Source: Robiginitalea aestuariiviva (GTDB lineage Bacteria > Bacteroidota > Bacteroidia > Flavobacteriales > Flavobacteriaceae). From it: a stretch of DNA of 64,000 nt. The position numbers and the translations under genes are program-made. Below the pieces are notes generated by a model. The model searched no databases and was not told the origin of the DNA. It was given only the letters and a program-made list of their open reading frames with translations. The stretch's first letter is position 1; every line of letters starts with the position of its first letter. Below, one piece after another: positions 1-64,000 of this stretch. The stretch lies in NCBI RefSeq assembly GCF_029537735.1, contig NZ_JARPUQ010000001.1, positions 680,965-744,964 on the forward strand, in the 5' to 3' direction.

Positions 1-1038
1 GGGCAGGTATAAGAGGGCATGCATGCCGCCCCAGGCGATAAAGGTCCAGTTGGCCCCATGCCAGAAGCCGCTTACCAGAAAGATGATAAAGATGTTGCGG
101 ATAGCTTTGGGCCTGGATACGCGGGAACCCCCCAGCGGGAAATACAGGTAATCCCGGAACCAGGTGGAAAGCGAGATGTGCCACCGGTGCCAGAACTCGC
201 TGATATTCCGGGAGAAATAGGGAAACTTGAAATTGGACATCAGCTCAAACCCGAATAGCTTGGACACCCCGATGGCGATATCGGAATACCCGCTGAAATC
301 CCCGTAAATCTGAAACGCAAAATACACCGCCCCCAAAAGCAGGGTGCCGCCGCTTACGTCCTGGTAATTCGAAAAGATATAGTCCACTTCCGGGGCCAGG
401 GAATCCGCAATGACTACTTTTTTGAACAGCCCCCACAGGATGAGCCGCAACCCGTCCACACCCTGCCGGTAGATGAAGGTCCTGGGATGCCGGATCTGGG
501 GCAGCAGGTGGGAGGCCCTTTCGATGGGACCGGCCACCAATTGCGGAAAAAAGGACACATAGGCGGCAAAGGCTATAAAGTCGCGCGTGGCACGGATCTG
601 CCCCCGGTAAACGTCTATGGTATAGGAGAGGGTCTGGAAGGTGTAGAAGGAGATGCCCACCGGGAGTACGATGTTCAGGGTCCAGGTATGCTCCGCCGCA
701 AACCCCATGGCGCGGAGCATGTCCACCCAGGAATCCACAAAGAAGTTGTAGTATTTGAAAAAGCCCAGCAGGCCAAGATTAAACAGCAGGCTACCCGCCA
801 AAATGGCTTTCCTGCGCCAGGGGATGGTTGCCTTTTCCAGACCCAGGCCGGCGAAATAGTCCACCACTACGGACATCAGGATCAAGCCCAGGAAGCGGTA
901 GTCCCACCAGCCGTAAAAGACGCAGGAGGCTACCAGGATCAATGCGTTCTGGTGGGAAGTTTTCCGATTGAAAACAAACCAGTACAGGGCAAAGACCACC
1001 GGCAGGAAAATGACAAATTCGAGGGAATTGAACAGCAT
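1..1038 (-). CDS. MBOAT family O-acyltransferase (AlgI-like), 3' end cut by window
   Basis: The reading frame is open from the ATG at 1036-1038 to the window edge (346 codons, no stop), so the C-terminus is missing. It is a multi-pass membrane protein that begins with hydrophobic segments. It carries the MBOAT signature HRWHISLSTWFRDYLYFPLGG followed by GFWHGANW, which contains the conserved active-site histidine. In this family the enzyme moves an acyl group, usually acetyl, across the membrane onto an exported polysaccharide or other acceptor; alginate O-acetylase AlgI is the best-known relative. The acceptor cannot be told from the sequence. The gene is divergent from the creatininase-like gene at 1161. 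A DHHW/AlgJ-type partner, if there is one, would lie beyond the left edge. Confidence 0.9.
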   Translation of the reverse strand, partial: MLFNSLEFVIFLPVVFALYWFVFNRKTSHQNALILVASCVFYGWWDYRFLGLILMSVVVDYFAGLGLEKATIPWRRKAILAGSLLFNLGLLGFFKYYNFFVDSWVDMLRAMGFAAEHTWTLNIVLPVGISFYTFQTLSYTIDVYRGQIRATRDFIAFAAYVSFFPQLVAGPIERASHLLPQIRHPRTFIYRQGVDGLRLILWGLFKKVVIADSLAPEVDYIFSNYQDVSGGTLLLGAVYFAFQIYGDFSGYSDIAIGVSKLFGFELMSNFKFPYFSRNISEFWHRWHISLSTWFRDYLYFPLGGSRVSRPKAIRNIFIIFLVSGFWHGANWTFIAWGGMHALLYLP

Positions 1039-1160
1039 AAGGCCCGGGTGCGTAGCAACAAAGAAACAAAATGCCGTTGAATTGGCCCGGCCTGGCGAGC
1101 ACCGGCCGGGCAACAGGGTACGTCTGAATTTTCACTACATTCAGGCAAACCTTAGCCCAC

Positions 1161-2018
1161 ATGAAAAAACTGCTTCTGTTCCTGCTTTTGAGTTCCCCCG
1201 TAATAGTTGCCCAACAACTCCCCACCCGCTGGGACGAGCTGGTGGCCTCGGACTGGGAGCTCGCCCTTGAAAAATCAAATTACACCTGCATCCTGCCCAT
1301 CGGTATCCTGGAAAAGCACGGGCCGGGAGTGCCTATTGGCTCGGACCTGATCCGGGCCCGGCAGTGGGCCAAACGGGCCACCGCCAACGAATATGCCGTG
1401 GTCTTCCCGGATTACTTTTACGGGCAGATCAACGAGGCCAAACAACAGTACGGTACCTTTTCCCTCCCTTCCAAACTGGCCATGGAGCTGCTGGAAGCCA
1501 CTACCAAAGAGATTGCCCGCAACGGGTTTAAGAAGATCATCCTGATTAATAGCCACGGCGGCAACCCCCAGATGATCCGGTATTTTATCCAGAACCAGCT
1601 GGAGACCCAAAAGGATTATGTGGTCTACTTTTTTGAGCCGGATATGCCGGCAGACGTGGCCAAACAAATCCGTGAAACGCGCAAATCCGATCCCGCAACG
1701 GACCAGCATGGAGGCGAACGGGAAGCCTCCGAAATCCTCTACCTGCGGCCGGAGCTGGTAAAGCTGGAGCGCAGCACACAGGAATCCGGGGCCAACCAGG
1801 CGCGCCTGCAATTGCCGGGAACCCTGTACACCGCCATCTGGTGGTATGCCTCCTACCCTAACCACTACGCCGGGCAGGCGGAGGTTGGTTCCGAGGCCCT
1901 TGGGCGCATCATCACCGAAAACACGGTTGCCTCACTCACGCGGGCCATCCGCGCCGTGAAAGCGGATACCATTACCCTGAAGGTGCAAAACGAATATTTT
2001 GAGAAGGTGAAGCACTAG
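1161..2018 (+). CDS. Secreted creatininase-family amidohydrolase
   Basis: 285 residues. Residues 1-17 form a signal peptide ending VIVA before QQ, so the mature protein should be periplasmic or outer-membrane facing. The rest is a full creatininase fold: GILEKHGPG (Glu51, His53), Asp62, NSHGGN (His132) and HGGEREASE (Glu186 region) correspond to the metal ligands of the family (creatininase, mycofactocin MftE, formamide hydrolases of riboflavin and F420 synthesis). Members cleave a C-N amide bond in small cyclic or formylated substrates. Most are cytoplasmic, so export is unusual. No pathway partner lies nearby: the neighbours are a divergent MBOAT gene and a convergent small secreted protein. 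The substrate is unknown. Confidence 0.85.
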   Translation: MKKLLLFLLLSSPVIVAQQLPTRWDELVASDWELALEKSNYTCILPIGILEKHGPGVPIGSDLIRARQWAKRATANEYAVVFPDYFYGQINEAKQQYGTFSLPSKLAMELLEATTKEIARNGFKKIILINSHGGNPQMIRYFIQNQLETQKDYVVYFFEPDMPADVAKQIRETRKSDPATDQHGGEREASEILYLRPELVKLERSTQESGANQARLQLPGTLYTAIWWYASYPNHYAGQAEVGSEALGRIITENTVASLTRAIRAVKADTITLKVQNEYFEKVKH

Positions 2019-2034
2019 GTCAGCCGATGTGCTG

Positions 2035-2391
2035 TTACAAAGGTATTTTCTCATATCCCACGCTGGCACGTGCCATTTGGTCGGTTTCCGGATCCAGGTA
2101 CAGCTCCTGCCCCACAAGGAGTTTTACTTTTTTGGTTTCCATCCCTTTTATGGAAATCGTTTGGACAATTTCCCCCTTTTGCTGTATCCGGATGGAAAAG
2201 GCCACTTCGCCCAGGTTTTTGACAATGGCATAACAGTCTTCCCCGGCATACGGGTTAATGGTGCCATCCTGCCCGGGACCCTTCCCATACATCAACATGC
2301 TTTGGTTGGGGTCCAGTTCAAATTCGGTTTGCGCCTGCAGGGGGATGTGGCCCAGACATAGCAAGGCACAGGTAATCCATAAGTGCTTCAT
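2035..2391 (-). CDS. Small secreted protein of unknown function
   Basis: 118 residues with a clear signal peptide (about 1-20, ending LQAQ). The mature part is about 98 residues, rich in beta-strand-forming residues, with one cysteine. I do not recognise a family. It could be a small immunoglobulin-like or DUF-type envelope protein. It is convergent with the creatininase-like gene, with 16 bp between the stops, and stands alone on its strand. Confidence 0.7.
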   Translation of the reverse strand: MKHLWITCALLCLGHIPLQAQTEFELDPNQSMLMYGKGPGQDGTINPYAGEDCYAIVKNLGEVAFSIRIQQKGEIVQTISIKGMETKKVKLLVGQELYLDPETDQMARASVGYEKIPL

Positions 2392-2581
2392 GTATCCAGT
2401 TTTCCCAAAAGTTCGGGATTAAAAGGCGTATAGCATTGGAAAATGGGAGGGTTTTAACAATTTGACAAGCCTGTACACTGCCATGGGGCGTTCTCTCCCA
2501 ACCACAGTGGAAACGCTGTTTGCGGTTTTAAGCCCGGCTTTATCCCTTCAGATGACTCTAAAATAAAACGTCCGTATTCGT

Positions 2582-2589
2582 TAGCTTTA
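2582..2589 (+). promoter_or_regulatory. Possible -7 element TAGCTTTA before the desaturase-like gene
   Basis: TAGCTTTA differs in the last base from the bacteroidete -7 consensus TAnnTTTG. It lies 47 bp before the chosen ATG at 2636, inside a 244-bp gap that otherwise holds nothing I recognise. No convincing -33 TTG stands at the usual distance. Confidence 0.35.
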
Positions 2590-2635
2590 TGAGTGCTTAA
2601 GACAGATACGCCTAACTCAACATGAATTGATCCTT

Positions 2636-3622
2636 ATGGAATTTCTCGAAACCCTGTATCAGGAAATCGTCGGATTTCTTGGCATTCGATCGCTCTGGGA
2701 GATTTTAAGTGCCGGTAATTATGAGGCCCTAAAAACCTATGAGGGTGTGGCATCACTCATTTATCCCATCATCCCTTTACTTATTCTGCTGGAGTTTGTG
2801 CTGGGATTGGTCTACAAAAAGCCACAGACCAAGGTGTACAAGGTCAATTTTCTGATCTATGTCTTCAACCGTATTGTAGGCCGCTTCATAGCCATTGGCA
2901 TGGTTGGTTTTCTCATCGGATGGCTTCAACCCATCGCACCTTTTCAAACCTCGGGCACCTGGTACTGGTTTGTCTATGGATACATCGTGTGGGAATTTGC
3001 GCATTTCATCTACCACTATCTGGGACACAAGGTGCGCCTGTTTTGGTGCCTGCATGCCACGCACCACTCCCCCGAAGACATGAATTTGTCGGTGACTCAC
3101 GCGCACTTCTTTTTAGAAGCTCCTTATGCCGATACCATTCGCACCTCTATTTGTATCCTGCTGGGCGTTCGACCTGAATTGCTCTTTTTGATCATGTTCA
3201 TCGACGGCACCTATGGCGCCTTTATACACGTGGGTGAAAATCTCATTAAGGACGCCCGATTCGGATGGCTCAATTCCTTGATCCTGACCCCCTCACACCA
3301 CAGGGTGCATCATGCCCGTAATCCATTGTATATGGATACGAACTTTTGCAACCTTTTAAACATTTGGGATCGCGTGTTTAAAACCTATCAGGAAGAGGAC
3401 ATGGCGCAAAAACCCGAATACGGCATCACCCGTGAAATCAATAGCGGAAGCTTTGTAGACGTCTATTTTGGCGAAATCATTGCATTGGCCAAGGACGTTT
3501 GGAACGCTCCGGGAATAGCCAATAAGATGGCCTACATCATAATGCCTCCCGGATGGAGCCATGACGGGCATCACAAGACCGCCAAACGCCTTCGACAGGA
3601 ATATCTCAAATCCCTGAGTTGA
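2636..3622 (+). CDS. Fatty acid hydroxylase / sterol desaturase superfamily membrane protein
   Basis: 328 residues from the ATG at 2636; a TTG three codons upstream is the alternative start. Several membrane segments are followed by the histidine clusters of the superfamily: HFIYH, HATHH and HHRVHH, which bind a di-iron centre. Family members use O2 to hydroxylate or desaturate lipids, or act on alkylglycerols. The bacterial substrate is usually unknown and cannot be told here. Codon choice is AT-richer than in the flanking genes, and the gene sits beside a tRNA-like fragment and a GIY-YIG gene, so it may have been acquired horizontally (inference). Confidence 0.85.
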   Translation: MEFLETLYQEIVGFLGIRSLWEILSAGNYEALKTYEGVASLIYPIIPLLILLEFVLGLVYKKPQTKVYKVNFLIYVFNRIVGRFIAIGMVGFLIGWLQPIAPFQTSGTWYWFVYGYIVWEFAHFIYHYLGHKVRLFWCLHATHHSPEDMNLSVTHAHFFLEAPYADTIRTSICILLGVRPELLFLIMFIDGTYGAFIHVGENLIKDARFGWLNSLILTPSHHRVHHARNPLYMDTNFCNLLNIWDRVFKTYQEEDMAQKPEYGITREINSGSFVDVYFGEIIALAKDVWNAPGIANKMAYIIMPPGWSHDGHHKTAKRLRQEYLKSLS

Positions 3623-3651
3623 TCGCTCATCATCTCTGATGGGCCTTCTCT

Positions 3652-3680
3652 TCCCCACTCGGACTCGAACCCGGCCGAAC
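3652..3680 (-). other. tRNA 3'-end-like fragment (T-arm)
   Basis: On the minus strand GGGTTCGAGTCC followed by GAGTGGGGA resembles the T-arm and acceptor side of a tRNA. The T-stem is only partly paired, and there is no anticodon or D-arm upstream. The same pattern (TTCGAG plus a G-rich acceptor end) occurs in the intact tRNA-Asn at 4156-4232. It may be a remnant of an insertion event at a tRNA gene. Weak evidence. Confidence 0.3.
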
Positions 3681-3733
3681 GTTGGTTAAAAGTGAGGCGC
3701 GAGACAGTGCACTGGTAAAGCCCCTTCAATGAA

Positions 3734-4018
3734 CTAGGTTTCCGCCTTATTCCCTCTTAATTGCATTAAGGTATGCCGCAATATCAGCTTTAACATTCGT
3801 TTTCCCATAGTGGTCTTAAAATACCGCTCTCTTCTAAGGGCATCCGATTTGGAAAGGTAGTATTCTGAATGTATCACCATCAAAGGTCTGCGGCCTTTGG
3901 TGCTCTTGGTTTTACCTTGGTTATGGTTGGCTAAACGCGCACCCAGGTTTGTCGTAAACCCATGATATAGCAGTACATCTCTTAGACTATAAAGCACATA
4001 AACGCAATAGGGAAGCAT
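3734..4018 (-). CDS. GIY-YIG domain protein (UPF0213 / YhbQ-like)
   Basis: 94 residues from the ATG at 4016-4018. A farther ATG at 4057 would add 13 residues, but it overlaps the T-tract of the terminator at 4057-4086, so the inner start is preferred. The single domain starts CVYVLYSLRD and contains LLYHGFTTNLGARLANHN, the GIY-YIG/YhbQ pattern in which the second Tyr is replaced by His (YHG). It continues to the conserved GRRPLMVI and YLSKSDALRRERYFK. The domain is a nuclease fold. Stand-alone members are common next to tRNA genes in Flavobacteria, and their role is unsettled. Confidence 0.8.
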   Translation of the reverse strand: MLPYCVYVLYSLRDVLLYHGFTTNLGARLANHNQGKTKSTKGRRPLMVIHSEYYLSKSDALRRERYFKTTMGKRMLKLILRHTLMQLRGNKAET

Positions 4019-4056
4019 TTGCCAAAGATGCGCCGTGATCGTGCAATTAAACGGCA

Positions 4057-4086
4057 TAAAAAAAGCCTTCGGTTTCCCGAAGGCTT
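4057..4086 (-). terminator. Rho-independent terminator after tRNA-Asn
   Basis: AGCCTTCGG at 4064-4072 pairs with CCGAAGGCT at 4077-4085 around a 4-nt loop. On the minus strand it is followed by a run of six T (4063-4058). It would end the tRNA-Asn transcript about 70 nt past the mature 3' end. Confidence 0.85.
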
Positions 4087-4096
4087 AAAACTATTT

Positions 4097-4159
4097 GGCA
4101 GTAAAGCAGAACTGCGTTCGCTTTACCGCCATGAAGCGAGCCTCGCTCCGCTTCATGGC
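4097..4159. repeat. Two adjacent hairpins in the tRNA-Asn trailer
   Basis: First dyad: GGCAGTAAAGC (4097-4107) with GCTTTACCGCC (4120-4130), one mismatch in 11. Second dyad: GCCATGAAGCG (4128-4138) with CGCTTCATGGC (4149-4159), perfect over 11 bp. The right arm of the second dyad overlaps the tRNA discriminator and CCA bases. They look like small palindromic repeat units; a genome-wide count was not possible. Confidence 0.6.
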
Positions 4160-4232
4160 TCCCCCTCTTGGGCTCGAACCAAGGACCCTCTGATTAACAG
4201 TCAGATGCTCTAACCAACTGAGCTAAGGAGGA
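4156..4232 (-). tRNA. tRNA-Asn (anticodon GTT), CCA encoded
   Basis: On the minus strand the 5' acceptor TCCTCCT (4232-4226) pairs with AGGGGGA (4166-4160). A D-arm with GCTCAGTTGGTTAGAGC follows, then an anticodon loop CTGTTAA giving GTT, then a T-arm with GGTTCGAGCC. The discriminator G is at 4159 and CCA at 4158-4156. The body is 74 nt plus CCA. The cloverleaf is complete. Confidence 0.95.
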
Positions 4233-4323
4233 ATAGATTTCAAAAGGCGGCCTTAATTCCGCATTTTGAGGTGGCAAATATAATGCTTTCTTTAAAATAC
4301 CCCAACAAAAAAATCGGGATTCT

Positions 4324-5670
4324 TTATCTGGTAAACGCCTTGTAAATGTCGTTCCCGTTGGCAAAAACCACCAGGGCAATCAAGAGTAAAAAGCCCACCA
4401 GCTGTGCGTACTCCATAAACTTATCGCTGGGCTTGCGGCCGGAGATCATCTCGTAGAGCAGGAACATCACATGGCCCCCGTCCAGGGCAGGGATGGGCAG
4501 CAGGTTCAGCACCGCCAGCATGATGGACAGAAAGGCGGTAATGTTCCAGAAACCCTGCCAGCTCCAGTAGTCCGGGAAAATATCAAATATGGCTTTGAAC
4601 CCGCCCACGCCTTTGTAGGCACCTGTACTCGGGGTAAAGATCTTTTTAAGCTGCAGCCAGTACCCCGCAATCTGCTTTACAAACTTTTGGCTTCCCACAG
4701 GGATGCTTTCCAGGAAGCCGTACTTCTTAATAACGGTATTGAAGTAGCCGGCATCCACATAATCCTTTACGGTACCACCGCCCCCGTAGACCCCCAGTTT
4801 GCCCTGGCCGTCTACCTGCAGGGAGAGGTCCATCAGCTGGCCGTCCCGCTCTACCTGTACAGCTACCGCCGTTCCCTTCAGGGTATCCAGCATCCCGGGC
4901 AGCTGGTCGTAATAGGTAATGGGCGCCCCGTTTACCCGGCGCAGCCAATCGCCTGGCTTCAGGCCGGCCGCCTTGTTATGGGAGCTGTCCGGCACCGAAC
5001 GCACCACAAAGGGAATGCGCAGTTCAAAAAGGCTGATGTCCTCGCCGGTGGAAAGCTGCCCCAGAAAATCCTCAGGGAGCTTCACCGTCCGTTCCTGTCC
5101 GTTGCGGGCCACGGTGATCTCTTCTGCGGTTATCAGGTTCCGCCTGAGATCTTCGTAATTCTCATAGCGCTGCCCGTCTATGGCCACCAGGTTGTCCCCG
5201 GTTTGGATACCCAGGTCTACCAGTACGGGGTTGGTGACCTCGTACCCGCCTTTGATGCTATCGGTGGAGATGTAGGCATCCCCATAGTACCAGGAGGTAA
5301 GGATATAGATCACCAGGGCCACCAGGAAGTTCACCGTTACCCCGCCCAGCATAATGATCAGGCGTTGCCAGGCCGGCTTGGACCGAAATTCCCAGGGTTC
5401 GGGCGGGCCGGACATCTGCTCGGTGTCCATGCTCTCGTCAATCATTCCGGCGATCTTCACATACCCGCCCAGGGGCAGCCACCCGATGCCGTATACGGTG
5501 TCCCCGATCTTCTTTTTGAAAAGGGAATATTTGATGTCGAAAAACAGGTAAAATTTCTCCACCCGGGTCTTAAAGGCCTTGGCCGGGATAAAGTGCCCCA
5601 TCTCGTGCAGGACGATCAGCAGGGAGAGGCTTAGCAGGAATTGTAATCCTTGTATGAGGATAGGCGACAT
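4324..5670 (-). CDS. rseP: RseP-type site-2 zinc metalloprotease
   Basis: 448 residues. The N-terminal membrane segment carries the zinc-binding HEMGH at residues 22-26. Two PDZ domains occupy roughly 125-300. The third metal ligand lies in NLLPIPALDGGH near residue 400 and is followed by further membrane segments. This is the inner-membrane protease that cuts anti-sigma factors or other single-pass proteins inside the bilayer after a first periplasmic cut; PDZ domains gate substrate entry. A promoter-like TAGCTTTG lies 26-33 bp upstream of the start. It is monocistronic and divergent from the SCO gene. Length is usual for the family. Confidence 0.95.
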   Translation of the reverse strand: MSPILIQGLQFLLSLSLLIVLHEMGHFIPAKAFKTRVEKFYLFFDIKYSLFKKKIGDTVYGIGWLPLGGYVKIAGMIDESMDTEQMSGPPEPWEFRSKPAWQRLIIMLGGVTVNFLVALVIYILTSWYYGDAYISTDSIKGGYEVTNPVLVDLGIQTGDNLVAIDGQRYENYEDLRRNLITAEEITVARNGQERTVKLPEDFLGQLSTGEDISLFELRIPFVVRSVPDSSHNKAAGLKPGDWLRRVNGAPITYYDQLPGMLDTLKGTAVAVQVERDGQLMDLSLQVDGQGKLGVYGGGGTVKDYVDAGYFNTVIKKYGFLESIPVGSQKFVKQIAGYWLQLKKIFTPSTGAYKGVGGFKAIFDIFPDYWSWQGFWNITAFLSIMLAVLNLLPIPALDGGHVMFLLYEMISGRKPSDKFMEYAQLVGFLLLIALVVFANGNDIYKAFTR

Positions 5671-5695
5671 AGGCGCTGGTAGATTTGAAATCGCA

Positions 5696-5703
5696 CAAAG
5701 CTA
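5696..5703 (-). promoter_or_regulatory. -7 element of rseP promoter
   Basis: TAGCTTTG on the minus strand matches the bacteroidete -7 consensus TAnnTTTG exactly and predicts transcription starting about 20 nt before the rseP ATG. I see no TTG at the normal -33 distance; the upstream DNA is a T/A-rich tract. Confidence 0.55.
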
Positions 5704-5786
5704 CATTATTAGCAGGGTTTTTTAAAAAATTAAACTTCCGGGCCACGGGGTTTAAGAAAGATTTAGCACCCAACCGGGCGAAATTC

Positions 5787-5817
5787 TTGAAGGCCAACCC
5801 GGGCTTGCGTACCTTTG
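5787..5817 (+). promoter_or_regulatory. Promoter of the SCO-family gene
   Basis: TTG at 5787-5789, 20 bp, then TACCTTTG at 5810-5817: a full match to the bacteroidete -33/-7 promoter. It decides the start of the next gene, because a TTG codon at 5815 would lie inside the -7 element. Translation therefore most likely begins at the GTG at 5833. Confidence 0.75.
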
Positions 5818-5832
5818 TGGCAAATTGCTGGA

Positions 5833-6507
5833 GTGCGATCTTTTTTTGCCAAATACAAGCTTTTCGGGATAACCCTGCTCGGACTTTCGGCCGTAATCGT
5901 TATCCTGTTTTACCGGGCGCTGCAACCTAAAAAAGTGCTGCCGGTATACCAACCTGCAGATTTTGACCCGGAGCTGGTGGACCCGGAAATCGGATACGTT
6001 AAAAAGTACCATACGGTTGCCGATTTTTCCCTCCTGAACCAGAATGGGGATACGATAACCCAGGCCGATTTCGCCGGGAAGATCTACATTGCCGACTTCT
6101 TTTTCACCACCTGCCCCAGCATCTGCCCCATCATGACGGACAACATGGCCTACCTGCAGGCCGAATTGATGGAAGACCCGGAAGTATTGTTGTTGTCCCA
6201 TTCGGTAACACCCGGCATCGACTCCGTGCCCCAGCTCAAGAAATACGCCCTGGAAAAAGGGGTGGTCGATGCCAAATGGAACCTGGTTACGGGCGACAAA
6301 AAGCAGATCTACGCCCTGGCACGCCGCTCCTATATGGCGGTAAAATCCGATGGGGACGGCGGGCCCTACGATATGATCCACACCGAAAATTTTATCCTGG
6401 TGGATAAGGAGCGTCGCATCCGGGGCACCTACGACGGTACCAAGCGGGAGGATATGGACCGGCTGTTGGAGGACCTGGCCATCCTAAAGCAGGAGTACCG
6501 GGAGTAA
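5833..6507 (+). CDS. SCO1/SenC/PrrC family copper chaperone
   Basis: 224 residues from GTG 5833. One N-terminal membrane anchor (about 10-27) is followed by a thioredoxin-like periplasmic domain. The copper ligands of the family are present: Cys94 and Cys98 in CPSIC, and His183 in IHTENF. SCO proteins deliver copper to the CuA site of cytochrome c oxidase or act as thiol reductants in its assembly. No oxidase gene lies in the window. feoA and feoB follow 85 bp downstream on the same strand but have their own promoter-like sequence. Confidence 0.92.
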   Translation: MRSFFAKYKLFGITLLGLSAVIVILFYRALQPKKVLPVYQPADFDPELVDPEIGYVKKYHTVADFSLLNQNGDTITQADFAGKIYIADFFFTTCPSICPIMTDNMAYLQAELMEDPEVLLLSHSVTPGIDSVPQLKKYALEKGVVDAKWNLVTGDKKQIYALARRSYMAVKSDGDGGPYDMIHTENFILVDKERRIRGTYDGTKREDMDRLLEDLAILKQEYRE

Positions 6508-6553
6508 GGCAAGTTTTTCCCGAAGGCATGCCGGGATTGGGTTTTTTTTGCCG

Positions 6554-6561
6554 TACTTTTG
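6554..6561 (+). promoter_or_regulatory. -7 element before feoA
   Basis: TACTTTTG fits TAnnTTTG. It lies 31 bp upstream of the TTG start of feoA. A G/T-rich run precedes it, but the nearest TTG is too close to be a regular -33. Confidence 0.45.
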
Positions 6562-6591
6562 TTTTCGCTTTATAATCAATCTAAATAAAAA

Positions 6592-6831
6592 TTGAGTTAC
6601 ACCGTAGCCCATCTGAAACGCGGAGAAAAGGGGATCATCAAGGAGTTCGCCGAGGACATCCTGCCCATCAAACTCCTGGAACTGGGCTGCCTGCCGGGCT
6701 GTGAGGTGGAACTCATACAGGAAGCGCCCCTGCGCGACCCCCTGTACATCAATGTGAACGGCTCGCACATCGCCATCCGGCGGACTGTGGCCATGCAAAT
6801 CGAAATCGAACCGTTCCCTGGGCATGAGTAA
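6592..6831 (+). CDS. feoA: FeoA, ferrous iron transport accessory protein
   Basis: 79 residues starting with TTG (6592); no ATG or GTG stands at the family start. It is a single SH3-like FeoA domain with LKRGEKGII, ELGCLPGCEVELI and NGSHIAIRRTVAMQIEI. FeoA is a small cytoplasmic protein needed for FeoB-mediated Fe2+ uptake. It overlaps feoB by 8 bp, which indicates translational coupling in a feoA-feoB operon. Confidence 0.93.
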   Translation: MSYTVAHLKRGEKGIIKEFAEDILPIKLLELGCLPGCEVELIQEAPLRDPLYINVNGSHIAIRRTVAMQIEIEPFPGHE

Positions 6832-9052
6832 GGATATCAAAGTCGCCTTAATCGGAAACCCGAACACCGGAAAGACCTCCGTCTTTAACCGCCTGACCGG
6901 GCTCAACCAGAAGGTGGGGAATTACCCGGGTATCACGGTTGAAAAAAAACAGGGCATCTGCAAACTGCCCCGCGGCGTGCGCGCCCACATTACCGACCTG
7001 CCCGGAACCTACAGCCTGAACACCACTTCCCTGGACGAGAGCGTAGCCGTGGAAATCCTCCTGAATCGAAACGCCCCGGACTTCCCGGACCTGGTGGTGG
7101 TGATTTCGGACGTGGAGAACCTGAAACGGAACCTGCTGCTGTTCACCCAGATTAAGGACCTGCGTATCCCGGCCATCCTGGTCATCAACATGGCGGATCG
7201 GATGAAGCGCAAGGGGATTTCCGTGGACGTCCCGGAACTTGAAAAACGGCTGCAAACGCGCGTAGCCCTGGTGAGTACCCGGAAGAACACAGGCATTGAA
7301 GAACTCAAGGCGATTATAGAAAACTACCGCTGCCTTTCCTGCCAGCCCTGCATGGATATCGCCAGCATAGACCCCCCGTATTTTGATCGCCTGCGCAAGG
7401 CCTTCCCCAACGAAGACCTCTACAAACTTTGGGTGGTCATTACCCAGGACGTAAATTTTACCCCCCTGCAAAAGAAGTTGCCCGGGGGGGAAAAGAGCTT
7501 TGAAATCAAATCCCGGCAGGAGCTCAAAAAGCTACAGCACAGGGAAACCATCCGTCGCTACCAGCTGATCAACGATATCCTGAAAGAAACCTACCGGGTA
7601 GACCTGAAAGCCGCCAAGGGCCTGAGGGCCGGGATTGACCGCATCCTGACCCACCGCATTTTCGGATACCTGATCTTCTTTCTGATCCTGCTGACTATTT
7701 TCCAGGCCATTTTTGACTGGAGCGGGGTGCCCATGGATGCGATAGACGCCTTTTTTGCCTCGGCCAGCGAATGGGTAAAAACCAGCCTCCCGCCAGGCAT
7801 CCTCACTAACCTGATTGCCGAGGGCATCATTGCCGGGATCGGGGGCATTGTCATCTTTATCCCGCAGATTGCCTTCCTGTTCTTTTTTATTGCCATCCTG
7901 GAAGAATCCGGGTACATGAGTCGGGTGGTCTTTCTGATGGACCGGCTGATGCGTCCCTTTGGCCTTAGCGGGAAAAGCGTGGTGCCCCTGATGTCAGGGA
8001 CCGCCTGTGCCATCCCTGCAGTGATGGCCACCCGGAACATCGAAAGCTGGAAGGAACGGCTCATCACCATCCTGGTGACACCCTTTATGACCTGTTCCGC
8101 CCGCCTGCCGGTTTACCTGATCATTATCGCCCTGGTGATCCCGGAAGGGCGTTTTATCGGGTTGTCCTACCAGGCCCTGGCCCTGATGATCCTTTACCTG
8201 CTTGGGTTTGTGGCCGCCATGGTGTCCGCCTGGGCGCTCAACCGCATCCTGAAGATCCCCTCCCGGAAGTTCTTTATGGTGGAGATGCCCAATTACAAGA
8301 TTCCCCTCTGGAAAAATGTCTTTTATACTGTGGTGGAGAAGACCAAGAGCTTTGTGTACGGGGCGGGGAAAATTATCCTGGCCATCTCCATTGTGCTTTG
8401 GTTTTTGGGGTCCAATGGATTTTCGGAGGAATTCAAAAATGCCGACCGTATTGTAACCGAACGGGTCAAAAAACAAGGCTTTACCACCTACAGTAAAAAC
8501 TATATCGCGGACAACCTGGACCGGTACCGGGAAGCCCTGGATGAGGAAGGAACCACACCCCTGGGGCCGCAACGCCTGGCCGATTCTCTGGACGCCCGGC
8601 AACAGGACCTGGAGGCCCGTGCCCTGAGCCAGGAAATATCAAGCTACCGCCTGGAGCACTCCGTGATCGGGAAGATGGGCAAGCTGATTGAACCCATGGT
8701 ACAACCCCTGGGGTACGACTGGAAAATCGGCATTGCCCTGATTACCTCCTTTGCCGCCCGGGAAGTTTTTGTGGGAACCCTGGCCACCATCTACAGCGTG
8801 GGCAGCGACGAGGAGGAAACCATCAAGAACCGCATGGCCGCCGAAATCAATGAGGAAAAAGGGGAGCCCCTCTTTAACCTGGCTTCCGGCATTTCCCTCT
8901 TGCTCTTTTATGCCTTTGCCATGCAGTGCATGAGTACCCTGGCCATTGTGAAACGGGAAACCAACAGCTGGAAGTGGCCCATGCTGCAATTGGGCTTTAT
9001 GACCACCTTTGCGTACCTGGTGGCCCTGCTGGCGTATCAAATCCTGTCCTGA
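6824..9052 (+). CDS. feoB: FeoB, ferrous iron transporter with GTPase domain
   Basis: 742 residues. The N-terminal G domain has G1 GNPNTGKT (11-18), G3 DLPGTYS and G4-like NMADR. A helical GDI region of about 100 residues follows, then a polytopic domain with two Gate-like repeats (VPLMSGTACAIPAVMATR; SFAAREVFVGTLATIYSVG). GTP hydrolysis drives or gates Fe2+ import across the inner membrane. A charged, non-membrane stretch of roughly 90 residues lies between the last Gate segments; it looks like a loop and not a separate domain. Its stop overlaps the start of the small Cys-rich gene by one base. Confidence 0.96.
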   Translation: MSKDIKVALIGNPNTGKTSVFNRLTGLNQKVGNYPGITVEKKQGICKLPRGVRAHITDLPGTYSLNTTSLDESVAVEILLNRNAPDFPDLVVVISDVENLKRNLLLFTQIKDLRIPAILVINMADRMKRKGISVDVPELEKRLQTRVALVSTRKNTGIEELKAIIENYRCLSCQPCMDIASIDPPYFDRLRKAFPNEDLYKLWVVITQDVNFTPLQKKLPGGEKSFEIKSRQELKKLQHRETIRRYQLINDILKETYRVDLKAAKGLRAGIDRILTHRIFGYLIFFLILLTIFQAIFDWSGVPMDAIDAFFASASEWVKTSLPPGILTNLIAEGIIAGIGGIVIFIPQIAFLFFFIAILEESGYMSRVVFLMDRLMRPFGLSGKSVVPLMSGTACAIPAVMATRNIESWKERLITILVTPFMTCSARLPVYLIIIALVIPEGRFIGLSYQALALMILYLLGFVAAMVSAWALNRILKIPSRKFFMVEMPNYKIPLWKNVFYTVVEKTKSFVYGAGKIILAISIVLWFLGSNGFSEEFKNADRIVTERVKKQGFTTYSKNYIADNLDRYREALDEEGTTPLGPQRLADSLDARQQDLEARALSQEISSYRLEHSVIGKMGKLIEPMVQPLGYDWKIGIALITSFAAREVFVGTLATIYSVGSDEEETIKNRMAAEINEEKGEPLFNLASGISLLLFYAFAMQCMSTLAIVKRETNSWKWPMLQLGFMTTFAYLVALLAYQILS

Positions 9053-9180
9053 TGGAATTCTGGCAACATCTTCTGGCATACCTGATCCTGGCCGGGGCCG
9101 TATTCTACCTGATCCGGAAGTTCCTGTGGAAGCCGCGCAAATCCAAAGGCTGCGATGCCGGGGACTGCAATTGCCACTGA
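9052..9180 (+). CDS. FeoB-associated Cys-rich membrane protein (42 aa)
   Basis: A 42-residue gene whose ATG shares its A with the feoB stop codon (TGATG). One membrane helix (about 7-24) is followed by a basic linker and a C-terminal cluster with Cys34, Cys39 and Cys41 ending in His. Small Cys-rich single-pass proteins directly after feoB are a known, poorly characterised group that may fill the place of FeoC. A role in binding iron or sensing redox state at the FeoB exit is inference. The gene is easily missed because of its length. Confidence 0.8.
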   Translation: MEFWQHLLAYLILAGAVFYLIRKFLWKPRKSKGCDAGDCNCH

Positions 9181-9573
9181 TCAGAAGAGGTTGGCCAGGA
9201 AAGCGTAGCCCAGCATCCCCCAGGCAGCCAACAGCAGCAAGCCCCCTACAGGGGTAACCGGCCCCAGGAATTTCCATTTCCTGCCTTGGTGTCCGCTGAA
9301 AACTAACCCGTAAATAGATCCGGAGAATAGAAGTACGCCCAGTACCAGCAGGCGCACCAGCCAGGTTTCTACGGGGGCGGTAAAGCTCAGGTTAAAGGAG
9401 AGCATGAGCAGCAACAGGGCGTGCAGCAACTGGTATCGCACCCCGGTTTCGAAACTTTGAAGGCGTTCTTCGGAGAGCTTTCCCTTAAGGCGGTGGGCCC
9501 CGAAGGCCCCCAACAGCACGCCGGTAAATCCGAAAAGGGCCCCGAAAACCTGGGCCAGCAATATGGTTTCCAT
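9181..9573 (-). CDS. DUF423 family small membrane protein
   Basis: 130 residues with four predicted membrane helices and the family pattern GALFGFTGVLLGAFGAHRLKG near the N-terminus, then FETGVRYQLLHAL. DUF423/YgdD proteins are inner-membrane proteins without a firm function. The stop abuts that of the small Cys-rich gene (convergent, no gap). Confidence 0.88.
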   Translation of the reverse strand: METILLAQVFGALFGFTGVLLGAFGAHRLKGKLSEERLQSFETGVRYQLLHALLLLMLSFNLSFTAPVETWLVRLLVLGVLLFSGSIYGLVFSGHQGRKWKFLGPVTPVGGLLLLAAWGMLGYAFLANLF

Positions 9574-9613
9574 AACGGGAAGTTTAGGTTGCGTTAAAGT
9601 TAAACCAAAACTA

Positions 9614-9644
9614 TTGGGCTTTCCCGGTCCGTTGCCTATCTTTC
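9614..9644 (+). promoter_or_regulatory. Promoter of the plug-domain lipoprotein
   Basis: TTG at 9614-9616, 20 bp, then TATCTTTC at 9637-9644, one base from the -7 consensus. The ATG follows 17 bp later. Confidence 0.6.
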
Positions 9645-9660
9645 AAAAAAGACCAACCCT

Positions 9661-10074
9661 ATGCATGCTCGTTTATTCCTGGGTACCTTCCTTCTTGCCG
9701 CCCTCCTGTTGAACTCCTGTGGTAGCTCCAAAACCGCGAACCCAAATGGGGAAACGCTCCAACAAAACCTGGACCGCCAGAACAGCGCGGTGATCCCGCT
9801 ACTGACCCGTATCCGTAGAATTCCCGGTATTGCCCTGGAAAACGGCGTACCAGTATTTGTCAAAAGCAACAATGCCCTGCAATCCGGCCGCACGGGAGAA
9901 CCCCTTTATGTACTGGACGGGCTGATTATCGGAAGCTCCTACCGACAGGTTAAGGATATCGTAAACCCCGTAGATGTGGAGAGCGTTAAAGGGCTTTCCG
10001 GCGCCGATGCGGCCTTCTATGGCAGCCGGGGATCCGCAGGGGTAATCCTGATCACCACCCGGAAAGGAAATTAG
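9661..10074 (+). CDS. Lipoprotein with stand-alone TonB-receptor plug domain
   Basis: 137 residues. The lipobox LNSC puts the lipidated cysteine at residue 20. The remainder is a plug-like domain: GEPLYVLDGLIIG, then PVDVESVKGLSGADAAFYGSRGSAGVILITTRKGN, which is the core of SusC/TonB-receptor plugs (VLDG, I..v.vlkgasaaalYGsrgaNGVIlITTkkG). There is no carboxypeptidase-regulatory domain before it and no barrel after it. It is therefore not a transporter itself. It might be a decoy, partner or remnant of a receptor system. It has its own promoter and stands alone. Confidence 0.8.
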   Translation: MHARLFLGTFLLAALLLNSCGSSKTANPNGETLQQNLDRQNSAVIPLLTRIRRIPGIALENGVPVFVKSNNALQSGRTGEPLYVLDGLIIGSSYRQVKDIVNPVDVESVKGLSGADAAFYGSRGSAGVILITTRKGN

Positions 10075-10183
10075 TCGGAACTCGGTATTCCGCAATCCCT
10101 ATCCCGGTTCCGACCAGACTCCGCGTGGGCGGGTTTGACACCCCCTTTTTTCTTATTAATTTCAAGCACCAATTTACAACACG

Positions 10184-13100
10184 ATGAAATCACTCTGGAC
10201 CCTTCTCCTGTGTGCAACAGGCTTTTCGGCCACGGCACAGGGTACCATGCTATTGCGGCAACCCACCGTATCGGATTCCGAAATTGTCTTTGTCTATGCC
10301 AATGACCTGTGGAAAAGCTCCCTTGCCGGGGGCAAAGCCGTACGCCTTACCTCGGACGAGGGTCAGGAATCCTTCCCCCATTTTTCGCCGGATGGCCGGC
10401 AGATTGCCTTTACAGCCGAATACGACGGCAATACGGATGTTTATATAATCCCATCCTCCGGCGGGCAGCCCCAGCGACTCACCTGGCACCCGGGGGCAGA
10501 TGTGGTACAGGGCTGGACCCCGGGGGGAAAGGTGTTGTTCCGTTCATCGCGGGAAGGGCATCCCACCCAGCTGAACCGCCTGTATACCACCGTACCGGGG
10601 CAGGGAATGCCAGAGGCAGTAAACGTACCTCGGGCGGCCTTCGGGGAAATTTCATCTGACGGGTCTAAAATTGCCTACACCCCCATTACCTTCTGGGACC
10701 CCGAATGGCGCAATTACCGCGGGGGGCAGGCCATGCCGGTATGGATTGTGGACCTGCAGAGCGGCGCCCTGCAGCGCACCCCCCAAAAGGACCGGGAGCG
10801 GCACCTGGACCCCGTTTGGCACCAGGGGCAGGTCTTCTATATTTCCGAGCGGGATTACGCGGCCAACATTTGGTCCTTCGATCCGGCAACGGGAACCGAA
10901 AAACAGCATACCTTCCACAAACAATTCGACGTTAAAAGCCTGGATGCCGGCCCGGCCGGGATTGTGTATGAGCAGGGCGGCTACCTCCACCTGTTGAACC
11001 CGCAAACCAACGCTACACAACAGCTGCGCATTTCGGTGGAAGGGGACATGAACTTTGCCCGCCCACGCTGGGAGGAAGTTTCCGGCAGCGGGCTGGAGAA
11101 CCCCCGCCTGAGCCCGAACGGCAAGCGCGCCCTTTTTGAGCACCGCGGCGAGATCTTCAGCGTTCCGGCGGATGAGGGCACCTGGCGTAACCTGAGCAAT
11201 ACTTCCGGGGTGGCGGACCGCTTCCCGGCCTGGTCGCCCAAGGGGGACCGGATTGCCTGGTTCCGGGATGCCAGCGGGGAATACGAATTGGTGGTGGCGG
11301 ATCAGATGGGCGCCATCCAGAAGACCTACTCCCTGCCGGAGCCTACCTTTTTCTTTCGGCCCCAGTGGTCTCCCAATGCCCAGTATATTGCCTATACGGA
11401 CACCCACTACAACATCTGGGTGCTGGCGCTGGCCGATGGGAAAGCCGTTAAGGTAGCCACGGATCGCTACGCCCACCCCAACCGGGAAATGAGCCCCGTC
11501 TGGTCCCCGGATGGCAAGTGGATTGCTTACAGCCGCCAGCTGAACAGCCATTATAAGGCGCTTTTCGCCTATCACCTGCCCAGCGGGAATACGGTACAAC
11601 TTACGGACGGCATGGCCGATGCCCTGACCCCGGCCTGGGATGCCTCAGGCAAGTACCTCTATTTCCTGGCCAGTACCAATTATGCCCTGCAATCCGGATG
11701 GCTGGACATGAGTTCCCTGGATATCCCGTACACCCGGAATCTCTATGCCATTGTACTTTCCGCCACCGGCAAGGCTCCTACCCTGCCCAGGAGCGATGAG
11801 GAAGAAAGCGGTTCGGATGCCGATACCAAGGGAAAAGATGCCAAAACAGAGGTGTCGGTTACCCTGGATGCCCGGGGCATACAGGACCGGATCATTCCCC
11901 TGTCTTTGCCCGGGCGGGAATATGTGGGCCTGGAAGCCGGGCCGGAAGGCATTGTTTTTATTGCCGAAGCCGTACCCCATGCCCAGGGCCTTACCCTGCA
12001 CAAGTACGAGGTGGACAAGCAAAAGGCCACAGCCTACAGCGAAAATGTACGGGCCTATGTAGTTTCCGATTCCCGCGACCAGGTCCTGGTGCGCCAGGGG
12101 AGCACCTGGAAGCTCGGCAAATCCAAAAGCAAGGACCTGTCCGATGCCACCAGCCTGAAGACCAGCATGCAGTTGAAAGTAAACCCCAGGGAAGAATACG
12201 CCCAGATCTTCCGGGAAGGATGGCGGTATATGAGGGATTTCCTCTATGTGGACAACGTACACGGGGCACCCTGGGATGCCATTTACCAGTGGTATTCTCC
12301 CTGGATTGAGCACGTCCGCCACCGTACCGACCTGAATTACGTGGTGGACATTTTAAGCGGGGAAGTCGCTATCGGCCACTCCTATGTGTCCGGGGGGGAC
12401 CGGCCGGATGTGGACCGGGTACCGGTTGGGCTGCTGGGCTGTGACTTTACCGTGGAACAGGGGCGATACCGCATTTCTCACATCTACACCGGGGAACAAT
12501 GGAACCCCGATTTATATGCCCCATTGGCCTTACCGGGCATGGGGATAAAGGCAGGCGATTTCCTGCTGGCCATTAACGGGAAGGAACTGAAGGAGGGGAT
12601 CAACCCCTATGCCCTGCTGGAGCAAACCGCCGGGCGGGAGATATACCTGACCCTGGCTTCAAACGCCAGGGGCGACTCCAAACGCGAGGTTCTGGTAAAG
12701 CCCGTTCGCAGCGAATCCGGCCTGCGGACCTACCAATGGATAGAGGCCAACCGCCGCAAGGTAGACAGCCTCTCCGGCGGGAAACTGGCTTATGTCTATG
12801 TCCCCAATACTTCCGGACGGGGCTTCGAATCTTTTAATCGATATTACTTTGCCCAGCAGGATAAAAAAGGCGTAATCATTGACGAAAGAAACAACGGCGG
12901 CGGCTTTGCCGCGGATTACATGATCGACATCATGGACCGGGAACGGGTGGGATACTTCAACAGCAAAACGGCCGGCAACCGCCCCTGGACCACGCCCATG
13001 GCGGGCATCTGGGGGCCCAAAGTGATGCTCATTAATGAGCGCGCCGGCTCCGGCGGGGACCTGCTGCCCTATATGTTCCGGGTGAAAAAACTGGGGCCCC

Positions 13101-13429
13101 TGGTGGGAACGCGTACATGGGGCGGCCTGGTTGGGACCTGGGATACCCCGCGCTTTATTGATGGCGGCCGTATGGTGGCCCCGCGTGGCGGGTTCTTTGA
13201 CCTGGACGGCAAATGGGCCGTGGAAGGCGAAGGGATCGCCCCGGACATCGAGGTGATCCAGGACCCGGCAGCCGTCCTCAAAGGCCATGATCCCCAATTG
13301 GAACGCGGGGTACAGGAAGCCCTGCGCCTGCTGGAAACCCAACGTTTTGAATTGCCCAAGGAACCGGAGGCCCCGGTGCGCTGGAAGCGCCCGGACGGGT
13401 TTGACCCGACTTCCGTGAAATCGGAATAA
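10184..13429 (+). CDS. Periplasmic tricorn-type protease (S41 family)
   Basis: 1081 residues with a signal peptide (about 1-18, ATAQ). Domains in order: PD40/WD40-like beta-propeller repeats (about 40-640, repeated WSPDG/FSPDG blocks); a linker rich in charged residues near 540; a C1-type region (670-750); a PDZ domain (755-850, LPGMGIKAGDFLLAINGKEL); and the S41 catalytic domain, with Ser956 in AGSGGD and the DERNNGGG motif. In archaea tricorn degrades peptides made by the proteasome. Exported bacterial homologues are thought to break down peptides in the periplasm. It is probably monocistronic. Confidence 0.93.
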   Translation: MKSLWTLLLCATGFSATAQGTMLLRQPTVSDSEIVFVYANDLWKSSLAGGKAVRLTSDEGQESFPHFSPDGRQIAFTAEYDGNTDVYIIPSSGGQPQRLTWHPGADVVQGWTPGGKVLFRSSREGHPTQLNRLYTTVPGQGMPEAVNVPRAAFGEISSDGSKIAYTPITFWDPEWRNYRGGQAMPVWIVDLQSGALQRTPQKDRERHLDPVWHQGQVFYISERDYAANIWSFDPATGTEKQHTFHKQFDVKSLDAGPAGIVYEQGGYLHLLNPQTNATQQLRISVEGDMNFARPRWEEVSGSGLENPRLSPNGKRALFEHRGEIFSVPADEGTWRNLSNTSGVADRFPAWSPKGDRIAWFRDASGEYELVVADQMGAIQKTYSLPEPTFFFRPQWSPNAQYIAYTDTHYNIWVLALADGKAVKVATDRYAHPNREMSPVWSPDGKWIAYSRQLNSHYKALFAYHLPSGNTVQLTDGMADALTPAWDASGKYLYFLASTNYALQSGWLDMSSLDIPYTRNLYAIVLSATGKAPTLPRSDEEESGSDADTKGKDAKTEVSVTLDARGIQDRIIPLSLPGREYVGLEAGPEGIVFIAEAVPHAQGLTLHKYEVDKQKATAYSENVRAYVVSDSRDQVLVRQGSTWKLGKSKSKDLSDATSLKTSMQLKVNPREEYAQIFREGWRYMRDFLYVDNVHGAPWDAIYQWYSPWIEHVRHRTDLNYVVDILSGEVAIGHSYVSGGDRPDVDRVPVGLLGCDFTVEQGRYRISHIYTGEQWNPDLYAPLALPGMGIKAGDFLLAINGKELKEGINPYALLEQTAGREIYLTLASNARGDSKREVLVKPVRSESGLRTYQWIEANRRKVDSLSGGKLAYVYVPNTSGRGFESFNRYYFAQQDKKGVIIDERNNGGGFAADYMIDIMDRERVGYFNSKTAGNRPWTTPMAGIWGPKVMLINERAGSGGDLLPYMFRVKKLGPLVGTRTWGGLVGTWDTPRFIDGGRMVAPRGGFFDLDGKWAVEGEGIAPDIEVIQDPAAVLKGHDPQLERGVQEALRLLETQRFELPKEPEAPVRWKRPDGFDPTSVKSE

Positions 13430-13435
13430 TGAAAA

Positions 13436-13891
13436 TTACTGCAGCGGGATATGGATGACCATATCCTGCTGCAACACCAGCATGCAATCCCGGAAACTGG
13501 GCGGGCCAAAAGGCTTGACCCGGGCGTTGGAAAAGCCTATGGGTTCTTTGGGGATCCCTATCCAATTGGTGTCCAGGCGCTCGTTGGCGTTCTGGTCGTG
13601 GAAAATGGCCAGGGCGTAATTCCCGGAAGGCAGGTTTTCAATCGAAACGCGGGTGACCCCCTTGGTGGCCTTGGCGGAATCGGTGCGGAACACCCCGGCT
13701 TCTTTCAGGAATTCCTTTTCGGTATTGTAGATCGCAACATGGATCAGTCCTTCAGAAGAGCCCACGCCTTCTACCTGTACTTCCAGCCGGTTCTGGCCAA
13801 AAGCCGCCTGGGAACTCCAGACAAACAATACAAGGGTCAACAGGACCTTCACACGTGCAGATTTGGCCGCAAAAATAAGAACTTCGGTCAT
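13436..13891 (-). CDS. DUF2141 family secreted protein
   Basis: 151 residues with a signal peptide (cleavage about residue 33, AFGQ). DUF2141 features: LEVQVEGVGSSEGLIHVAIYN, then LPSGNYALAIFHDQNANERLDTNWIGIPKEPIGFSN. It is a beta-sandwich envelope protein found mainly in Bacteroidota and Proteobacteria, with no assigned activity. The start overlaps the stop of the upstream 145-residue gene by ATGA, so the two are translated together and probably share the transcript of the S9 peptidase gene. Confidence 0.88.
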   Translation of the reverse strand: MTEVLIFAAKSARVKVLLTLVLFVWSSQAAFGQNRLEVQVEGVGSSEGLIHVAIYNTEKEFLKEAGVFRTDSAKATKGVTRVSIENLPSGNYALAIFHDQNANERLDTNWIGIPKEPIGFSNARVKPFGPPSFRDCMLVLQQDMVIHIPLQ

Positions 13892-14325
13892 TTTGCGCCC
13901 GGTTCGGTTTCAGCCATTTTTAACTCCAGCCATTGATAGAGAGCATCCGTCTCTACGGAATCCTGGAGGTTCAGGTACAACCAGAGGGAATCCCGGTACC
14001 GGATGCGGATTTTACGGTGCCTCAGGTTATCGACCAGTACCAGCACCTGCTGGTCCGGGTTCAGGGAGTCCCGAAAGCGCCCCTTTTCCATGGCCCAGGC
14101 CGAAAATCCGTGCTCTCGCTCCATCTGAGGAAGGCGGGGGACCCATTCCATCCGGTCTATGTCCCCGATGGGAAGGTCCAGGGTATAGACCCCGGAAAGC
14201 AGTTGGATCCGGTCCTGCTGTAGCCGTTTCCAGGTACGGGCATGGGCAGCCAGGGCCAGCAGGCAAAACAGCACGCTAAGGGCCAGGACCAGGTTCCAGA
14301 ACCAATGTCTTTTCCGTGTACCCAT
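13888..14325 (-). CDS. Single-pass membrane protein of unknown function
   Basis: 145 residues: a basic N-terminus, one membrane helix (about 11-28), then a predicted alpha/beta domain with many charged residues (PRLPQMEREHGFSAWAMEKG; DNLRHRKIRIRYRDSLWLYLNL). I do not recognise a family; the fold may be PH-like. The ATG follows the TAG of the S9 peptidase gene without a gap, and its stop overlaps the DUF2141 start, so it is the middle gene of a three-gene operon. Confidence 0.65.
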   Translation of the reverse strand: MGTRKRHWFWNLVLALSVLFCLLALAAHARTWKRLQQDRIQLLSGVYTLDLPIGDIDRMEWVPRLPQMEREHGFSAWAMEKGRFRDSLNPDQQVLVLVDNLRHRKIRIRYRDSLWLYLNLQDSVETDALYQWLELKMAETEPGAK

Positions 14326-16359
14326 CTAATCCGCAGTACGGTATTTTTCCAGCCAGGCCAGGGTATGTGCCACCTTGCTGATCAGATTGCTGGGGCGGTT
14401 GGCAATGCCGTGGCTGGCCTCCGGGATCTCCACCAGGGCCGTTTCCACCTTCCGCAATTTCAGGGCATGGTAGAGCTGTTTGGCTTCGCTGGGCGGGGTC
14501 CGCAGATCGTTCATACCTACCATAACTAGCGTCGGGGTCTGAATATTGCCCACCAAAGACAGGGGGCTGAATTTCCAGTAGTTTTCGACATTTTCCCAGG
14601 GTTGCCCGGGGTAGCGGTTTTCGGCATAATAGAAATAGTTGTCTGCCACCAGGGTTTTGCTGATCCAGTTTACCACGGGTTTGGCGACCACAGCCGCTTC
14701 AAACCGGTTGTTCTTCCCAACCATCCAGGCCGTCATGATACCCCCGGCACTCCCCCCGGTCACAAAGAGCTGGTCTTCCCGGGCAATACCGCGGGCAATG
14801 CAATAATCCACCCCATCCATCACATCCTGGTAATCGTCCCCGGGGTAATTGTTATACAGCAGGTTCCCGAACTCCTCCCCGTAACCGGTACTCCCGCGGG
14901 GGTTGGGATAGAATACCACATAACCTGCCGCAGCATACAGTTGCATTTCGGCCGAAAAACGGTCCCCGTAATTGGAGATGGGCCCGCCATGGTTTTCGAC
15001 CAGGAAGGGATAATTTTTGGCAGGGTCGTACCCGGGCGGGTAAACCACCCAACCCTGAATGTTGCGCCCGTCTACCGTGGAAGGGTACCATACTTCTTCC
15101 ACCTTGCCGAGCTCCCTGAACGCCAGAAGCGACTCGCTAAGCTGTGTAATGCGGCGGGGCTGCTGCCCGGGTTTATCCACTATAGCCAGGTCTGCCGGGT
15201 GTTCGGGCCGGGTGAGGGTAAAGGTCAGGCGCCCTCCGCGGGACACGCTGTAAGACCCGCCCCCGTAGGGCCGCCCAATGGACGTGCCCCCCAGGTTCTG
15301 TGCCAGGGTTGAAACCTGCCCGTCCAGGGTCACAAAACCCACCTTGGTGTTCCCCGCATCGTCGAAAGTGAAATAGACGCCCTTGCCCTTCGAATCCCAT
15401 TGCAAATCCCCCACGCTGCGGTCCAGGGACCCGGTCAGGACCCTTTGGCCACTGCCGTCCGTGCGCATCAGCAACAGCTGGGTTACCTGGTAGGCCTGGG
15501 TCTTTTCTTCGTACCCCCGATAGGCAATCCATTGCCCATCCGGGGAAACTACCGGCTCCTGGTCGGGGCCGTAACGGCTGGTCAGGGTACGGTATGTCCC
15601 ATCGGATACCGACACCGCATAGACCTCGTTGTTCCGGAAATCGTATTCCCAATCCTCGGTGCGGTTGCCGGAAAAATAGATCTCACCCCCGTTCGCAGAC
15701 CAGGAAAGCCTGCCGCGATGGTGATAATTACCGGCGGTAACCTGCCGGTACGCCCCCCCATCTGCAGGGATTACAAAAATGTGGTTGAAGCCCGGGGCAA
15801 TGTAGCCCCTGCCATCCGCTTCGTGATAGAGCCGATCTGTTACCCGTGGCGCACCAGCCCACTGGGCCCCCTTGGGCGCCTTGGGCAGTTTGGCCAAAAC
15901 GGGTGGGGGCTGGGGAACATGCATGGAGAAAGCAAGCTGCTTCCCGTTGGGGGACCAGGTCAGGGAAGCAGGACTGAAAGGCAATTGCGTCAGGCGGGCC
16001 ACTTTCCCGCCGGCCCTCCAGTACATGTAGATCTCGGACCCCTCCTCCGTGCTGCGCACAAAGGCCAGGCGATCTCCGGACGGGGACCACCGGGGGGAGG
16101 ACTCGGAACCCTCCAGGGGGGTGAGCTTCTGGTGCCCGCTGCCATCGGTATTCAGGATCCAGAGGTCGCCCACGGCCCGGTCCTTAAGGATATCGAAGCG
16201 CATACGCCGGTACACCACGGTGTTACCCTCCGGATGGATTTGGGGATCCGAAGCGTATTGCAGCTGGAAAACATCCAGGGCTTCGAAGGGTTTGGTTTGG
16301 GAATAAAGGGTTGATAGTGCAAGAAGCCCGATGAAAAGGACGGAAGTAACAGTTCTCAT
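14326..16359 (-). CDS. S9 family peptidase (acylaminoacyl-peptidase / prolyl oligopeptidase type), secreted
   Basis: 677 residues from the ATG at 16357-16359; a farther ATG at 16419 would place 20 hydrophilic residues before the signal peptide. The signal peptide ends LYSQ. An N-terminal WD40-like/PD40 propeller (about 25-400) precedes an alpha/beta hydrolase with the nucleophile Ser537 in GGSAGG. The likely acid and base lie in GMNDLRTPP and in EASHGI near the C-terminus. Such enzymes cut short peptides, removing dipeptides or acylated N-terminal residues. With the tricorn protease nearby this makes a periplasmic peptide-degrading set. Confidence 0.93.
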   Translation of the reverse strand: MRTVTSVLFIGLLALSTLYSQTKPFEALDVFQLQYASDPQIHPEGNTVVYRRMRFDILKDRAVGDLWILNTDGSGHQKLTPLEGSESSPRWSPSGDRLAFVRSTEEGSEIYMYWRAGGKVARLTQLPFSPASLTWSPNGKQLAFSMHVPQPPPVLAKLPKAPKGAQWAGAPRVTDRLYHEADGRGYIAPGFNHIFVIPADGGAYRQVTAGNYHHRGRLSWSANGGEIYFSGNRTEDWEYDFRNNEVYAVSVSDGTYRTLTSRYGPDQEPVVSPDGQWIAYRGYEEKTQAYQVTQLLLMRTDGSGQRVLTGSLDRSVGDLQWDSKGKGVYFTFDDAGNTKVGFVTLDGQVSTLAQNLGGTSIGRPYGGGSYSVSRGGRLTFTLTRPEHPADLAIVDKPGQQPRRITQLSESLLAFRELGKVEEVWYPSTVDGRNIQGWVVYPPGYDPAKNYPFLVENHGGPISNYGDRFSAEMQLYAAAGYVVFYPNPRGSTGYGEEFGNLLYNNYPGDDYQDVMDGVDYCIARGIAREDQLFVTGGSAGGIMTAWMVGKNNRFEAAVVAKPVVNWISKTLVADNYFYYAENRYPGQPWENVENYWKFSPLSLVGNIQTPTLVMVGMNDLRTPPSEAKQLYHALKLRKVETALVEIPEASHGIANRPSNLISKVAHTLAWLEKYRTAD

Positions 16360-16543
16360 ATTAGCAGCGTTTGGGGTCTGTGGCCTAAAAATAAAACATC
16401 CGGGGTGTTTCCCGTACACTTTTGTCGCTAAATGCCCCCGTGAGGAGCACCCGGAATACGGATCGAAAAAAAGCCGATTTATTTGTTATCTTCAGGAATT
16501 GCCCCCGACCAACAACAAACATCAACTTTTAAATCCTTTCCAA

Positions 16544-17062
16544 ATGAAAAAATTAAGCGTAGTGCTCCTGGGGTTGGTTGCCTTTAGCGCCTGGTCCCAG
16601 GAAGCCGTTGTCGTCCCCGGGATTTCCGGCATGCTCGAACAAACCCAGGGGAATATCATCTCCCTGGCAGAGGCCTTCAGTGAAGAACAGATGAACTGGC
16701 GCCCGGCCGAAGGGATCCGGTCCGTGGGGGAAACCATCCTGCACACCGCTGCGGCCAACTATTACATTGCCATGCGGATGGGCTATGCCATCCCGGAAGG
16801 GGTAGATATCATGCAGATGGAAACCATTGAGGGGAAAGCGGCCATTATTGACACCTACAAACAATCCTGCGCCTTTATTGCGGAGGTAATGGGGCTGGTT
16901 AAAGAAGGGACCCTGGGCGAAGAGGTAGACCTGGGCTTTACCAAGCTCAACCGGCTTTCCTCCCTGCTGGTGATCCTGGAGCACAACGGGGAGCACAAGG
17001 GGCAGTTGATTGCCTATGCCCGCTCCAACGGGGTAGTACCCCCCTGGAGTCAGGGACAATAA
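16544..17062 (+). CDS. Secreted DinB-like protein
   Basis: 172 residues from ATG 16544; the frame is open farther upstream, but the signal peptide (about 1-18, AWSQ) fixes this start. The mature part is a DinB/YfiT four-helix bundle with the three metal-ligand histidines: one in GETILHTAAANYY and two in LEHNGEHKGQLIAYAR. DinB-type proteins bind Ni or Zn and include thiol-dependent S-transferases. Exported forms occur in Bacteroidota, and their substrates are unknown. A strong terminator follows at once. Confidence 0.85.
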   Translation: MKKLSVVLLGLVAFSAWSQEAVVVPGISGMLEQTQGNIISLAEAFSEEQMNWRPAEGIRSVGETILHTAAANYYIAMRMGYAIPEGVDIMQMETIEGKAAIIDTYKQSCAFIAEVMGLVKEGTLGEEVDLGFTKLNRLSSLLVILEHNGEHKGQLIAYARSNGVVPPWSQGQ

Positions 17063-17093
17063 AAAACGCCGGCCTTCGGGCCGGTTTTTTTTA
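17062..17093. terminator. Bidirectional terminator between DinB-like and ZIP genes
   Basis: CCGGCC (17069-17074) and GGCCGG (17079-17084) around TTCG, with A-run on the left and T-run on the right, so it can serve both convergent genes. Confidence 0.9.
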
Positions 17094-17906
17094 TCCCAAC
17101 CCGACGTCCAGCACCATCATGACAATAAATCCTCCGATAAAACCCAGGGTAGCAATATCCGTGAAATCGTCCAGCTGGGTTTCCGGGATGACCTCTTCCA
17201 CCACCACAAAAATCATGGCGCCGGCCGCAAAGGCCAGAGCATAGGGGAGAATGGGCTGAAAAGTGAGTACGGCCCAGGCGCCCAGAACGCCCGCTATGGG
17301 TTCCACGATAGCGGAAGCCTGACCGTACATAAAACTCTTGCGGCGGCTCAGGCCAAAACGCCGAAGCGGCATGGCCACCGCAAAGCCTTCCGGGAAGTTC
17401 TGCAGGCCAATCCCAATAGCAAGCGCCACGGCTCCTCCAATGGAAGCGCCTTCAAAGCCTGCGGCCACGCCCCCGAAAAGCACCCCGACTGCAAGACCCT
17501 CCGGGATGTTGTGCAGGGTGATGGCCAGGGTAAGCAGGGTGGTACGCCTCCAGGGCGTTTGAATCCCCTCGCTTTCCTTGAAGTTAATGTGCAGGTGCGG
17601 CAGTACCTTATCGAGTCCGAAGATAAACAGGGCACCCAGAAAAAAGCCCACGGCCGCGGGAATTACCTTGACAAAGCCCTCCCCAGGGCTCATTTCGATA
17701 CCCGGGGCCAGCAAGCTCCAGAAACTGGCTGCAACCATCACGCCCCCGGTAAAGCCCAGCATGCCATCCAGTACGGCGCGGTTCATGGTTTTAAAAAAGA
17801 ATACCAGCCCAGCCCCCAGGGCGGTGAGCAGCCAGGTAAACAGGGTGGCATATAGCGCCGCCAGAATCGGGTTGATGGTTTCCAGATAGGCAATTACGGC
17901 TTCCAT
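17091..17906 (-). CDS. ZIP family metal transporter (GufA-like)
   Basis: 271 residues, about eight membrane helices. The two metal-binding ZIP motifs are present: LHNIPEGLAVG and LQNFPEGFAVAMP, plus QASAIVEPIAG. ZIP proteins import Zn2+, Fe2+ or Mn2+ into the cytoplasm. The gene starts 2 bp after the stop of a DtxR-family regulator, so metal-responsive control of its own operon is likely. The metal is not settled; the regulator family points to iron or manganese. Confidence 0.93.
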   Translation of the reverse strand: MEAVIAYLETINPILAALYATLFTWLLTALGAGLVFFFKTMNRAVLDGMLGFTGGVMVAASFWSLLAPGIEMSPGEGFVKVIPAAVGFFLGALFIFGLDKVLPHLHINFKESEGIQTPWRRTTLLTLAITLHNIPEGLAVGVLFGGVAAGFEGASIGGAVALAIGIGLQNFPEGFAVAMPLRRFGLSRRKSFMYGQASAIVEPIAGVLGAWAVLTFQPILPYALAFAAGAMIFVVVEEVIPETQLDDFTDIATLGFIGGFIVMMVLDVGLG

Positions 17907-17908
17907 AA

Positions 17909-18565
17909 TCAGGTAATGGGTTTAATATACAGGTTGGTGGCAATCTGATGGGAAATTTGCAACTGCTGCTCCCCCATCTGTATGGCCATGGAATCGTCGA
18001 ACTCTTCCTTTTCCAGCACAGCAATCCGCGTGCCCAGGGCAATTCCGTTTTTATCCAGAAAGCGCAGGAAGGGGGAGGAGGAATCCTTAACCCCGATGCA
18101 AACCCCTTTTTCACCGGGTTGCAGGGTAGACAGCAGTCGTTTTTCACGGGTCTTGAAATGGCCCTCCTTGTCCGGTATGGGGTCGCCATGCGGATCAAAA
18201 TCCGGATAATCCAGCAGGGCATCCAGGCGGTCGATCAGCTTTTCGCTGGCAATGTGTTCCAGTTGCTCCGCCACCTCGTGTACCTCGTCCCAGCTAAAGT
18301 CCAGCTTCTCCACCAGGAAGACCTCCCAAAGCCGGTGTTTGCGAATCACCCTCAGGGCCTGGGCCGTTCCCCCAGAGGTAAGGGTTACGCCTTTGTAGGG
18401 CTGGTAATCCACCAGGTCCTTGTCCGAAAGGCGTTTCAGCATATCGGTCACGGAAGAGGGCTTGGTTTCCATATGCGCCGCAATGGCGTTGGTGGAAACC
18501 GAGGCACGCCCGGCGTGGCTCAGGTGGTAAATCCCCTTCAGGTAGTTTTCCTCGGATTGTGTCAT
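17909..18565 (-). CDS. DtxR/MntR family metal-dependent repressor
   Basis: 218 residues from the ATG at 18565; a TTG at 18586 is the alternative start. The N-terminal winged helix (MTQSEENYLKGIYHL; TKPSSVTDMLKRLSDKDLVDY) is followed by the dimerisation and metal-binding domain (RKHRLWEVFLVEKLDFSWDEVHEVAEQLEHIAS, with conserved His and Glu ligands). A C-terminal FeoA/SH3-like domain of about 75 residues completes the full-length form of the family. When it holds Fe2+ or Mn2+ the dimer binds a dyad and blocks transcription. The dyad at 18616-18631 in the divergent promoter region fits this role. Confidence 0.93.
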   Translation of the reverse strand: MTQSEENYLKGIYHLSHAGRASVSTNAIAAHMETKPSSVTDMLKRLSDKDLVDYQPYKGVTLTSGGTAQALRVIRKHRLWEVFLVEKLDFSWDEVHEVAEQLEHIASEKLIDRLDALLDYPDFDPHGDPIPDKEGHFKTREKRLLSTLQPGEKGVCIGVKDSSSPFLRFLDKNGIALGTRIAVLEKEEFDDSMAIQMGEQQLQISHQIATNLYIKPIT

Positions 18566-18615
18566 GGACGCACTTGGGTATTCCAAAAATACATTTTTTA
18601 TATTAAAAACATATT

Positions 18616-18631
18616 TTTAGATTTGTCTAAA
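18616..18631. promoter_or_regulatory. DtxR/MntR-type operator dyad
   Basis: TTTAGA-TTTG-TCTAAA is a perfect 6-4-6 inverted repeat. It sits 51 bp before the DtxR-family start and 17 bp before the TonB-receptor start, and resembles operators of MntR/IdeR-type regulators. One metal-bound dimer here could silence both divergent transcripts. Confidence 0.65.
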
Positions 18632-18647
18632 TTTATTTTGCAACAAT

Positions 18648-20924
18648 ATGTACTTCCGTGTTTTCCTGTGGTTTTTGTGCCTTCCCCTGGGGGTCCTGGG
18701 GCAGGGCCAGCCCGTGTCCGGCACCATCCTGGACGACCGGTTGGAGCCTATCCCCCTGGCCCATGTGCGGCTCCGGAGTACACAGTGGGGCACCGCCACG
18801 GATACCCTGGGCCGGTTTCGGCTGGAAGGGATTGCGCCGGGATCCTACCAGCTTACGGTTTCTGCCCTGGGATATCGGCCACACGTACAACGCATCACGC
18901 TGGGGCAAGCCCCCCTGCAACTTCCCCCTGTATCCCTGGAACCCGATGTGGAACGCCTGAATGAAACCGTGGTGACCGGGACCATGAAGGCCGTTAAGCG
19001 GACCGAAACGCCCGTACCCGTAGAAGTTTATAGCCCTACGTTTTTTAAACGCAACCCCACGCCAAACCTCTTTGAAGGCCTGCAAAACGTGAACGGCGTA
19101 CGGCCCCAGATCAATTGCAACGTCTGCAATACCGGAGACATCCACATCAATGGCCTGGAAGGCCCCTATACCCTGGTGCTCATTGACGGCATGCCCATTG
19201 TGAGCGGCCTGGGCACTGTATACGGCCTGAGCGGCATCCCCAACAGCCTGGTGGAACAAATCGAAATCGTAAAAGGGCCCGCTTCCAGCCTGTACGGGAG
19301 TGAGGCCGTGGGCGGGCTAATCAATATCATCACCAAATCTGCCCTGTCCGCCCCCAAATTTTTTGCCGATGCCATGGGCAGCAGCTGGGGGGAATACAAC
19401 CTGGATGCCGGCGGCAAAGTACCCATAGGGCCCAAAACAGATCTCTTGCTGGGCCTCAATTATTTTAATTACGACCAACCAGCGGACCGCAACGGAGACA
19501 ACTTTACCGACGTGACCCTGCAGGAGCGGATTTCGGTATTCCAGAAATGGAATTTTCGAAGGCCCGATGCCAGGGTATTCCAGCTTGCCGGTAGGTTATT
19601 CTATGAAGACCGCTGGGGAGGCGAAATGCAGTGGACCCCTGCCTTTCGCGGGGGCGACCAGGTGTACGGCGAAAGCATCTACACCCGCAGGTGGGAAGTG
19701 CTGGGCCGGTACCAGTTGCCGGTGGATGAACCCCTTATGCTGGCCGTATCCTACAATGACCATCACCAGAATTCCGTCTATGGGAACATCCCCTACCTGG
19801 CAGACCAGCGCATAGGCTTTGCACAACTCACCTGGGACAAATCTGCCGGGCGTCACGACCTGTTGGCAGGGGCAGCCCTGCGCTATAACTATTACGACGA
19901 CAATACCCCCGCCACAGCATCCACCACCGGGAATGCCCCGGACCAATTCCTGCTGCCGGGCATATTCCTGCAGGACGAATGGGGCTTTACCGAAGGGCAT
20001 TCCCTGTTGGGGGGGCTGCGCTTTGACCACCATCCCCGCCACGGGGGTATCCTGACCCCCCGCCTGGCCTACCGCTGGAAACCCTCGGAGTCCGATATTC
20101 TCAGGTTCAATGCCGGAACGGGTTTCCGGGTCGTGAATCTCTTTACCGAGGACCACGCCGCCCTGACCGGGGCCCGGGAGGTGATAATTTCGGAAACCCT
20201 GGAGCCGGAGCGCTCCTGGAATGCCAACCTCAACTACCTGAAAAAAATCTACACCCGGGGCGGGCATTTTCTGGGGCTGGACGCTTCGGTTTTCTACACC
20301 TATTTTACCAATGCCATCCTCCCGGACTACGATTCGGACCCGAACGAGATCCGCTACCGGAACCTGGACGGACATGCCATTTCCAAAGGGGTAAGCGCCA
20401 ATCTGGACCTTGCCCTGGCCGGTGGGTTTAAAGCCATGGTGGGCGCTACCCTGCAGGAAGTTACCCAAACCCGGGACGGGGTGCGCAGCCAGCAGATTCT
20501 CACCGAGCGTTTTACAAGCACCTGGAGCCTGAGTTACGACATCCGGGCCCTGCGCCTCACCGTCGACTACACCGGTAACCTTTACGGGCCCATGCGGCTT
20601 CCCTTGCTGGGAAACCTGGACCCGCGTCGGGAATATTCCCCTACATGGAGTATCCAGAACATTCAACTGACCTATAAGGCCACCGGGGGATGGGAAGTGT
20701 ACGGGGGGGTGAAAAACCTGCTGGACTGGACCCCCAACCGGGGGAACCCCTTTATCATCGCACGGGCCAATGATCCCTTTGACCGGGAGGTTACCTTCGA
20801 CGCCCAGGGCAATGCCGTGGCCACTGCAGACAACCCCTACGCCCTCACCTTCGACCCCTCTTATGTCTATGGACCTAACCAGGGCATCCGGGGCTTTCTG
20901 GGGGTACGCTACCGCCTGGATTAA
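18648..20924 (+). CDS. TonB-dependent outer membrane receptor, probably metal/siderophore type
   Basis: 758 residues: signal peptide (about 1-20, VLGQ), carboxypeptidase-regulatory-like beta-sandwich (about 22-100), plug (about 115-235) and a 22-strand barrel. The plug carries an unusual CNVC pair in INCNVCNTGDIHINGLEG, followed by LIDGMPIVSGLG and IEIVKGPASSLYGSEAVGGLINIITK. The receptor uses TonB energy to bring a large or scarce ligand through the outer membrane. The DtxR-type dyad in its promoter and the divergent ZIP/regulator operon suggest iron or another transition metal, free or chelated. The ligand is not established. Confidence 0.9.
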   Translation: MYFRVFLWFLCLPLGVLGQGQPVSGTILDDRLEPIPLAHVRLRSTQWGTATDTLGRFRLEGIAPGSYQLTVSALGYRPHVQRITLGQAPLQLPPVSLEPDVERLNETVVTGTMKAVKRTETPVPVEVYSPTFFKRNPTPNLFEGLQNVNGVRPQINCNVCNTGDIHINGLEGPYTLVLIDGMPIVSGLGTVYGLSGIPNSLVEQIEIVKGPASSLYGSEAVGGLINIITKSALSAPKFFADAMGSSWGEYNLDAGGKVPIGPKTDLLLGLNYFNYDQPADRNGDNFTDVTLQERISVFQKWNFRRPDARVFQLAGRLFYEDRWGGEMQWTPAFRGGDQVYGESIYTRRWEVLGRYQLPVDEPLMLAVSYNDHHQNSVYGNIPYLADQRIGFAQLTWDKSAGRHDLLAGAALRYNYYDDNTPATASTTGNAPDQFLLPGIFLQDEWGFTEGHSLLGGLRFDHHPRHGGILTPRLAYRWKPSESDILRFNAGTGFRVVNLFTEDHAALTGAREVIISETLEPERSWNANLNYLKKIYTRGGHFLGLDASVFYTYFTNAILPDYDSDPNEIRYRNLDGHAISKGVSANLDLALAGGFKAMVGATLQEVTQTRDGVRSQQILTERFTSTWSLSYDIRALRLTVDYTGNLYGPMRLPLLGNLDPRREYSPTWSIQNIQLTYKATGGWEVYGGVKNLLDWTPNRGNPFIIARANDPFDREVTFDAQGNAVATADNPYALTFDPSYVYGPNQGIRGFLGVRYRLD

Positions 20925-20940
20925 CCCGCGCCCGAATTCG

Positions 20941-20948
20941 TACCTTTG
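20941..20948 (+). promoter_or_regulatory. -7 element of the lycopene cyclase gene
   Basis: TACCTTTG, an exact TAnnTTTG match, 19 bp before the ATG at 20968. No clear -33 TTG. Confidence 0.55.
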
Positions 20949-20967
20949 AGCCGGCCGATACGGGCAT

Positions 20968-22119
20968 ATGCAACACTTTGACTACATCATTATCGGGGCC
21001 GGGGCTTCCGGCCTGCTACTGGCTGACGCCATGGGCCAGGACCCCTGGTTTGCCGGAAAACGCATTGCCCTGCTCGAACAAAACCCGGCCAAAGGCAATG
21101 ACCGCACCTGGTGTTTCTGGGAGCGCGGGGCGGGGGTCTTTGATCCCCTCCTCCACCAGTCCTGGAATGCCATGCAGGTTGCGGGGCCAGGGTTTCGACG
21201 CACCAGCAGCCTGCACCCCTTCCGATACAAAATGTTGCGTTCGGCAGCCTTCTATGCCGCTTATGGCAAACGCCTGGACACCTACCCCCATATCACCCGG
21301 ATAACCTCAACGGTTACTGCCCTGGAGGAGGCAGACGGGATGGCCCGGGTAACCACCCCGGAGCACACCTATACCGCAGGGCATGTCTTCAGCAGCGTGC
21401 TGTTGCAGGACCGGGACCAGCTAATGCAACCCTATCCGGTGCTGCAGCAGCATTTTACCGGCTGGTTTATCCGTTCGGAAAACCCGGTATTTGATCCGGA
21501 GGCCCCTACGTTTATGGATTTTGATCTACCCCAAAACGGGAATACCCGTTTTATGTATATCCTGCCGACCAGCCCCACCGAAGGTTTGGTGGAGTACACC
21601 CTTTTTTCCAAAGACCTGCTAGCCCCCGAGGCATATGAGGCCGCCCTTCGGGACTACATAGACCAGCGCCTGGGGAGCCAGGGGTATGAGATCCTGGAGT
21701 CCGAACACGGCAGCATCCCCATGACCAGCAACGATTTTACCCGCGCCAATTCGGCCCATATTACCCATATCGGGATTGCAGGCGGGTGGGCCAAACCCAG
21801 TACGGGATATACCTTCTGGAATGCGGTGCGAAATACCCCCAAAGTGATTCGGGCGCTGAAAGCCGGAAAAAATCCGGAAATCCGCCAGCCCTGGCGGTTC
21901 TGGATGTACGATCGGTTGTTGTTGGATGCCCTGGCCCGGGAAAATGGAAAAGGGGGGCACATTTTTTCAAGCCAGCTCCGGCGCCTGCCCATTCCCCTGC
22001 TGCTGACCTTCCTGAATGAGGAAACCCACCTGTTGCAGGAAGCCCGCGTTATTGCCACCAGCCCCAAAGGCCCTTTCCTGCGGGCCGCCTTCAGGGCCCT
22101 CTTTAGAAGTCGCGCTTAA
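20968..22119 (+). CDS. crtY: Lycopene beta-cyclase, CrtY/CrtL type
   Basis: 383 residues. The N-terminal dinucleotide fold has IIIGAGASG (7-15). Family motifs follow: NDRTWCFWE, a central FMDFDLPQNGNTRFMYILPTSPTEGLVEYT, and GIAGGWAKPSTGYTFWNAVRNT. The enzyme closes the ends of lycopene into beta-rings, giving beta-carotene, the precursor of zeaxanthin-type yellow pigments common in marine Flavobacteria. Other crt genes are not in the window. The 3' end overlaps the convergent polyprenyl synthase gene by 17 bp. Confidence 0.93.
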   Translation: MQHFDYIIIGAGASGLLLADAMGQDPWFAGKRIALLEQNPAKGNDRTWCFWERGAGVFDPLLHQSWNAMQVAGPGFRRTSSLHPFRYKMLRSAAFYAAYGKRLDTYPHITRITSTVTALEEADGMARVTTPEHTYTAGHVFSSVLLQDRDQLMQPYPVLQQHFTGWFIRSENPVFDPEAPTFMDFDLPQNGNTRFMYILPTSPTEGLVEYTLFSKDLLAPEAYEAALRDYIDQRLGSQGYEILESEHGSIPMTSNDFTRANSAHITHIGIAGGWAKPSTGYTFWNAVRNTPKVIRALKAGKNPEIRQPWRFWMYDRLLLDALARENGKGGHIFSSQLRRLPIPLLLTFLNEETHLLQEARVIATSPKGPFLRAAFRALFRSRA

Positions 22120-23080
22120 GCAACCACTCCCCGAATTGCTTCAGGACTGCTTTGGCACGGGACCTGCCTTCCAGACGGTCCAGCCCGGAAAAGGCCTTTT
22201 CGGTGTACGCCTCAATGCGCTGGCGGGCCTGCGCTGCCGCACCACTCTCCTGGAATATTTGCCGTACCCGCTCTACCTTGGCCTCCGGCCTGGCCGGTTG
22301 GATGGAATACAAGTCCTGCAATTCCCGGGCTTCCCCGGCAGAAGCCAGCTCCAGGGCCTTTAAATAGAGGTAGGTTTTTTTGTTCTCGATAATATCGCCC
22401 CCTACCTGCTTGCCAAACCGTTCGGGGTCCCCAAAGGCATCCAGATAATCGTCCTGCAATTGGAAAGCAAGGCCCAGGGCAATCCCAAAGTCGTAAACGG
22501 CCTGTTGTTCCGCAGCCCCAGCCCCGGCCACTATGGCGCCCATTTGCAGGGCGCACCCCAGGAGCACCGCTGTTTTCAGGGCAATCATGTTCAGGTACTC
22601 CTCAAGGGAAACGTCGTCCCGGGATTCAAAATCCATATCGAACTGCTGCCCTTCGCACACTTCCAGGGCGGTGCGGGAAAACAGCCGCATCAGCTGCGGA
22701 TAAGCCTCGCCGGTGTACGGCTCCAGTTGTTGATACGCCAGAATCAGCATGGCATCCCCGGAAAGGATGCCGGTATTCAGGTCCCACTTCTTGTGGACCG
22801 TAGCCCGGCCGCGCCTTAAGGGGGCGGCGTCCATGATATCGTCGTGGATCAGGGTAAAGTTGTGGAAAACCTCCACGGCTGCCGCCGCCGGAAGGGCATC
22901 CGAAACGCGGCCGCCAAACAAATCCGCGCTCAGCAGCACCAGCACGGGCCGCATGCGTTTACCGCCCATATCAAGGATATACCGGATGGGGGCATACAAA
23001 CCGTCTGGTTCCCGCTGGGGGGCGTTTTGCTCCAGGTAGTTTAAAAAGGATTCCCGGTAAGAGGCAATAGCTTCGATCAT
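22103..23080 (-). CDS. Polyprenyl diphosphate synthase (trans-isoprenyl type)
   Basis: 325 residues. Both aspartate-rich motifs are present: DDIMD at 80-84 and DDYLD at 210-214, with GGKRMRP (39-45) and HDDIMDAAPLRRG. The enzyme condenses isopentenyl diphosphate with allylic diphosphates to make C15-C20 chains; the exact chain length cannot be read safely. The overlapping crtY gene suggests that geranylgeranyl diphosphate for carotenoids is one product. A TTG-N21-TATTTTTG promoter (23116-23085) would start transcription almost at the ATG, so the mRNA may have next to no leader. Confidence 0.92.
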   Translation of the reverse strand: MIEAIASYRESFLNYLEQNAPQREPDGLYAPIRYILDMGGKRMRPVLVLLSADLFGGRVSDALPAAAAVEVFHNFTLIHDDIMDAAPLRRGRATVHKKWDLNTGILSGDAMLILAYQQLEPYTGEAYPQLMRLFSRTALEVCEGQQFDMDFESRDDVSLEEYLNMIALKTAVLLGCALQMGAIVAGAGAAEQQAVYDFGIALGLAFQLQDDYLDAFGDPERFGKQVGGDIIENKKTYLYLKALELASAGEARELQDLYSIQPARPEAKVERVRQIFQESGAAAQARQRIEAYTEKAFSGLDRLEGRSRAKAVLKQFGEWLLKRDF

Positions 23081-23180
23081 GCATCAAAAATACGGCAAAC
23101 CCTCCTCAACTGCCAAGGGAAAAGTCTTACGCCTTCCAGGGTTCCGGGTGTGGCAGGGGCTATGTTAAAAAATGGTAAAA

Positions 23181-23216
23181 CTTTGGAAACTTTTTTTGTT
23201 TTTAAAGTTTCCAAGG
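23181..23216. promoter_or_regulatory. Long palindromic operator of the TetR-efflux operon
   Basis: CTTTGGAAACTTT (23181-23193) and AAAGTTTCCAAGG (23204-23216) are inverted repeats matching in 12 of 13 positions around a 10-nt T-rich spacer. The dyad covers the -33 TTTG (23195-23198) and touches the -7 TACATTTG (23217-23224), so a bound TetR dimer would block RNA polymerase. Confidence 0.75.
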
Positions 23217-23224
23217 TACATTTG
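23195..23224 (+). promoter_or_regulatory. Promoter of the TetR-TolC-MFP-RND operon
   Basis: TTTG at 23195-23198, 18 bp, then TACATTTG at 23217-23224: a good bacteroidete promoter. The ATG of the TetR gene is 7 bp downstream of the -7 box, leaving almost no 5' leader. Confidence 0.7.
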
Positions 23225-23230
23225 CCCCCT

Positions 23231-23836
23231 ATGAAAACGCAAATCCTGGATACCGCCACCGAACTTTTCCTGAACCTCGGGTTCAAGAGCGTCACCATGG
23301 ACGATCTTTCGGAACACATGGGGATTTCCAAGAAAACCATCTACGCGCATTTCAAGAACAAGACCGACCTGGTAGACCAGTGCACCATGGGGCTGTTCCA
23401 TAAGATATCGCACGGGATTGACTGCATTTGCGACCTGGGCAAAAACCCGATCGAGGAGCTGTACGAGATCAAGAAATTCGCCATGCTCCACCTGAAAAAC
23501 GAAAAGACTTCCCCCCAATACCAGCTCCGGAAATACTACCCGGCCATCTTCCAGCGCCTGCAGCAAAAGCAATTCGATGTGATGCAGCAATGCGTGGTGC
23601 GCAACATCCGCCGGGGAATGGAAATGGGCATTTACCGGGCCAACCTGAATGTGGATTTTGTGGCGCGGATATATTTCACCGGCGTTACCAGCCTGAAAGA
23701 CGAAACCCTGTTCCCCAAAAACCTGTTATCCCAGACCGAACTCATGGACATGTACCTGGAATACCACCTGCGGGGCATTGTAACACCCAAGGGAAGAAAC
23801 GTACTTAATAACATCATCAACTCAAACTGCGAATAA
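23231..23836 (+). CDS. TetR/AcrR family repressor of the efflux operon
   Basis: 201 residues from the ATG at 23231; the frame is open upstream, but that stretch is the promoter. The N-terminal helix-turn-helix (about 1-48: ILDTATELFLNLGFKSVTMDDLSEHMGISKKTIYAHFKNK) is followed by an all-helical ligand-binding domain of about 145 residues. Such repressors leave their operator when they bind a drug, lipid or metabolite. It is the first gene of the operon, its stop overlaps the TolC start by one base, and the palindrome at 23181-23216 fits autoregulation. Confidence 0.92.
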   Translation: MKTQILDTATELFLNLGFKSVTMDDLSEHMGISKKTIYAHFKNKTDLVDQCTMGLFHKISHGIDCICDLGKNPIEELYEIKKFAMLHLKNEKTSPQYQLRKYYPAIFQRLQQKQFDVMQQCVVRNIRRGMEMGIYRANLNVDFVARIYFTGVTSLKDETLFPKNLLSQTELMDMYLEYHLRGIVTPKGRNVLNNIINSNCE

Positions 23837-25170
23837 TGCGAAATTACATCGCCTTCCTGCTGGCCCTGACGGCCACCCTGGGGTACGGTCAGGAGCCACC
23901 TGCCCAATTCAGCCTGAAGGAAGCCGTCCAGTATGCCCTGGACCACAACACCAATGCGCTGAACGCCACCCGCGACCTGGAGGATGCCCAAAAGCAAAAA
24001 TGGGAAACCATTGCCACCGGGCTGCCGCAGATCAGCGGCCTGGTTACCTATCAGGACCAGCTGAAGCAGCCCCTGTTCCTGCTGCCCGGGGAACTTTCCG
24101 GCGGGGATCCCGGCACCTTTACCCCGGTTACCTTTGGCCCGCCCCAGACTACGGCGGCCACGGCCACCCTGCGCCAGAAAATCTTTGACGGCTCCTACAT
24201 TGTAGGGGTACAGGCTACCCAAACCTTCCTGAAATACAGCCAAAACACCAAGGAGAAAACGGACCAGCAGGTGCGCCAATCCGTGGTAGAGGCCTACGGG
24301 AATGCCCTGCTGGCCCGCGAAAGCGTGGCCATTTTGGAGAAAAACATCGAAACGGTGGCCACCAACCTCTTCGAAACCCGGAAACTCTTCGAGAACGGCC
24401 TGGCCGAAGAGGAGCAGGTGGAACAGCTGCAGATCACCCACTCCGGCCTGGAAAACCAACTCAAAAACAACCAACGCCTGGCCGAAATCACCTTACAGAT
24501 GCTAAATGTGTTGATGGGGCTCCCGCTGCAGCACCCCACCGAACTCACCCAGGACCTGGACGACCTGGCCCAACAGGAAACCCAGCTGGCCCTGCTGGAA
24601 TCTCCTTTTCAACTGGAAAACAATGTGGATTTCAAACTGGTCCAAAACCTGAACCAACAACGGGAACTGGAATTAAAACTGGCCAAAAGCCGGGCCCTTC
24701 CCACCCTGAATGCTTTTATCAATTACGGCAAAACGGCCACCAGCAGCCCCTTTCAATTTTTCGATAGCGAGACCTTCTCCTACGAAACTTCCGTCCTGGG
24801 CTTTGACCTGAACATCCCCATATTCAGTTCGCTGGGCCGCAGTGCCAGTACCCAAAGGGCCCGCATCGCCCTGGACAAGGCCAAATCCCAGCTCAGGGAA
24901 ACCGAGAAGCAACTGCAACTGCAACTCGAAAAAGCCCGGACGGACTACCGCCTGGCCATCGAAACCTACCAAACCAGCAAAGCGAACCTGGGGCTGGCCG
25001 AGCGCATTGAAAACAAAAACCAGATCAAATACGGGGAAGGCCTGGCCTCCAGCTTTGAATTGCGGCAGGCACAAACCCAGTTATACGCCGCCCAGCAGGA
25101 ATACCTGCAGGCCATGGTAAACGTGATCAACCGCAAAACGGCCCTGGAGAATATCCTGAACCCGGAATAA
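23836..25170 (+). CDS. TolC-family outer membrane efflux protein
   Basis: 444 residues with a signal peptide (about 1-19, GYGQ). Two repeats of the outer membrane efflux protein fold are visible, with long coiled-coil helices (for example 130-235 and 330-430) and short beta segments. It forms the trimeric channel-tunnel of a tripartite pump and also spans the periplasm. It overlaps the TetR gene by 1 bp and is followed after 49 bp by the adaptor gene. Confidence 0.92.
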   Translation: MRNYIAFLLALTATLGYGQEPPAQFSLKEAVQYALDHNTNALNATRDLEDAQKQKWETIATGLPQISGLVTYQDQLKQPLFLLPGELSGGDPGTFTPVTFGPPQTTAATATLRQKIFDGSYIVGVQATQTFLKYSQNTKEKTDQQVRQSVVEAYGNALLARESVAILEKNIETVATNLFETRKLFENGLAEEEQVEQLQITHSGLENQLKNNQRLAEITLQMLNVLMGLPLQHPTELTQDLDDLAQQETQLALLESPFQLENNVDFKLVQNLNQQRELELKLAKSRALPTLNAFINYGKTATSSPFQFFDSETFSYETSVLGFDLNIPIFSSLGRSASTQRARIALDKAKSQLRETEKQLQLQLEKARTDYRLAIETYQTSKANLGLAERIENKNQIKYGEGLASSFELRQAQTQLYAAQQEYLQAMVNVINRKTALENILNPE

Positions 25171-25219
25171 GACCATGCAACCCATCCAAAGCCCTTTTAC
25201 TGAAAACCATCATTCCATC

Positions 25220-26395
25220 ATGAAACGAACTGCAATTTTAATTTCCCTTTCCCTGTCCATCCTGCTGGCTTCCTGCGGGGGCCAGGGGGAGCAATCCCTG
25301 GATACCCTGCTGGCCAGCGGAAACCTGGACGCCATCAAGGCCCGGAAAAAAGAACTGGTAGCCCAGCAGAACAGCCTTTCCGAAACCATTGCCCAACTGG
25401 ATTCCGCAATTGAAGCCCGGGGGGAGAAATCCAATGTACCCCTGGTGAGTACGCATCAGGTGAGCCCGTCGGTCTTCCGGCACTTCCTGGACCTGCAGGG
25501 CGACGTACAGACCCGCCAGAACGTCCTGCTCTATCCGGAAATGCCCGGTACCCTGGAGCGGGTGCTGGTCAAGGAGGGGGACCGCGTACGCAAAGGACAG
25601 GTCCTGGCCCGCATTGACGATGGGGGCCTGAGCAGCCAGTTGGAGCAATTGCGCACCCAGGCAGCCCTGGCCAAGACCACTTTTGAGCGACAGCAAAGAC
25701 TCTGGGAGCAGCAAATCGGGTCCGAGATTCAGTACCTGCAGGCCAAAACCCAATACGAAGCCGGGGTAAGCGCCGTGCGCCAGGCAGAGGCCCAGCTGGC
25801 CAAGGCGAGCATCCGCGCCACCTTTAACGGCATAGTGGACGAAGTCCTGCTGGAAGAAGGCAGCACGGTAAACCCTGCAGCGGGCATGGCCGTTTTCCGC
25901 CTGGTTAACCTGTCGGACATGTACGTGGAGGTAGACGTTCCGGAACGCTTCCTCTCCAGCGTACAGGTAGGTAAGGATGTACAGATCTACCTCCCTGTAC
26001 TGGGCGACACCATCCGGACCCAAATTCGGCAAACCGGTAACTTCATCAACCCCGCCAACCGCTCTTTCCGTGCAGAAATCCCCGTACCCAACCCCGATGG
26101 GCGGGTTAAGCCCAACCTGACCGCCAAAGTTCGCATTAACGACTATACCAAAGAAGGTGCCCTGGTAATCCCCCCGTCGGTAATTTCTGAAAATGCCGAA
26201 GGGGAACAATATGTATACCTGGCCACCGGGGCCGCGGAAGGCGGCCTGGCAACCGCCGTGAAGCGGGTGGTGGAAACCGGCCTGGTTCAGGGGAACCAGG
26301 TGGAGGTTTTGAACGGGATCGACGCCGGCGAAGTGTTAATTATTGAAGGGGCACGTCGCGTGCGCGACGGGCAGCAAATCCAAATCCTGCAGTAG
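25220..26395 (+). CDS. RND efflux periplasmic adaptor (MFP/HlyD family), lipoprotein
   Basis: 391 residues from ATG 25220; an in-frame ATG at 25175 lacks a signal sequence. The lipobox is LASC with Cys19. A short predicted coiled coil (40-70) is followed by the barrel-sandwich hybrid lipoyl-like domain (about 95-215; LVKEGDRVRKGQVLARID), a beta-barrel and a membrane-proximal domain. It links the inner-membrane pump to TolC. It lies 2 bp before the RND gene. Confidence 0.93.
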   Translation: MKRTAILISLSLSILLASCGGQGEQSLDTLLASGNLDAIKARKKELVAQQNSLSETIAQLDSAIEARGEKSNVPLVSTHQVSPSVFRHFLDLQGDVQTRQNVLLYPEMPGTLERVLVKEGDRVRKGQVLARIDDGGLSSQLEQLRTQAALAKTTFERQQRLWEQQIGSEIQYLQAKTQYEAGVSAVRQAEAQLAKASIRATFNGIVDEVLLEEGSTVNPAAGMAVFRLVNLSDMYVEVDVPERFLSSVQVGKDVQIYLPVLGDTIRTQIRQTGNFINPANRSFRAEIPVPNPDGRVKPNLTAKVRINDYTKEGALVIPPSVISENAEGEQYVYLATGAAEGGLATAVKRVVETGLVQGNQVEVLNGIDAGEVLIIEGARRVRDGQQIQILQ

Positions 26396-26397
26396 GT

Positions 26398-29300
26398 ATG
26401 AGCAAGCAGCAACGCAACGCGAGCAAGGAATTCCGGCCCTCTTCCTGGGCCATTGACAACCCTTCGGTAATCTATGTGATGATAGCCATCTTCTTTGTGG
26501 TGGGGATCAGCTCGTACTTCGGGATGCCCAGGGAAGATTTTCCCGAGGTTCAGGAAACCAAGATCTATGTAAGTACCCCATACCCCGGAAACACCGCCGA
26601 GGACATCGAGCGCCTGATCACGGACCCCCTGGAGGACCGACTGAAAAACGTGAGTAACATCGTTGACCTGACCTCGACTTCCCAGGAAGACTATTCCATG
26701 ATTGTAGTGGAGTTTGACGAGAACATTAGCGTGCAGGATGCCAAGCTGAAGGTGCAGGACGAGGTGGATGCCGAAAAAGCCAGCGAGGACTGGCCCATCT
26801 TCAATGGGGCCAAGGTAGAGCCCAATGTCTTTGACCTGGTACTCTCCGAGTCCTTCCCTATCATGAATGTGAACCTGACCGGGGATTATCCGGTGGACCA
26901 GCTTAAGGCTTTTGGCGAAATGCTGGAAGACGAGATTGAAGACCTGGACGAAATTAAGGAGGTGGACATCCGGGGGGCGCAGGACAAGGAGGTGGAAGTA
27001 GCCGTGGACATCTACAAAATGATGGCCGCCAAGGTGAACTTCGACGACGTGCTGGGGGCCATTGCCAACGGCAACATGACCATGTCTGCCGGGAACCTGA
27101 AATCCGGGGGGCAGCGGCGCACCGTGCGTATCCTGGGCGAAATCGAAAACCCGGCCCAGCTGGACGATTTTGTGGTGAAGTCGGAAAATGGGAATGCCGT
27201 TTACCTGAAAGACATCGCCCAGGTGCACTTCCGCGAAGAGGACAAAACCACCTTCGCCCGAGAAAAAGGGGAGAGCGTGGTGATGCTGGACATCAAGAAA
27301 CGCTCCGGAAAAAACGCCATAACTGCGGCCGACAAGATCCGGGAGATCGTTGCAAATGCCAAGGACACTTATCTGCCGCCGGACCTGAACGTAACTATTG
27401 CGAATGACTCTTCCAGCCGGACCCTGAACCAGGTAGACGACCTGGTGAACAACATCATCTTCGGGATCCTGCTGGTGGTTACCGTACTCATGTTTTTCCT
27501 CGGGTTCCGCAATGCCCTGTTTGTGGGCTTTGCGATCCCCATGTCCATGTTTATGTCCTTTATGATCCTCTCGGCCCTGGGGTATACCCTGAACACCATG
27601 ATCCTCTTTGGCCTGGTGATGGGCCTGGGGATGCTGGTAGACAACGGGGTGGTGGTGGTAGAAAACGTGTACCGCCTGATGGATGAGGAAGGTATGTCTC
27701 GCATTGAAGCCGCCAAAAAAGGGATAGGCGAAATTGCTATCCCTATTATCATTTCCACAGCCACCACCGTGGCCGCCTTTGTGCCCCTGGGGATGTGGCC
27801 GGGCATTATGGGGGATTTTATGAAGTTCTTCCCCATTACCCTTTCCGTGGTCCTGGGCTCGTCCCTCTTTGTCGCCATCTTTATGAACTCCATGCTGGTA
27901 TCCAGCTTTATGGAAACCGGGCAGAAGGAACTCAGCCGCAAACAGCTGGTGCGGGTAACCCTGATCCTGGTGCCCCTTGGCATGCTGATCTTTGTGCTTG
28001 CAGGCCCCATCCGCGGGCTGGGCAGCCTTTTGGTGGTAACCGCCGGTATGTTCTGGCTGTACAAATACGCCATCAAGAAATCCGCCAACCGCTTCCAGGA
28101 TAAAACCCTGAAGAAGCTGGAGAATTTTTACGAAAACCAGCTCCAAAGGGCCCTGCGCGGAAAAAATGTTTACTGGTATTCCGGAGCCATGTTCCTGCTG
28201 TTGCTGCTGGCCTTTATCGGCTTTGGCCTTTCCCTTGGCAGCCAGCGCACCAAGGTGGAATTCTTCCCGGACAATACCCCTAACGAGATTTACGTCTATA
28301 TCGAATACCCGCAGGGGACCGCTATTGAAAAGACCAACGCCCTTACCAAGGAAATCGAGAAGCGGGTTTACGCCATTACAGACGGGGATGAATACATGAA
28401 AGGCGAGGTAAACCTGCTGGTGGAGTCCACGGTTTCACAGGTGGGCCGCGGGGCCGAAAACCCTTTTACGGATGGGGGCTCTGCCGCCGAAATGCCCAAC
28501 CGCGGGAAGATCACCCTCTCCATGCGGGAGTTCAAATACCGCAACGGTAAGGATACGGAGGTGCTTCGCGGAAAAATCTCCGAAGCCCTGGCCGGGATTT
28601 ACCCCGGGGTGGAAATCTCCGTCGAAAAAGATCCGGTAGGCCCGCCGGCCGGATACCCCATCAATATAGAACTGGAAGGGCAGAATTACGACACCCTGAT
28701 CCAGGTAGCCGAGCGGATGCGCACCTTTATCAATGCCCAGGGGATTGAGGGCATTGAGGAACTCAAAATAGATGTCAATAAAAGCAAGCCCTCCATGGAG
28801 GTGGTGGTAGACCGGGAGAAAGCCGGAGAACTGGGTGTTTCCGTGGGGCAGGTAGGTATGCAGCTGCGCCGCTCCCTCTTCGGGGACAAGGCCGGCATCT
28901 ATAAAGAGGACGGGGAAGACTACGACATCAACGTCCGGTTTAACGAAGACCTGCGCTATAATACCAGCGCCCTGTTTAACCAGAATATTATCTTCCGGGA
29001 TCCCTCCAACGGGCAGATCAAGGAAATCCCGGTTTCGGCCGTGGCCCGGCAACGCAACACCTCCGGCTTTAGCGCGGTGAAACACCAGGACGCCAAACGG
29101 GTGGTGACCGTGTACTCCGGGCTAAAGCCCGGCTTTACCGACGCGGGGGCCATTGTGGCCGAGATCCAGGATGCCATGAAGGATTTTTATGGGATGCCTG
29201 CCGGGGTAAAGGTGGACTACACCGGGCAGATCGAGGAGCAGAACAAGCAGATGCAGTTCCTGGTGGGCGCCTTCTTCAGCGGCCTGGGACTGATCATGTT

Positions 29301-29904
29301 ACTGCTGGTCTTCCAGTTTGGAGGCATCTCCAAACCCACCATTATCATGACGGCGATCTTCCTGAGTTTTATCGGGGTCTTTGGCGGGCTGATTATCACC
29401 GGCTGGTCCTTTGTGATTATGATGACCATGATGGGGATTATTTCCCTGGCAGGGATTGTGGTGAACAACGGGGTGGTGCTGCTGGATTACACCCAGATCC
29501 TGATAGACCGCCGCAAGGTGGCCCTGGGCCTTGGCGACCGCGACCTGCTGCCACTCCCTGAAGTAACCGAAGCCATTGTAAAAGGCGGGCGGGCCAGGCT
29601 GCGGCCGGTACTGCTCACCGCCATTACCACGGTCTTGGGGCTGATCCCGCTGGCCATAGGCCTGAACATCGATTTCTTTGGCCTCTTTGCCCGCTTTAAC
29701 CCGGATATTTACATGGGGGGGGATAACGTGGTCTTCTGGGGGCCACTGGCCTGGACGGTAATTTTCGGGCTGATTGTGGCCACCTTCCTGACCCTGATCA
29801 TCGTGCCGGTACTCTTTAACATTACCTACCGCATTAAGCTGGGGCTGCGCAAGCGCCGGGGGCAAACGGCAGGAGAGGAACGGAGCCTTGGGCAGGCCGC
29901 CTGA
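26398..29904 (+). CDS. RND family efflux permease (AcrB/MdtC/CzcA-like)
   Basis: 1168 residues, about 130 longer than typical AcrB. It has twelve membrane helices in two repeats with large periplasmic loops. Recognisable blocks are GMPREDFPEVQETKIYVSTPYPG at the N-terminus, GLVMGLGMLVDNGVVVVENVYR with the proton-relay region, and GIVVNNGVVLLDYTQ in the second half. Extra length includes a segment near 510-570 between TM6 and the second half. It exports hydrophobic compounds using the proton gradient. The substrate is unknown; the TetR repressor may respond to it. Confidence 0.94.
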   Translation: MSKQQRNASKEFRPSSWAIDNPSVIYVMIAIFFVVGISSYFGMPREDFPEVQETKIYVSTPYPGNTAEDIERLITDPLEDRLKNVSNIVDLTSTSQEDYSMIVVEFDENISVQDAKLKVQDEVDAEKASEDWPIFNGAKVEPNVFDLVLSESFPIMNVNLTGDYPVDQLKAFGEMLEDEIEDLDEIKEVDIRGAQDKEVEVAVDIYKMMAAKVNFDDVLGAIANGNMTMSAGNLKSGGQRRTVRILGEIENPAQLDDFVVKSENGNAVYLKDIAQVHFREEDKTTFAREKGESVVMLDIKKRSGKNAITAADKIREIVANAKDTYLPPDLNVTIANDSSSRTLNQVDDLVNNIIFGILLVVTVLMFFLGFRNALFVGFAIPMSMFMSFMILSALGYTLNTMILFGLVMGLGMLVDNGVVVVENVYRLMDEEGMSRIEAAKKGIGEIAIPIIISTATTVAAFVPLGMWPGIMGDFMKFFPITLSVVLGSSLFVAIFMNSMLVSSFMETGQKELSRKQLVRVTLILVPLGMLIFVLAGPIRGLGSLLVVTAGMFWLYKYAIKKSANRFQDKTLKKLENFYENQLQRALRGKNVYWYSGAMFLLLLLAFIGFGLSLGSQRTKVEFFPDNTPNEIYVYIEYPQGTAIEKTNALTKEIEKRVYAITDGDEYMKGEVNLLVESTVSQVGRGAENPFTDGGSAAEMPNRGKITLSMREFKYRNGKDTEVLRGKISEALAGIYPGVEISVEKDPVGPPAGYPINIELEGQNYDTLIQVAERMRTFINAQGIEGIEELKIDVNKSKPSMEVVVDREKAGELGVSVGQVGMQLRRSLFGDKAGIYKEDGEDYDINVRFNEDLRYNTSALFNQNIIFRDPSNGQIKEIPVSAVARQRNTSGFSAVKHQDAKRVVTVYSGLKPGFTDAGAIVAEIQDAMKDFYGMPAGVKVDYTGQIEEQNKQMQFLVGAFFSGLGLIMLLLVFQFGGISKPTIIMTAIFLSFIGVFGGLIITGWSFVIMMTMMGIISLAGIVVNNGVVLLDYTQILIDRRKVALGLGDRDLLPLPEVTEAIVKGGRARLRPVLLTAITTVLGLIPLAIGLNIDFFGLFARFNPDIYMGGDNVVFWGPLAWTVIFGLIVATFLTLIIVPVLFNITYRIKLGLRKRRGQTAGEERSLGQAA

Positions 29905-29954
29905 GGCACAAGTCCGTTACCGGATATCATAGCGGCGGGAAGTTTAGAAAACCC

Positions 29955-29986
29955 TTGTAAGCTTCCCGCTTTCTAATGTACCTTTG
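29955..29986 (+). promoter_or_regulatory. Promoter of aspS
   Basis: TTG at 29955-29957, 21 bp, then TACCTTTG at 29979-29986: a near-ideal bacteroidete promoter. The aspS ATG lies 21 bp downstream. Confidence 0.8.
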
Positions 29987-30007
29987 CAGGCATAAAACGC
30001 TAACAGC

Positions 30008-31765
30008 ATGTACCGATCGCATACCTGTGGGGAATTGAACGAATCGCATATCGGCCAGCAGGTCCGCCTGGCGGGCTGGGTCCAGAAAGTGCGGGACAAA
30101 GGATTTGTGGTATGGATCGATTTGCGCGACCGCTACGGGATTACCCAGCTGGTATTTGACCAGGAGCGCAGCGCCCAAGGCCTGCTAGAACAGGCCCGCA
30201 ACGCCGGGCGAGAATTTGTGCTGCAGGTAGAAGGGGAAGTGATTGAACGGGCTTCGAAGAACCCCAAAATGCCCACCGGCGCCATTGAGGTACTGGTACG
30301 GGAATTCCGGGTCCTGAACCCTGCCCAGACTCCGCCTTTCACCATAGAGGACGATACAGACGGAGGGGAAGAACTCCGCATGAAATACCGCTACCTGGAC
30401 ATTCGCCGCAACCCGGTAAAAGAGAAGCTTATTTTCCGTTCCCGCGTGGCCATGGAGGTGCGCAATTACCTGTCCGGACAGGGTTTTATTGAAGTGGAAA
30501 CCCCTTACCTGATCAAATCCACCCCGGAAGGCGCCCGGGATTTTGTGGTCCCCAGCCGTTTGCACGAAGGGCAATTCTACGCCCTGCCCCAATCCCCCCA
30601 GACCTTTAAGCAGTTGCTCATGGTTGGGGGCATGGACAAATACTTCCAGATCGTAAAATGCTTCCGGGACGAGGACCTTCGGGCAGACCGGCAGCCGGAA
30701 TTCACCCAGATCGATTGCGAGATGGCCTTTGTGGAACAGGAAGACATCCTCTCCACCTTTGAAGGCCTGACCCGCCACCTGATCCAGGCCATCCACGGGG
30801 TAGACACCGGAAATTTTCCCCGCATGACTTACGACGATGCCATTCGCCGCTATGGGTCGGACAAGCCGGATATCCGTTTCGGAATGGAATTCGGGGAGCT
30901 CAATGCCGTGGCCCAGCACCGGGATTTTAACGTCTTCAACCAGGCCGAACTGGTGGTGGCGATTGCCGTTCCGGGTGCTGCAGCCTACACCCGTAAAGAG
31001 ATCGATGCCCTGGTAGAGTGGGTGAAACGCCCCCAGGTGGGCGCCATGGGCATGGTATATGTAAAGTGCCTGGAAGACGGCAGCTACAAGTCTTCCGTAG
31101 ACAAATTCTACACCCAGGAAGACCTGCAGCAATGGGCCGAAGCCACAGGTGCGCAACCGGGCGACCTTATCTGCGTCCTTTCCGGGGATGCGGGCCCCAC
31201 CCGCACGCGCCTGAGTATGCTGCGTATGGAGATGGCCCACCGCCTGGGCCTGCGGAACCCGAAAGAATTCGCACCCCTATGGGTAGTGGATTTCCCCTTA
31301 CTGGAATTCGACGAAGAAAGCGGCCGCTACCACGCCATGCACCACCCCTTTACGGCCCCCAAACCCGGGCAATTGCACCTGCTGGATACCGACCCGGCAG
31401 CCGTGCGCGCCAACGCCTACGACCTGGTTTTGAACGGGAATGAAATCGGCGGGGGATCCATCCGGATCCACGACAAGGAAACCCAGGCCGTAATGTTCAA
31501 ACACCTGGGCTTCACGGCAGAACAGGCGCGGGCCCAATTTGGCTTCCTGATGGACGCCTTCCAGTTTGGCGCCCCGCCCCACGGGGGGATTGCCTTTGGC
31601 CTGGACCGGCTGGTGGCTATCCTGGGCGGGCAGGAATCCATCCGGGATTACATCGCCTTCCCGAAAAACAACAGCGGCAGGGATGTGATGATAGATGCCC
31701 CTTCGCCCATAGACGGGGAACAACTGGAGGAGCTCCATTTGGAGATCCGCCCCGGGCAGGCGTAA
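30008..31765 (+). CDS. aspS: Aspartyl-tRNA synthetase
   Basis: 585 residues, the normal length of the bacterial type with a GAD insertion. The N-terminal OB fold binds the anticodon (about 1-105). The class II catalytic core has motif 2 [18 protein letters not shown] and motif 3 [12 protein letters not shown] near residue 535. It charges tRNA-Asp with aspartate in the cytoplasm. Whether it is discriminating or also charges tRNA-Asn cannot be decided here. It has its own strong promoter. Confidence 0.97.
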
Positions 31766-31819
31766 CAGCCCCCCTGCAGGCCGGGCAATTTTTGTATTTT
31801 TAAGCGAATCCGAGCCAAA

Positions 31820-33604
31820 ATGGGAAACCAACCCAACAACCTGCTTACCCGGTTCCTGAAATGGCGGTATAAGCACATTTCCCACAAGACCTTCACCCAC
31901 CTGGTGAGTGTGGCCCTGGGTTTTTTGGCGGGCCTGGTTTCGGTTACCCTGAAGAACAGCACCTACCTGATTGAGTCTACCCTGGAACACGGGGTGCTCT
32001 TCCTGAGCACAGAGCTGTATTTCATCCTGCCCATTGTAGGCCTTACCCTGGTATTCCTCTATGTAAAATACATCCATAAGGAACGGCTGGAACACGCCGT
32101 GTCTTCCATTCTGTACGCCCTTTCCCGGAAAAAAGGCATTATCACCGCCAAGAAAATCCTCACCCCGCTGATCACGGCCCCTTTAACGGTAGGTTTCGGG
32201 GGATCCGTAGGATTGCTGGGGCCTGCAGTCGCTTCGGGGGCCGCCCTGAGTTCCAACGTCTCCCGCCTGCTGCACATCAGTTCCAAAGAACGCTCCCTGC
32301 TCATAGCCTGCGCCTCGGCCGGCGCGATTGCCTCGGTCTTCCAGGCCCCCATTGCCGCCATCATCTTTGCGGTGGAAGTCTTTAGCCTGGACCTCACCAT
32401 GATTTCCATGCTGCCGCTCTTGCTGGCTTCCATTTCCGGGGTGCTTACCTCCTATTTTTTCCTGGGGGATGAATCCCTGTTCACCTTCGACCTGCAGGAC
32501 AGCTTTGAGGTGCGGGACAGCTTCTATTACATCCTGCTGGGTATGGGTACGGCCATGGCCTCCATATATTTCTCCAAGATCTACTTCACCATCATGCGGT
32601 GGTTTAAACCCCTGCGCAGCCCCAAATACAGGCTGCTGGTAGGTGGGCTGGCCATCGGGGTGATGCTCTATTTTATCCCCCCGCTCTACGGGGAAGGCTT
32701 TGGATTTATCAACAACCTGCTGGACGGCAACCACCTGAAAGCCCTGGGGGTGACCCCTTTTGACGCCTATACCGGCAATATATGGGTGGTGATCGGGTTG
32801 CTCTTCGGGATTACCCTCTTTAAAGCAGTGGCCATGACCACCACTTTTGCGGCCGGGGGTGCCGGGGGGATATTTATCCCCACCATGGTGATGGGCAGCG
32901 CCCTGGGGAATGTGATGGCCAAGGTCCTCAACAACCTGGGGCTGGGCATTTCGGTGAGCGAATCCAACTTTACTCTGGTGGGGATGGCCGGGCTTATTGC
33001 CGGAGTGATACATGCCCCCCTCACAGCCATCTTCCTGATTGCGGAAATTACGGGCGGTTACGACCTGTTTGTACCCCTGATGATCACGGCGGCCATGTCC
33101 TACCTCATTACCCGCAGCACCATGGAGCACACCATCTATACCAAGGAACTGGCCCGTATCGGGGCCCTGCTTACCCACAACAAAGACCAGACGGTGCTCA
33201 CCCTTATGGAATTAGACGAAGTAATCGAAACCGAATTCAAAACCGTGCACAAGGATATGACCCTGGGCCAGATGCTGCACCAGTCCGTGGCCAAATCGCC
33301 CCGGAATATCTTTCCCGTGGTAGACGGGGAAGGAAAGCTGCAGGGTATTGTGCTGTTGGACGACATCCGCGAGTTTATGTTCGACACGGAACTCTACGAC
33401 AAACTGCAGGTCTCCACCTTTATGCAAAACCCCCCGGAACAGATTTTCTACGAACAGGATAATATGAAAAAGGTAATGCGGAAATTCCAGGACAGCGGTG
33501 CCTGGAACCTGCCAGTGATCCGGGAAGGGAAATACATCGGCTTTGTTTCCAAATCCAAGCTCCTAACCGCCTACCGCAGGAAGTTGATTACCTTTACCCC
33601 CTGA
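31820..33604 (+). CDS. ClC-type chloride channel/transporter with CBS pair, gating Glu replaced
   Basis: 594 residues: a ClC membrane domain with about eighteen helical segments (30-435) and two C-terminal CBS domains (about 455-590). The helix-F segment reads GGSVGLLGPAV, where most ClC proteins have GLEGP or GREGP. The gating glutamate is therefore Leu133 (codon CTG at 32216). In known ClC proteins loss of this Glu uncouples proton exchange and leaves passive anion flow, so this one may be a channel or act on another anion (inference). CBS domains often bind adenine nucleotides. A small membrane gene follows 2 bp after the stop. Confidence 0.92.
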   Translation: MGNQPNNLLTRFLKWRYKHISHKTFTHLVSVALGFLAGLVSVTLKNSTYLIESTLEHGVLFLSTELYFILPIVGLTLVFLYVKYIHKERLEHAVSSILYALSRKKGIITAKKILTPLITAPLTVGFGGSVGLLGPAVASGAALSSNVSRLLHISSKERSLLIACASAGAIASVFQAPIAAIIFAVEVFSLDLTMISMLPLLLASISGVLTSYFFLGDESLFTFDLQDSFEVRDSFYYILLGMGTAMASIYFSKIYFTIMRWFKPLRSPKYRLLVGGLAIGVMLYFIPPLYGEGFGFINNLLDGNHLKALGVTPFDAYTGNIWVVIGLLFGITLFKAVAMTTTFAAGGAGGIFIPTMVMGSALGNVMAKVLNNLGLGISVSESNFTLVGMAGLIAGVIHAPLTAIFLIAEITGGYDLFVPLMITAAMSYLITRSTMEHTIYTKELARIGALLTHNKDQTVLTLMELDEVIETEFKTVHKDMTLGQMLHQSVAKSPRNIFPVVDGEGKLQGIVLLDDIREFMFDTELYDKLQVSTFMQNPPEQIFYEQDNMKKVMRKFQDSGAWNLPVIREGKYIGFVSKSKLLTAYRRKLITFTP

Positions 33605-33606
33605 AG

Positions 33607-33870
33607 ATGAAAAAGCCATCCCGCTATATCGTAGCCGCCATAGTCCTGGCCTCCCTGGGAGCCATCGCCTATGGATTTTCCCTGATGGACACGCGGGAGA
33701 CCCTGGCTAACCAATATATCGGTTTTGGGGTAGTTGGGCTGTTTTTACTGGCCATGCCGCTGTTTCTGATTACCGAAAGCCGGGGCAAGCAGTTAAAGGA
33801 TTATATGCTTACGGATGAGAACATTCGAAAAATGCGGGAGCGAAAGGAAAATACCCCTGAAAATCAATAA
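33607..33870 (+). CDS. Small two-helix membrane protein of unknown function
   Basis: 87 residues with two hydrophobic helices (about 8-26 and 36-56) and a charged C-terminal tail. I do not recognise a family. It begins 2 bp after the ClC gene stop and is probably co-transcribed, so an accessory role for the channel is possible but unsupported. Confidence 0.7.
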   Translation: MKKPSRYIVAAIVLASLGAIAYGFSLMDTRETLANQYIGFGVVGLFLLAMPLFLITESRGKQLKDYMLTDENIRKMRERKENTPENQ

Positions 33871-33890
33871 TTTCTGAAATTTATTTCTGC

Positions 33891-33926
33891 TTTTCAAAGG
33901 ACGATTCCATTTTTGCCCTAACTTCG
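33891..33926 (+). promoter_or_regulatory. Possible promoter of the cold-shock gene
   Basis: TTTTC (33891-33895), 23 bp, then TAACTTCG (33919-33926), two bases off TAnnTTTG in strength-determining positions. It lies 28 bp upstream of the ATG; an AT-rich leader follows. Confidence 0.35.
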
Positions 33927-33953
33927 CAGCATAATTGCTTATTTATTTTTTTA

Positions 33954-34148
33954 ATGACTGGTACTGTTAAATTTTTCAACGAATCCAAAGGTTACGGCTT
34001 CATCACTAACGACGCCACCGGAAAGGACACCTTTGTACACGCAACCGCCCTGGGTGGTCTGCAACTGAACCAAGGAGACAAAGTAGAATACGAAGAGACC
34101 GAAGGTCGCAAAGGCATGGTTGCCGCCAACGTGCAGGTAATCGGATAA
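33954..34148 (+). CDS. Cold-shock domain protein (CspA family)
   Basis: 64 residues, one cold-shock domain with both RNA-binding motifs in CspA style: GTVKFFNESKGYGFIT (RNP1 KGYGFI) and DTFVHATAL (RNP2-like). It binds single-stranded RNA or DNA and melts RNA structure. It is monocistronic and closed by a strong terminator 25 bp downstream. Confidence 0.97.
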   Translation: MTGTVKFFNESKGYGFITNDATGKDTFVHATALGGLQLNQGDKVEYEETEGRKGMVAANVQVIG

Positions 34149-34172
34149 CGATATTTTATTTTGAGCGTTTGA

Positions 34173-34204
34173 AACGCCGCCCCTCCCGGGCGGCGTTTTT
34201 TTTA
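34173..34204. terminator. Terminator after the cold-shock gene
   Basis: AACGCCGCCC (34173-34182) pairs with GGGCGGCGTT (34188-34197) around 5 nt and is followed by a run of T to 34203. The run overlaps the tadA stop on the other strand. Confidence 0.9.
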
Positions 34205-34651
34205 GTTGAGGTTTCGCTTTTCAATAAAAAAGCGCTTAAGTAAATCGGAGGCCTCAGGCTCCATTACCCCGCCCGAAATCTGGGTTTTGGGGTGGAGCTT
34301 TCCGCCAAAGGCGGTAAAGCCGCGCTGGGGATCGTATGCCCCGAAGACCACCCGGGCCACCTGGCTCCAGTACAGGGCCCCGGCACACATCTGGCAGGGC
34401 TCCAGGGTTACATAAAGGGTGCACTGGGAAAGGTATTTGCCTCCCAGGAAATTGGAGGCGGCGGTAATGGCCTGCATCTCTGCGTGGGCAGTCACGTCCC
34501 GGAGTTGTTCAGTGAGGTTGTGGGCCCGGGCTATGATCCGGTCCTGCACAGCCACCACGGCCCCCACGGGTACTTCCCCTTTTTCGAAGGCCAATTCGGC
34601 TTCCTGCAGGGCCTTCTGCATAAAAAAGCGATCGTCCAGTACAAATTCCAT
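34202..34651 (-). CDS. tadA: tRNA-specific adenosine deaminase
   Basis: 149 residues from the ATG at 34651; the frame continues 18 codons upstream, but MEFVLDDRFFMQKAL is the family start. The zinc-binding deaminase motifs are HAE (His56, Glu58) and PCQMC (Cys86, Cys89). TadA converts A34 of tRNA-Arg(ACG) to inosine and is usually essential. It is monocistronic and divergent from dxs. Confidence 0.94.
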   Translation of the reverse strand: MEFVLDDRFFMQKALQEAELAFEKGEVPVGAVVAVQDRIIARAHNLTEQLRDVTAHAEMQAITAASNFLGGKYLSQCTLYVTLEPCQMCAGALYWSQVARVVFGAYDPQRGFTAFGGKLHPKTQISGGVMEPEASDLLKRFFIEKRNLN

Positions 34652-34728
34652 GGGGTTAAAAATACAACATCCGGCATATACCAGAGCCGTCCCGGCATCG
34701 GCCAATTTACACTACCTTTACCGGGCCT

Positions 34729-36504
34729 ATGGAGCTGTTGCCGCATATCGATACCCCGGCCGATCTCAGGAAACTGCCCGAAAGCGACCTGCCGCGCCTG
34801 GCCGAAGAGTTGCGGGCGTTCATCATAGATGTCCTTTCGGTAAAAGCGGGCCACCTGGGCGCGAGCCTGGGCGTGGTAGAGCTTACCCTGGCCCTGCATT
34901 ACTGCTATAATACCCCTGAAGACCGCCTGATCTGGGATGTAGGCCACCAGGCCTACGGGCATAAAATCCTGACGGGACGGCGGGATGCCTTTCACACCCA
35001 GCGCCAATGGGGCGGGCTCTCCGGTTTCCCGAAACGGGAAGAAAGCCCGTACGATGCCTTTGGCACCGGGCATTCCTCCACCTCCCTTTCCGCCTTGCTT
35101 GGGATGGCCCTGGCAGGCCGCTTGCAGGGGGAAGCCCGAAAACACATTGCCGTAATCGGAGATGCCTCCATTGCCAGCGGGATGGCCTTTGAAGCCCTGA
35201 ACCATGCCGGGGAAGCGGGGGCAGACCTGCTGGTGGTGCTTAACGACAACGGGATCGGGATAGACCCGAGTACAGGTGCGCTAAAGGCCTTCCTGGCCCG
35301 GGCCCGTTCCGGCAACCGCACCCAGGGCAACCTGTTTAGGGACCTCAACTTTGCCTACCACGGCCCGGTGGATGGCCATGACCTGCCGGCCCTGCTGGAG
35401 GCCCTGGGACGCATGCAGGCCCTGGACGGGCCCAAACTCTTGCATGTGGTCACCACCAAAGGCAAAGGCCTGAAGCGGGCGGAGGAAGACCAGGTCATTT
35501 ACCATGCGCCCGGGCCTTTTGACAAACGTACCGGAGACCTGATCCGGTCCCGGAAAAACCCCGGGCAGGGCCCGAAATACCAGGATGTCTTTGGGCATAC
35601 CCTGGTAGAATTGGCCCGGCAAAACCCCAGGCTGGTAGGGATTACCCCGGCCATGCCTACGGGGAGTTCCCTGAAGTATATGATGGAGGCGTTCCCTGAG
35701 CGTGCCTTTGATGTAGGCATTGCCGAACAGCATGCAGTTACCCTGGCCGCCGGGATGGCGGCCGAAGGCATGGTGCCCTTTTGCGCCATATATTCTACCT
35801 TCCTGCAGCGCGGTTACGACCAGCTGATCCACGATGTGGCCTTGCAGGGTTTACCAGTGGTGTTCTGTGTGGACCGGGCCGGGCTGGTTGGCCAGGACGG
35901 CCCCACCCACCACGGGATTTTCGACATCGCCTTTTTACGCTGCATCCCCAACCTGATCCTGATGTCGCCCATGAGCAACCGGGAGCTGCGGCATATGCTA
36001 TACACCGCCCAACTCGAGCTTCCCGGGCCAGTGGTCATCCGGTATCCCAGGGGGTACAGCCAGAATGCGGATTGGGAAGTGCCCTTTGAAAAGATCCTGA
36101 TCGGAAAGGCACGAAATTTGCAGCAGGGGGATACCGTAGCCGTTTTGAGCCTGGGGCCCCTGGGGCAGCGGATAGCCGACCTGTTACCCGAAACCCGGCG
36201 CCCCGAAGCCTTCGGGCACTTCGACATGCGCTTTGTGAAGCCCCTGGACCGGGAGGCACTGCAGGAAATCTGCGTAGGCTACCGGGTGGTGGTAACTGTG
36301 GAAGATGGTTGCCGCACGGGCGGCTTTGGCAGCGCGGTCCTGGAGGCCCTGAGCGATATGGGGTACACGGGAAAGGTGGTCCGCCTGGGCGTGGAAGACC
36401 AGTTCCCTCCACACGGCACTGTAGACGAACTCTACCAGCAACAGGGGCTGGACAACCCGTCCCTGCTGCGCATCCTAAACCAATTGACCGATGACGAAAC
36501 TTAA
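34729..36504 (+). CDS. dxs: 1-deoxy-D-xylulose-5-phosphate synthase
   Basis: 591 residues, shorter than the roughly 620 of Proteobacteria but collinear. The thiamine diphosphate region reads IGDASIASGMAFEALNHAG; GHSSTSLS precedes it and the pyrimidine-domain CVDRAGLVGQDGPTHHG follows, with a C-terminal transketolase domain. It makes DXP from pyruvate and glyceraldehyde 3-phosphate, the first step of the MEP isoprenoid route that feeds the polyprenyl synthase and carotenoids. A TACCTTTA box ends 8 bp before the ATG. The 3' end overlaps the next gene by 14 bp. Confidence 0.96.
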   Translation: MELLPHIDTPADLRKLPESDLPRLAEELRAFIIDVLSVKAGHLGASLGVVELTLALHYCYNTPEDRLIWDVGHQAYGHKILTGRRDAFHTQRQWGGLSGFPKREESPYDAFGTGHSSTSLSALLGMALAGRLQGEARKHIAVIGDASIASGMAFEALNHAGEAGADLLVVLNDNGIGIDPSTGALKAFLARARSGNRTQGNLFRDLNFAYHGPVDGHDLPALLEALGRMQALDGPKLLHVVTTKGKGLKRAEEDQVIYHAPGPFDKRTGDLIRSRKNPGQGPKYQDVFGHTLVELARQNPRLVGITPAMPTGSSLKYMMEAFPERAFDVGIAEQHAVTLAAGMAAEGMVPFCAIYSTFLQRGYDQLIHDVALQGLPVVFCVDRAGLVGQDGPTHHGIFDIAFLRCIPNLILMSPMSNRELRHMLYTAQLELPGPVVIRYPRGYSQNADWEVPFEKILIGKARNLQQGDTVAVLSLGPLGQRIADLLPETRRPEAFGHFDMRFVKPLDREALQEICVGYRVVVTVEDGCRTGGFGSAVLEALSDMGYTGKVVRLGVEDQFPPHGTVDELYQQQGLDNPSLLRILNQLTDDET

Positions 36505-37597
36505 GCGATCGTTATGGCCCCTTTTTGTGTTTGCCCTTGGCCTTGCTACCCCGGCCCTGGGGCAGGACAGCATTCCCACTACGGAAGCGGACAGTATCCC
36601 GATGGCCACCGTAGTGATCCGGGACATCCAATACCCCATCCGGATTGTGCCCCGGGGGGTAACCCTAAGGGTCCCGAGGATCTCCTTTAATGCTACCAAA
36701 CCCCTGACCAAACCTTTTAAACGCTTTAAAATTCCCTCCTTCTGGGACCGGACCAACGAGCTGGACCTGCAGTTTAGCGAAGTGGCCTTTGTAAACTGGA
36801 ATGCCGGGGGGGATAATGCCATTTCGGCCAACGGCCGGGTGTACTTTGGCCGGAATTATAAATTCGGGAATTTCCAGTGGGACAACGACCTGGAACTCCG
36901 CTTTGGATGGAATGCCCAGGAAGGCCGGAAATGGCGTAAAACAGACGACGCCATCCGGCTGAGCAGCACCATCGGATACCGGCGCGACACCCTAAGCCAT
37001 TGGTTTTATTCGGTGAAGCTGAACTTCAACACCCAGTTTGCGGACGGGTTTAAATACCCGGATCGCAGCCAGCCCATTTCCCGGTTTATGGCCCCTGGTT
37101 ATATGTTCTTTGGGGCAGGTACCTCCTATATCATAGAGGAAAAGAAGTTTAACCTCTACCTGTCCCCCATCACGTTCAAAGGTACCTTTGTGACCGACCA
37201 GGCCCTGGCAGACCGGGGGGCGTTCGGGGTGGAAAAAGCCGTGCTGGATGCCAATGGCAATGTGCTGGAACCCGGGAAAAACCTCTTTGCGGAAATGGGG
37301 TTTCTGCTTACCCACAAATGGGAACACCCCCTGGCGCGCAACATTACCATGAACCATAACCTGACACTGTTTTCGGACTACCTGCGCGTGATCTGGCATG
37401 TGGATGTGGACTGGCAGATGAAATTCAACTTTAAGGTGAATGAATATGTGAGTGCCAACCTCCTCGCCCACCTGATTTACGACAACGACATCCTGTTTGA
37501 CCGGGTAGTGGACCCGGACGGGACAGTGATCAATCCCGGTTCTCCCAAAACCCAGTTCAGGCAACAGCTGGGGATAGGAATAAACTATAAGTTTTAG
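36491..37597 (+). CDS. DUF3078 family outer membrane protein
   Basis: 368 residues with a signal peptide (about 1-24, ALGQ). The remainder is beta-strand rich and ends INYKF with a terminal Phe, as in outer-membrane barrels. Family landmarks: FWDRTNELDLQFSEVAFVNWNAGGDNAISANG and WDNDLELRFGWN. It is Bacteroidota-specific and of unknown function. It starts inside dxs (14-bp overlap), so the two are co-translated. Confidence 0.88.
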   Translation: MTKLKRSLWPLFVFALGLATPALGQDSIPTTEADSIPMATVVIRDIQYPIRIVPRGVTLRVPRISFNATKPLTKPFKRFKIPSFWDRTNELDLQFSEVAFVNWNAGGDNAISANGRVYFGRNYKFGNFQWDNDLELRFGWNAQEGRKWRKTDDAIRLSSTIGYRRDTLSHWFYSVKLNFNTQFADGFKYPDRSQPISRFMAPGYMFFGAGTSYIIEEKKFNLYLSPITFKGTFVTDQALADRGAFGVEKAVLDANGNVLEPGKNLFAEMGFLLTHKWEHPLARNITMNHNLTLFSDYLRVIWHVDVDWQMKFNFKVNEYVSANLLAHLIYDNDILFDRVVDPDGTVINPGSPKTQFRQQLGIGINYKF

Positions 37598-38064
37598 GTT
37601 TTTTCCTTTTTCTTAGGTGGTGAAATTCGATGCGACGCGGCGCAGCCGCGTCGCTTTTCTCCTCTTTCTTTTGCGGGTCAAATGCTTTGCCTTCGCTTCG
37701 GAATGGTTTTGCTCCGCGACTGCGTCGCGGTAGGATCATTCTTTTATGACCGGACATTATTAGCTCCGCGGCTGCGCCGCCTCGCTTTTACTCCTCTTTC
37801 TTTTGCTGGTCCAAATGCGAAGCATTCATGAACTCCGATAAAAGCAAATGAACTAGAGCGTGAATAAAAGAAAGAGGGAAAGAAAAGGACCTTTTTCGAA
37901 GAATTGGAGGCGATTTTTGCTTGCGCAAAACCACGGCTGGCGCTGGTCGCTCCATGCTTTCCATTTGCTTCGCAAATCGCAATTCCGCTAGCGCCACCGC
38001 TATCGCTGGCAATTCTTCGGGATCAGTCTAGTAAATGACTTTATTCCAGGCTCACCCCCCTTGC
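37598..38064. repeat. Hairpin-rich non-coding stretch with an imperfect direct repeat
   Basis: No credible gene in 467 bp. A perfect 9-bp hairpin, GCGACGCGG / CCGCGTCGC, lies at 37632-37654. Similar GC-rich dyads (CCGCGACTGCGTCGCGG near 37718; CCGCGGCTGCGCCG near 37766) follow. A sequence of about 34 bp beginning CGCTTTTCTCCTCTTTCTTT (37652-37685) recurs imperfectly at 37782-37818. Further short dyads (TTGCTTCGCAA; GCGCTAGC-like) continue to about 38010. It resembles degenerate palindromic repeat clusters and not a coding relic. Confidence 0.6.
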
Positions 38065-39414
38065 TCAGAGCTGTTTCCCCGTAATCTTATTGTGCATATG
38101 CACAGCAGAGCCATCGGAAAGGGAGGCCACAAAGGAGGCGGCAGTAAGCAGGCATTCATAAACCGTATGGCAGGGTTGGTCCACCAGAGCCGGGGGCAGC
38201 ATCCGGAGCACCATCTGGTCGTAGGCAGAGGCCTTGTCCCTCAGGCGCCCGACCAGCGCCTGGGCCACCACCTCTAAGATGTCCGAGAGGATCCGGTACC
38301 CGGCTACTTCTTTTTCGATCACTTCCTGGGAACGGTAAATCCGCTCCACGCTTACATCCAGGATATCGCGTACCTGGGCCTGGAAGCGGCTCCGATCCAG
38401 CAGGGCAACCGGCATCTCGCCGGCCAGGATGGCTTCTTCCTCTTCCATGAATACCCGTACGGCATCCTGTACCAGGGTCCCGATGGCAATGGCCCGCAAA
38501 TATCCCAGGCGGTCGCTCATGCTTTTTATCCCCCTGTATTTTTTGGTATCGATCCGGTCCTGTACCAGTTTGATGAGGAACTCCAGGGCGTAGTCTTCCG
38601 GGATCAGCCCCAGGTTAATACCGTCCTCAAAATCGATAATGGTATAACAGATATCGTCCGCAGCCTCCACCAGGTAGGTCAGGGGGTGGCGACAAAAGCC
38701 GGAACCCCCGGAGAGGCCAGCGGGCAGCAGGCCCAGGTCCTCGGCTACTTCCGAAAAGGCGTCCTTGTCCGCCTGGAAGAAGCCGTATTTTTTAACGGCT
38801 ATATGCCTGGAAGGTTTATGCGGCAGGGATTCCTTGGGATACTTCATAAAGGCCCCCAGGGTAGCATAGCTCAGGCGCAACCCGCCGGGCACCCCTTCCC
38901 GGGGTGCGGTCAGCAGCCGGAAACCGTGGGCATTCCCTTCAAAGCGCAACAGGTCTTCAAACTCCTTTTCCGTCACCTCGTCCCGGTAGGCCTGCCCCGC
39001 CCCATGGCTAAAAAAGGTGCCTATGGCCTTTTCCCCGCTATGCCCAAAAGGGGGGTTCCCGATATCATGCGCCAGGGCGGCGGCGGCTACAATGGCCCCG
39101 AAATCATTAAACCGGTACCCATGGGTTTGTTCCAGGTAGGGGTGTTTCTTAAGTACTGCCGCCCCGGCCAGCCGGCCCAGGCTGCGCCCAACTACGGATA
39201 CTTCCAGGCTGTGGGTCAGGCGGGTATGGACAAAGTCGGTTTTGGAAAGGGGAATCACCTGGGTTTTATCCTGCAGGCTCCGGAAATAGGGAGAGAAGAT
39301 AATCCGGTCGTAATCCACTTCAAACCCCAGGCGGGCTTCGTCCTGTTCCTCGCGTAACCTTTTATGCGTATCCCCTTGTCTTTTAAGGGATAACAGCTGT
39401 TCCCATTGCATCAT
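38065..39414 (-). CDS. dgt: Deoxyguanosinetriphosphate triphosphohydrolase (dGTPase)
   Basis: 449 residues; the second Met (39411) is an equal start candidate. HD-domain metal ligands are visible: His68 in HTRLTHS, His116-Asp117 in AHDIGNPPFGHSGE, and a later Asp in VEAADDICYTIIDFEDG. The enzyme hydrolyses dGTP, and sometimes other dNTPs, to the nucleoside and triphosphate, adjusting dNTP pools or limiting phage. It is monocistronic and divergent from the TonB receptor gene at 39605. Confidence 0.94.
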   Translation of the reverse strand: MMQWEQLLSLKRQGDTHKRLREEQDEARLGFEVDYDRIIFSPYFRSLQDKTQVIPLSKTDFVHTRLTHSLEVSVVGRSLGRLAGAAVLKKHPYLEQTHGYRFNDFGAIVAAAALAHDIGNPPFGHSGEKAIGTFFSHGAGQAYRDEVTEKEFEDLLRFEGNAHGFRLLTAPREGVPGGLRLSYATLGAFMKYPKESLPHKPSRHIAVKKYGFFQADKDAFSEVAEDLGLLPAGLSGGSGFCRHPLTYLVEAADDICYTIIDFEDGINLGLIPEDYALEFLIKLVQDRIDTKKYRGIKSMSDRLGYLRAIAIGTLVQDAVRVFMEEEEAILAGEMPVALLDRSRFQAQVRDILDVSVERIYRSQEVIEKEVAGYRILSDILEVVAQALVGRLRDKASAYDQMVLRMLPPALVDQPCHTVYECLLTAASFVASLSDGSAVHMHNKITGKQL

Positions 39415-39479
39415 ATCCTGTAGAAAAACCGCAAGATACCACTTTTTTCAGGGCCTGTGGGCAGGGCATTTCCTACTCC

Positions 39480-39514
39480 TTAACATTGGCTTAATCTGTT
39501 AACCTTGGCCTAAC
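39480..39514 (+). promoter_or_regulatory. PhoB/PhoP-like direct repeats before the TonB receptor
   Basis: TTAACATTGGCTTAAT (39480-39495) and TTAACCTTGGCCTAAC (39499-39514) are two copies of one 16-mer (three mismatches), 19 bp apart. Inside each, TTAAC/TTAAT or TTAAC/CTAAC recur at an 11-bp period, as in Pho boxes bound by PhoB-class response regulators. The first copy starts 125 bp upstream of the ATG. Confidence 0.5.
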
Positions 39515-39604
39515 AAAAACGCAATAAAGGTTTAATCCCAAGCTAACCCAGGACTTACACCCACTGGCGTTCTTTGCGGCAAAATTCAATTCTTAGCATT
39601 AGCA

Positions 39605-42430
39605 ATGAAACAACTCATACTCGTTCTCGCATTATTCCTTGGCCTTGCAGCCAGTGCCCAGCAAACGGGCAGCGTGGTGGGCAAACTCATCGACCGGGAA
39701 ATGAACGACGAACCCCTTCCTTTTGCCAACGTCCTGATCAAAGGCACCACCAAGGGGACTACTTCCGACTTTGACGGCTTATATGAAATAGGCGGGCTGG
39801 AGCCCGGCACCTATACCGTGGTGTTCAGCTTCCTGGGATACGAGACCGTGGAAATCCCGGATGTGGTGATTGAAGCCGGGAAAGTAACCGAACTGAACGT
39901 ACCCATGGCGGCCAACGAAGGCGTGGCCCTGGACGAAGTAGTAGTAACCACCTCTGCCGCCCGGGATTCCGAGGTGGCCCTGCTGATCCAGCAGAAAAAA
40001 GCCCTGGTGATCCAGGAGGCCATCAGTGCAGAGGCCCTGGCCCTGAAGGGCATTGACGATGCCGCTGCTGCGGTATCCCAGATTGCCGGGATCTCCAAGC
40101 AACAGGGGTCTAACGACGTCTACGTACGCGGCCTGGGAGACCGCTACCAGAACACTACCATGAACGGGTTGTCCCTCCCCTCGAACGATGTCAATAAAAA
40201 GAACATCGACCTGAACCTCTTTTCTTCCGGCATTATTGAAAATGTGGCCGTAAGCAAGGCCTATGCCGCAGCGTTCTACGCGGACTTCGCGGCCGGGAAT
40301 GTAAATATCGACTCCCGGGAATACACCGGGGACGGCTTCTGGAAGGTATCCCTGGGCAGCGGGCTGAACACCAACGCCTCCGGCCTGAATTTTATGCGTT
40401 CCGAAGGGCCCAGCAATTACGGGTTCTACAACCGCTACGATAACGACCCCTTTGCCGTAGTCCTCTCCCACGGGGTGGACCCGCAAAATGCCTGGGACCC
40501 CATCAACCTGAACGGTTCCGCCGAACTGGGCGAATCCTGGCTGATCGGGGAAGAATCCCGCCTGAGCCTGTTTGCCTCGGCCAGCTTCGACAGCGGATAC
40601 ACCTATCGCGAAGGCCCGGCCCGGGACTTTACCAACGTATTGAAGGTAGATTTCCCGGAGGTGAACGAATACGAGTATGCCACCAACACCACGGCCATGG
40701 CCAACCTCACCTTCCGCATTAACCCCTATCACAAGCTCAGCTACAGCTCCCTGTTTATCAACAGTGCCGCAGATGCCGTGGGCTATTACGGGGTGAACGG
40801 ACAGGGGACCAACCGGGATGCCATCCTGGATACGGACCAGGGCTTCTACGTAATGAACGTACAGTTTAACCAGGACATGATCTTCGTGAACCAGCTGAAC
40901 GGCCAGCACAACTTCAACGAGGCCTGGACCTTCGACTGGGGCGTGGGCTTCAACAAGGTTCTTTCGGACGAACCGGACCGGAAGCGGATTACTCTGGAGA
41001 ACTACCAGCTGGCGCTGGACAACGACCCGGCCACCAATCCGGTATTCTACACCAACATCCCCTTCGACAACCAGCGTTTCTTCCAGAGCATTGACGAAAG
41101 CGAACTAAACAGCTATATGAACCTGGGCTACAAGGCCTCCGAAAAACTGACCCTTGGGTTTGGGTACAACGGCCGCCGCAAGGAACGCCGGTTCAACAGC
41201 ATCCGCTACGGGTATGAAATCCAGGACCGGGACGGCAGCCCCGTTACCGACGTGAACAACCTGAACAGCATCTTTGCGGTGGAGAATATCGACATCCCCG
41301 ACGGCAGCGGCCTCTGGGACCTGCTGGTGCTGAACCCCATCAGCAACGAAATCGGGAACCGCAACCGCCCTGGGCTTCCCGAGAACACCTATAAAGGAAA
41401 CCTGAACGTGCACGCCGGGTTTGTGACCGCCCAGTGGACCCCCAGCGAAAAGTGGCTGGTGGTACCGGGTATCCGCCTGGAATCCTATTCCCAGGAGGTG
41501 GTATACGACGTAATCAACATCCGCCCGGACGACCCCGGACAGCGGAGCGTATACGAAAACATTTTTGCCCCCTCCCTGAACGTACGGTTTGCGCTTAATG
41601 AGGATACCAACCTGCGCTTCGCCTTCAGTAAAACGGCTTCCTTCCCTGAATTCAAGGAAGTGGCGCCCTTTGTTTACGAATCCGTAACCCAGCGCGTAGG
41701 GGGGAACCCAGACCTACTGGGCGGGCTGGATGGCAATGCCGCTACCTATTCCGACGTCTACAACTTTGACCTGAAATACGAGTGGTTCTTTAACCGGGGG
41801 GAGCTGTTCTCCCTAACCGGCTTTGCCAAGACCATCATGGACCCGGTAAACCGGGTGGTGGCTGCAGATGCTACAGGAACCCAGCGCTATTTCCGCACCG
41901 GCGAAAAGGCCGAAGTGTATGGGGTAGAGCTGGAATTCCGCAAGAACCTGCTTACCGATGCGGACGATGCCCCCCTGCTCTCCATGGGCCTGAATGCCGC
42001 GTACACCCACACCCGGCAGGACCTTCGGGACATTCCCGCCGGGCAGGCCAATACCTTTGGCACCTCCTTTGACCGGGAATCCGATAAGCTGGAAGGCGCC
42101 TCCCCCTTTATCATCAACACCGACCTGAGCTACAGCCCGGTGTTCGGGGAATATAAGCCCAAAGCCACCCTGGCGTTCTCTTATTTTTCCGACCGCATCT
42201 TTTCCCTGGGGGCGGGAAGCCTGGGCAACATTGTAGAGCGGGCCGTGCCCACGCTGGATTTTGTATGGCAGAATGCCATAGGGGAACACCTGCAACTGAA
42301 TTTCAATGCCAAAAACCTCCTGAATCCGGATGTATCCTTTGTTCGCGAAGGGACCGGAATCGGGGATGTAACCATACGCGAATATACTCTGGGGCTGAAC
42401 CTGGGGATGTCCGTAACCTACAAATTTTAA
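39605..42430 (+). CDS. TonB-dependent outer membrane receptor in phosphate locus
   Basis: 941 residues: signal peptide (about 1-19, ASAQ), carboxypeptidase-regulatory-like domain (about 22-110), plug with GLGDRYQNTTMNGLSLPS (about 175-195), and a large barrel ending VTYKF with the usual terminal Phe. It is followed after 19 bp by a beta-helix lipoprotein that probably works with it, as SusD-type lipoproteins do with SusC, though the lipoprotein is unrelated to SusD. The neighbouring phosphate porin and two phosphate transporters, plus Pho-like repeats upstream, suggest import of a phosphorus source. The ligand is unproven. Confidence 0.88.
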   Translation: MKQLILVLALFLGLAASAQQTGSVVGKLIDREMNDEPLPFANVLIKGTTKGTTSDFDGLYEIGGLEPGTYTVVFSFLGYETVEIPDVVIEAGKVTELNVPMAANEGVALDEVVVTTSAARDSEVALLIQQKKALVIQEAISAEALALKGIDDAAAAVSQIAGISKQQGSNDVYVRGLGDRYQNTTMNGLSLPSNDVNKKNIDLNLFSSGIIENVAVSKAYAAAFYADFAAGNVNIDSREYTGDGFWKVSLGSGLNTNASGLNFMRSEGPSNYGFYNRYDNDPFAVVLSHGVDPQNAWDPINLNGSAELGESWLIGEESRLSLFASASFDSGYTYREGPARDFTNVLKVDFPEVNEYEYATNTTAMANLTFRINPYHKLSYSSLFINSAADAVGYYGVNGQGTNRDAILDTDQGFYVMNVQFNQDMIFVNQLNGQHNFNEAWTFDWGVGFNKVLSDEPDRKRITLENYQLALDNDPATNPVFYTNIPFDNQRFFQSIDESELNSYMNLGYKASEKLTLGFGYNGRRKERRFNSIRYGYEIQDRDGSPVTDVNNLNSIFAVENIDIPDGSGLWDLLVLNPISNEIGNRNRPGLPENTYKGNLNVHAGFVTAQWTPSEKWLVVPGIRLESYSQEVVYDVINIRPDDPGQRSVYENIFAPSLNVRFALNEDTNLRFAFSKTASFPEFKEVAPFVYESVTQRVGGNPDLLGGLDGNAATYSDVYNFDLKYEWFFNRGELFSLTGFAKTIMDPVNRVVAADATGTQRYFRTGEKAEVYGVELEFRKNLLTDADDAPLLSMGLNAAYTHTRQDLRDIPAGQANTFGTSFDRESDKLEGASPFIINTDLSYSPVFGEYKPKATLAFSYFSDRIFSLGAGSLGNIVERAVPTLDFVWQNAIGEHLQLNFNAKNLLNPDVSFVREGTGIGDVTIREYTLGLNLGMSVTYKF

Positions 42431-42449
42431 ACCCTTTAAACCGCATCTT

Positions 42450-43637
42450 ATGAAAAAGTCCATCCTAATGCTCGGAATCGCAACCACCCTGTTGGTTGCC
42501 TGCGAGGCCGACGATACGGCAGAAATTATCATTAACGACAACAGCGTTACCAACAACAATTCCGGGGGTGACGGCTCCGGGAATGACGTGGTTAACCTCA
42601 GTGGGGTGTATACCCAGAACCTGGTACTGGACGCCAACACCGAATACGTGGTAACCGGGCCCGTTCTGATGGCCAGCGGCACCACCCTGACCATCCCGGC
42701 CGGGATGACCATCAAGGCGCAACCCGTAGGCGTGAACGCCTATATCGCCATCCAGCAGGGGGCCCAAATCAATGCCGTGGGTACGGCTTCCCAACCCATT
42801 GTCCTGACCTCCAATGCCGGCACTCCCGGCTCCGGGGACTGGGGCGGACTGGTGATGTGCGGGCGCGCACCCATCAACTCTACAGCAGACGGCTCCGAAG
42901 ACACCGCTACCTCCGAAGTAGGCGGCCTGTCTTACGGCGGTAACAGCGACACCGATAATTCCGGGTTCCTGCAATACGTGCGGATTGAATACGCTGGCGG
43001 GGCCATTGACGGGAATGCGGAGCTGAACGGCCTCTCCCTGTACGCCGTAGGTAGCGGCACCACCATAGACCACATCCAGATCTACGAAGGCTCAGACGAT
43101 GGAGTGGAATTCTTCGGGGGTACCGTTAACGTTAGCCAGATTGCCGTAGTGAACTGCGAGGACGATTCCATTGACTGGACCGAAGGCTTCAAAGGCAGCC
43201 TCACCGATGTATACGTACAACACGGTGCCAGCCATGACAAAGCTTTTGAGTGCGATGGCTACAACACCGACTTCAGCAACGAAGGCGGGTACTTCTCTGC
43301 CCCGAATGTGACCAATGTAACGGTGGTAGGCGCTAACGACGCCAGCGAGGCCATCCGCCTGCGGGCCGGCACCCAGGGAATCTTCACCAACATTGTGCTG
43401 AACGACTTTGACGAAGGTTTTGACCTGGACGGCGACACCGGTAGCAACCCCACCGGGCAAGGCGTACTGGACGACCTGCTGCAGGTCATTAACGTGACCT
43501 TCAACAACGTAACCACCAAGCTGAAAAACGACACCGGCTATACCTTTACCGAAGCGGATTTTATTTCCGGCGACGGCAACGGTACCGGCACGGATGTGTC
43601 TGCCTGGGGTTCCGGCTGGACCGTGGGAATCAACTAA
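42450..43637 (+). CDS. Right-handed beta-helix-like surface lipoprotein
   Basis: 395 residues. The lipobox VAC puts the lipid on Cys18, then a Asn/Gly/Asp-rich linker (about 25-50) leads to a repetitive beta domain. Its rungs are easy to see: TIPAGMTIKAQ, ISNAV-like QINAVGTASQPIVLTSN, LQYVRIEYAGG, IDHIQIYEGSDDGVEFFGGTVNVSQIAVVNCEDDSIDW, and so on. This resembles pectate-lyase-like helices, but I see no catalytic motif. It pairs with the TonB receptor 19 bp upstream and ends in a strong terminator. A ligand-capturing role on the cell surface is inference. Confidence 0.82.
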   Translation: MKKSILMLGIATTLLVACEADDTAEIIINDNSVTNNNSGGDGSGNDVVNLSGVYTQNLVLDANTEYVVTGPVLMASGTTLTIPAGMTIKAQPVGVNAYIAIQQGAQINAVGTASQPIVLTSNAGTPGSGDWGGLVMCGRAPINSTADGSEDTATSEVGGLSYGGNSDTDNSGFLQYVRIEYAGGAIDGNAELNGLSLYAVGSGTTIDHIQIYEGSDDGVEFFGGTVNVSQIAVVNCEDDSIDWTEGFKGSLTDVYVQHGASHDKAFECDGYNTDFSNEGGYFSAPNVTNVTVVGANDASEAIRLRAGTQGIFTNIVLNDFDEGFDLDGDTGSNPTGQGVLDDLLQVINVTFNNVTTKLKNDTGYTFTEADFISGDGNGTGTDVSAWGSGWTVGIN

Positions 43638-43654
43638 ATTTCGCGGAGGACAAA

Positions 43655-43692
43655 AAAGAAAGGGCCGTACTGTTTAGTACGGCCCTTTTTTA
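43655..43692. terminator. Bidirectional terminator after the beta-helix lipoprotein
   Basis: AGGGCCGTACT (43661-43671) pairs perfectly with AGTACGGCCCT (43676-43686) around GTTT, flanked by A-run and T-run. It serves the + strand operon and the convergent MORN-like gene. Confidence 0.93.
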
Positions 43693-43709
43693 TTTTAGGA
43701 TGTTGAAGC

Positions 43710-44066
43710 TTAATCCTGTAAGGCCAGCCGGCTTGTGGATTTCCACTCCTGTACGGAGGCCACTGCATTAGACTGATAATCCACTTCGCGAAGCAGATCG
43801 TCTTCCCAGAAGAACCATTTTCCCTGGCGTTTTCCTTCCACATAAGTACCCATGGCCACCTTGCGGCCATCTTCTGCATAACTCACCCAATTGCCGTGTA
43901 ACTTACCATCCAGGGTAAATGTGCCTTGCTGGCTCATTTTTCCGCTTTCGTAGTAGTACGTAGCTTCGATCAGGTTTTCATCTTCCAACAAACGCACCTG
44001 GCGTTCCTGTTGGGAAAGCACGGTGGCGGGCAGGGCGAACATCAGGGCAACAATCAAAAACTTCAT
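43710..44066 (-). CDS. Secreted MORN-repeat-like small protein
   Basis: 118 residues: signal peptide (about 1-18, VLSQ), then three or four MORN-like units (YYYESGKMSQQGTFTLDGKLHGNWVSYAEDG; GTYVEGKRQGKWFFW). MORN-type repeats of this kind are widespread in secreted Bacteroidota proteins; the role is unknown. It lies between the receptor pair and the porin, on the opposite strand, and shares its upstream region with the Pho-like box at 44123-44139. Confidence 0.75.
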   Translation of the reverse strand: MKFLIVALMFALPATVLSQQERQVRLLEDENLIEATYYYESGKMSQQGTFTLDGKLHGNWVSYAEDGRKVAMGTYVEGKRQGKWFFWEDDLLREVDYQSNAVASVQEWKSTSRLALQD

Positions 44067-44122
44067 CTCTTTCGCGTTTAAAACCTAAAGATAGGGGGTT
44101 TTAACCATTTTTCAACTTTTAC

Positions 44123-44139
44123 GTAACATTAAATTTACA
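44123..44139. promoter_or_regulatory. Pho-box-like repeat 1 upstream of the porin
   Basis: GTAACA-TTAAA-TTTACA: two hexamers close to TTAACA/TTTACA at an 11-bp period, the arrangement bound by PhoP/PhoB-class regulators in other phyla. It is 57 bp from the MORN-like gene start and about 300 bp from the porin. Confidence 0.45.
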
Positions 44140-44325
44140 TTAAAAACGCAACTATTTGATTATTAGTATTTGTCCTACCGGGTTTCACCTCAAAAGTTTA
44201 TGTTTACTTAAACTTGGCGTTACGCACGGATTAACTTCGAATTTGTTATTTGTAGCGTGTTTAAACACAACCCGAGGATTCATCACAAGTTTAGTTTTGT
44301 CACTGTTTTTTGTATGAATACTCCT

Positions 44326-44355
44326 AACTGCCTCTGGCCAAGGCAGTTTTTTTTT
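44326..44355 (+). terminator. Intergenic rho-independent terminator (small transcript or attenuator)
   Basis: AACTGCCT (44326-44333) pairs with AGGCAGTT (44341-44348) around a 7-nt loop and runs into nine T (44347-44355). No gene on the + strand ends nearby, so it must end a short leader or small RNA that starts within the intergenic region. Confidence 0.7.
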
Positions 44356-44374
44356 GGGCATTCATGATGTTTTG

Positions 44375-44391
44375 GTAACTTTTTGTTAATA
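44375..44391 (+). promoter_or_regulatory. Pho-box-like repeat 2 next to the porin
   Basis: GTAACT-TTTTG-TTAATA, again two hexamers at an 11-bp period, 47 bp before the porin ATG and 20 bp after the terminator T-run. Confidence 0.35.
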
Positions 44392-44437
44392 TAGAAGTTG
44401 CTTTTTTGCGGTGACAAAACTAAACTGATCTTCTATC

Positions 44438-45640
44438 ATGAATCGCCCTCTTGGGGTGGCGTTGTTTTTTTTACTTCTGGCCTCCCCCACCATCGCACAA
44501 GAATCGAATGCGCCTGCCTTCGGAAAAGGTTTGTTTAACCTGGTAGGTAAAGACAGCAGCTGGACCATGAAAATTGGTGCCCGCATGCAATTCCTGACCC
44601 TTAACGAGTGGACCGAAAACAACGGCAGCGGATTTGCCGACCCGTCCAGCAACTTCCTGATCCGCCGTTCCCGCCTGAAGTTTGACGGGTATGCCCTGGA
44701 CCCTAAGTTTGAGTACAAAATCGAATTGGGTTTATCCAACCGGGATATGTCCGGCGCCTCTCCCTTTACCCGAAACAGCCCGCGATTTATTATGGACGCG
44801 GTAGTTAAATGGAATTTCCATGGCAATTTTGTGCTCTGGGCAGGCCAGACCAAACTACCTGGGAACATCGAGCGGGTAATTTCCTCCGGAAACCTGCAGC
44901 TGGTAGACCGCTCCCTGCTGAACAGCCGGTTTAATATAGACCGGGATATCGGATTCCAGCTTCGCCACCACCACTACCTGTCCGGAAAATTCTTAGTCCG
45001 GGAAATCGTAGCCTTCTCTCAAGGGGAGGGGCGGAATGTAACGGAAGGAAACCTGGGAGGCCATCAATATACGGCTCGCCTGGAAGTATTGCCTATGGGT
45101 GCTTTCACCAAGAAAGGAGAATATTCCGGAGCCGACCTGGACCGGGAAACCGAACCCAAGCTGTTCCTTGCAGCCACCTACGACTATAACGACGACGCCG
45201 TGCGGACCCGGAGCAACCTGGGCAGCTATATGTTTACCACCGACGGACTTTACGAAACGCCTATCCAAACGGTTTTTGTGGACGCCATGTTCAAATACCG
45301 GGGCTTTTCGGTTATGGGGGAATACGCATCCCGATCTGCAGACGACCCCCTTGCCCGCAATTCCGATGGCACCCTCACCGGGGACATTGTGGAAGTGGGA
45401 AAGGCCATAAACCTGCAAAGCGGTTATCTTTTTAAATCAAATTGGGAAGTAGCGGGTCGCTATACGCACCTGAACCTGGACGCTGTAACCGGCAGGGGGA
45501 ACCAAACGCAATACACCTTAGGGCTTTCCAGATATATTGTTGGGCACAAGCTGAAAGTACAGACGGATTTTAGCTACCTTGACTTCGCCGGAAATGCGAA
45601 TGAACTTATGTGGAGACTGCAGATGGATCTCCATTTTTAA
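44438..45640 (+). CDS. OprO/OprP-type porin (phosphate/polyphosphate-selective family)
   Basis: 400 residues with a signal peptide (about 1-21, TIAQ). The beta-barrel shows the family pattern WTMKIGARMQFLT, FLIRRSRLKFDGYALDPKFEYKIELGLS and ends LQMDLHF with a terminal Phe. In Pseudomonas OprP and OprO form anion-selective trimers induced by phosphate starvation; selectivity of bacteroidete relatives has to be inferred. A PiT phosphate transporter gene follows 78 bp downstream, separated only by a hairpin (CCTTCCA/TGGAAGG, 45669-45689) without a T-run, so both are likely one operon. Confidence 0.88.
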   Translation: MNRPLGVALFFLLLASPTIAQESNAPAFGKGLFNLVGKDSSWTMKIGARMQFLTLNEWTENNGSGFADPSSNFLIRRSRLKFDGYALDPKFEYKIELGLSNRDMSGASPFTRNSPRFIMDAVVKWNFHGNFVLWAGQTKLPGNIERVISSGNLQLVDRSLLNSRFNIDRDIGFQLRHHHYLSGKFLVREIVAFSQGEGRNVTEGNLGGHQYTARLEVLPMGAFTKKGEYSGADLDRETEPKLFLAATYDYNDDAVRTRSNLGSYMFTTDGLYETPIQTVFVDAMFKYRGFSVMGEYASRSADDPLARNSDGTLTGDIVEVGKAINLQSGYLFKSNWEVAGRYTHLNLDAVTGRGNQTQYTLGLSRYIVGHKLKVQTDFSYLDFAGNANELMWRLQMDLHF

Positions 45641-45718
45641 TGGTCTAAAAAATAACTATTTGGTAACACCTTCCAGCGGGAATGGAAGGATATTTGAAGC
45701 ACAATTTAAGCCAGCAAT

Positions 45719-48010
45719 ATGGACAACATTTATCTCTTGATGATCATTGCCCTTGCAGCCCTCGCCATTGCGGATTTGGTGGTTGGGGTCAGCAATGATG
45801 CCGTAAACTTTCTGAATTCGGCCATCGGATCCAAAGCCATTTCCTTCCGCACCATCATGATTGTGGCGAGCCTTGGTATTGCCATGGGAGCTATTTTTTC
45901 CAGCGGGATGATGGAGGTTGCCCGGAAAGGGATTTTTAACCCCGGGGAATTCTATTTTAATGAAATCATGTTCATTTTTATGGCCGTGATGATCACGGAC
46001 ATCCTCCTTCTGGATTTCTTCAACACCCTGGGGATGCCGACTTCCACCACGGTTTCCATTGTGTTTGAACTGCTAGGGGCGGCAGTGGCCATGTCCATGA
46101 TCAAAATTGCCGCGGATGGCGGTTCTTTTGGCGACGTGCTGAACTACATCAACACCACCAAAGCCACCGAAATTATTCTGGGTATCCTGTTATCCGTGGT
46201 GGTGTCATTCTCCATAGGGGCAATCGTCCAATGGATTTCCCGTTTGCTGCTCTCCTATAATTTTGAGAAGAAGGCACAGTGGGTGGCTGCACTGTTTGGC
46301 GGGGTTGCCCTTAGTGCGATTACCTACTTCATTTTCATGAAAGGGATCAAGGGGACTCCCTATGCCGGGCAGACCTTCGATATCATTGGCGGGATGACCA
46401 TTTCGAAATTCCTGGAGGACCAGGTGTTTCTCATTATCCTGGTGAGCGTGGTCTTCTGGTCTGCGCTTTCCTACCTGCTTACCGCACTGGCCAAGGTAAA
46501 TATCTATAAGCTGATCATTGCCGTGGGCACCTTTGCCCTGGCCCTGGCCTTTGCAGGAAACGACCTGGTCAACTTTATCGGGGTGCCGATTGCTGCTTAC
46601 CAGTCATACGAAGCCTGGGTGGCTTCCGGTGTGGACGCCTCTGCTTTTAGCATGAATGTGCTTGCCACCAAAGTTCCCACCCCTACTGTTTTCCTTTTCA
46701 TTTCCGGTTTGGTGATGGTCGTTACCTTATGGCTTTCAAAGAAGGCGCGTTATGTGGCTGACACCGAAATCAACCTGGCGCGCGAGGGCGAAGCCCGGGA
46801 ACGGTTCGAACCCAACTACGTTTCCCGCATACTGGTGCGTTTCTCCATGATGGCGAATACCTACACGCGCACGGTGATTCCCGCCAGTGTACAGGCCAAA
46901 ATCGAAAAGCGCTTTGAAAAACCCGTAATCAAACTCCACAAAGGAAAGGTACATGAACTGCCGGCCTTTGATATGGTTCGGGCCGCGGTAAACCTTATGG
47001 TTGCCGGGATCCTGATCTCCATTGCCACCTCCTACAAACTCCCGCTTTCCACTACCTACGTAACCTTTATGGTGGCCATGGGTACCTCCCTGGCCGATAA
47101 GGCCTGGGGCAGTGAAAGTGCGGTCTATCGTGTGGCAGGGGTTCTCAATGTGATTGGCGGTTGGTTTATGACGGCGCTTATCGCTTTTGTAGCTGCCGGG
47201 CTTATCCTTACCGTGATCAGCTTTGGAAAAGGTACTGCGATTGGCATTCTGTTGTTTGCCGCCATCCTGCTGCTGGCGCGGAACTATATCTCCCATCGCA
47301 AGAAAAGCATTGAAATCAAATCCGGCGAGAGCCTGCAACGGGCAGAAAGCAGCCATCTTAAGGGGGTAATCCAGGAAAGCGCGCACAACATTTCCAATGT
47401 CCTGAAACGCAGCAACAAGATTTACACCAATTCCATCAACGGCCTGGCCAAACAGGATCTGGACCTGCTCAAGAAAAATAAGAAGCAAGGCGCCAAACTG
47501 CTGGCCGAAATTGATGAGCTGCGCAACAGTATTTTCTACTTTATCAAGAACCTGGATGAAGCCAGTGTGGGCGCCAGTAATTTCTATATCAATATCCTGG
47601 GGTACCTTCAGGATATGGCACAATCCCTGGAGTATATCGGCAAGGTGAGCCATTCTCACGTGAATAATAACCACAAAAAGCTGAAGTACAACCAGGTGAA
47701 GGAACTGAAGGAAATTGACGAGCGGCTGGAACAAATCCTCTTGCTGGCCGAAAATTCCTTCGACCATGCCAAATTTGAGCAAATTGCCTCCATCGTAGCT
47801 CAGAAGCAGGAGCTCTACGACCTGGTGACCCAGAAAATTGACAAACAGGTGGCACGCACCCGGACGGAAGAATCCAGTCCGAAAAACACCACCCTGTATT
47901 TCTCCCTCCTACTGGAAACCAAAGATTTTGTAACAGCAACCATGAACCTGCTGGAGCAATATCAGGAAGCCTATCAGGGGAATATCGGGCAGGAAGTTAC
48001 CGAGAACTAA
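45719..48010 (+). CDS. PiT family inorganic phosphate transporter with C-terminal PhoU-like domain
   Basis: 763 residues. The membrane part carries both PiT signatures: GVSNDAVNFLNSAIGSKA near residue 22 and AGNDLVNFIGVPIAAY near residue 280, with helices up to about 530. From about 560 to 750 comes a soluble helical domain (HNISNVLKRSNKIYTNSINGLAKQDL; HVNNNHKKLKYNQVKELKEIDERLEQIL) of PhoU/DUF47 type. PiT transporters import phosphate, or metal phosphate, with protons or sodium. In most bacteria the DUF47 partner is a separate gene, so a fused regulatory domain is notable. A strong terminator follows. Confidence 0.93.
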   Translation: MDNIYLLMIIALAALAIADLVVGVSNDAVNFLNSAIGSKAISFRTIMIVASLGIAMGAIFSSGMMEVARKGIFNPGEFYFNEIMFIFMAVMITDILLLDFFNTLGMPTSTTVSIVFELLGAAVAMSMIKIAADGGSFGDVLNYINTTKATEIILGILLSVVVSFSIGAIVQWISRLLLSYNFEKKAQWVAALFGGVALSAITYFIFMKGIKGTPYAGQTFDIIGGMTISKFLEDQVFLIILVSVVFWSALSYLLTALAKVNIYKLIIAVGTFALALAFAGNDLVNFIGVPIAAYQSYEAWVASGVDASAFSMNVLATKVPTPTVFLFISGLVMVVTLWLSKKARYVADTEINLAREGEARERFEPNYVSRILVRFSMMANTYTRTVIPASVQAKIEKRFEKPVIKLHKGKVHELPAFDMVRAAVNLMVAGILISIATSYKLPLSTTYVTFMVAMGTSLADKAWGSESAVYRVAGVLNVIGGWFMTALIAFVAAGLILTVISFGKGTAIGILLFAAILLLARNYISHRKKSIEIKSGESLQRAESSHLKGVIQESAHNISNVLKRSNKIYTNSINGLAKQDLDLLKKNKKQGAKLLAEIDELRNSIFYFIKNLDEASVGASNFYINILGYLQDMAQSLEYIGKVSHSHVNNNHKKLKYNQVKELKEIDERLEQILLLAENSFDHAKFEQIASIVAQKQELYDLVTQKIDKQVARTRTEESSPKNTTLYFSLLLETKDFVTATMNLLEQYQEAYQGNIGQEVTEN

Positions 48011-48029
48011 TTCTACGGTTACCCCCCAT

Positions 48030-48068
48030 AAAAAAAGAAACCCGCAGCATCGAGCTGCGGGTTTTTTT
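48030..48068. terminator. Terminator between the PiT and Na/Pi cotransporter genes
   Basis: AACCCGCAGC (48039-48048) pairs with GCTGCGGGTT (48054-48063) around ATCGA, with an A-run before and T-run after; usable from both sides. Confidence 0.93.
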
Positions 48069-48088
48069 ATTTGCTTCCTAGTAGGTGC

Positions 48089-49780
48089 TTACCTCGGATA
48101 CAACACCTGGGCCACCCCGATCAGGTTCTGGATCATGTCGTTTACATTATCATCGTCATTCACCAGGGAAGACGCCATTTCCGGGGTAATTTTCCGGTTG
48201 CGGATCAGGGCATCGATCTTCAGGTTCCCCTGCTCGATATTGCGGCGGGCTTCTTCTGCCAGTCGCTCCAGGCGGGCGTCGTAGGTGGCATTGGTCTGGG
48301 AAGAATAATCGTAGATGCTGCGCAGCACCTTGACCACCTTCTTCCGGTATCCATCGTATTGGGCGGCCATTTCGGCCGGCTCGGCATTCAGGTACAGGGT
48401 CACATTGCGGTTGAGCTCCCCGGCATCCCGGATGACCTCCACCATGCGCCGGTTGGCGCGTACCAGGTCCATTATGCGGTGCAGTTGCCCCTTATTCAGG
48501 CTTAAGGATTCCTCCGCCCGTACGGCAAAGGCAATGATCTGGCTGTAGATGTGCTTCACCTTCCGGATGTATAGTTCCCGTACGTCCGTACCCAGGTCTT
48601 CCCGGGCCCGGCGCACCACTTTCTGGGGCTTGCGGTCTGAAAAGACCTCGGTGCGGTGCAGGTGCAGGGCATGGGTCACAATTTCAAAGAGGGCGTGCTC
48701 ATAGAGGTATCTGGATTCCTCCTCCAGGGCAGCTATGGCGGTCTGGGGATACTTCAGGGCGCGGTCGTTCAGGAATTTGGGCACGTCGATTTCCTTTTCC
48801 TCCGGGGCCCGCTCCGGCACGAGTTTGCGCACCAGCCAGGCCAGGGGGTGCACCAGCCAAACCATGAGCAGGGTATTGCAGACATTGAAGCTGGTATGAA
48901 AAAGGGAGATCGCTACGGGAATGGCCCCGGCCTCCAGGTAAGGCGAACCGCTGCCCAGTTTTCCGCTTAACCAGGCCACTGCTTCCAGGAACGGATAGAA
49001 CACCCCCAGCATCCATACTACCCCTAAGAGGTTAAATATCAGGTGCGCCCTTGCCGTCTGTCGCGCCTGGTAATTCCCCACCAGGGATGCCAGGTTGGCC
49101 GTGATGGTAGTTCCGATATTCTCGCCCAGCACCATGGCGGCAGCCAGCTCGTAGGGAATCCACCCCTGGGCCGTCATCACCAGGGTCAGGGCCATGGTGG
49201 CACTGGACGACTGCAGCACAATGGTCAGTAGGGTGCCTACCCCCAGGAAGAGGAGCACAGAGCCAAACCCCAGCTCCGTATACCGCTGTAAAAAGGCCAG
49301 CAACTCGGGCTGTTGCCCCAGGTCCGGCATGGCCAGTTTCAGGAATTCGAGCCCCAGGAACAACAATCCGAACCCGATCACAAAACTGCCTACCTGTTGC
49401 CATTTCCTGCGCTTGGCCAGGGTCAGGCCAAAACCGATCCCAATAACCGGGATGGCCAGGGCGCTCATGCTCACTTCAAAGCCCAACAGGGTAATGAGCC
49501 AGGCCGTAATGGTGGTCCCGATATTGGCCCCCATGATTACGCTGATGGCTTCGGTAAGGGATAAAAGGGAGGCATTGGCAAAGCTCACCACCATCAGGGT
49601 AGTGGCCGAGGAGGACTGGATCACAGCAGTAATGAGCAACCCTGTGCCGATGCCCTTCAGGCGGTTGGAGGTCATCCCGGCCAGGACCGAACGCATGGCG
49701 TTCCCGGCCAGGTGCTGCAGGGCATCGCTCATCACCTTCATCCCGAACAGGAAGAGGCCCAGCGCGCCCAGGAGTTGCAT
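48089..49780 (-). CDS. Na/Pi cotransporter family protein (NptA/YjbB-like) with PhoU-like tail
   Basis: 563 residues from ATG 49780; an in-frame ATG at 49867 would add 29 residues with no membrane character and would reach into the divergent promoter. The inverted membrane repeats have the QSSSATT and QSSSATM motifs. A C-terminal helical PhoU-like domain spans about 370-555 (EEESRYLYEHALFEIVTHALHLHR; VKHIYSQIIAFAVRAEESLSLNKGQLHRIMDLVRANRRMVEVIRDAGELN). The family moves phosphate with sodium, in import or export. It is convergent with the PiT gene. Confidence 0.92.
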   Translation of the reverse strand: MQLLGALGLFLFGMKVMSDALQHLAGNAMRSVLAGMTSNRLKGIGTGLLITAVIQSSSATTLMVVSFANASLLSLTEAISVIMGANIGTTITAWLITLLGFEVSMSALAIPVIGIGFGLTLAKRRKWQQVGSFVIGFGLLFLGLEFLKLAMPDLGQQPELLAFLQRYTELGFGSVLLFLGVGTLLTIVLQSSSATMALTLVMTAQGWIPYELAAAMVLGENIGTTITANLASLVGNYQARQTARAHLIFNLLGVVWMLGVFYPFLEAVAWLSGKLGSGSPYLEAGAIPVAISLFHTSFNVCNTLLMVWLVHPLAWLVRKLVPERAPEEKEIDVPKFLNDRALKYPQTAIAALEEESRYLYEHALFEIVTHALHLHRTEVFSDRKPQKVVRRAREDLGTDVRELYIRKVKHIYSQIIAFAVRAEESLSLNKGQLHRIMDLVRANRRMVEVIRDAGELNRNVTLYLNAEPAEMAAQYDGYRKKVVKVLRSIYDYSSQTNATYDARLERLAEEARRNIEQGNLKIDALIRNRKITPEMASSLVNDDDNVNDMIQNLIGVAQVLYPR

Positions 49781-49879
49781 GATATCCGAAAATCCGAATT
49801 CCAAAAGCGTGGGGGCAAACGCCCCGGGTATTAGTTGTATCTTGCCTTGAAGATAACGAAAACCCAACGTCCCGTAACT

Positions 49880-50599
49880 ATGAAAACAGCCCTTCGCCCC
49901 TGCCTGGTCCCCTGCTTGTTGTTACTGCTGGCCCCCGCGCTTTATGGCCAGACCCCCTCGGCTTCCGAAGTGTTGGGGCGCAGCATGGCCTACCACGACC
50001 CCCATGGGGTCTGGGGCAGCTATAAAGGCGAATTCGCCGTAGTGGCCCAGTATCCGGAGCGCAGCGAGCGCGTAAGCCGGATTTATATGGACCAGCCCGC
50101 CTCTGCCTTCGAAATCCACATGGAGCGGGACGGGGTGGAAAAAACCCTGGCCCTGACAGCAGGGGAATGCCGGCTCACCTATCAGGGGAAATCCGAATTT
50201 TCGGAGGAGGTGGCGGAAAAAGAGCGGCTAACCTGTGATCGTGCCCGGATGTGGCGGGATTACTACACCTACCTCTACGGCCTGCCAATGAAGCTCAAAG
50301 ACCCGGGAACCCATCTGGACCCTGAGGTACAGCATAAAACCTTTAAGGGAAAGGCCTACCTGGCGCTTAAGGTCACCTACGATGCCGAAGTTGGCAAGGA
50401 CACCTGGTACTTCTACCTGGACCCCGAAACCTATGCCATGGAGGTATATCAGTTTTTTCACGACGAGTCCAAAAACGACGGGGAATACATTCTTCTAGAG
50501 GGGGAAGTGACCCTTGGCGGGATGCGCCTGCCGGCTAAAAGGAGCTGGTACACCAATCAGGAAAACCGCTTCCTCGGGACGGACCTTCTGCGCCTTTAA
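49880..50599 (+). CDS. DUF6503-like secreted protein
   Basis: 239 residues from ATG 49880, with a signal peptide (about 1-23, LYGQ). It contains the phrases HDPHGVWGSYKGEF, KVTYDAEVGKDTWYFYLDPETYAMEVYQFFHDE and ending GTDLL, typical of a bacteroidete lipoprotein-localisation-factor-like beta fold annotated DUF6503. The function is not known. It is divergent from the Na/Pi cotransporter gene; a TATCTTG box lies within the gap near 49841. Confidence 0.72.
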   Translation: MKTALRPCLVPCLLLLLAPALYGQTPSASEVLGRSMAYHDPHGVWGSYKGEFAVVAQYPERSERVSRIYMDQPASAFEIHMERDGVEKTLALTAGECRLTYQGKSEFSEEVAEKERLTCDRARMWRDYYTYLYGLPMKLKDPGTHLDPEVQHKTFKGKAYLALKVTYDAEVGKDTWYFYLDPETYAMEVYQFFHDESKNDGEYILLEGEVTLGGMRLPAKRSWYTNQENRFLGTDLLRL

Positions 50600-50671
50600 A
50601 CGAAAAAAGAAAGCCGACAGGCCGGGCGCGGGCCGGATTTTTGTACTTTGTACATATAAAGGGGAACACTT

Positions 50672-51097
50672 GTGGATACGGGAACGCTAAGCGAACTACT
50701 CCGGGCAGCGCAGCACCTGGATTTTGGCACCTTCTGGTTTTACCCCAACCTGGTTGTGGGGGAGGTCCGGGGAGGCATGCGTGTGAACGCCAATCACGCC
50801 CTGCACCTGATGACCATTGCCGCAGAATATTACCCCCCGGAAACCCCGGTTGTTTATCTGTCGGACCGCAAATATTCCTACTCTATTGATCCTACCCTGC
50901 ACCTGGAAATCCAGGAATTCTTTCCGAACCTGATCGGGTACGGCGCAGTGGTCTACAACGACCTGAACGCCCGGGTAGCCCAACTGGAACAACGTTTCCT
51001 GCCCTGCCATACGGGGATTTTCAGGTCCATGGATGCTGCTACGGACTGGGCCAGGGACCTGCTACTGCGAAATGGGTCGGCAGGCAAAAAAAGTTAG
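50672..51097 (+). CDS. Conserved-looking cytoplasmic protein of unknown function
   Basis: 141 residues starting with GTG 50672. No signal peptide or membrane helix. Alternating strands and helices (TFWFYPNLVVGEVRGGMRVN; PVVYLSDRKYSYSIDP; YGAVVYNDLNARVAQLEQRFL; TGIFRSMDAATDWARDLLL) resemble the SpoIIAA/STAS-like domains common in Bacteroidota, but I cannot assign it firmly. A TACTTTG box 20 bp upstream may be its promoter. Its end overlaps the convergent nadD end by 4 bp. Confidence 0.7.
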   Translation: MDTGTLSELLRAAQHLDFGTFWFYPNLVVGEVRGGMRVNANHALHLMTIAAEYYPPETPVVYLSDRKYSYSIDPTLHLEIQEFFPNLIGYGAVVYNDLNARVAQLEQRFLPCHTGIFRSMDAATDWARDLLLRNGSAGKKS

Positions 51098-51678
51098 CGG
51101 TAAAAATTCATCTCGTCCAGATACGTCCACACCCGTTCGGGCAGCAATGGCCGTATATTCTTGCCTGCTTTGTGTTCCCTTCGGATAAAGGTAGAGGAGA
51201 TTTCCATGATGGGGGCATCTACCCTATGGATGCGGGGGTGCTCCTGAAACGCATCCGGTACCTCGGCTTCCGATATGCGGGGGTATACATACAGATGATG
51301 GTGCTCCAGAATGCTCTCGTAGCCCTTCCATTTGTGAAAATGCTTCAGGTTGTCTTCGCCCATAATCAGGGCAAACTCCCGGGAATCTCCATATTCCTCA
51401 TACAAATGGGTTAGGGTGGCGATGGTATAATTGGGTTGGGGCAGGCCAAACTCAATGTCGCTGGCCCGGAGTTTGGGATAGGGAGACACGGCCTCGTATA
51501 CCATCTGATACCGGTGGTGGTTATCCAGCAGGCTTTCCTTGGCCTTAAAGGGGCTTTTTGGGGTCACCACCATCCAAACCTCTTCCAGGTCCGAGAATTC
51601 CACCATATGGTTGGCAATGACCAGGTGCCCGATATGAATCGGGTTGAACGTCCCAAAAAACAGGCCGGTGCGTTTCAT
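51094..51678 (-). CDS. nadD: Nicotinate-nucleotide adenylyltransferase
   Basis: 194 residues. Nucleotidylyltransferase motifs GTFNPIHIGHL (9-19) and ISSTFIRR near residue 160. It adenylates nicotinate mononucleotide in NAD synthesis. It is the last gene of yicC-gmk-nadD, 9 bp after gmk. Confidence 0.95.
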   Translation of the reverse strand: MKRTGLFFGTFNPIHIGHLVIANHMVEFSDLEEVWMVVTPKSPFKAKESLLDNHHRYQMVYEAVSPYPKLRASDIEFGLPQPNYTIATLTHLYEEYGDSREFALIMGEDNLKHFHKWKGYESILEHHHLYVYPRISEAEVPDAFQEHPRIHRVDAPIMEISSTFIRREHKAGKNIRPLLPERVWTYLDEMNFYR

Positions 51679-51687
51679 GCCAAAGGG

Positions 51688-52299
51688 TTAGGACTGTTCT
51701 GCTTCGGGCGCCGAAGGGGATACGTCTGCGTCCGACACATAAGCGGCCACCAGGTCGTAGGCTTCCTGCAGGGCCGTATCCAGGTCGTAGTTTTTGATGA
51801 TCCGGTCAAACTGAGGGGCGGTGGCCAACTCTACCGAAGCCTTGGCAATGCGCATGTTGATTTTATCCTCGCTTTCCGTGCTGCGCTTTTTCAGCCTGAT
51901 CTTAAGCTCGTCCACACTGGGGGGCTTCACGAACACGGCAAGGGTTTGCTCCGGAAATTTACGCTTGATGCGCAACCCGCCCGCCACGTCAATGTCGAAG
52001 ATCACGTTCTTGCCCTCGGCCCAAAGACGCTCTACCTCGGTTTTCAGCGTGCCGTAAAAATTGTCCCGGTACACCTCTTCCCACTCCAGGAAATCCTCGT
52101 TTTTGATGTGTTGTTTAAACTCGGAGATAGTCATGAAGTAATAGTGTTCCCCGTGCTTCTCCCGGGGGCGGCGCGGGCGCGAAGTGGCCGAAACCGAAAA
52201 GGCCAGGTTTAGTTCGGGTTTCCCCAGCAGGTGCCGGACAATGGTAGTTTTCCCGCTGCCCGAAGGTGCCGAAAATACGATGAGTTTCCCTCCTGCCAT
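51688..52299 (-). CDS. gmk: Guanylate kinase
   Basis: 203 residues. P-loop APSGSGKTT (11-19), GMP-binding SATSRPRRPREKHGEHYYF. It phosphorylates GMP to GDP. It starts 2 bp after the stop of yicC and is the middle gene of the operon. Confidence 0.96.
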   Translation of the reverse strand: MAGGKLIVFSAPSGSGKTTIVRHLLGKPELNLAFSVSATSRPRRPREKHGEHYYFMTISEFKQHIKNEDFLEWEEVYRDNFYGTLKTEVERLWAEGKNVIFDIDVAGGLRIKRKFPEQTLAVFVKPPSVDELKIRLKKRSTESEDKINMRIAKASVELATAPQFDRIIKNYDLDTALQEAYDLVAAYVSDADVSPSAPEAEQS

Positions 52300-52301
52300 G
52301 C

Positions 52302-53159
52302 TCAGAGTACGTTTAGGATTTGTTCCTTGATTTTTTCCAGGTCGTCCTTCATCTGCACCACTACCCGCTGCATATCCGCATCGTTGGCCTTGGAGCCCAT
52401 GGTATTGATCTCACGCCCCATTTCCTGGCTGATAAACCCGAGTTTCTTACCATTGGATTCCGGCGCCTCCAGGGACTGCCGGAAGTGATCCAGGTGCTTG
52501 GTCAGGCGGACCTTTTCTTCGGTAATATCGTATTTCTCGAGGTAGTAGATGAGCTCCTGTTCAAAGCGGTTGGCATCTACCTGCTCCCGCAGGTCGGCTA
52601 CGGCTTTCTCCAGGCGCTGGCGCACAGCGGCCAGGCGCTGCTGGTCCAGACGCTCTACCTCCTCCAGGGCCCGGGTGATCGCCCCCAGCCGTAGGTTAAA
52701 TTCCTCCAGCAGGGACCTTCCCTCTTCTTCCCGGAAAGCCTGCAGGTGCTGCAGGGCCTCTTCCAGGGCCGCATCCACCGCCCGGAATTCCTCCGGGTCC
52801 AGCTCTTCCCGTTCGGTTTTGAGGGCCTCCGGCAGGCGCAGGGCCATTTCAAGAAGCTTTACTTCCTCTCCCGGCGCAATCCCGCGTAACTGTTCCATAT
52901 ACTTCCGGACCACTGCCTCATTGACTTCCGCAGTACTCTGGTCTCCGGTGAGCTCCACATACAGGCTGAAATCTACCTTCCCGCGCTGCAATACCCGGGA
53001 GATATGGTTGCGGAATTCCAGCTCCCGTTCCCGATAGGTTTGCGGGACCCGCGCATTGATGTCCAGGTTCTTGCTGTTAAGGGATTTTACCTCTACCGTA
53101 ATTTTCTTTCCGGGCAGCTGTACCACATGCTTCCCGTATCCGGTCATGGATTGGATCAT
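52302..53159 (-). CDS. YicC family protein (endoribonuclease-type)
   Basis: 285 residues. N-terminal MIQSMTGYGK and VKSLNSKNLDINARVPQ, C-terminal DUF1732 block with KKLGFISQEMGREINTMGSKANDADMQ. YicC proteins are reported to be RNA endonucleases in Escherichia coli; many genomes keep yicC next to gmk, as here. It is the first gene of the operon, with a TACCTTTG promoter element 21 bp upstream. Confidence 0.94.
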   Translation of the reverse strand: MIQSMTGYGKHVVQLPGKKITVEVKSLNSKNLDINARVPQTYRERELEFRNHISRVLQRGKVDFSLYVELTGDQSTAEVNEAVVRKYMEQLRGIAPGEEVKLLEMALRLPEALKTEREELDPEEFRAVDAALEEALQHLQAFREEEGRSLLEEFNLRLGAITRALEEVERLDQQRLAAVRQRLEKAVADLREQVDANRFEQELIYYLEKYDITEEKVRLTKHLDHFRQSLEAPESNGKKLGFISQEMGREINTMGSKANDADMQRVVVQMKDDLEKIKEQILNVL

Positions 53160-53179
53160 ACCTGTTGGGATGGTTTGGT

Positions 53180-53187
53180 CAAAGGTA
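53180..53187 (-). promoter_or_regulatory. -7 element of the yicC-gmk-nadD operon
   Basis: TACCTTTG on the minus strand, exact consensus, 21 bp upstream of the yicC ATG; no -33 TTG recognised. Confidence 0.6.
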
Positions 53188-53200
53188 CTAAAATTTAAGA

Positions 53201-53228
53201 CGGGCCTCCCCTGAAAAGGGAAGGCCCG
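53201..53228 (-). terminator. Probable terminator after the DUF1080 operon
   Basis: CGGGCCT (53201-53207) pairs with AGGCCCG (53222-53228), with an inner CCCCT/AGGG extension. On the minus strand it is followed by TCTTAAATTTTAG, a poor T-tract. Confidence 0.5.
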
Positions 53229-53258
53229 CCGGTGGTTTTGAGGAGATCTAATCCCGGA

Positions 53259-54077
53259 TTACAATTCCCGGATCCAGATGTTCCGATAGCTTACCCGGCT
53301 ATTGTCTCCGTGGTCCTGCAGGCGCAACGGCCCCTTGCCATGCGGGGGGTTTTTGGGCCATCCGATATATGGGGTGGTGCCCTTAATCTCCACATGGTCC
53401 TGTACCAGTACCCCGTTGTGGATCACGGTCATGGTCCCGGATTTGATCTTCTCCCCGGCCTCGTTAAACTCCGGCATGTGGTAGATGATGTCGTACGTAT
53501 TCCAATCCCCCGTAGGCACTGAAGCCTTGGCCAGAGGAATGTGCTGCTTGTACAGGGAAGCCACCTGCCCGTTTACATAGGTGGGGTTGTCGTTGTTGTC
53601 CAGCACCTGTACCTCATAAAGGTCGTTCAGGAAAATCCCGCTGTTGGCCCGGCTCTGGTTTTCGCCCTGCACCTCGGCAGGGGAACGCCATTCGATGTGC
53701 AGCTGCACGTCCCCGAAATTCTGCCTGGTCTGGATGTCACCGGTCTTGTCGTTTACGGTCATACTGCCGTCTTCGTTCAGGTGCCAGGTCACTGCGCTGC
53801 TGTCGCGGGTCATGATCCACTGGTCAAACCCACTCCCGTCAAACAGCACAATGGCATCCGAAGGGGCGCCATTCTGGCCAAAGGGATCCACCGTGGGCGG
53901 CACAGGCTCGTAAAGCTCGGTCTGGGCCGGTTCAGTGGGCTCTTCCCCCTGGTATTCCTCATGGATGATCGCCTGGGGGGTGTCGGGAGGTGTCGGGGCA
54001 TCCGGCATTTCCGCTGTCTGGGGCTTACAGGAAGCCAGGACCAGCAGCCCGCACAAAGTCAAAAGTCTCAAAATCAT
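53259..54077 (-). CDS. DUF1080 (3-keto-disaccharide hydrolase-like) lipoprotein A
   Basis: 272 residues. Lipobox LASC with Cys17, an acidic Pro-rich linker to about 65, then one DUF1080 concanavalin-like domain: IVLFDGSGFDQW, DIQTRQNFGDVQLHIEWRSPAE, NSGIFLNDLYEVQVLD, and C-terminal PLRLQDHGDNSRVSYRNIWIREL. Recently studied DUF1080 proteins cleave 3-keto-glycosides by elimination/hydration. It probably acts at the cell surface or in the periplasm. It is the last gene of the isomerase-DUF1080-DUF1080 operon, 1 bp after the second DUF1080 gene. Confidence 0.9.
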   Translation of the reverse strand: MILRLLTLCGLLVLASCKPQTAEMPDAPTPPDTPQAIIHEEYQGEEPTEPAQTELYEPVPPTVDPFGQNGAPSDAIVLFDGSGFDQWIMTRDSSAVTWHLNEDGSMTVNDKTGDIQTRQNFGDVQLHIEWRSPAEVQGENQSRANSGIFLNDLYEVQVLDNNDNPTYVNGQVASLYKQHIPLAKASVPTGDWNTYDIIYHMPEFNEAGEKIKSGTMTVIHNGVLVQDHVEIKGTTPYIGWPKNPPHGKGPLRLQDHGDNSRVSYRNIWIREL

Positions 54078-54078
54078 A

Positions 54079-54840
54079 TTAAAGGGGTTTTATCTTAATA
54101 TTCCTGAAGGCCACAGGGTCTCCGTGGTCCTGTACCCCAAGCTTGCCGCTGGGGTATTTGCCAAAGCCTTCCCAGCCGGCAAATTTGGAGCCGGCCACCA
54201 TGGTGTCCCAGGCTTGATTGCCCAGGGGGAATTCCACGATCCGCGTCCCGTTCAGGTCTACCGAACCCTGCTGGTTGGCGTAATCCACCGTAATCACCAT
54301 CAGGTTCCATTCCCCAACCGGACGGGTCACATCCGCAGCCGGGGCCACCATGTCGTACAGGGCACCCGCCTGGTGGGTGGTACCGGCTTTGGCATCCGGG
54401 TGGCGCTGGTTATCCAGCACCTGGATTTCAGGGCCGGTCAGGTAAGGCTGGCCAAACTGCTCGCCTTCCTCTACCCCCCAAAAGACACCGCTGTTGCCGC
54501 CTTCGCCTATGCGCCATTCCAGGGAGAGGACAAAGTTGGTATAGGTACCTTCGGTAACCAGGTTGTAGTTGGCCCCCTGCGGGCGTTCTTCCGGCGGGGT
54601 AAACACCATGGCACCGTCTTCAATACTCCAGGTTTCGGGCACGCCCTCCTGGTTATAGCCTTTCCAACCCTCAAAAGAGGTACCGTCAAACAGGCTGATC
54701 CATTCCCCCGCTTCAGAAGCCTGGGCTTCCGCCATGGCGGGGGTTTCTTCGGCCGCCCCTTCTTTGGGTGCCTGCCTGCAGGCCGATTGCAGGCTAAGCA
54801 CGGCTGCGATACACAGCCCGATCCCTTGGCGCGCTCTCAT
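54079..54840 (-). CDS. DUF1080 (3-keto-disaccharide hydrolase-like) lipoprotein B
   Basis: 253 residues. Lipobox SAC with Cys21, then a DUF1080 domain: WISLFDGTSFEGWKGYNQEG, FVLSLEWRIGEGGNSGVFWGVEEGE, PEIQVLDNQRHPDAK, KLGVQDHGDPVAFRNIKIKPL. The two DUF1080 proteins differ clearly and probably have different substrates. Its start overlaps the isomerase gene stop by ATGA. Confidence 0.9.
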   Translation of the reverse strand: MRARQGIGLCIAAVLSLQSACRQAPKEGAAEETPAMAEAQASEAGEWISLFDGTSFEGWKGYNQEGVPETWSIEDGAMVFTPPEERPQGANYNLVTEGTYTNFVLSLEWRIGEGGNSGVFWGVEEGEQFGQPYLTGPEIQVLDNQRHPDAKAGTTHQAGALYDMVAPAADVTRPVGEWNLMVITVDYANQQGSVDLNGTRIVEFPLGNQAWDTMVAGSKFAGWEGFGKYPSGKLGVQDHGDPVAFRNIKIKPL

Positions 54841-55895
54841 GAGTCCTGCCCCAGGATTTTGCGCAGCATCTTCTCGTCGATGGCCCCTCCGGCAAAATCG
54901 TCGAAGGTTTTCTCGGTGGCCTCGATAATGTGGTCCTGGATAAAGGCGGCCCCTTCCCGGGCGCCCTGCTCCGGGCTCTTAATGCAGCATTCCCATTCCA
55001 GCACCGCCCAGACGTCGCATCCGTACTGGGTCAGTTTGGAGAAAATGGTGCCGAAGTCAATCTGCCCGTCCCCCGGGGAACGGTAGCGGCCGGCGCGGTC
55101 GCCCCAGTCGTTATAGCCGCCAAAGGCACCTTTTTTACCGGTGGGGTTAAACTCGGAGTCCTTCACGTGGAAGGCCTTGATAAATTCATGGTAATGATCG
55201 ATGTACTCAATATAATCCAGCTGCTGCAGCACAAAGTGGCTGGGATCGTACAGGATGTTTACCCGCGGGTGGTTGCCGGTGGCAGCCAGGAATCGCTCAA
55301 AGGTGTCTCCATCGTGCAGGTCTTCCCCTGGATGGATTTCGTAGCAAACGTCCACGCCCTCTTTGTCAAAATGGTCCAGGATGGGTTTCCAGCGCTTGGC
55401 CAGTTCCGAAAAACCCAATTCCACAAGCCCGGGCGGGCGTTGCGGCCAGGGGTGGAAGGTATGCCAGAGCAGGGCCCCGGAAAAGGTAGCGTGGGCGTTC
55501 AGCCCCAGGCGCCGGCTGGCCGTGGCCGCCTTTTTCATTACATCCACAGCCCATTCGGTACGGGCCTTGGGGTTGTTTTTATAGGCATCGGGGGCAAAAT
55601 TGTCGAACATCAGGTCATAGGCCGGATGCACAGCCACCAGTTGGCCCTGCAGGTGGGTGGAAAGCTCGGTGATTTCCAGCCCGTAGGATTGGATTTTACC
55701 TTTGAGTTCATCGCAGTAATCCTGGCTTTCGGCCGCCTTGTCCAGGTCGATCAGGAAGGATTCCCAGGTGGGAATCTGTATCCCTTTATACCCCAGGTCC
55801 GCAGCCCACTGGCACATGCCGTCCAGGCTGTTGAATGGCGCTTTGTTGTCTACAAACTGGGCCAGGAAAATAGCAGGCCCTTTAATTGTCTTCAT
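54837..55895 (-). CDS. Sugar phosphate isomerase/epimerase family TIM-barrel protein (cytoplasmic)
   Basis: 352 residues without a signal peptide. AP_endonuc_2/xylose-isomerase-like barrel with metal-ligand segments: VCYEIHPGEDLHDGDTFERFL, NILYDPSHFVLQQLDYIEYI, FHVKDSEFNPTGK and WAVLEWECCIKS. These enzymes bind a divalent metal and isomerise or epimerise free keto- or aldoses. It is the first gene of the operon with two DUF1080 genes, so a 3-keto-sugar is a likely substrate. The 5' region is shared with the divergent GMC gene. Confidence 0.9.
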   Translation of the reverse strand: MKTIKGPAIFLAQFVDNKAPFNSLDGMCQWAADLGYKGIQIPTWESFLIDLDKAAESQDYCDELKGKIQSYGLEITELSTHLQGQLVAVHPAYDLMFDNFAPDAYKNNPKARTEWAVDVMKKAATASRRLGLNAHATFSGALLWHTFHPWPQRPPGLVELGFSELAKRWKPILDHFDKEGVDVCYEIHPGEDLHDGDTFERFLAATGNHPRVNILYDPSHFVLQQLDYIEYIDHYHEFIKAFHVKDSEFNPTGKKGAFGGYNDWGDRAGRYRSPGDGQIDFGTIFSKLTQYGCDVWAVLEWECCIKSPEQGAREGAAFIQDHIIEATEKTFDDFAGGAIDEKMLRKILGQDS

Positions 55896-56089
55896 TGGGT
55901 TAGATTTTAGCGTTTTGGTTCATTGTCGGGCTGTCTGGCAGGCGGGAATCGAAAGCGGCAGTCGGGCGGGAATTCCCTAAGACCGATTGCCGAAAATGCC
56001 CTATATTTAGATTCGATGATCACAATGGGCGCCTACTCCTGTGCAGCGCTTATAAATATAGGAATTACCCAAGAATTAACCTTTTCGAA

Positions 56090-57796
56090 ATGGACCCCAA
56101 TTCAGAACAATACGACGCCATTGTAGTGGGTTCCGGCATAAGCGGGGGGTGGGCTGCCAAGGAACTCTGCGAGGCCGGGCTCAAAACCCTGGTGCTGGAA
56201 CGGGGCCGCATGGTCAAACACCTGGAAGACTACCCCACGGCCAATCAGGACGACTGGGACCTGCCCAACAGGAACCAACTGAGCCGCAAACAGCGGGCCG
56301 AATACCACAAGCAGCTGCGGGTGGGGTGGGCGCCCAGGCCGGATGTAGCGCACTTTTTTGTGAACGACCTGGAACACCCCTACCAGGAAACCAAACGCTT
56401 CGACTGGATACGCGGGTATCAGGTTGGGGGCCGTTCCCTGACCTGGGGCAGGCAAAGTTACCGCTGGAGCGACCTCGATTTTGAGGCCAACCTCAAGGAA
56501 GGCATTGGTGTGGACTGGCCGGTACGCTATGCGGACATTGCCCCCTGGTACGACAAAGTAGAACAATATATTGGCGTTAGCGGGGAAGCCCTGGGGCTGC
56601 CCCATCTGCCGGACGGGAAATTCCAGCCGCCCATGGACCTGAACTGCGTGGAGCGCGAATTCCAGGGTGCCCTGAAAGGCGCTTTCCCGGATGGCCGCCT
56701 GGTAACTATTGGCCGGGCTGCGCACATTACGGACCCGGAGTCCAGCCACCCCGGGCGCACCGCCTGTCAGTTCCGGGACCGATGCTGGCGCGGCTGCCCC
56801 TTTGGCGGGTATTTCAGCAGCAACTCCTGCACCCTGCCAGCGGCCGAACGTACGGGCAACCTCACCCTCCGGCCGGATTCCATTGTTCACGAAGTACTGT
56901 ACGACCAGGCCAGCGGCCTGGCTACCGGAGTGCGTGTGATTGACCGTGTGACCCAAGAAAAACTGGTTTTCAAAGCCAATATCGTCTTCCTATGCGCCTC
57001 GTCCATGGCTTCCGTAGGCATCCTGTTGCAATCCAAAAACGAGCGCTTCCCGGATGGGATCGGCAACAACCACGACCAGGTGGGCCGCAACATCATGGAC
57101 CACCACTACCAGCTGGGCGCCACGGCCAAGGTAGACGGGCATAAGGATTCCTACTATAAGGGCCGGCGGCCCAACGGCTTCTATATTCCGCGCTTTGTAA
57201 ACCTGGGCAAAGGGGCCGCGCAAAAAGAATACCTCAGGGGCTTTGGTTACCAGGGTTCCGCCAGCCGCGAAGACTGGAGTGCCGCTGTGGCCGAAATGGG
57301 CTATGGGGCAGACCTGAAAGCAGCCCTGATGGAACCCGGAGACTGGACTATTGGCGCCACCGGTTTCGGGGAGATGCTGCCCTACCACGACAACCGGGTA
57401 ACGCTAAGCCAAACCGAAAAGGATTCCTGGGGCCTGCCCCAACTGGATTTCGATGTGGAATTCAAAGAAAACGAATACCGGATGCGGGAAGACATCCTCC
57501 GCCAGATCGTAAGCATGTTTGAAGCCGCGGGCTATCGGGACATCCGCACCTATGAGCGGGAAACCGGACCGGGCCTGGGCATCCACGAAATGGGCGGCGC
57601 CCGTATGGGCAAAGACCCGAAGACTTCGGTGGTAAACCGCTTTAACCAGGTGCACGATGTACCCAACCTCTATATTACCGACGGGGCTTTTATGAGTTCC
57701 GCCAGTTGTGTGAACCCCTCCCTTACCTATATGGCCTTTACGGCCCGTGCGGCAAACCACGCCGCCGAACAATATAAGGCAGGGGCATTCAGTTAA
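56090..57796 (+). CDS. GMC family FAD oxidoreductase
   Basis: 568 residues. FAD-binding VVGSGISGG (12-20). The C-terminal GMC_oxred_C has catalytic His499 in GIHEMGGARMG and Asn542 in SCVNPSLTYMAF. A cysteine-containing stretch CQFRDRCWRGCPFGGYFSSNSC sits in the middle. Family members oxidise sugar hydroxyls; related bacterial enzymes make 3-keto-sugars. No signal peptide is seen and no gluconate-dehydrogenase-type small subunit lies next to it. A close paralogue begins at 63840. It is divergent from the isomerase-DUF1080 operon and followed by an ASCH gene. Confidence 0.93.
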   Translation: MDPNSEQYDAIVVGSGISGGWAAKELCEAGLKTLVLERGRMVKHLEDYPTANQDDWDLPNRNQLSRKQRAEYHKQLRVGWAPRPDVAHFFVNDLEHPYQETKRFDWIRGYQVGGRSLTWGRQSYRWSDLDFEANLKEGIGVDWPVRYADIAPWYDKVEQYIGVSGEALGLPHLPDGKFQPPMDLNCVEREFQGALKGAFPDGRLVTIGRAAHITDPESSHPGRTACQFRDRCWRGCPFGGYFSSNSCTLPAAERTGNLTLRPDSIVHEVLYDQASGLATGVRVIDRVTQEKLVFKANIVFLCASSMASVGILLQSKNERFPDGIGNNHDQVGRNIMDHHYQLGATAKVDGHKDSYYKGRRPNGFYIPRFVNLGKGAAQKEYLRGFGYQGSASREDWSAAVAEMGYGADLKAALMEPGDWTIGATGFGEMLPYHDNRVTLSQTEKDSWGLPQLDFDVEFKENEYRMREDILRQIVSMFEAAGYRDIRTYERETGPGLGIHEMGGARMGKDPKTSVVNRFNQVHDVPNLYITDGAFMSSASCVNPSLTYMAFTARAANHAAEQYKAGAFS

Positions 57797-57813
57797 TAGC
57801 TTATAGGCATGCT

Positions 57814-58272
57814 ATGAAAAATAAATCTGCAAAACGGCTTTGGGGGGACTTCCTGGACCACCACCTGGAATACGCCTTTGCATCCGAACCCCGGGTGGAA
57901 CACTTTGGCGACACTCCCGAAATTGCAAACACCTGCCTGGATCTGGTGATGAAAGGCCGCAAGCGCGCCACAACCCCATCCCTGCTGGGGTTGCAGTGCC
58001 GCAAGGAACCCCTGCCCAAAATCGGGGACTTTACTATCCTGACCAATTGGGAAGGGGAGGCCAAATGCATTGTGCGCACAGTTGGGGTACGCCTGAAACC
58101 CTTTTTCAGCATCCACGCTTCTTACGCCAAGCTGGAAGGGGAAGGCGACGGCTCCCTGGACTATTGGAAAAAAACGCATTGGGACTACTACACCCGGGAA
58201 CTGGAACCCTTTGGAAGGGTGCCCCGCGAAAGTATGATCGTAGTCTGTGAGATTTTCGACAAGGTGTACTAA
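57814..58272 (+). CDS. ASCH domain protein
   Basis: 152 residues. ASCH fold: MKGRKRATTPSLLGLQ, PKIGDFTILTNWEGEAKCIVRTVGVRLKPF, GDGSLDYWKKTHWDYYTRELEPFG. It is a PUA-like domain that may bind RNA; some members have amidohydrolase activity on N4-acetylcytidine. It starts 17 bp after the GMC gene; a functional link to sugar oxidation is not evident. Confidence 0.9.
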   Translation: MKNKSAKRLWGDFLDHHLEYAFASEPRVEHFGDTPEIANTCLDLVMKGRKRATTPSLLGLQCRKEPLPKIGDFTILTNWEGEAKCIVRTVGVRLKPFFSIHASYAKLEGEGDGSLDYWKKTHWDYYTRELEPFGRVPRESMIVVCEIFDKVY

Positions 58273-58490
58273 CCCAAGGATTTGTAACCGCAGCGGCTGG
58301 CCATTGTACGCGGTTTAACGCCAGGTTACGCAAGGGGGCTACCCCCCCCACCCCTGTTTCAAGGTAATACCCCACCCTGCAAGTGCCCATCAGCCGGAAT
58401 AAAATCTAACGGCCACCCCATGGGGTTTTTCACTCCCGGCACGAACAGGACAGCGAATGCCTCTCCCATTCTTAAATGCACAATTCTTCA

Positions 58491-58521
58491 AATAAAAAAA
58501 CCCGGCCAATAGCCGGGTTTT
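58491..58521. terminator. Terminator after the Gfo/Idh/MocA gene
   Basis: AAAACCCGGC (58497-58506) pairs with GCCGGGTTTT (58512-58521) around CAATA; on the minus strand a run of T follows (58500-58494). It ends the minus-strand sugar operon. Between it and the ASCH gene (58273-58490) I see no gene; a weak ACCCCATGGGGT-TTTT hairpin at 58415-58430 may end the + strand transcript. Confidence 0.85.
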
Positions 58522-58540
58522 CTCATTCCTTTTTATGGGA

Positions 58541-59677
58541 TTAATCCAGATCTACCCAAACGTTGCCCCCTTTGTGGGAGGCTACGGTAGCCTCGATGAA
58601 ATTAAGGCCGCGGACCCCGTCCTCCATGGTCGGAAATTCCCCGTCGTTGTAGGTCTCCCCACGGATGGCCCGTGCGGCGCCCCGGTAGATGTTCCCCATG
58701 GCGTCAAAGATCCCTTCCGGGTGCCCGGCGGGGAGTTTGCTGCCATCCAGGGAAAGCACTGAGTTATACGCGTGGCCCGGTTTGTACACCTGTACCGGCT
58801 CGGTATCGCTAAGCACATAGAGGAAATTCGGGCGTTCCTGCTCCCAGCGGAAGCCGGCCTTTTCCCCATAAATGGTAATAGCCAGCCCGTTTTCTTCCCC
58901 AGTAGCCACCTGGCTGGAACGGAGCACGCCTTTCACGTGCTCGCCCAGGCGCAACAGGCAGGTGCCATCCACATCCATCACGTTGTCCTCGTACAGGTAG
59001 TTAAAGTCGCATAGCAGCGACTTTACCTTGAGGCCCGTGGTGAATTCAATCATGTTGAAGGCGTGTACACCGATGTCTCCCATACAGGAACTGATCCCCG
59101 CTTTCTTGGGGTCCAGACGCCATACGGTACTGCGCTTAGCCTTGTCGTGGATAATGGGGTTAATCCAACCCTGATAATAGCGCGCGTCCACCTTGTGGAT
59201 CTTGCCCAGGAATCCCGCCTTGATCATCTCGCGCATCTGGCGCACCATGGGATAGCCCGTATACGTATGCGTCACGGCAAAGACCTTTCCGGACTTCTTG
59301 TGGAGGTCCTGCAGGATTTTGGCCTCTTCATACGTGGTGGTCATCGGCTTCTCGCAAATCACATTAAAGCCGTTTTCCAGTAAGGCTTTGGCCATCGGGA
59401 AATGCAGGAAGTTCGGGGTTTGGATCGAACAGACCTGCATCCGCTCGGATTCCGGCAGCTTCATCTCCTCGGCAATGAGGGTGTCCAGGTCCGGGTAAAT
59501 CCGGTTGGTGGCAATGCCGAGTTCCCGGGCAAAGGCCAGGCTGGCCTCAAGGTCCGGGTTAAATACGGCCCCGACGATCTCGTAACAGTCATACATGTGG
59601 GCGGCTACCCGGTGCAGCACACCAATAAGGGAGTCGCCTCCTCCTCCTAATATTCCTAATCTGATTTTTTGCGGCAT
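58541..59677 (-). CDS. Gfo/Idh/MocA family NAD(P)-dependent dehydrogenase
   Basis: 378 residues. Rossmann fold with GILGGGGDSLIG near the N-terminus, EKPMTTTYEEA (catalytic-region EKP), and C-terminal substrate domain with MGDIGVHAFNMIEFTTGL (GxxxDxGxH-type His). Family members oxidise or reduce sugars and inositols at one carbon; in 3-keto-glycoside loci they interconvert hydroxyl and keto at C3. It is the last gene of a five-gene minus-strand operon and lies 27 bp after the MFS gene. Confidence 0.93.
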   Translation of the reverse strand: MPQKIRLGILGGGGDSLIGVLHRVAAHMYDCYEIVGAVFNPDLEASLAFARELGIATNRIYPDLDTLIAEEMKLPESERMQVCSIQTPNFLHFPMAKALLENGFNVICEKPMTTTYEEAKILQDLHKKSGKVFAVTHTYTGYPMVRQMREMIKAGFLGKIHKVDARYYQGWINPIIHDKAKRSTVWRLDPKKAGISSCMGDIGVHAFNMIEFTTGLKVKSLLCDFNYLYEDNVMDVDGTCLLRLGEHVKGVLRSSQVATGEENGLAITIYGEKAGFRWEQERPNFLYVLSDTEPVQVYKPGHAYNSVLSLDGSKLPAGHPEGIFDAMGNIYRGAARAIRGETYNDGEFPTMEDGVRGLNFIEATVASHKGGNVWVDLD

Positions 59678-59704
59678 GGATCTTGGATTCTGATTTTTAT
59701 GTGA

Positions 59705-60922
59705 TTAATCGTGTTTGATTCGTTTTTCTTCCAGTTTGTTGCGCATGGCAAAGAGGATCCCGAAAAGGACTATCAGGATTACCGGCAGCCACATGATATT
59801 CCCCAGGGTAGCCTGCCCGGCCACCAGGTCTGCAGCCTGCTCATCCACCCCGGATTCCAGGGCAGCCGTCCTCTCGGCATCCAGGGTATTGCCGATCAGC
59901 GGCAGGGAAACCCCCGTGATCAGCATCCCGAATCCGCCGATAATGGACATCCCCAGGGCACCGGTTTTATGCCTGTACTCGCTTATAAAGCCCACCATGG
60001 TTGGCCAGAAATACATGACCCCCAGGGAGAACAGGATGGCCGCAACGTATACCATGCCTCCGGTAGCCTGAGACAACAGGAAGAGGGCCAGGGTGGCAAC
60101 CACGGATGAAATCAGCAATACCCCGATGGGGTTCAGTTTGTGGATGATGGGGCCGGCAAAATAGCGCCCTACCGCCATCAGGCCGGTCACAATGGCCAGG
60201 ATGATCAGGGGCGGTGCGCCAGCGGCGCCCAGCAGGCGCTCAATAAACTGCCCTGTACCCAGTTCTGTGGTAGCCGTCAGGCCCATACAGATCAGCATAA
60301 ACAGGAACAGGGGGGTGAACATGGATTTGATATTCATGCTCAGGTCGGATTCGATATTTTCGGCCTTGGGGAATTTCTGCCCCAGGATCAGGTAGCCGTA
60401 AATCAGGGTCGGGATGATCATAATGGCGATCTGCAACTGCCAGGACCAGCTCAGGCTGCCCATCAGCTGCCCCAGCAGGGCCCCGATCACGATCCCCCCG
60501 GGGAACCACACGTGAAACTTGTTGAGCATGGTGGTTCGATTGGTGGTATACATATCGGCAATAAGCGGGTTACAGGCCGCCTCTACCGCCCCGTTGGCAA
60601 GGCCTACAAAGAAGGTAGACACCAACAGGGGTACAAAACTCTTGGCCACAATGGTCAGGACCAGCCCCAGTAGGTGGCAGACAAAGGCCACCCAGAGGAT
60701 GGGTTTGGGACCGACTTTGGGATAAATAAGCCCGCCGATAATCATGGCTACCGGAAACCCGTAGAAGGCCATGGAGTTCATCCAGCCCAACTGGGTGTCG
60801 TTAAAGCCGAAATCGACGATGAGCTCTTCCATGATGCCCGCCCTCAGGGCAAAGGTCATGGCCGTTACGATGAGCGCAACGCAGCTGGCCAGGAATAGCC
60901 GGTTTTTGTTGATGTCTTTCAT
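59705..60922 (-). CDS. MFS transporter (sugar-type)
   Basis: 405 residues, twelve membrane helices. MFS features: FGFNDTQLGWMNSMAFYGFPVAMIIGGLIYPKVGPKPILW in the first half. It probably carries a monosaccharide or small glycoside across the inner membrane. No SusC/SusD genes are present in the locus, so outer-membrane entry may be by porins or use genes beyond the window. Confidence 0.9.
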   Translation of the reverse strand: MKDINKNRLFLASCVALIVTAMTFALRAGIMEELIVDFGFNDTQLGWMNSMAFYGFPVAMIIGGLIYPKVGPKPILWVAFVCHLLGLVLTIVAKSFVPLLVSTFFVGLANGAVEAACNPLIADMYTTNRTTMLNKFHVWFPGGIVIGALLGQLMGSLSWSWQLQIAIMIIPTLIYGYLILGQKFPKAENIESDLSMNIKSMFTPLFLFMLICMGLTATTELGTGQFIERLLGAAGAPPLIILAIVTGLMAVGRYFAGPIIHKLNPIGVLLISSVVATLALFLLSQATGGMVYVAAILFSLGVMYFWPTMVGFISEYRHKTGALGMSIIGGFGMLITGVSLPLIGNTLDAERTAALESGVDEQAADLVAGQATLGNIMWLPVILIVLFGILFAMRNKLEEKRIKHD

Positions 60923-60961
60923 AGTGGATGTTTGTTTAGTTGAAGGGTTTAAGATATAAAA

Positions 60962-62170
60962 TTATGGATGATAGTTCACTTTCTCATTGCGGAAGAAGAG
61001 GATAAACAGCAGCAGCACCAGATAGGCAAACCCCGCCGGATACAGCCATATGGTGTCCCATAGATGGCCGCCCTCTTCCAAGTAGTGGTCTACGATAACC
61101 CCGGATACCCGGTAGCCGATGAGCATCCCCACCCCGTAGGTGGCCAGGGTAATCAGGCCCTGGGCGGAACTCCGGATTTTTTCACCGGCCTTCACATCGG
61201 TATAGATCTGCCCGGACACAAAAAAGAAGTCGTAACAGATGCCGTGCAGGATAATCCCCCCAAAGAGCATCCAGGCGCCCGAACCGGCATCGCCCATGGC
61301 AAACAGGGTGTAGCGCAGGCCCCAGGCCAGCATGCCCGCAATCAGGGTCCATTTCAGCCCAAAACGGTTCAGAAATACCGGCAACAGGAGCATAAAGAGG
61401 ACTTCCGAGATCTGGCCAATGGCCATGTTTCCGGCTGCGTTGGCCATTCCCACTTCATTGAGGAAGGGGTTGGCAAAGCTGTAATAAAATGCCAGCGGGA
61501 TACAGATTAGTACACTGGAAAGCAGGAAGACCAGGTAATTCCGGGCCTTGAGCAACCGCAGGGCATCCAACCCCACAATGCGGGCCAGGGTAACTTTTTC
61601 ACCCTTGGCGCCAGGAGGCGTTTCGGGCAGCGTAAATGAAAACAATCCCAGAACCAGGGAGCTTCCTGCCCCCAGGATAAATGTGTATTGCAGTAATTCC
61701 CGTCCTTCCCACTGCAGCACATAGCCTATGAGCATCCCGGCCGCAATCCAGCCTACCGTACCCCACACCCGTACCCGGGCAAACTGGGCAGAAGGGTCGT
61801 GCATCTGATGGAAGGCCACGCTGTTGGCCAGGGCCAGGGTGGGCATATACAGCACCATATAGGCCAGCAGTAAGGGATAAAAGGCAACGAAATCCTCAGC
61901 CACCCCAATGCGGTAGAGCAAATACGCCCCGGCCAGATGGATCAGGCCCAGGAGTTTCTGTGCCTGGAAATACCGGTCTGCGATCAGGCCTACAATAAAG
62001 GGAGCAAGGATGGCCCCCCAGGCCTGGGTCATGTAGGCGGTACCGATCTCACCCCCGCCGGAACCCAGGGCGCGCCCCATATAGGTCCCCATGGTTACAA
62101 ACCAGCTGCCCCAAACAAAGAATTCGAGGAACATCATCAGGGAAAGCTGGATGGTGATTCGGCGTTTCAT
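60962..62170 (-). CDS. Nucleoside:H+ symporter-like MFS permease (NupG family)
   Basis: 402 residues, twelve helices. N-terminal LSLMMFLEFFVWGSWFVTMGTYMG, QAWGAILAPFIVGLIADRYF and FARVRVWGTVGWIAAGMLIGY are typical of the NHS/NupG family. Bacteroidota members in sugar loci may carry other substrates than nucleosides. It is one gene of a close-packed cluster: the DinB gene ends 1 bp upstream of it, and the next MFS gene starts 39 bp on. Confidence 0.88.
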   Translation of the reverse strand: MKRRITIQLSLMMFLEFFVWGSWFVTMGTYMGRALGSGGGEIGTAYMTQAWGAILAPFIVGLIADRYFQAQKLLGLIHLAGAYLLYRIGVAEDFVAFYPLLLAYMVLYMPTLALANSVAFHQMHDPSAQFARVRVWGTVGWIAAGMLIGYVLQWEGRELLQYTFILGAGSSLVLGLFSFTLPETPPGAKGEKVTLARIVGLDALRLLKARNYLVFLLSSVLICIPLAFYYSFANPFLNEVGMANAAGNMAIGQISEVLFMLLLPVFLNRFGLKWTLIAGMLAWGLRYTLFAMGDAGSGAWMLFGGIILHGICYDFFFVSGQIYTDVKAGEKIRSSAQGLITLATYGVGMLIGYRVSGVIVDHYLEEGGHLWDTIWLYPAGFAYLVLLLFILFFRNEKVNYHP

Positions 62171-62171
62171 C

Positions 62172-62621
62172 TTATTCGGCCCGCTTGTAGTGGATGTAGT
62201 CCAGCACCGGGGGCTGTATCCCTGCCCCGCGCAGAAGAGCCAGGATCTGGGCCCTGTGATGGGTGCCGTGGTTGATCATATGAAAAAGGATATCCTGCAG
62301 GCTGTTGGAAAATTGCCTGCCCTCTGAATTCTCATAGGAAATGCGCCGGTCAAAATGTGTAGCCTGGGTAAGGATCTCAAAGGAATTGCGTTGGTTTTCA
62401 TAGTGCAGATCCGCCCAGCCGGCCGGGTCCTGTTCAAACCAGGCATCGTACCGCGGGGGCTCTTCTGCAATGCGCGCATTCCAGATGTGGTGGGCATTGA
62501 GCACATGGGAAAACAGGGAAGTAAAACCCTCCGGAACCGCCCCGGCCCCGGAGTGCACTTCCATGAGTTGCTTGTTGGCGTAAAAATTGTAGTCAAACAA
62601 CTGTTGAAAAAAGGCTTTCAT
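62172..62621 (-). CDS. DinB family protein
   Basis: 149 residues, no signal peptide. Four-helix DinB bundle with histidines in LFSHVLNAHHIWNARI and HMINHGTHHRAQILALLRGAG, matching the three-His metal site. Possibly a thiol-dependent transferase or isomerase. It lies between the TIM-barrel gene and the NupG-like gene in the same direction, 15 bp after the former. Confidence 0.92.
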   Translation of the reverse strand: MKAFFQQLFDYNFYANKQLMEVHSGAGAVPEGFTSLFSHVLNAHHIWNARIAEEPPRYDAWFEQDPAGWADLHYENQRNSFEILTQATHFDRRISYENSEGRQFSNSLQDILFHMINHGTHHRAQILALLRGAGIQPPVLDYIHYKRAE

Positions 62622-62636
62622 CCCCCATGGATTGCA

Positions 62637-63638
62637 TTAGGTCATGGCAGCGGCCGCTTTCAGCAAGAGGTCTCGCGTGGCAATGATCCCGGCTTCCTCG
62701 CCCAGGGTATTGCCCTCGTATTCCACGCCGACAAACCCTGTGTACCCCGCATCCTTTACGATTTGCATCATACGCACATAGTCAATCTGGGCCTCGTTCC
62801 CTTCGGCGTCAAAATCGTGGGATTTTGCGCTCACGGCCTTGGCATAGGGCATAAGTTCGGTTACGCCCTGGTAGATGTCGTACATCTCTGCACATCCGGA
62901 GCCATAATCGGCCGGGTCATTCCTGCGGATGCAGAAGTTGCCGAAATCCGGGAGGGTCCCGCAATTGTCCATCCCCACCTGGGCCATAACCGATGCCAGC
63001 ATCTGGGCATTGGAAGACAACCCGCCGTGGTTTTCGACCAGGATGTTAATGTTTTTGTCCGCCGCGTAGGTGGCCAGACGGGTTAGCCCGTCCACAGAAT
63101 TGGGTACCCAGGCCTCAGGGTCATTGCTTCCGGCCAGGTTTACACGGATGGAATGGCACCCCATGGCTGCGGCGGCATCCACCCATTTATGGTGGTTCGC
63201 GACAGCGGCTATGCGAGCTGCCTCATCGGAAGTGGCCAGGTCTCCCTGCCCGTCAATCATAATCAGCAGGTTGGTCATGCCGTGCTTTTCGGCCTCTGCA
63301 TTGCACTTATCCACAAACTCCTGCATGGCCTCCGGGCTGTAACCGGCAGGTTCCAGGGTTCCCCGGTACAACTGGCTTACGTACTCCAGGCCCTCGAAGC
63401 CCCAGGCCTTGGCCTTTTCGGCAAAGGAATAGGGGTCCGCACCTTCGTTAAAGATCATGCGGTGGATGGACCACTGGGCCAGGGACAGTTTGAAAAAGGG
63501 CGCAGCGGCCATTGTGGCAGCGGCTTCTTCCGCTTCCGGAGAAGCGGTTTTGGTCTTGTCTTTACAGGCGGCCATGCCCAGGAGGGAAAACGCCGCTCCG
63601 GCTCGGGCACTTTGGTGGATAAAGGTTCTTCTTTTCAC
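62637..63638 (-). CDS. Exported sugar isomerase/epimerase-like TIM-barrel protein
   Basis: 333 residues. The N-terminus MKRRTFIHQSARAGAAFSLLGMAAC has a twin-arginine motif and a lipobox-like AAC (Cys25), so export by Tat and lipidation are likely. The AP_endonuc_2/hydroxypyruvate-isomerase-like barrel has INILVENHGGLSSN, GTLPDFGNFCIRR, VSAKSHDFDAEGNE and FVGVEYEGNTLGEEAGI as likely metal and substrate segments. It is the first gene of the operon ending at 58541 and divergent from the second GMC gene. An exported isomerase fits keto-sugar chemistry in the periplasm. Confidence 0.9.
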   Translation of the reverse strand: MKRRTFIHQSARAGAAFSLLGMAACKDKTKTASPEAEEAAATMAAAPFFKLSLAQWSIHRMIFNEGADPYSFAEKAKAWGFEGLEYVSQLYRGTLEPAGYSPEAMQEFVDKCNAEAEKHGMTNLLIMIDGQGDLATSDEAARIAAVANHHKWVDAAAAMGCHSIRVNLAGSNDPEAWVPNSVDGLTRLATYAADKNINILVENHGGLSSNAQMLASVMAQVGMDNCGTLPDFGNFCIRRNDPADYGSGCAEMYDIYQGVTELMPYAKAVSAKSHDFDAEGNEAQIDYVRMMQIVKDAGYTGFVGVEYEGNTLGEEAGIIATRDLLLKAAAAMT

Positions 63639-63839
63639 GGTTAGGTGTTGGTTTTACATTTATTTCGGCTAAACCCACGAATTTGACCCGGGAAATCCCG
63701 GGCGCGATAAGGGCTTAGCTTTCATTGCATTATCCTCGGAAAACCCAGCAAAACAGTGCGAATCCAGAGGGTTAGGGATCGTTTAAATGTAGAAAATTAA
63801 TTTAATATTTAATACTTTTAAAAACTAAACAATTTATGG

Positions 63840-64000
63840 ATGAGCAAGTTCTATTACAATGAACCGCAGGAAACCTACGACGCTATTGTGGTGGGAAGCG
63901 GGATCAGTGGAGGCTGGGCGGCCAAGGAGCTCTGTGAGGCAGGGCTGAAAACACTGGTGCTGGAGCGCGGTCGGATGGTAAAACACCGGGAAGACTACCC
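63840..64000 (+). CDS. GMC family oxidoreductase, N-terminal part (cut by window end)
   Basis: 53 codons and 2 bases from the ATG at 63840 to the window end; an ATG at 63836 is out of frame and stops after eight codons. FAD-binding VVGSGISGG and AKELCEAGLKTLVLERGRM agree with the GMC protein at 56090 in 40 of 41 residues, while 20 of those 41 codons differ silently. It is divergent from the TIM-barrel operon, with a very AT-rich stretch at 63785-63835 before it. Confidence 0.9.
   Translation, partial: MSKFYYNEPQETYDAIVVGSGISGGWAAKELCEAGLKTLVLERGRMVKHREDY

Follow-up and report, generated by a model that had tools for sequence, protein, structure and literature searches.

The window analysed here is a stretch of 64,000 nucleotides of the Robiginitalea aestuariiviva genome, and the open reading frames at 53259-63638, close to its end, were scanned against Pfam (matches above cut-off are given). 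Three genes lie side by side on the reverse strand: DUF1080a (53259-54077; PF06439, 4.1e-38) and DUF1080b (54079-54840; PF06439, 1.9e-48), two putative lipoproteins of the 3-keto-glycoside hydrolase/eliminase family, the latter being the core copy and the former a second paralogue; and HYD (54837-55895; PF01261, 1.2e-40), a TIM barrel predicted to be a cytoplasmic 2-hydroxy-3-keto-glucal hydratase. The forward strand carries GMC1 (56090-57796; PF05199, 1.4e-22), a GMC flavoprotein dehydrogenase paralogue, and an ASCH-domain protein (57814-58272; PF04266, 1.6e-21). Five genes follow on the reverse strand: a Gfo/Idh/MocA oxidoreductase (58541-59677; PF22725, 4.5e-21), an MFS permease of the MFS_1 family (59705-60922; PF07690, 1.3e-23), NucH, an NHS-family (YegT-type, Nuc_H_symport) symporter (60962-62170; PF03825, 8.9e-120), a DinB-family protein (62172-62621; PF05163, 6.9e-18) and TIM2, a TIM-barrel protein with export features (62637-63638; PF01261, 4.1e-26). 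Only the first 161 bases of a second GMC gene, GMC2 (63840-64000, forward strand), fall into the window. The sequence beyond position 64000 contains the rest of GMC2 (contig positions 744804-746519; 11805-13520 of locus L001), a Tat-signalled PF13618 protein (746519-747169; 13520-14170), a third, Tat-signalled TIM barrel, TIM3 (747180-748094; 14181-15095), and then ribonucleotide reductase.

The open frames and Pfam matches bear out the gene list of the first-pass annotation, the second GMC gene only beginning in the window. Its statement that glycoside hydrolases, SusC and SusD are lacking holds for the 13 proteins scanned across the extended locus; flavobacteria are usually described through SusCD-type loci. 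It had also described the modules as duplicated, which is right for GMC1 and GMC2 (65.7% identity over 560 amino acids), the sole close duplication at the locus, but not for the other pairs: DUF1080a and DUF1080b are 28% identical and, judged by their sequences, are distant paralogues, an old diverged pair; pairwise comparison of the other barrels with HYD reveals no significant relationship; and the MFS permease and NucH belong to different families.

In many flavobacteria the locus holds a conserved spot beside nadD-gmk-yicC, and this synteny rules out a chance assembly. Conservation was counted in a set of 80 loci, which is biased to close relatives because the loci were chosen as the best by HYD identity. 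Among the 59 loci with full flanks, the Gfo gene was found in all, DUF1080b in 57, TIM2 in 56 and DUF1080a in 45; the ASCH and DinB genes, present in 43 and 38, respectively, are thus conserved neighbours and not peculiar to this genome, while they are still, as noted at first, not explained by the known versions of such loci. A Pseudoalteromonas megaplasmid carries, by annotation, Gfo, HYD, MFS, DUF1080, GMC, PF13618 and barrel genes in one row. Its GMC protein shares 32% identity with GMC2 and, in a tree with long branches here, falls with a further GMC protein of the Robiginitalea genome and not with GMC1 or GMC2, and its PF13618 and barrel genes gave no tblastn match with their counterparts at the locus. 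Beyond close relatives, the match is thus looser than the gene names imply.

HYD matches the solved structure 8ro4, '2-hydroxy-3-keto-glucal hydratase', with E 8.1e-166 and 232 of 349 residues identical (66%). By sequence, HYD is a putative hydratase of the Agrobacterium type, and its homologues in the phylum sample form a discrete class of 64-91% identity. Comparison with gmk speaks against HYD merely evolving very slowly and in favour of its transfer between lineages. The Gfo protein, which matches 3v5n in the PDB (E 9.1e-85), is likely a 3-keto-hexose reductase, so that a putative reductase lies in the same cluster as in the Agrobacterium type; outside close relatives, Gfo proteins next to HYD are just 37-43% identical to it. 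The model of the Bacteroides BT_2158-type glycoside 3-dehydrogenase (NF058561) scored 25.9 bits, below its curated NCBIfam cut-off of 750.

The same two proteins could be assigned to the catabolism of inositol or another cyclitol, with an IolE-like barrel, an IolG-like Gfo protein and permeases taking up inositol, since the fold families are common to inositol and keto-sugar enzymes, and HYD and Gfo do match the IolE and IolG models with 61 and 35 bits. These scores are far below the curated cut-offs (290 and 355), IolD has no match above cut-off in the genome (257 versus 715), and HYD has in 8ro4 a far closer solved relative. To our knowledge, DUF1080, GMC and PF13618 genes are not iol genes. 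With none of the three cut-offs reached, inositol catabolism, which the first-pass annotation had named as an example of an unrelated function, is highly improbable. The 3-keto-glycoside route proposed there is well supported by the relationship of HYD to 8ro4 in the company of a GMC protein with a Tat-signalled subunit, a Gfo protein and DUF1080 proteins.

DUF1080a matches 4qhz in the PDB (E 4.1e-74); the best match of DUF1080b is 4jqt (E 6.9e-43), and it also matches 8rr2, a '3-keto-disaccharide hydrolase domain-containing protein' (2.7e-38). As in the Caulobacter type of cluster, DUF1080 proteins with export features, here two lipoprotein-like ones, accompany a dehydrogenase. Cleavage might be wholly extracytoplasmic hydrolysis of 3-keto-disaccharides by the DUF1080 proteins, with import of hexose and 3-keto-hexose only and with HYD serving a different route, in the cytoplasm. 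The Pfam name of PF06439, 3-keto-disaccharide hydrolase, agrees with this, and Azospirillum and Phyllobacterium plasmids pair HYD with Gfo, and in their incomplete gene tables no gene annotated as DUF1080 or GMC lies within 10 kb of HYD. Hydrolysis is also the term used by Price et al. in the available portion of PMC9007349. On the other hand, the stop of HYD and the start of DUF1080b overlap by four bases, DUF1080b directly follows HYD in 74 of 79 loci, and water added outside would make a hydratase needless. We therefore consider purely external hydrolysis unlikely.

Signals at this locus were judged by eye from the N-terminal sequences. DUF1080a and DUF1080b have lipobox-like N-termini; TIM2 and the PF13618 protein have a twin arginine and a cysteine; HYD, Gfo and the GMC proteins have no export signal, in agreement with the first description of one cytoplasmic and one Tat/lipobox barrel. 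In related loci, the lipobox was found in 54 of 64 DUF1080b, 61 of 65 TIM2 and 33 of 56 DUF1080a homologues (the rule used misses the other 23), and the twin arginine in 51 of 62 PF13618 proteins and in just 25 of 65 TIM2 homologues. The controls were clean, with no signal in HYD, Gfo, GMC1, GMC2, gmk, nadD, ASCH or DinB. The coexistence of exported and cytoplasmic components, initially regarded as not explained by known versions, is consistent with a two-compartment pathway, recurs in relatives and is close to the Caulobacter proposal of Price et al. 2022, as given in the accessible part of PMC9007349.

GMC2 and the PF13618 gene overlap by one base and adjoin in 62 of 66 copies, forming the pair of a GMC flavoprotein and an adjacent Tat-signalled subunit characteristic of the Agrobacterium type. 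In the alignment of GMC2 with fructose dehydrogenase, three cysteines of the Cx5Cx3C stretch are retained, presumably as cluster ligands, along with one histidine and one asparagine near the C-terminus, which we take to be catalytic. The relatives of GMC1 form one clade of 46 rows in the tree (support 100), and no copy out of 45 has an adjoining PF13618 partner; this lack of an export partner counts against the two-compartment reading. We assume that LacA and LacC of Caulobacter are PF13618 and GMC proteins and that LacB is a cytochrome. The 13 proteins scanned at the extended locus do not include a LacB-type cytochrome c subunit, which also counts against that reading.

Neither TIM2 nor TIM3 is given a definite step, a further point against the two-compartment reading. 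TIM2 could be the main glycoside eliminase, like the Mn2+ eliminase OGE of Agrobacterium, with the DUF1080 proteins as accessories: it is predicted to be exported, widely conserved at the locus, and in a Foldseek search of its structure model (pLDDT 89.4) ranks 2-12, after the uncharacterised 4ovx, are chains of DgpB/C, CGD and DfgA-B (eight entries), which we take to be deglycosidases of the CGE type. Such deglycosidases are described in PMC10628242, in the part available. In VIA-align, by contrast, the Art22 isomerase ranks above the deglycosidases (Z 28.8), and deglycosidases and epimerases are equal (both about 24-26), so that the fold searches of the model did not separate eliminases from epimerases; a common barrel fold proves no function, and the described activity belongs to the PF06439 family. 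TIM2 as the main eliminase is thus quite unlikely, while an extracytoplasmic eliminase or epimerase is possible from the model. Profile comparison did not link TIM2 to HYD (hhalign probability 0.7%); the serine and lysine of TIM2 at HYD His243 and Lys245 come from this weak alignment and are unreliable for that reason.

NucH is closer to YegT (8zoj, 341 bits) than to NupG (222 bits); for YegT, nucleoside binding by ITC was not significant according to the available text of PMC11979927. In a survey of 395 Bacteroidota genomes with 75 HYD copies, 33 of 38 NucH relatives (at least 55% identity) and 12 of 30 relatives of the MFS permease (at least 43%) were within 12 kb of HYD, the own copy being counted in each case. 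Near HYD there was NucH only in 46 cases, MFS only in nine, both in three and neither in 17, the last number being a point against the two-compartment reading. NucH and the MFS permease are near alternatives beside HYD, and therefore both are candidate keto-sugar importers. Whether the YegT branch of the NHS family (PF03825) and an unrelated MFS permease, its substitute in some genomes, indeed import the reactive compound left by glycoside cleavage in the periplasm, 2-hydroxy-3-keto-glucal or 3-keto-hexose, we judge to be evenly balanced. If so, an orphan branch of transporters would gain a substrate, and the importers would be the membrane step joining periplasmic oxidation to cytoplasmic hydration, a step that is unsettled in the literature consulted.

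Taken together, the locus in all likelihood encodes a two-compartment, non-hydrolytic glycoside pathway. The data show which genes are present, how they are oriented and conserved, their compartment signals and the closeness of HYD to a solved hydratase; every reaction, the glycoside used, the succession of steps on the two sides of the membrane and the molecule imported are inferred, as follows. GMC2 would be exported via the Tat-signalled PF13618 subunit, oxidise C3 of the glycoside outside the inner membrane and feed the electrons into the respiratory chain. The aglycone or second sugar would then be freed by the DUF1080 lipoproteins, perhaps with a contribution from TIM2, leaving 2-hydroxy-3-keto-glucal or 3-keto-hexose. 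Uptake of this product would fall to NucH or, as a substitute, to the MFS permease. In the cytoplasm, HYD would add water to the glucal, giving 3-keto-hexose, and the Gfo protein would reduce the latter to hexose. An oxidise-then-cleave sugar pathway has already been described in other bacteria, and a 2024 Nature paper reportedly concerns an alternative glycan breakdown pathway; a search of PMC titles and abstract openings, with subscription journals mostly outside it, found no description of this flavobacterial cluster. What is added here is the placement of an oxidise-cleave-hydrate-reduce gene set at a conserved site in many flavobacteria, and the near-alternative pattern of NucH and MFS beside the hydratase, with two importer candidates.

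Compared with characterised keto-sugar loci, the parts match the Agrobacterium and Caulobacter pathways, as far as the available parts of the publications describe them. In Bacillus smithii, the lgdA-B1-B2-C operon for levoglucosan (PMC7676230) has the same chemistry of oxidation, elimination, hydration and reduction, but there oxidation is by an NAD-dependent dehydrogenase, and the Robiginitalea Gfo protein reaches just 78.1 bits with the levoglucosan dehydrogenase model NF052479 (cut-off 650). The non-hydrolytic glucoside operon of Agrobacterium tumefaciens encodes, in the accessible text of PMC10628242, GlycDH (GMC), a TAT protein, the eliminase OGE, HYD and Gfo. It shares with our locus the GMC flavoprotein with its Tat partner, the Gfo reductase, the hydratase barrel (the 8ro4 match gave no organism) and a second barrel; the differences are that DUF1080 lipoproteins occur in Robiginitalea and that its second barrel is apparently exported and only fold-similar. 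The locus has NHS and MFS transporters, whereas on the two alphaproteobacterial plasmids, of Azospirillum and Phyllobacterium, the transporters next to HYD are sugar ABC systems. In Caulobacter, lacABC has as neighbours a pair of DUF1080 proteins, one of which reportedly bears a putative signal peptide, along with a transporter, a reductase and two epimerases, and this lactose oxidation cluster has relatives in Bacteroidetes (PMC9007349, available portion). By that description, the dehydrogenase, DUF1080 pair, transporter, barrels or epimerases and reductase are common to both, while the Robiginitalea locus is without the cytochrome gene and has in addition the extra GMC paralogue, DinB and ASCH.

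All gene families named in the first-pass annotation scored above their Pfam cut-offs, and the reported absence of glycoside hydrolases, SusC and SusD held among the 13 scanned proteins. The window corresponds to positions 680965-744964 of contig C1 in a genome of 3.22 Mb, and the second GMC oxidoreductase gene (GMC2, start at 63840) extends past its end. The sequence beyond position 64000 contains the rest of GMC2, a gene for a small Tat subunit (PF13618) overlapping GMC2 by one base, and, 3' of it and before ribonucleotide reductase genes, a third, Tat-signalled TIM barrel (TIM3; C1:747180-748094, L001:14181-15095), which has weak structure matches to AP-endonuclease-2/YgbM and tagatose 3-epimerase.

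PDB 8ro4, a structure deposited under the name 2-hydroxy-3-keto-glucal hydratase, aligns with almost all of the cytoplasmic TIM barrel HYD (54837-55895), with E 8.1e-166 and 232 identities in 349 residues; the closest named hydratases, from Robiginitalea aurantiaca and Zobellia russellii, are 93% identical each. Any match was found in 125 of 395 Bacteroidota genomes, and the full-length matches form one class at 64-91% identity, comprising 75 copies from 73 genomes when the own copy and one split copy are counted, the next being at most 35% identical. Identity of HYD is discordant with kinship: several genomes of the same family have only 64-72%, whereas two genomes of another Bacteroidota family (G046 and G127) have 82-83%. 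The adjoining guanylate kinase gene gmk, in contrast, is 77-81% identical in the own-family genomes whose HYD is at 64-72%, and at most 60% outside the family among the matches listed. This difference suggests transfer of HYD between lineages combined with strong constraint. HYD also matches 362 plasmid records, 286 of them at 60-80% identity, and the 40 listed are proteobacterial by name. Many plasmids and megaplasmids thus carry it, including, among the matches listed, two from Klebsiella pneumoniae (65.9%); 54 Pantoea plasmid records match as well (identity unlisted).

Conservation of the cluster was analyzed in 80 named loci with the best hydratase matches, a biased sample in which short contigs count as misses, and in a stricter subset of 59 loci with full 10-kb flanks. 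In the subset, the Gfo dehydrogenase gene (58541-59677) was present in all 59 loci, the DUF1080 lipoprotein gene DUF1080b (54079-54840) and GMC2 in 57 each, the exported barrel TIM2 (62637-63638) in 56, PF13618 in 54, the YegT-type symporter NucH (60962-62170) in 51, the other DUF1080 lipoprotein gene (DUF1080a, 53259-54077) in 45, ASCH (57814-58272) in 43, DinB (62172-62621) in 38, the first GMC gene (GMC1, 56090-57796) in 32, TIM3 in 27 and the second permease (MFS, 59705-60922) in 13. Orientation was nearly always kept in the 80 loci, with rare exceptions for GMC2 (kept in 69/70), yicC (70/72), gmk (71/73) and nadD (69/71) and none for the remaining genes; nadD, gmk and yicC were found in 71/80 loci. 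GMC1, ASCH and DinB are all missing in 19 of the 80 loci, 14 of which retain PF13618, GMC2, TIM2, NucH, Gfo, HYD and DUF1080b, and we therefore take these seven genes as the core set; the exceptions are L060, L075, L081, L085 and L086, some of which lie on short contigs. We regard the cluster as a unit. ASCH keeps its position and orientation in 58/80 related loci and DinB in 47/80; of the 27 full-flank loci that lack GMC1, 13 have ASCH. In the Maribacter litopenaei locus several genes are in pieces (for example, two GMC1, three TIM2 and two gmk matches), which may reflect frameshift errors in the record.

NucH scored 341 bits with YegT vs 222 bits with NupG and retains the residues aligned to YegT Asp315 (GICYD) and Glu255 (GQISE). 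According to PMC11979927, YegT does not conserve the NupG residues linked to binding of uridine, and its calorimetry (ITC) with nucleosides gave no significant result. Among NucH relatives in the 395 genomes, 33/38 at 55% identity or above (19/22 genera with at least one such case) and 16/58 at 45-55% lie within 12 kb of HYD, while none of those below 45% did so among the 54 matches listed, although 19 were in HYD-bearing genomes. Twelve of 30 MFS relatives at 43% or above are near HYD, and 25 of 30 are in HYD-bearing genomes. Since related genomes are non-independent, a kinship ignored by Fisher's test on NucH-HYD proximity, and contig ends hide neighbors, we claim no probability for proximity of transporters to HYD. 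Near the 75 HYD copies, NucH only was found in 46 cases, MFS only in nine (spanning eight genera), both in three and neither in 17; this distribution suggests that NucH and MFS replace one another.

GMC1 and GMC2 share 65.7% identity. A quick tree of 118 sequences places GMC1 in a single clade (46 sequences, support 100) that joins 49 GMC2 sequences at support 87, the remaining GMC2 sequences falling outside; six sequences, including the three from proteobacteria and a further GMC of the same genome, sit on long branches and are of unsure placement. Among copies longer than 1400 bases, PF13618 adjoins GMC1 in 0/45 cases and GMC2 in 62/66. Genome-wide, four GMC genes were counted against three PF13618 genes, every one of which adjoins a GMC gene other than GMC1; GMC1 may, at a guess, share the subunit of GMC2.

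Export signals were scored in homologs of each protein by a fixed rule, adopted because of the results of an earlier, cruder one (lipobox in 37/64 DUF1080b, 24/56 DUF1080a and 24/65 TIM2, twin-arginine motif in 62/62 PF13618, and false lipoboxes in 9/74 Gfo). Lipoboxes were found in 54/64 DUF1080b, 33/56 DUF1080a and 61/65 TIM2 homologs, and twin-arginine motifs in 51/62 PF13618, 29/30 TIM3 and 25/65 TIM2. Neither signal occurred in HYD (0/80), Gfo (0/74), GMC1 (0/76), GMC2 (0/75; the two GMC sets share genes), gmk (0/70), nadD (0/71), ASCH (0/57) or DinB (0/46). Fructose and glucose dehydrogenases use hitch-hiking export, and by analogy a signal-less GMC protein beside a Tat-signalled small subunit would fit such a route. 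The AlphaFold model of TIM2 (mean pLDDT 89.4) has the uncharacterised structure 4ovx as its top Foldseek match, with DgpB/C, CGD and DfgA-B chains at ranks 2-12; VIA-align Z is 41.4 for 4ovx, 28.8 for the Art22 isomerase and about 24-26 both for these deglycosidases and for many epimerases. Because these comparisons match both kinds, TIM2 is possibly an eliminase or an epimerase.

Likeness to the window locus weakens with distance. Gfo is the most frequent neighbor in 29 short loci (4 kb each) from other Bacteroidota, at only 38-43% identity from L096 onward, L099 excepted. A Pseudoalteromonas megaplasmid carries, by annotation, Gfo-HYD-MFS-DUF1080-GMC-PF13618-barrel in a single row (HYD 70%, MFS 56%, Gfo 42%, DUF1080 37%, GMC 32%), its PF13618 and barrel genes having no TBLASTN match to those of this locus. 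A Croceicoccus plasmid has Gfo-HYD-PF13618-GMC, Azospirillum and Phyllobacterium plasmids have HYD-Gfo accompanied by sugar ABC transporters, and on a Sphingobium plasmid GMC, Gfo and HYD lie amid glycosidases.

A second keto-sugar-like locus lies at C1:455519-464129 (L004:7520-16130). Its Gfo has about 40 additional N-terminal residues, and it encodes a protein with two DUF1080 domains, a TRAP transporter (DctM/DctP), KDPG aldolase, PfkB kinase and the glucuronate isomerase UxaC; this gene content suggests the same chemistry acting on a glucuronoside.

Inositol catabolism was rejected, as its curated cut-offs were not reached; neither were those of the BT_2158-type and levoglucosan-type dehydrogenases, and no cytochrome subunit is present in the locus. 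The comparison with characterised keto-sugar loci proposed in the first-pass annotation revealed matching parts and order of chemistry in the Agrobacterium pathway (PMC10628242), the levoglucosan operon (PMC7676230) and the Caulobacter lacABC-DUF1080 cluster (PMC9007349). For the last of these, a transporter, two epimerases and a reductase are reported to matter on lactose, and Pedobacter, Indibacter and Algoriphagus are given as genera with related clusters. Given the agreement with all three systems, we assign the locus to an already known kind of pathway.
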